Shown here: positions 1 to 14,556 of the stretch, one piece after another | Numbering within the stretch: the stretch's first letter is position 1 | Layout: each line of letters opens with the position of its first letter | From: Zymomonas sp. | Lineage (GTDB): Bacteria > Pseudomonadota > Alphaproteobacteria > Sphingomonadales > Sphingomonadaceae | Direction: 5' to 3' | Length of the DNA: 14,556 nucleotides | NCBI RefSeq assembly: GCF_020216885.1 | Contig: NZ_JAIWON010000074.1 | Location: 1-14,556, forward strand | Position numbers and translations under genes: made by a program | Notes under the pieces: model-generated | What the model was told of the DNA's origin: nothing | What the model saw: only the letters and a program-made list of their open reading frames with translations | The model's database searches: none

Positions 1-679
1 TGCCGAAAAAGACGGGCTTATTTTTCATTCCCTGATGGCACGACTAAGTTGTAACAATTTTGCCGAATGGGCACTTATTCCGGCCTTCGTCTTTTTCTTC
101 CAGATGTTGTATCCTTTTCGGCATATCAATAATCCCAAGCATAAAACGGCCGGTGCTGCCGGTGGATGTATGTTAGCCGATCGTGCCAGTCTTGAAAAAG
201 CAGGTGGGATAGGCGCTATCCGTCATGCTATTATTGATGATTGCAGCCTTGGCGGCATTATGAAAAAGCAAGGGAAAATCCGGCTTTCTTTAACAAACCG
301 TTCATTGAGTATCCGACCCTATTTAGGGTTTCAGGAAATTGGTCACATGATTTCCCGTTCAGCTTATGCTCAATTACGATATTCTTTCTGGCTATTGGCA
401 TTGACATTATTCGGGATGTGCCTTGTTTATCTGGTACCGCCTGCTTTGGCTTTGCTGACCCATGGTGTATCGGCTTGGATTGGTCTGGCTGGATGGATGA
501 TGATGGCATTAGCCTTTCAACCCATATTACATTTTTATCACCGCTCTCCTCTTTGGGGTTTAGCGCTTCCCTTAATTGCGGCCTTTTATAGCTGTGCGAC
601 ATTTTTTTCTGCCGTGCATGTCTGGCAAGGGCGAGGCGGTATGTGGAAGGGGCGTGCGCAAGCACGTATAGGTCTGTGA
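1..679 (+). CDS. hpnB: HpnB, hopanoid-associated glycosyltransferase (C-terminal part)
   Basis: The reading frame is open from base 2 to the TGA at 677-679, so only the last ~225 residues are in the window. The ATG at 35 is internal. HpnB is a family 2 glycosyltransferase-like membrane protein found in hopanoid loci; its exact step is not settled, and head-group modification is an inference. The visible part matches the family: the stretch FFFQMLYPFR, the AAGGCML segment, an acidic IDDC motif, the QLRYS segment, and WQGRGG followed by WKGRAQA near the end. Two or three hydrophobic membrane segments lie roughly between window positions 380 and 625. The gene runs straight into hpnC, with overlapping ends, as first visible gene of the squalene/hopene operon. 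The N-terminal catalytic half is outside the window. Confidence 0.9.
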   Translation, partial: AEKDGLIFHSLMARLSCNNFAEWALIPAFVFFFQMLYPFRHINNPKHKTAGAAGGCMLADRASLEKAGGIGAIRHAIIDDCSLGGIMKKQGKIRLSLTNRSLSIRPYLGFQEIGHMISRSAYAQLRYSFWLLALTLFGMCLVYLVPPALALLTHGVSAWIGLAGWMMMALAFQPILHFYHRSPLWGLALPLIAAFYSCATFFSAVHVWQGRGGMWKGRAQARIGL

Positions 680-1536
680 ATATTAAAACAAAAAATAAGC
701 TAAATGCAGCCGCTTTGGTTTCTGGAAAAGGGCATCAGGATGAAAATTTTCCAGTGGCCTCTTTTCTGATCAATCCTGAATATCGGCCTATTATTATGGC
801 GTTTTATCAGTTTGCTCGCCAAGCTGATGATGTCGCCGATAATGTGATCGCAAGCAAAAAAGATCGCTTGGCTATCCTTGAGGATATGCGCAGCAGTCTA
901 ACAGGCGAAAGCCAGAGCGAGCCTAATGCCGTTGTCTTGCGCCAGACGTTGATAACGCATGGTCTCGATCATACGATCGTCCATGGTCTTGATCTGTTGG
1001 AAGCTTTCCGGCGTGATGTATCCGTCAATCGTTACGAAAATTGGGACGCTTTGCTAGATTATTGCCGTTATTCGGCTTCTCCTGTTGGGCGCTTCGTTTT
1101 GGATGTCCATAAGGAATCCCGTAACCTTTGGCCCATGAATGATGCTTTATGCACGGCATTACAGGTCATCAATCATCTTCAGGATTGCGGTAAAGACTAT
1201 CGCATGATGAACCGTATTTATATCCCAAGTGATATTATGGAAGCGGTTGGTGCTACCGCTGGCGATTTGGGACGTTTTCATGCCTCATTGCCTTTACGTC
1301 AGGCAATTGAGACGGCTGCCTTGAAAACAAAATCTCTTTTGAAACGGTCGTCCGGTTTTTCTGCAGCTATTCACGACAAGCGGTTGGGGGTTGAAGTCGC
1401 GGTTATCCAGCGCTTGGCGGAAAGCCTGACCGAATGTTTAATGAAGCATGATCCGCTATCCGAACGGGTTCACCATAATAAAGCTGAAACTTTGGGACTG
1501 GCCTTTGTCGCCGCCGCAGGGAGATTATTTTCTTAA
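643..1536 (+). CDS. hpnC: HpnC, hydroxysqualene synthase
   Basis: A squalene/phytoene synthase-fold enzyme that turns presqualene diphosphate (from HpnD) into hydroxysqualene in the HpnC-D-E route. The first aspartate motif DDVAD is at residues 62-66. The second region carries LQDCGKD (D181, D185), the altered form typical of HpnC rather than of true squalene synthase. The family signature SGKGHQDENFPVAS is at residues 27-40. Length (297 aa) is normal. Start choice is uncertain. GTG at 643 has GAGG six bases upstream and overlaps hpnB by 37 bp. GTG at 676 overlaps the hpnB stop as GTGA but lacks a well-placed ribosome binding site. Both keep the whole conserved domain. The stop shares one base with the hpnD start (TAATG), implying translational coupling. 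Confidence 0.93.
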   Translation: MEGACASTYRSVNIKTKNKLNAAALVSGKGHQDENFPVASFLINPEYRPIIMAFYQFARQADDVADNVIASKKDRLAILEDMRSSLTGESQSEPNAVVLRQTLITHGLDHTIVHGLDLLEAFRRDVSVNRYENWDALLDYCRYSASPVGRFVLDVHKESRNLWPMNDALCTALQVINHLQDCGKDYRMMNRIYIPSDIMEAVGATAGDLGRFHASLPLRQAIETAALKTKSLLKRSSGFSAAIHDKRLGVEVAVIQRLAESLTECLMKHDPLSERVHHNKAETLGLAFVAAAGRLFS

Positions 1537-2411
1537 TGACTTCGGCCATGAAAAAGATTCAGCCAGAGGCCTTTTCCGAAAAATCATCGGATAGCCAAGC
1601 TTCGGCCAGCGGCGCAAAAAGCAGTAGCTTCTATATCGGTATGCGGGTTTTGCCGCCAGCCGAGCGGGAAGCAATGTATGCTGTTTACAATTTCTGTCGC
1701 CAAGTCGATGACATTGCCGATGATCTGGAAGGCAGCCAAGAGGAAAGAAAGAAAGCGCTTGACGCGTGGCGTCATGATATCAATGCCCTTTATTCAGGTG
1801 ATCCCTGTGGCCAAGCTGCTTTTCTTAAAGAACCGGTTGCCCGTTTCCATTTGAGACAGGAAGACTTTATTGCCGTTATTGACGGTATGGCTATGGATTT
1901 GAAGGGGCCTATCATCTTCCCTGATGAAGCAACCCTTGATCTTTATTGTGATCGCGTTGCTTCGGCTGTCGGGCGGCTGTCTGTCTATGTTTTTGGCATG
2001 GATCCCAATATAGGGGAATCTTTAGCTTATCATTTGGGGCGGGCTTTACAGTTAACCAATATCTTGCGCGATATTGACGAAGATGCTGAAATAGGGCGTT
2101 GTTATCTGCCTCGGGAGCCGCTTGAAAAAGCCGGTATTCCACTGGATATTGAAAAAGCCTTGGCTGATCCACGGTTGGACAAGGTTTGCCGTGATATCGC
2201 TTGGCAGGCCGAAGGGCATTATGCCGCATCAGATCATATCATTCATAATCGCCCTAAAGGCTATTTGATTGCGCCTCGTTTGATGGCAGCAGCCTATTCG
2301 GCATTGTTACGTAAAATGTTGGCACAAGGGTGGAAAAATCCTCGGAAGAAAGTCAAACATAACAAGCTCGCCCTTTTATGGACTTTGCTTAGATTGAAGG
2401 TGACTTCATGA
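1536..2411 (+). CDS. hpnD: HpnD, presqualene diphosphate synthase
   Basis: Condenses two farnesyl diphosphates head-to-head into presqualene diphosphate, the first committed step of the hopanoid branch. It is a squalene/phytoene synthase-family protein of 291 aa. The first aspartate-rich motif DDIAD is at residues 58-62. The second, NILRDIDED, is at residues 175-183, followed by the family's GRCYLP at 187-192. These are the Mg-diphosphate binding motifs. The YCDRVASAVG segment at 137-146 is also characteristic. Start is the ATG in the TAATG junction with hpnC, with AGGGA about 13 bases upstream; an in-frame ATG four codons on is possible. It overlaps hpnE by four bases (ATGA). Its residues differ from HpnC at the second motif, supporting distinct reactions. 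Confidence 0.94.
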   Translation: MTSAMKKIQPEAFSEKSSDSQASASGAKSSSFYIGMRVLPPAEREAMYAVYNFCRQVDDIADDLEGSQEERKKALDAWRHDINALYSGDPCGQAAFLKEPVARFHLRQEDFIAVIDGMAMDLKGPIIFPDEATLDLYCDRVASAVGRLSVYVFGMDPNIGESLAYHLGRALQLTNILRDIDEDAEIGRCYLPREPLEKAGIPLDIEKALADPRLDKVCRDIAWQAEGHYAASDHIIHNRPKGYLIAPRLMAAAYSALLRKMLAQGWKNPRKKVKHNKLALLWTLLRLKVTS

Positions 2412-3652
2412 GTGTAACGCATATTATCGGGGCGGGGCTGGCTGGGTTATCTGCCGCGGTAGCGATTACCTATGCCGGAGGACGCGTCAAAATTTATGAA
2501 GCCTCGGCTATGGCTGGGGGGCGGGCGCGTTCTTATCATGATAAAAAGCTGGGGATTGAAATTGACAATGGCAATCATATGCTGCTGTCAGGAAATCATT
2601 CTGCCGAGACCTATTTGAGAAGAATAGGGGCAGAGCATCGCTTTAAAAGCCCAAAAGAGGCTGCCTTTTCTTTTTGTGATCTAAGTGACAAAGAACGCTT
2701 TACCATAAAATTAAGCAATGGCTTTGTGCCGTGGTGGGTTTTATGCGCCAAAAGCCGCGTTCCCCATAGCAAAGCCAAGGATTATTTAGCGTTATTGTCG
2801 CTGTTATTGGCAGATCATAATACCAAGATAGGCGATATTATCCCTGATAATACGGCTTTATGGCGTAAATTGCTTGATCCTTTTTTTGTTTCGGTTCTCA
2901 ATACACCGGCAAAAGACGGGGCAGCTTGTCTTGCGGCGGCGGTTATTCGGGAAACTTTGATGAAGGGGGGAAAGGCTTGCATCCCCCGCATTGCCTATCC
3001 CAATTTAGCAAGTAGTTTTATTGATCCTGCGCTTGACTATCTGAAAGCCAGAGGGGTGGAAGTCGATTACCGTAACCGTTTGCGTCAAATCCATTTTTCG
3101 GGACAAGATGTTACCTCTTTGGAATTTGCCCATCAGGATATAAAACTGGAAAAAGGCGATAAGGTTATTATCGCTTTGCCTGCTTGGGTCGTTCAGTCCT
3201 TGATACCGGATATCGAAACGCCGGATAAATATCAGGCGATTATTAACGCTCATTTCTTGATGAAGCCTACTGCCGCTATGCCTCATATTATGGGTGTTGT
3301 GGGAGGAACGGCTGATTGGATTTTCACTTTTGAAAATCGGATATCGGTTACGATCAGCGCCGCTAATCATTTATTGGCGCTTGAAAAAGAAGAACTGGTT
3401 AAGCGTATCTGGGATGATATTCAGACCGTTTATGCTTTCAAGCAGGATATGCCTGAATGGCAGGTCGTGACTGAAAAAAGAGCCACTTTTGAAGCGACTG
3501 TTGATCAGAATAATCGTCGTCCACCGGCTGTTACGGCATGGAATAACCTGTTTTTAGCCGGAAATTGGGTGAGAACAGGCCTTCCTGCGACTATTGAAAG
3601 CGCTATCCGATCCGGTCAGACCGCGGCTGATCTCGCTTTATCCCATTCATAA
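2408..3652 (+). CDS. hpnE: HpnE, hydroxysqualene dehydroxylase (FAD amine-oxidase family)
   Basis: An FAD-dependent oxidoreductase of the amine oxidase/phytoene desaturase fold, 414 aa. In the HpnC-D-E pathway it reductively removes the hydroxyl of hydroxysqualene to give squalene. The N-terminus has the dinucleotide-binding motif IIGAGLAGLSAA (GxGxxG at residues 8-13), with an acidic residue ending the second strand (KIYEAS). The C-terminus has the FAD-closing motif LFLAGNWVRTGLPATIESA (about residues 381-399), typical of the family. The ATG lies in an ATGA overlap with the hpnD stop, so translation is probably coupled. Fifteen bases separate its stop from shc, so they are almost certainly cotranscribed. 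The product feeds shc directly. Confidence 0.93.
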   Translation: MSVTHIIGAGLAGLSAAVAITYAGGRVKIYEASAMAGGRARSYHDKKLGIEIDNGNHMLLSGNHSAETYLRRIGAEHRFKSPKEAAFSFCDLSDKERFTIKLSNGFVPWWVLCAKSRVPHSKAKDYLALLSLLLADHNTKIGDIIPDNTALWRKLLDPFFVSVLNTPAKDGAACLAAAVIRETLMKGGKACIPRIAYPNLASSFIDPALDYLKARGVEVDYRNRLRQIHFSGQDVTSLEFAHQDIKLEKGDKVIIALPAWVVQSLIPDIETPDKYQAIINAHFLMKPTAAMPHIMGVVGGTADWIFTFENRISVTISAANHLLALEKEELVKRIWDDIQTVYAFKQDMPEWQVVTEKRATFEATVDQNNRRPPAVTAWNNLFLAGNWVRTGLPATIESAIRSGQTAADLALSHS

Positions 3653-3667
3653 TTAGAAAGCCTATAC

Positions 3668-5644
3668 ATGACTGTATCGACTTCCTCGGCTTTTCATCAT
3701 AGCCCGTTGTCTGATGATGTTGAGCCGATTATCCAAAAGGCCACCCGTGCCTTGCTCGAGAAGCAGCATCAGGATGGCCATTGGGTTTTTGAATTGGAAG
3801 CTGATGCAACCATTCCCGCTGAATACATATTGTTAAAGCATTATTTGGGTGAACCCGAAGATTTAGAAATAGAGGCCAAGATAGGTCGCTATTTGCGTCG
3901 TATTCAGGGCGAACATGGTGGATGGCCTTTGTTTTATGGTGGTGTTCTTGATTTGAGCGCCACGGTTAAAGCCTATTTTGCCTTGAAAATGATCGGCGAT
4001 TCTCTTGACGCGCCTCATATGCTTAAGGCAAGAAATGAGATTTTGGCACGGGGCGGAGCGATGCGTGCCAATGTTTTTACACGTATCCAATTGGCTTTGT
4101 TCGGGGCAATGTCATGGGAGCATGTCCCTCAAATGCCCGTAGAGTTGATGTTGATGCCGGAATGGTTTCCGGTTCACATCAATAAAATGGCCTATTGGGC
4201 AAGAACCGTTTTAGTCCCGTTATTGGTTTTACAGGCGTTAAAGCCTGTCGCCCGTAATCCGCGCGGTATCTTGGTTGATGAATTATTTGTGCCAGATGTT
4301 TTGCCGACTCTTCAGGAAAGCGGTGACCCGATATGGCGTCGTTTTTTTTCGGCGCTTGATAAGGTATTGCATAAAGTAGAACCTTATTGGCCGAAAAATA
4401 TGCGTGCGAAGGCTATTCATAGCTGTGTCCATTTTGTAACCGAGCGTTTGAATGGTGAAGACGGGTTGGGTGCTATTTATCCGGCGATTGCCAATAGTGT
4501 CATGATGTATGATGCCTTGGGATATCCCGAAAGCCATCCAGAAAGAGCCATTGCCCGTCGGGCTGTCGAAAAATTGATGGTGTTAGATGGCACCGAAGAT
4601 CAGGATGATAAAGAAGTCTATTGTCAGCCTTGTTTGTCACCGATTTGGGATACAGCCTTGCTTGCCCATGCCATGTTGGAAGTCGGAGGCGATGAGGCCG
4701 AAAAATCGGCTATTTCTGCCCTGAGCTGGTTAAAACCGCAACAAATTTTAGATGTAAAGGGTGATTGGGCCTGGCGGCGGCCTGATGTCCGACCTGGGGG
4801 ATGGGCCTTTCAATATAGAAATGACTATTATCCCGATGTCGATGATACGGCTGTTGTGACTATGGCCATGGATCGAGCCGCAAAATTATCTGATGTCAGC
4901 GATGATTTTGAAGAATCCAAAGCGCGTGCCATGGAATGGACCATTGGGATGCAAAGCGATAATGGCGGTTGGGGCGCATTTGATGCCAATAACAGTTATA
5001 ATTATCTGAATAATATTCCCTTTGCTGATCATGGCGCGTTACTTGATCCGCCAACGGTCGATGTCTCGGCACGCTGTGTTTCGATGATGGCGCAAGCCGG
5101 TATCTCGATTGCAGATCCTAAAATGAAAGCGGCGGTTGATTATCTTCTGAAAGAACAGGAAGAGGATGGTAGCTGGTTCGGGCGTTGGGGTGTTAATTAC
5201 ATATATGGCACGTGGTCGGCCTTATGTGCATTGAATGTGGCAGCTTTGCCTTATGACCATTTGGCTATCCGTAAAGCGGTAGCTTGGTTAAAAGCTATTC
5301 AAAATAAAGACGGTGGCTGGGGTGAAAATTGCGATAGTTATGCCCTTGATTATAGCGGATATGAGCCGATGAATTCGACGGCTTCTCAAACAGCATGGGC
5401 TTTATTGGGCTTGATGGCTGTTGGGGAGGCAAATTCTGAGGCAGTAACAAAGGGTATAAATTGGCTGGCACAAAATCAAGATGAAGAAGGGTTGTGGAAA
5501 GAAGATTATTATAGCGGGGGTGGTTTTCCCCGTGTTTTTTATCTTCGATATCACGGCTATTCCAAATATTTTCCTCTTTGGGCTTTAGCGCGCTATCGCA
5601 ATTTGAAAAAAGCCAATCAGCCGATTGTTCATTATGGGATGTAA
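3668..5644 (+). CDS. shc: Squalene-hopene cyclase (HpnF)
   Basis: Cyclises squalene to hopene and hopanol at the membrane. At 658 aa it has normal family length and matches in size the long-known Zymomonas cyclase. The catalytic acid motif DVDDTA is at residues 390-395, with D392 the expected proton donor. Several QW repeats are visible: QHQDGHW near 33, GEHGGW near 81, DNGGWGAFD at 431-439, EEDGSWFGRWG at 498-508, IQNKDGGWGE at 544-553 and QDEEGLW at 604-610. The GGGFPRVFYLRYHGY segment near the C-terminus is also typical. The upstream AGAAAG is a weak ribosome binding site, consistent with coupling to hpnE 15 bases away. A strong terminator follows. No residue looks damaged. Confidence 0.97.
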   Translation: MTVSTSSAFHHSPLSDDVEPIIQKATRALLEKQHQDGHWVFELEADATIPAEYILLKHYLGEPEDLEIEAKIGRYLRRIQGEHGGWPLFYGGVLDLSATVKAYFALKMIGDSLDAPHMLKARNEILARGGAMRANVFTRIQLALFGAMSWEHVPQMPVELMLMPEWFPVHINKMAYWARTVLVPLLVLQALKPVARNPRGILVDELFVPDVLPTLQESGDPIWRRFFSALDKVLHKVEPYWPKNMRAKAIHSCVHFVTERLNGEDGLGAIYPAIANSVMMYDALGYPESHPERAIARRAVEKLMVLDGTEDQDDKEVYCQPCLSPIWDTALLAHAMLEVGGDEAEKSAISALSWLKPQQILDVKGDWAWRRPDVRPGGWAFQYRNDYYPDVDDTAVVTMAMDRAAKLSDVSDDFEESKARAMEWTIGMQSDNGGWGAFDANNSYNYLNNIPFADHGALLDPPTVDVSARCVSMMAQAGISIADPKMKAAVDYLLKEQEEDGSWFGRWGVNYIYGTWSALCALNVAALPYDHLAIRKAVAWLKAIQNKDGGWGENCDSYALDYSGYEPMNSTASQTAWALLGLMAVGEANSEAVTKGINWLAQNQDEEGLWKEDYYSGGGFPRVFYLRYHGYSKYFPLWALARYRNLKKANQPIVHYGM

Positions 5645-5688
5645 AAGGCTGATTTTATAACCTGTTGGTAATGAAATACGTCTAAATC

Positions 5689-5720
5689 AAAATACGGCTG
5701 ATTTTTGGCCGTATTTTTTT
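5689..5720 (+). terminator. Intrinsic terminator after shc
   Basis: A perfect 10-bp inverted repeat, AAAATACGGC (5689-5698) and GCCGTATTTT (5708-5717), encloses a nine-base loop and ends in a run of seven T (5714-5720). It lies 44 bases after the shc stop and 64 bases before the hpnG start. It should end most transcripts of the hpnB-shc operon, leaving hpnG on its own promoter or on read-through. Confidence 0.88.
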
Positions 5721-5722
5721 GT

Positions 5723-5757
5723 ATCATCATATTGTTTTTATAAAATATTGTGATGAT
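5723..5757. repeat. AT-rich inverted repeat in the hpnG leader
   Basis: Perfect 7-base arms ATCATCA (5723-5729) and TGATGAT (5751-5757) flank an AT-rich centre that itself pairs imperfectly. It falls between the shc terminator and the hpnG ribosome binding site, where the hpnG promoter must lie. It could be an operator or a leader hairpin. I could not define -35/-10 boxes with confidence. Confidence 0.4.
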
Positions 5758-5783
5758 TAGCAGGGTATTATGAAGGAAAAAAT

Positions 5784-6461
5784 ATGCTGAACCATATCCT
5801 TGCTGTGACCGGAATAGATCGTGAAGCACGGGCGGCGGCGCAATGTGAAAAAGTTTTGTCTCTGGCAGGGGGAGGGGATAGTGTTCGCCTCGAAGAATCT
5901 TTGCGCCGAATTATGCAGGAAAACACGATTTCCGGTTTAGTGAGTTTTGGTTTGGCTGGCGCTTTGGATTCTGATTTAAAAGTAGGCGATTGGGTAGTCG
6001 GAAGCCATTTAACAGGGAATGTCGAGGCCGATTGCGATGAAGCATGGCAAGACTCGCTTGAGAAAATTTTCCCTACATTGAAAAAGGGAATAGTTTATTC
6101 AGATGGCACTCTTGTTTCCGATATTGCCCAGAAACAAGACATTCAAAAAAAACAAAAGGCTATCGCCGTTGACATGGAATCCCATATCGTCGCCCGAATA
6201 GCCCAAGAATATCATTGTCCATTTATTATTTTAAGAGTGATTTCAGATCAGGCCGATCATGCTCTACCGCCCGCTTTTTCGGTGGCGATGCAACCTGATG
6301 GCAGCGTCGCAATACCGGCCTTACTGAAATCATTGCTATTGAAACCGAGCCAAATACCGGCTTTCGTCACGACAGCAAAGGCCGCAACGAAAGCCTTGAA
6401 AGAGTTAGGCCGCGTCGGTTTCATTTTTGGCAGCAGCCTCGGATTCCCTGATTTCAGCTAA
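5784..6461 (+). CDS. hpnG: HpnG, adenosylhopane nucleosidase/phosphorylase
   Basis: Related to MTA/SAH nucleosidases and purine nucleoside phosphorylases. In hopanoid makers HpnG removes adenine from adenosylhopane, the product of HpnH, to give the ribosyl hopane used for extended hopanoids. The 225-residue protein shows the family's FGLAGAL segment (55-61), VDMESHIVARIA (129-140) and the purine-site motif ISDQADHALPP (153-163), whose aspartates fit the proton donor site. An acidic residue near the N-terminus (E14) sits where the MTAN family uses a glutamate. Start ATG has AAGGA six bases upstream. It lies beyond the shc terminator. Its last 18 codons and stop overlap the 3' end of hpnH on the other strand; that tail looks non-conserved. 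Confidence 0.9.
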   Translation: MLNHILAVTGIDREARAAAQCEKVLSLAGGGDSVRLEESLRRIMQENTISGLVSFGLAGALDSDLKVGDWVVGSHLTGNVEADCDEAWQDSLEKIFPTLKKGIVYSDGTLVSDIAQKQDIQKKQKAIAVDMESHIVARIAQEYHCPFIILRVISDQADHALPPAFSVAMQPDGSVAIPALLKSLLLKPSQIPAFVTTAKAATKALKELGRVGFIFGSSLGFPDFS

Positions 6462-7550
6462 ACGCTGCTGAACGTGATCGGAGAATACATCCTTGGCACG
6501 GCGCTGATTGGCAAGGCTGATATCCGGTGCCATCGCACCTTCTGTTTTGATGCCTTTTAAAGCGACCATCGCAGCTTTCAGCGGATGGCGAACCGTATCG
6601 ATAACAGCGGTCGCCTCAAAGCCGGAATGAACCATGCAGTCTTGGCATTTTTCATAATTGCCAACGCCGTAATCATCCCAAGCCGTATTTTCCATAAGGT
6701 CTTTGAAGCTTTTGGCGTAATCTTCGCCTAAAAGGTAGCAAGGACGCTGCCAACCAAAGACAGTACGGGTCGGATTGCCCCAAGGCGTGCATTTATAGGT
6801 TTCGTTACCAGCCAAGAAGTTCAAGAATTGAATGGACTGGTTGAATGGCCATTTATGACCTTTGCCCAAACGGAAAATATTGCGGAACAGGTTTTTCGTG
6901 GTGGTGCGGTTCAGGAATTCATCCTGATTGGCAGCCCGTTCATAGGCGTAACCCGGAGAAACCGTGATGCCGTCAATACCGATAGCCTTCATGCGATCAA
7001 AGAATTTAGCCGTCCGTTCTGGATTGGCATCGTTGAAGAGCGTGCAGTTGATCGAAACCTGAAAACCACGGGATTTAGCAAGACGAATAGCGGCTTCCGC
7101 TGTTTCATAGACACCGTCTAAAGAAACAGAACGGTCATGCATTTCCTTGTCACCATCAAGATGGATTGACCAAGTAAAATTGGGGCGCGGTTCATATTGA
7201 TCGACCTTCTTTGCAAAAAGCAAAGCATTGGTGCAGCAAATAACGAATTTGCCTTTATCAAGAGCGCCTTTGACAATTTTAGGCATGTCGCGATGAAGCA
7301 GCGGTTCACCACCCGCGATAGAAACCACCGGAGCGCCGCATTCATCAATGGCCTGCATACATTCGTCATAAGACAAACGCTGGTTCAGAATTTCTTTGGG
7401 GTAATCGATTTTACCGCAGCCCTGACAAGCAAGATTGCAGCGGAAAAGCGGTTCAAGCATTAAAACCAGAGGATAACGCGTTGTCCCTTTGATATGATTA
7501 CCGAGGATGTAGGAACCAATCCGTAAAACCTGACTAAAAGGAATACCCAA
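6405..7550 (-). CDS. hpnH: HpnH, radical SAM adenosylhopane synthase
   Basis: A radical SAM enzyme that adds the 5'-deoxyadenosyl group of SAM to hopene (diploptene), giving adenosylhopane. The cluster-binding motif CNLACQGC is at residues 38-45 (C38, C42, C45, a CX3CX2C spacing). The GGEP SAM-binding motif is at 80-83. The C-terminal half has cysteines in a CTPWGNP segment, CYLLGEDY and CQDC, plausibly a second cluster or structural region. Length (381 aa) is normal. The start is TTG, preceded by a perfect AGGAGG eight bases upstream inside the last codons of ispH. It follows ispH by three bases in the same frame. Its 3' end overlaps hpnG by 57 bp, and the two genes act in successive steps. 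Confidence 0.94.
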   Translation of the reverse strand: MGIPFSQVLRIGSYILGNHIKGTTRYPLVLMLEPLFRCNLACQGCGKIDYPKEILNQRLSYDECMQAIDECGAPVVSIAGGEPLLHRDMPKIVKGALDKGKFVICCTNALLFAKKVDQYEPRPNFTWSIHLDGDKEMHDRSVSLDGVYETAEAAIRLAKSRGFQVSINCTLFNDANPERTAKFFDRMKAIGIDGITVSPGYAYERAANQDEFLNRTTTKNLFRNIFRLGKGHKWPFNQSIQFLNFLAGNETYKCTPWGNPTRTVFGWQRPCYLLGEDYAKSFKDLMENTAWDDYGVGNYEKCQDCMVHSGFEATAVIDTVRHPLKAAMVALKGIKTEGAMAPDISLANQRRAKDVFSDHVQQRLAEIRESEAAAKNETDAA

Positions 7551-7553
7551 GGC

Positions 7554-8576
7554 TCAAGCCTCCTGTTCTGTATCGTTAGAGAGACTGTCCGCCTCTTCTG
7601 AAGCAGCAGTTTTGTTATCTAAATTGTTATGTGCCGCATTGCGGGCTTTGAGATGACGCAGAGTTGGCGGCAAGCGGAAAGCAATCTTCTCTTCGACACC
7701 GTCAAGCTGCTCTACAGTGACAGAGCCTAGAGCGCGGATAGCGGTGATAACGCTTTGCACCAATTCTTCTGGTGCAGAAGCCCCAGCCGTTAATCCGACT
7801 GTATTGATACCTTCAAACCAAACAGGGTCAATTTCGCTGCCATCGGCGATCAGATAGCTGGGAAGACCTTCTTCTAAGCCAATTTCGCGTAAACGGTTGG
7901 AATTTGAGCTGTTTGGTGAACCGACAACCAAAATGAGATCGGATTGTTTGCAAAGATCTCTGACAGCCGCTTGCCGATTCTGGGTCGCGTAACAAATATC
8001 CGAGGTATCGGGCCCAATGACATCTGTAAATTTTTTGCGCAATGCGGCGATAACCGAGCGGGTATCATCAACAGAAAGCGTTGTCTGGGTGATGAAAGCG
8101 ACCGGCGTATCGGACGGAATGTCAAGGCTGTCTACCTGTTCGGCAGAACCGACAAGATGAACAGGCCCATCAATCTGGCCTAAGGTGCCTTCGATTTCAG
8201 GGTGACCGGCATGGCCAATTAAAATCAAAGTCCGTCCATGAGAAAGATAGCGTCGGCCTTGCGCATGCACTTTGTTTACCAAAGGACAGGTTGCATCGAC
8301 TACCGGCAAGCCGCGTTCTTCGGCTTCCTTTTGAACGGTACGAGCAACGCCATGCGCACTGAAAACAGTGACTTCGCCGGGGGGAACTTCGGAGAGTTCT
8401 TCGACAAAGACAGCGCCTTTTGCCTTTAATGTATCGACAACATGACGATTATGAACGATTTCATGGCGAACATATACAGGCGCTCCGACACGGTCTAATG
8501 CCTGATCGACAATTTCGATAGCACGGATCACGCCGGCACAGAAGCCACGCGGTTGAGCCAGAATGATTTTTATCAC
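7554..8576 (-). CDS. ispH: IspH (LytB), HMBPP reductase
   Basis: The last enzyme of the MEP pathway, an iron-sulfur protein that reduces HMBPP to IPP and DMAPP in the cytoplasm. The three cluster cysteines are present: C13 (PRGFCAGV), C97 (DATCPLV) and C195 ([10 protein letters not shown]). So are the substrate histidines H42, H75 (SAHGV) and a third in GHAGHPE with E127, and the [10 protein letters not shown] segment at 220-229. The core matches the usual ~310 residues, followed by an extra acidic, Asn-rich tail of about 30 residues. The start is GTG with GGGA about seven bases upstream. It leads an operon with hpnH, linking precursor supply to hopanoid extension; both enzymes need 4Fe-4S clusters. 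Confidence 0.96.
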
Positions 8577-8608
8577 AAACAGTCCCGATTTTGGATGTTC
8601 TTAATTCT

Positions 8609-8639
8609 AGACCTTGCAAGTCTAACCTGACACAGGTCT
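8609..8639. repeat. Nested inverted repeats in the ispH leader
   Basis: Outer arms AGACCT (8609-8614) and AGGTCT (8634-8639) enclose two smaller symmetries: CTTGCAAG (8613-8620) and ACCTG-ACA-CAGGT (8625-8637). In the ispH transcript this could fold 30-65 bases before the GTG start; as DNA it could be an operator. No T-run follows, so it is not an intrinsic terminator. Confidence 0.4.
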
Positions 8640-8640
8640 G

Positions 8641-8657
8641 TATCTATTTTATAGATA
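8641..8657. repeat. AT-rich palindrome upstream of ispH
   Basis: TATCTA (8641-8646) and TAGATA (8652-8657) form a perfect inverted repeat around TTTTA, directly next to the nested repeats at 8609-8639. Its place and size fit an operator or a promoter -10 region for ispH, but no regulator can be named. Confidence 0.35.
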
Positions 8658-9071
8658 ATTCTAAAGCAGATAACGCATAATGTAGCATAGAAACGGCAGA
8701 TTTCGTGTGAATTATGTATAAAAAACACAGTATTTTCAGATGTTGAGGTCAAAAACGGAAACTCAACCCTTTTTTTGACGTTTTTTTTCATCAAGGCATA
8801 ATGAAGCATTTTTTGTGAAGGATTAGACAAAAAGTTCTAAACCGGCGATGAGTGAAGGGAAGGATGCTTGTTTCAAGGTTATTGTTCTTTCCTCGTTCAT
8901 TAGATGCTTTTTAAAAAGACATATTAAACCAATGGAAGAAAGCCGACGGGAAAATCAGGATATTCCATTTCCATTATTTCCGGCATTTTTATAAATGGGA
9001 GATAAGTAAGAAATGTGGAATCGTATTTTGCCTCTTTCCATATTCATGTGAATTGAAGAGTAGGATTTTTT

Positions 9072-9662
9072 ATGGCTTTAAAATTAAGAAATATAATACC
9101 CGCTATTTTGGTGACGGTAGCGCCGGTTGCAGCCTTTGCTCAAGCGAGCGATCCTGCCGCCACCCAAATTGACGCCTATCACAATGCTATTATCGAAATC
9201 ATGAAGCAGGGAAAAAGCCTTGGAATTTCTGGCCGGATAACACGCTTTGAAACCTTGGTTCATGACTATTATGACATGCCAACCATGACCTCTTTGGTTG
9301 TTGGATCTGGTTGGTCTTCAGCTTCCCAAGCGGATCGCGATCAGGCTATTGCGGCTTTAGAACATCATAGTGCCGTTATGTTGGCCAGCAATTTTGTTAG
9401 CTATGGCGGTGAACAGTTTAAAACCGAACTACCTGTTACCAGCCGTGGTTCTGATAAGTTGGTGCGGGCAACGATTACGAGCGATAAGCTGATTTACCGG
9501 ATGCGTTTTAGTCAGGGTAAATGGAGAATCGTCGATATTATCTCGGATGGTGTCAGCCAGTTAGCGGTTCAGCGTGCTGACTTCTCTTCGACGGTTGCTT
9601 CTAATGGTATTCCGGGGCTGGTTCATAAATTGGCAGTGATTGATGCCAAAACCATGAAATAA
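9072..9662 (+). CDS. hpnM: HpnM/MlaC-family periplasmic lipid-transport protein
   Basis: A 196-residue member of the MlaC/Ttg2D (toluene tolerance) family. These periplasmic proteins carry lipids between inner and outer membranes. The N-terminus is a clear Sec signal: basic residues at 4-6, a hydrophobic stretch, then VAAFA with likely cleavage after residue 23. Family features include the Tyr-rich helix FETLVHDYYDMPTM, the YRMRFSQGKWRIVDII strand pair and the C-terminal ISDGVSQLAVQRADFSS then GIPGLVHKL. Next to ispH/hpnH, the HpnM subfamily of hopanoid loci is the best fit. Plain MlaC is the alternative, since no mla ABC genes are adjacent. AGGA lies six bases before the ATG. Transcribed away from ispH. 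Confidence 0.8.
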   Translation: MALKLRNIIPAILVTVAPVAAFAQASDPAATQIDAYHNAIIEIMKQGKSLGISGRITRFETLVHDYYDMPTMTSLVVGSGWSSASQADRDQAIAALEHHSAVMLASNFVSYGGEQFKTELPVTSRGSDKLVRATITSDKLIYRMRFSQGKWRIVDIISDGVSQLAVQRADFSSTVASNGIPGLVHKLAVIDAKTMK

Positions 9663-9678
9663 TTGAATAATATTTCCT

Positions 9679-9705
9679 AGGCCGGAGCTTTTTAAGATCC
9701 GGCTT
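9679..9705. terminator. Hairpin between convergent hpnM and small CheZ-like gene
   Basis: GCCGGA (9681-9686) pairs with TCCGGC (9698-9703). The stem continues inward through CTT/AAG after one mismatch to a TTT loop. It sits 17 bases after the hpnM stop and 19 before the end of the opposing gene. The flanking T-run is poor on both strands, so it may be a weak or Rho-assisted terminator or a 3'-end stabiliser shared by both transcripts. Confidence 0.5.
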
Positions 9706-9723
9706 ATTGGGAGAAATAGGGTT

Positions 9724-10053
9724 TTAGTCTTTTAAACGCGCTGCCAAAACCTCAAGCGGGATATGTTTGACAGCTTCAAGACGATCATCGGCCTGTAAGA
9801 TATCCGCGATGATAGCAAGCCTTTGTGTAATATGATCGAAATCCTGCAAAACAGAGACATGATTTTCGACAACATAGCTATCGCCGCATAATATCACTGA
9901 CAGATGTTCGACATCATGGCGCACCAAAGCGACTTCGGCGGCCAGCTTTTTAAATAAAAGGGTGGTTGCCCGATTATTTTTGCACAAATCTCCGGAACAG
10001 GGACGAGCCTGTTCCGGATTGAGAAATTTTTTATCTGGTTTTATTTCTGACAT
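9724..10053 (-). CDS. Small helical protein with CheZ-like DxxxQ motif
   Basis: Not a family I can name with certainty. The 109-residue protein has no signal peptide or membrane segment. After a polar N-terminus with two cysteines (C19, C24) it looks like two helices (about 30-56 and 60-88) joined by a short turn, then a C-terminal segment IPLEVLAARLKD. Helix two contains LQDFDHITQRL, with D73 and Q77 in the DxxxQ spacing that CheZ phosphatases use (E. coli CheZ has AQDFQDLTGQ). The final amphipathic segment recalls CheZ's CheY-binding tail. Its ATG overlaps the cheB stop by 13 bp with no strong ribosome binding site, so translation is probably coupled and a chemotaxis role likely. CheY phosphatase function is inference. 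Confidence 0.75.
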   Translation of the reverse strand: MSEIKPDKKFLNPEQARPCSGDLCKNNRATTLLFKKLAAEVALVRHDVEHLSVILCGDSYVVENHVSVLQDFDHITQRLAIIADILQADDRLEAVKHIPLEVLAARLKD

Positions 10054-11066
10054 TTAGCAAGAACCACAGAGGCGATATCGCCGATAGCGACCTCCTGATC
10101 GATAACTTTGGCATCGCGAGCAGCGCGGGGGGCATCACCAGCAATGGCAGTTTCCTGATCTTGAGCAAAAGTGAAAGCGCCACTAGCTTTTAATGCCCTC
10201 ATTCCAGCAACGCCATCATCACCAACCCCCGTCAAAATACCGGCAACAACATCATCTTTGGCGGTTTTTGCAAGGGCTGCAAATAGCAAGCTGGCGCTAG
10301 GGCGGTGTCCTTGAACCGGTTCCTTGGGAAGCAGGCGAATGGTCGGATCAGGCCAACGGTCAATAACCACATGGTTATTGGTGTCGCTGGCAATATAGAT
10401 CACGCCTTGTTTTAATTTTGCACCATCTTTGGCCAGTTTGACCTGAGGTTTGATAGCAGAACCCAAACGAGTCAGATAAATTTCGGTAAAACTATCGTCC
10501 AAAGGTTGCACAATAAGGGTCGGGGGGCAGTTCGCCGGAAATTCCGGTAAAATGTCAAGCATTGCATCCACGCCACCCGTTGAGGTCGCAAGGGCAATCA
10601 TCTTGCCATTCCATTCCAGTTCGTCTTTGGCAACCTTGCGCTGTCTGGTCTTTTTACGGATTTTACCGCCAGCCGCAGCAACAATCAGTTCGGCTAGTTT
10701 AGGCCCAAGTTTTTTGAAAACTTCTAGAGTCACATTCTGAGGTTTCGGGAAGCATTCAAATGCGCCCAGTTCCAAAGCACGCAGTGAAATTTCTGCACCA
10801 CGCTGGGTCAGCGTCGAAAGCATGATGACCGGCATTGGCCGTTCTTTCATGATTTCTTCGAGAAATTCGATACCGCTCATTCCCGGCATTTCGACGTCAA
10901 GCGTAATGACCTGGGGTGATAATTCTGCAATACGTTCCCGTGCTTCATCTGCATTCGCCGCGACGCCGACAACCTGAATATTATCAAAGCTGTCCAGCAC
11001 CTCGGAAAAGAGGGTGCGCATGGTGAGAGAATCATCAACAATTAAAACGCGAACAGGATCGCTCAT
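10041..11066 (-). CDS. cheB: CheB-type response regulator/methylesterase, catalytic His replaced
   Basis: CheB resets chemoreceptors by removing methyl esters from glutamates. The receiver domain (about 1-120) is intact: D11-D12, phospho-acceptor D57, S84-T85 and K108-P109. The effector domain (about 153-341) has the serine motif TSTGGVDAM with S162, the LTGVGDDGVAGM motif with D284, and GHRPSAS near 253-259. The catalytic histidine, normally in a (V/I)VQH segment, is proline here: IVQP, P188, codon CCT at 10503-10505. By family knowledge this should strongly impair methylesterase activity. AAAGGGA six bases upstream supports the ATG. It follows cheA after a 357-base AT-rich gap and overlaps the small downstream gene. 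Length is normal and there is no frameshift. Confidence 0.93.
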   Translation of the reverse strand: MSDPVRVLIVDDSLTMRTLFSEVLDSFDNIQVVGVAANADEARERIAELSPQVITLDVEMPGMSGIEFLEEIMKERPMPVIMLSTLTQRGAEISLRALELGAFECFPKPQNVTLEVFKKLGPKLAELIVAAAGGKIRKKTRQRKVAKDELEWNGKMIALATSTGGVDAMLDILPEFPANCPPTLIVQPLDDSFTEIYLTRLGSAIKPQVKLAKDGAKLKQGVIYIASDTNNHVVIDRWPDPTIRLLPKEPVQGHRPSASLLFAALAKTAKDDVVAGILTGVGDDGVAGMRALKASGAFTFAQDQETAIAGDAPRAARDAKVIDQEVAIGDIASVVLAKCQK

Positions 11067-11423
11067 TCCGTATCCCTTTATAGTGATTTTAAAACGCCCG
11101 TGATATTTACGAAAACTGGTTCAATATGAAGCAGTTGTTTAAAAACCGATATTTCTAAATCCTATTGAATGTCTATCATTTGATAGAAAGTCTAATACCA
11201 TAAACTCTAAAATATGCTTAACAAAATCGGCTTTTGTCTTTATATTTCAGACATATAAGACGATGCTTTTCTGGAAAAATTATCAATTTTTATAGAAAAT
11301 CATAAGTCATCAAAAATATAAAAATCGACTCCTTAATAAAAATGAGCATCTATCCAAAATGGATTTTTAAATTAAAATATTTTACGTAATAATAAAAATA
11401 TATTCTTTTAAAATAATGTAAAA
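11067..11423. other. AT-rich spacer between cheA and cheB
   Basis: 357 bases without a gene, strikingly AT-rich, especially 11280-11420. It holds short inverted repeats: TCTATCA/TGATAGA (11172-11187), ACAAAA-TCGGC-TTTTGT (11221-11237) and ATCCA-AAA-TGGAT (11352-11364). No convincing terminator follows cheA on its own strand. A promoter for cheB probably lies here, but AT-richness makes any -10 call ambiguous. Confidence 0.6.
11172..11187. repeat. 16-bp palindrome upstream of cheB
   Basis: Perfect 7-base arms TCTATCA and TGATAGA around TT, about 105 bases before the cheB start. Size and symmetry fit a dimeric regulator's operator. No T-run or GC-rich stem, so a terminator is unlikely. Confidence 0.4.
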
Positions 11424-13097
11424 TTAACTGTATTTGTGCGGGTTTAATAAGGAGTCTATGTCAATAACTAGAGCCGTTCGACCTTCTTGTAGGAAAGCGA
11501 CCCCACTAATACCGTGCACAGCTTGGAAATTTTTTTCGAGGCTTTGAACTAAAAGCTGTCTTTGGCTTTCAAGAGCATCAACGATAATCATCACTTCTGG
11601 TTGGTGAATCATCGGGTCAATTCTGATTAGGATTTTTTGGCCTGTCTTAAAAGAAGCCTGTGTGAAATTTTCCTCTCCCAATAAAGCAGAAAGTGCAATA
11701 GCGGGAAACCATTGATCCCGTAATTGGATCATTGACTGTCTTTCATCCACCCAATGAATATCTTCTGCCTTGACCGCGATACTTTCGACGATATCGGAGA
11801 TAGGCAGGATATAGCTTTGATCTTTGACGGTAGTAATCAGACCTTCAACCATTGTTTGATTAAGGGGTAAAAGCATCGTGACCCGCGTGCCTAAACGGGG
11901 AGGGGCATAGATGCGTATTTCCCCCTTCAGTGACTGGACAATATCCTTGACGGTCGCAAAGCCGCCTTTCCCATGATGCGAAGCATGGCCTTCAAAAGAC
12001 TGCGCTTCGTTTTCCTTTCCATCTGGAGCATCTTTGTCTGCAATTATGCCGTATTGTTCGGCGATTTTGACCAGTTTTTCCCACAGAATACCACGCCCAT
12101 CATCGGCGATAATGATCTTTAAGCGGCTAGCATGATAGCGGGCTTCTAAGCGAATATGACCTTCGCGCGGTTTACCGATTTCCTGACGTGTTTCGCTTTC
12201 TTCAATGCCATGAAAGGCCGCATTGTCGACGAGTTCAAGTAACGCCTTGCCAAGATCAATGACAATCCGTTTGTCGATTTTGATGTCAGAGCCGATAACC
12301 GAAAAAATGATATTTTTGTGATTATTGCCGCCTCTTTGCTTAATGATATCAATGACTTGTCTAAAAAGCGGCTCGATAGTCTGAGTCTGGAGCGCCATGG
12401 CATAATTATTGGCCGATTGGATCAATTGATCCAATTTTTCGAGCGCATTGACCCGACCGGATTTTTCATCTGAAAGGCTATGAGTAAGACTTAATTCTGA
12501 ACGAATGCTAAGCATTTCGTGGAATATATCGAATAAATTGTCCAGTTTTTCAGGATTAACTGGAATATGCGGTTCAAGACTGCCTTCAACGTGAAGCGTT
12601 TCCTCTGCTGCATTCTGATGGATGCGCGTTACGGGATCATCGGCAACCAGAGCGCTTTGGGATAGAATAACTTCTGGCTTGTCTATAGTGATTTCATGGC
12701 CGACTTTTTTAATCGCATATTGAGAAGAATGGGCAATTGTCTTTTGTAATTCTTCTTCAATCTGAGTCTGGTCAGACGGAATTTGTTTTTCTGTAATTGC
12801 CAGAATGTAATTTTCGATCGTATCAAAACTACGCTGGATAAGATCAATTAAGAACAGATTTAACGCTAAGCGATCTTTGCGGATCGCTTCTATCAGTTGA
12901 GCCAGCAAAAAAGTTAACTGAACTAATGCTATTTCCTCATTGCCGGAGGCCTGATTATTCAGTTCTTTTATTGCCATTTCCAGACGGAGCAAACATTTGC
13001 TGTCGTAGATACCAGCCTGACAGGCCTTTAGATCATTTTCGATCGTTTTTTTTTGGGCTTGCCATAAAGTAAACAGTTTTTTTTCGGGCTGTGTCAT
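11424..13097 (-). CDS. cheA: CheA-like protein lacking the P1 phospho-histidine
   Basis: CheA is the chemotaxis histidine kinase that joins receptors to CheY/CheB. Layout of the 557 residues: a P1-like helical domain (about 1-105), a linker without a clear P2 domain, the P3 dimerisation helices (about 181-252), a P4 ATPase domain (about 262-412) and a CheW-like P5 domain (about 413-550). P1 has no histidine at all; the first in the protein is H123. M41, in EMAIKEL, sits where AHTIKG is expected. In P4 the N-box reads LLELVDNAAFHGIE, keeping N292 but with E288 for the usual histidine. DDGRGI (332-337) and GKGG (376-379) remain, while the F-box PGFST is missing. P5 looks complete (ILPISDIVESI). 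It may be a pseudokinase, scaffold or specialised variant. It follows the receptor gene by 221 bases. Confidence 0.9.
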   Translation of the reverse strand: MTQPEKKLFTLWQAQKKTIENDLKACQAGIYDSKCLLRLEMAIKELNNQASGNEEIALVQLTFLLAQLIEAIRKDRLALNLFLIDLIQRSFDTIENYILAITEKQIPSDQTQIEEELQKTIAHSSQYAIKKVGHEITIDKPEVILSQSALVADDPVTRIHQNAAEETLHVEGSLEPHIPVNPEKLDNLFDIFHEMLSIRSELSLTHSLSDEKSGRVNALEKLDQLIQSANNYAMALQTQTIEPLFRQVIDIIKQRGGNNHKNIIFSVIGSDIKIDKRIVIDLGKALLELVDNAAFHGIEESETRQEIGKPREGHIRLEARYHASRLKIIIADDGRGILWEKLVKIAEQYGIIADKDAPDGKENEAQSFEGHASHHGKGGFATVKDIVQSLKGEIRIYAPPRLGTRVTMLLPLNQTMVEGLITTVKDQSYILPISDIVESIAVKAEDIHWVDERQSMIQLRDQWFPAIALSALLGEENFTQASFKTGQKILIRIDPMIHQPEVMIIVDALESQRQLLVQSLEKNFQAVHGISGVAFLQEGRTALVIDIDSLLNPHKYS

Positions 13098-13146
13098 AAA
13101 TTATACCGTCTTCCCCGAAAGAACGTCTGATAGTTCCTGTTACCTT

Positions 13147-13169
13147 TGAATGTCGAAAAGGGACATTCA
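13147..13169. repeat. Inverted repeat in the cheA leader
   Basis: Perfect 8-base arms TGAATGTC (13147-13154) and GACATTCA (13162-13169) around a 7-base loop, 50-72 bases before the cheA start. No T-run on either side, so it is more likely an operator or leader hairpin than a terminator. Confidence 0.45.
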
Positions 13170-13207
13170 GAAAATAGCGATCGCCTAAAGCCTTTATCAG
13201 TCTTGTT

Positions 13208-13216
13208 ATTATATCA
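13208..13216 (-). promoter_or_regulatory. Possible extended -10 promoter for cheA
   Basis: On the - strand this reads TGATATAAT, an extended -10 (TGn plus TATAAT) about 110 bases before the cheA start. No good -35 is found at normal spacing; a TTGACG lies too far upstream. If used, transcription would begin just upstream of the inverted repeat at 13147-13169. Confidence 0.3.
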
Positions 13217-13318
13217 AAAAGGCAAAATAGGCTGGAAAATTTTTCTTATTACGTCAAGGATCAATTAGAAAGCGCGCATAATATTTGACATTTTTTATCG
13301 CTATAAAATGAGGCAAAA

Positions 13319-14556
13319 TTAGTTTGTTTTCTCATTTTTTCCTAGATGAAAACGTTCCAAAGCGGTGCCGAGCAGGTCAATCGCTTCGACAATATTCCGA
13401 GAAGCTTCGGTTGATTGCTCAACAATAACGCCGCCTTGTTGCGTTATTTGTTCGGTATTTTTAACGGTTGCAGCGGCGTTTTGCAGCTCTTGTGATTGAG
13501 ATACGGCTGATAGTGAAATATCATGAGCTTGCCGGTTAACGGATTCGATACTCTCTATAATTTCTTCAAAGGTTTTGCCGGTATTTTCAACGTGATTTTT
13601 TGTGATGCTAAGCTGTTTTAAACTGTCTTCAATAAGAGTTTTAATACCTGCAGCGGCTTCGGCTGAACGCTGTGCCAACGCCCGAACTTCGTTCGCAACA
13701 ACGGTAAATCCACGGCCTGCTTCACTGGCCTTCGCCGCTTCAATACTGGCATTTAAGGCCAAAAGATTAGTCTGAAATGCAATATCATCAATGAGGGTGA
13801 CGATATTGGAAATCTTTTTAGATGAGGCGGACAAAGCCTCCATGCTTTTGATGGCATCATAGGCGATACGACCACCTTCACCCGCTTTTTCCCGTGTTTC
13901 ATCAATGGATTTACTGACATCCTTTGCCTGTAAAGCGGTATTTTTAGCCGCTTCGGCAATATGATTCATGGTATTGGTCGCATCACCTAATGTTTGGATT
14001 TGATGATGGCTGGCATCGGTCAAAGATTGTGAAAAACGACCGATATTATGCGCTTCTGATTTGGCGCGATGAGCGATTTCAATGACTTGGGCAATAACAC
14101 CCGCTAAGCTAGAACGCATAATGGCGAAGTCATTCGCGATCGCGGCATAGTTTTTCGGGATATGTTCCAGAACGACATCAAAATTTTGTTCGGCCATCTG
14201 GTTGAGGGCTTTGCTCAAGCTCGTCAGGATAGTGTTCCGTTCCTGACGCTCGTAATCCAGATAATTAGACAGAACAATTTCAATATCAAGAAGCGTTAAT
14301 TTGACTAAAGAGCCAATTGTATCGGCTAATTTGCGGTTGAGAAACAAACCTGCCGCTGAGGATTTTATTGCCCGCGTAATTAACTGTTCCAAATTAACAG
14401 CATAGGCGCTGATATAATAGGTGGGTGTTACCCCGATTTGGGCATGAATGGCGCCGATTTTTTTGGAAGTTTCCTCACTTTTTTTATCGAAAGGTAAGGT
14501 AAACCACGAGAGCCAATGCGCTAGCTGCTTCTTTTTTGCCTTTTCAATCGCGTCTT
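13319..14556 (-). CDS. Globin-coupled methyl-accepting chemotaxis protein (N-terminus missing)
   Basis: The frame stays open to the window edge, so 411 C-terminal residues are visible; TTG at 14392 is internal. The first ~100 visible residues match the end of a protoglobin sensor domain: HWLSWF, then IGAIHAQIGVTPTYYISAY, whose histidine (codon 14444-14446) fits the haem proximal ligand of HemAT-type sensors, then the last helix LLDIEIVLSNYLDYER. A cytoplasmic signalling domain follows with the hairpin DIAFQTNLLALNASIEAAK and EVRALAQRSAEAAAGI. No membrane segment or HAMP domain is visible, so it is probably a soluble oxygen or redox sensor. The hairpin tip reads EAAKASEAGRG instead of the usual EAARAGExGRG. 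No C-terminal CheR/CheB-docking pentapeptide. Its stop lies 221 bases upstream of cheA. Confidence 0.9.
   Translation of the reverse strand, partial: DAIEKAKKKQLAHWLSWFTLPFDKKSEETSKKIGAIHAQIGVTPTYYISAYAVNLEQLITRAIKSSAAGLFLNRKLADTIGSLVKLTLLDIEIVLSNYLDYERQERNTILTSLSKALNQMAEQNFDVVLEHIPKNYAAIANDFAIMRSSLAGVIAQVIEIAHRAKSEAHNIGRFSQSLTDASHHQIQTLGDATNTMNHIAEAAKNTALQAKDVSKSIDETREKAGEGGRIAYDAIKSMEALSASSKKISNIVTLIDDIAFQTNLLALNASIEAAKASEAGRGFTVVANEVRALAQRSAEAAAGIKTLIEDSLKQLSITKNHVENTGKTFEEIIESIESVNRQAHDISLSAVSQSQELQNAAATVKNTEQITQQGGVIVEQSTEASRNIVEAIDLLGTALERFHLGKNEKTN

Follow-up and report, generated by a model that had tools for sequence, protein, structure and literature searches.

A predicted CheA pseudokinase of Zymomonas as a probable structural or regulatory part of the chemoreceptor array

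Introduction

CheA is the enzyme central to chemotaxis pathways, and DxxxQ is the motif of CheZ. Several proteins described in the literature come close to the locus presented in this work. R. sphaeroides CheA4 is a known CheA without a P1 domain which works in trans (PMC3591291; PMC3964821); its P4 domain is active (PMC3591291), and it illustrates that atypical CheAs do enter arrays (PMC3964821). E. coli CheA-short, a form of CheA without the phospho-accepting His, is able to recruit CheZ to arrays (PMC7696710). In Alphaproteobacteria, the pseudokinase DivL, no longer active as a kinase, binds DivK-P (PMC4211667). The DxxxQ motif has been reported for CheT as well (PMC12654446), the globin receptor HemAT of B. 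subtilis senses oxygen and ethanol (PMC7542364), and for Z. mobilis the che cluster ZMO0078-ZMO0085 has been described (PMC8594446).

In this study we describe CheA2, a second CheA paralogue of Zymomonas, encoded in a stretch of DNA of 14,556 nucleotides (the window). The open-licence papers searched held no account of a second Zymomonas CheA, nor of a CheA pseudokinase, nor of the CheB2 case treated below. Four Zymomonas genomes were compared (n = 4), namely the window's own (G000), G001, AN0101 (G002) and G003; the whole CheA2 case is built on sequence and prediction, with these four orthologues.

Results

Domain layout of CheA2

The gene and the parts of its product are as follows:

11424..13097, minus strand: CheA2, a CheA paralogue and predicted pseudokinase; open reading frame of 557 amino acids
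12729..13097, minus strand: P1-like five-helix bundle without phospho-His (residues 1-123)
12582..12728, minus strand: low-confidence, weakly conserved linker (residues 124-172)
12312..12581, minus strand: P3-like dimerisation hairpin (residues 173-262), from PDB sequence matches, predicted model and fold match
11859..12311, minus strand: P4-like ATP-binding fold (residues 263-413)
11427..11858, minus strand: P5 domain, CheW-like and array-docking (residues 414-557)

Pfam recognises HATPase_c and CheW domains in CheA2, the latter being the CheW-like P5 domain, and gives no Hpt match for CheA2; the Hpt model fails on the N-termini of the orthologues as well. In a sequence search against PDB chains, P3-P4-P5 of CheA was matched with a best E of 3.5e-38, and a fold search matched the CheA P3-P4 and P5 folds, while in the P3 region the Pfam H-kinase_dim model stayed below the cut-off and appeared in two orthologues only. 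The domain order P1-P3-P4-P5, with the P3-like hairpin counted as P3, is common to CheA2 and canonical CheA (Zymomonas CheA1, T. maritima, E. coli), no P2 domain being recognised in CheA2 by Pfam or in the comparison with canonical CheA. The mean identity to canonical CheA equals 15% for P1, 24% for P3, 33% for P4 and 27% for P5. The AF2 model, for which the input alignment had 22 rows, shows a mean pLDDT of 72.6, with ten-residue blocks of P1 at 76-93. A previous reading of this DNA from the sequence only had called the gene full length with P5 kept, which agrees with the CheW match and with the 557-residue frame, intact in all four Zymomonas genomes.

P1 domain and the missing phospho-His

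Within P1, the following positions are of importance:

12966..12968, minus strand: codon 44 (AAA, Lys), the phospho-His position by profile alignment and superposition; Thr in G003
12975..12977, minus strand: codon 41 (ATG, Met), the site preferred by the sequence-only reading, three residues ahead of the likely site
12792..12857, minus strand: P1 helix D (residues 81-102), the best-conserved helix of P1, with 14/22 residues invariant in the four orthologues

The sequence-only reading claimed a CheA-like P1 domain without the phospho-accepting His, and this is confirmed: His is absent from residues 1-122, and residue 44 is K, K, K and T in the window's own genome, G001, AN0101 and G003, respectively, i.e., Lys or Thr in 4/4 orthologues. 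Codon 41 is Met, as had been said, and a re-read gave no His. For the lost site itself, Met 41 and Lys 44 had both been offered, and it is the second that stands. A profile-profile alignment of the four Zymomonas CheA2 N-termini with 17 sphingomonad P1 domains ran across 100 columns without a gap (Prob 96.6, E 5e-10; an unrelated control reached Prob 0.3), and the canonical His falls at CheA2 residue 44 in another alignment, of 51 rows, as well. Superposed on three solved P1 domains, the predicted P1 showed the five-helix fold at 1.6-2.2 A, with CheA2 residues 1-103 on T. maritima P1 2-104 (1.6 A), residues 1-127 on Salmonella P1 5-133 (1.9 A) and residues 1-126 on R. sphaeroides CheA3 P1 8-136 (2.2 A). 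The phospho-sites of these three domains are, as we take them, His45, His48 and His51, and since the superposed ranges agree with these positions, the phospho-position corresponds to residue 44, the structural agreement being judged by the offset of the aligned ranges. As far as alignment and model go, the lost phospho-site of CheA2 is K44; M41, three residues early, is rejected, since alignments free of gaps and the offsets between the superposed structures both point to K44. H45 of G003 was considered as a substitute acceptor and is not supported, as it is an adjoining residue in another position which is absent from the other three orthologues.

Searched against the PDB by sequence, the four-row CheA2 P1 profile, which is thin, found no CheA (best E 0.017, an unrelated protein), while a canonical P1 profile retrieved CheA P1 chains. 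In genomes, the CheA2 P1 profile matches canonical CheA P1 with up to 33.8 bits (E 1e-7). The P1 assignment stands because the profile-profile result, these genome matches and the five-helix fold, which P1 retains in the AF2 model, outweigh the failed PDB profile search and the failed Pfam Hpt model. The stretch 77-98, which overlaps helix D, is invariant in 16/22 residues and equals the densest 22 residues of P1 (permutation p 0.04, marginal). Helix B, presumably the carrier of the phospho-His position and facing a receiver, is weakly conserved, with 7/20 residues invariant.

P4 domain: lost boxes and an unusual N box

Three features of P4 bear on catalysis:

11958..12050, minus strand: ATP-lid region, F box missing and G2 box eroded (residues 350-380; pLDDT mostly under 50)
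12198..12251, minus strand: altered N box (residues 283-300), ELVDNAAFHG against HLIRNAVDHG of CheA1; 15/18 invariant in the four orthologues
12234..12236, minus strand: E288 of the CheA2 N box, His in CheA1 and Glu in GyrB, ParE, MutL and one other HATPase protein

The F box and G2 box of CheA, as well as the P4 residues altered here, have an established role in ATP binding. Mapped on T. maritima CheA, CheA2 carries H405E, R408D, D412F and K462I, residues 486-494 of the T. maritima protein (with the F box) have no counterpart, and GRGVGMD has become GKG-GFA. The G2 region reads EKSG in AN0101 and G003, while SGRGVGMD is kept in 18/18 canonical CheA rows; the forms found among the CheA2 orthologues are GK-GGF or EK-SGF/SGL. 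The F box is gone and the G2 box eroded in all four. What is retained comprises a Pfam HATPase_c match above the cut-off, the N-box Asn N292 and the DDGRG of the G1 box; the equivalents of T. maritima N409 and D449 are kept as N292 and D332, which we take to be the Mg-binding Asn and the adenine-binding Asp. Judged by sequence, the kinase reaction seems to have lost its donor half as well as its acceptor half, and CheA2 is most likely a pseudokinase. The sequence-only reading had not named P4 as damaged.

It could be argued that CheA2 forms half of a split kinase, with P4 phosphorylating in trans the P1 domain of CheA1, after the pattern set by R. sphaeroides CheA4 acting on CheA3; the precedent of CheA4 speaks for this, as do the retained N292 and D332, and CheA1 offers a P1. 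We nevertheless hold it unlikely. A CheA4-type kinase requires an intact P4, and CheA2 appears to have lost the lid boxes in every orthologue, with the N-box His, Arg and Asp replaced; additionally, CheA2 keeps a P1 fold under selection, whereas CheA4 has no P1 at all. Since P4 is damaged too, a pseudokinase of this kind is unlikely to act as a CheA4-like kinase in trans.

Residues 273-294, the N-box stretch, are the best-conserved part of CheA2 (19/22 invariant), with ELVDNA near their end. Glu at the N-box place of E288 is, as we take it, the catalytic base in GHKL ATPases. The N boxes of the same genome read EVSDNA in GyrB, EVLDNA in ParE, ELVENA in MutL and HLIRNA in CheA1, and inspection by eye of its 16 HATPase_c proteins showed Glu at that place in five (CheA2, GyrB, ParE, MutL and L102), Asn in eight, His in one (CheA1) and Pro in one, while the remaining one, L099, is devoid of the N-box Asn. 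With T. maritima H405 now Glu, four residues before the Mg-binding Asn, P4 might have turned into a gyrase/MutL-type ATPase or a nucleotide sensor, and the likeness of ELVDNA to the N boxes of GyrB, ParE and MutL, in the most conserved stretch of the protein, is consistent with such a change. However, L102 (287 amino acids, with HATPase_c-type Pfam matches only), which is none of GyrB, ParE and MutL, carries Glu too, so the N-box Glu is not special to gyrase/MutL-type ATPases; hydrolysis is doubtful without an ATP lid, and the Asp three residues past the Asn is replaced by Phe or Leu. This conversion therefore appears very unlikely to us, while some nucleotide-linked role retained by P4 is possible and is regarded as a lead.

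A separate observation concerns L099 (985-1338, minus strand), histidine-kinase-like within an open frame of 797 amino acids, with a HATPase domain lacking the N-box Asn; by its sequence it is possibly a second pseudokinase of this genome.

Conservation, selection and range

CheA2 is open and full length in 4/4 Zymomonas genomes, with an identity to the window of 95% in G001, 79% in AN0101 and 56% in G003, and neither a stop nor a frameshift occurs in cheA2 in any of the four. The whole-gene dN/dS (Nei-Gojobori) equals 0.087 for window-G001 and 0.069 for window-AN0101, where dS is near saturation (it is saturated for G003); the corresponding values for P1 are 0.10 and 0.07, and in the closest pair (window-G001) every CheA2 domain lies at 0.05-0.13. 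In this pair, 14/20 changes in P1 are silent against 21% expected (p 4e-6), and over the whole gene silent codons number 79 and replacement codons 27 (p 9e-31). CheA2 is thus subject to purifying selection and not simply in decay. A functionless, decaying CheA2, a reading already disfavoured, would fit the rate of change, since, of eight proteins compared, CheA2 has changed fastest (its identity to G003 is 56%, whereas CheA1 has 82% and CheB2 95%) and its branch in the tree is very long. Given the low dN/dS in each domain, the excess of silent codons and the intact frames, we regard decay as highly improbable. The sequence-only reading had argued for a retained non-kinase or in-trans role rather than decay, and its retained, probably non-kinase part is supported by the low dN/dS and the four intact genes. 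The in-trans part is not supported, given the damage to the P4 lid and N box and the fact that the sole Hpt/P1 domain found by the Pfam model in the window's own genome (94.6% complete) is that of CheA1.

A contig scan for relatives of cheA2 returned AN0101 alone, genomes very near the window's own perhaps being left out. In a protein search (best 120 of 756 listed; 7991 candidates scored), three Zymomonas entries, one of them partial, ranked above canonical CheA. Among the matches listed in draws of 296, 397 and 385 genomes (partly overlapping, Zymomonas included), no CheA2 orthologue was found outside Zymomonas, the other matches being canonical CheAs. For the 296 Sphingomonadales genomes, the matches listed outside Zymomonas started at profile position 101 at least, in or before the canonical P3-P5 part. 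With the P1 profile, Zymomonas CheA2 reached 211-231 bits, whereas matches elsewhere stayed at 34 or below; these came from 22 other genomes among the 397 of the family and from 7 among the 385 of the class. HSIK was present in 12 of the 14 P1-profile loci inspected, own CheA1 included (11/13 outside Zymomonas), and the two loci without it look spurious, as one crosses stops and the other is a short piece lacking the motif. In the CheA tree, the CheA2 branch measures 6.9 changes per column, and a 100/100 branch sets CheA2 and the sphingomonad operon CheAs apart from the other 12 CheAs, which were taken from the protein search. CheA2 differs from the other sequences of this tree in its residue composition, and three CheA1 rows were entered full length. 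The date of the duplication that gave CheA2 cannot be inferred from so long a branch.

Genomic setting

The neighbours of cheA2 in the window are:

13319..14556, minus strand: globin-coupled chemoreceptor (protoglobin and MCP), MCPsignal by Pfam; upstream of cheA2, start codon beyond the window
10041..11066, minus strand: CheB2, a receiver with its Asp and a methylesterase domain without the catalytic His (Pfam, residue check)
9724..10053, minus strand: small helical protein with D73xxxQ77, a CheZ/CheT-like motif; the gene overlaps cheB2 by 13 bp

Apart from CheA2, the genome has a canonical che operon on contig C120 with MCP1, CheA1 (Hpt present), CheR, CheB1, CheD, CheY and CheW, which fits the cluster described for Z. 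mobilis. In 4/4 Zymomonas genomes, cheA2 is flanked by the globin-coupled receptor on one side and by cheB2 and the small gene on the other, in the same order. The three full-length receptor orthologues match Protoglobin with E of 1e-23 to 1e-27, as well as MCPsignal (Pfam). By analogy with HemAT, the receptor is possibly an oxygen or ethanol sensor, which is suggestive in an ethanol producer. Receptors matching it almost end to end adjoin che operons of three other sphingomonads (L053 12114-13652, L059 619-2169 and L064 1806-3632), hinting at an old link between globin receptors and the che locus. The rest of the window, 643-9662, is ordinary, with an MlaC-like gene, LytB, a radical SAM/DUF3463 protein and a phosphorylase-superfamily protein by Pfam; we also take open reading frames within this interval to be squalene/hopanoid genes.

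Of 24 CheB2 rows, 4 from Zymomonas and 20 from elsewhere, all retain the Asp of the receiver and that of the catalytic triad, while the catalytic Ser is lost in 8/24 and the His in 21/24, with at least one of these losses in every row. CheB1 keeps its Ser-His-Asp triad in 23/23 rows, a set which leaves out AN0101 CheB1. For the small protein, which is unannotated, DxxxQ is present in 22/22 rows, and the 19 rows aligned, from which the overlong frames L065, L066 and L068 were excluded, show no variation at D58, Q70, D73 and Q77. Its AF2 model has a pLDDT of 81 and helices at 22-56 and 66-87. Pfam gives no match for it, Foldseek gave no match of the model to CheZ, and the fold searches gave no CheZ link; by its motif it is a candidate, putative CheY-P phosphatase.

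For comparison, 20 che neighbourhoods were taken, spread over 19 further sphingomonad genomes and picked from the best CheB2 matches. CheB2 follows CheW in 10 of them and lies across CheA on the opposite strand in the other 10, and the small DxxxQ protein was recognised in 18/20, adjoining CheW or CheB2. In Zymomonas, neither was found in the inspected stretch of the che operon and both are at the CheA2 locus; we infer that the second locus arose by duplication or relocation with reciprocal loss.

Our main alternative is a sensor with reversed flow like DivL, in which a dead CheA2 would bind phosphorylated CheB2 or CheY and relay this state to CheA1 or the array. DivL provides the alphaproteobacterial precedent, cheB2 with its receiver Asp kept adjoins cheA2 in 4/4 genomes, and P1 domains can bind receivers (3kyj is a P1-CheY6 complex). 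The weak conservation of helix B and the lack of a recognised P2 domain point the other way, and we judge this sensor to be unlikely.

Discussion

From the sequences and the predicted structure, we consider it probable, with some reserve, that CheA2 is a catalytically dead CheA paralogue retained as a structural or regulatory part of the Zymomonas chemoreceptor array; a dimeric, P5-bearing, dead CheA would be compatible with such a part. CheA2 would dimerise via P3 and dock into CheW/receptor rings with P5, it would occupy kinase places without making phosphate and thereby tune CheA1 signalling, and the P1 helices, helix D above all, may serve as a protein-binding surface. In the variant that we favour, CheA2 would tether the small DxxxQ protein or CheB2 to the array, as CheA-short does with CheZ. 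This detail, suggested by analogy, by the DxxxQ gene two places downstream and by the conservation of helix D, is a tentative preference to which we give clearly less than even odds. The marginal significance of the helix D conservation (p 0.04) and the failure of the small protein's model to match CheZ in Foldseek count against it. Two points speak against an array role, or against its details. The best-conserved stretch is the N box at 273-294, suggesting that some nucleotide-linked function is left, and, to judge from the low identity to canonical CheA, P3 and P5 may have lost the ability to pair with CheA1 or CheW.

A bolder proposal would have a genus-specific module, in which two former enzymes would both have turned into scaffolds. 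One would be a CheA pseudokinase with a gyrase/MutL-like N box, an element of the array that binds or hydrolyses ATP without phosphotransfer, and the other a receiver-only CheB pseudo-esterase. The two would couple a globin receptor for oxygen or ethanol to a phosphatase like CheZ or CheT, and the signal would depend on CheY dephosphorylation instead of on phosphate production. Taken as a whole, we find it quite unlikely.

A CheA dead in both P1 and P4 and nevertheless maintained by selection would show that the role of a CheA in the array can be wholly non-enzymatic, for which parallels would be the eukaryotic pseudokinases and DivL in cell-fate control. Z. mobilis would be a tractable, non-pathogenic host for asking what non-kinase CheA subunits do in the receptor lattice. 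A second, wider lead is the pseudo-CheB, accompanied by a DxxxQ protein in the examined sphingomonad che loci.

Among known systems, CheT (S. meliloti / A. fabrum) and E. coli CheZ are, like the small neighbour of cheB2, small helical che-locus proteins with DxxxQ; unlike them, the neighbour is without a sequence-family match or a Foldseek match to CheZ, and its phosphatase role is putative. Compared with canonical CheA, CheA2 shares the P1, P4 and P5 folds and is without the phospho-His, the F box and a recognised P2, with G2 eroded and the N box altered. R. sphaeroides CheA4 resembles CheA2 in keeping a P3-P5 part (P3-like in CheA2) and in being unable, as is predicted for CheA2, to autophosphorylate on a P1 of its own; however, CheA4 has no P1 and an active P4, whereas CheA2 keeps the P1 fold and has a damaged P4. 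E. coli CheA-short is likewise a CheA form without the phospho-His, but it arises when an active kinase gene is read from an alternative start, while cheA2 is a gene of its own that has diverged and encodes a damaged P4. Caulobacter DivL, finally, is also an alphaproteobacterial pseudo-histidine-kinase with its phospho-His replaced; it is a PAS/DHp kinase with the N, G1, F and G2 boxes kept (PMC4211667), whereas CheA2, a member of the CheA class, is left without the F box and with little of G2.
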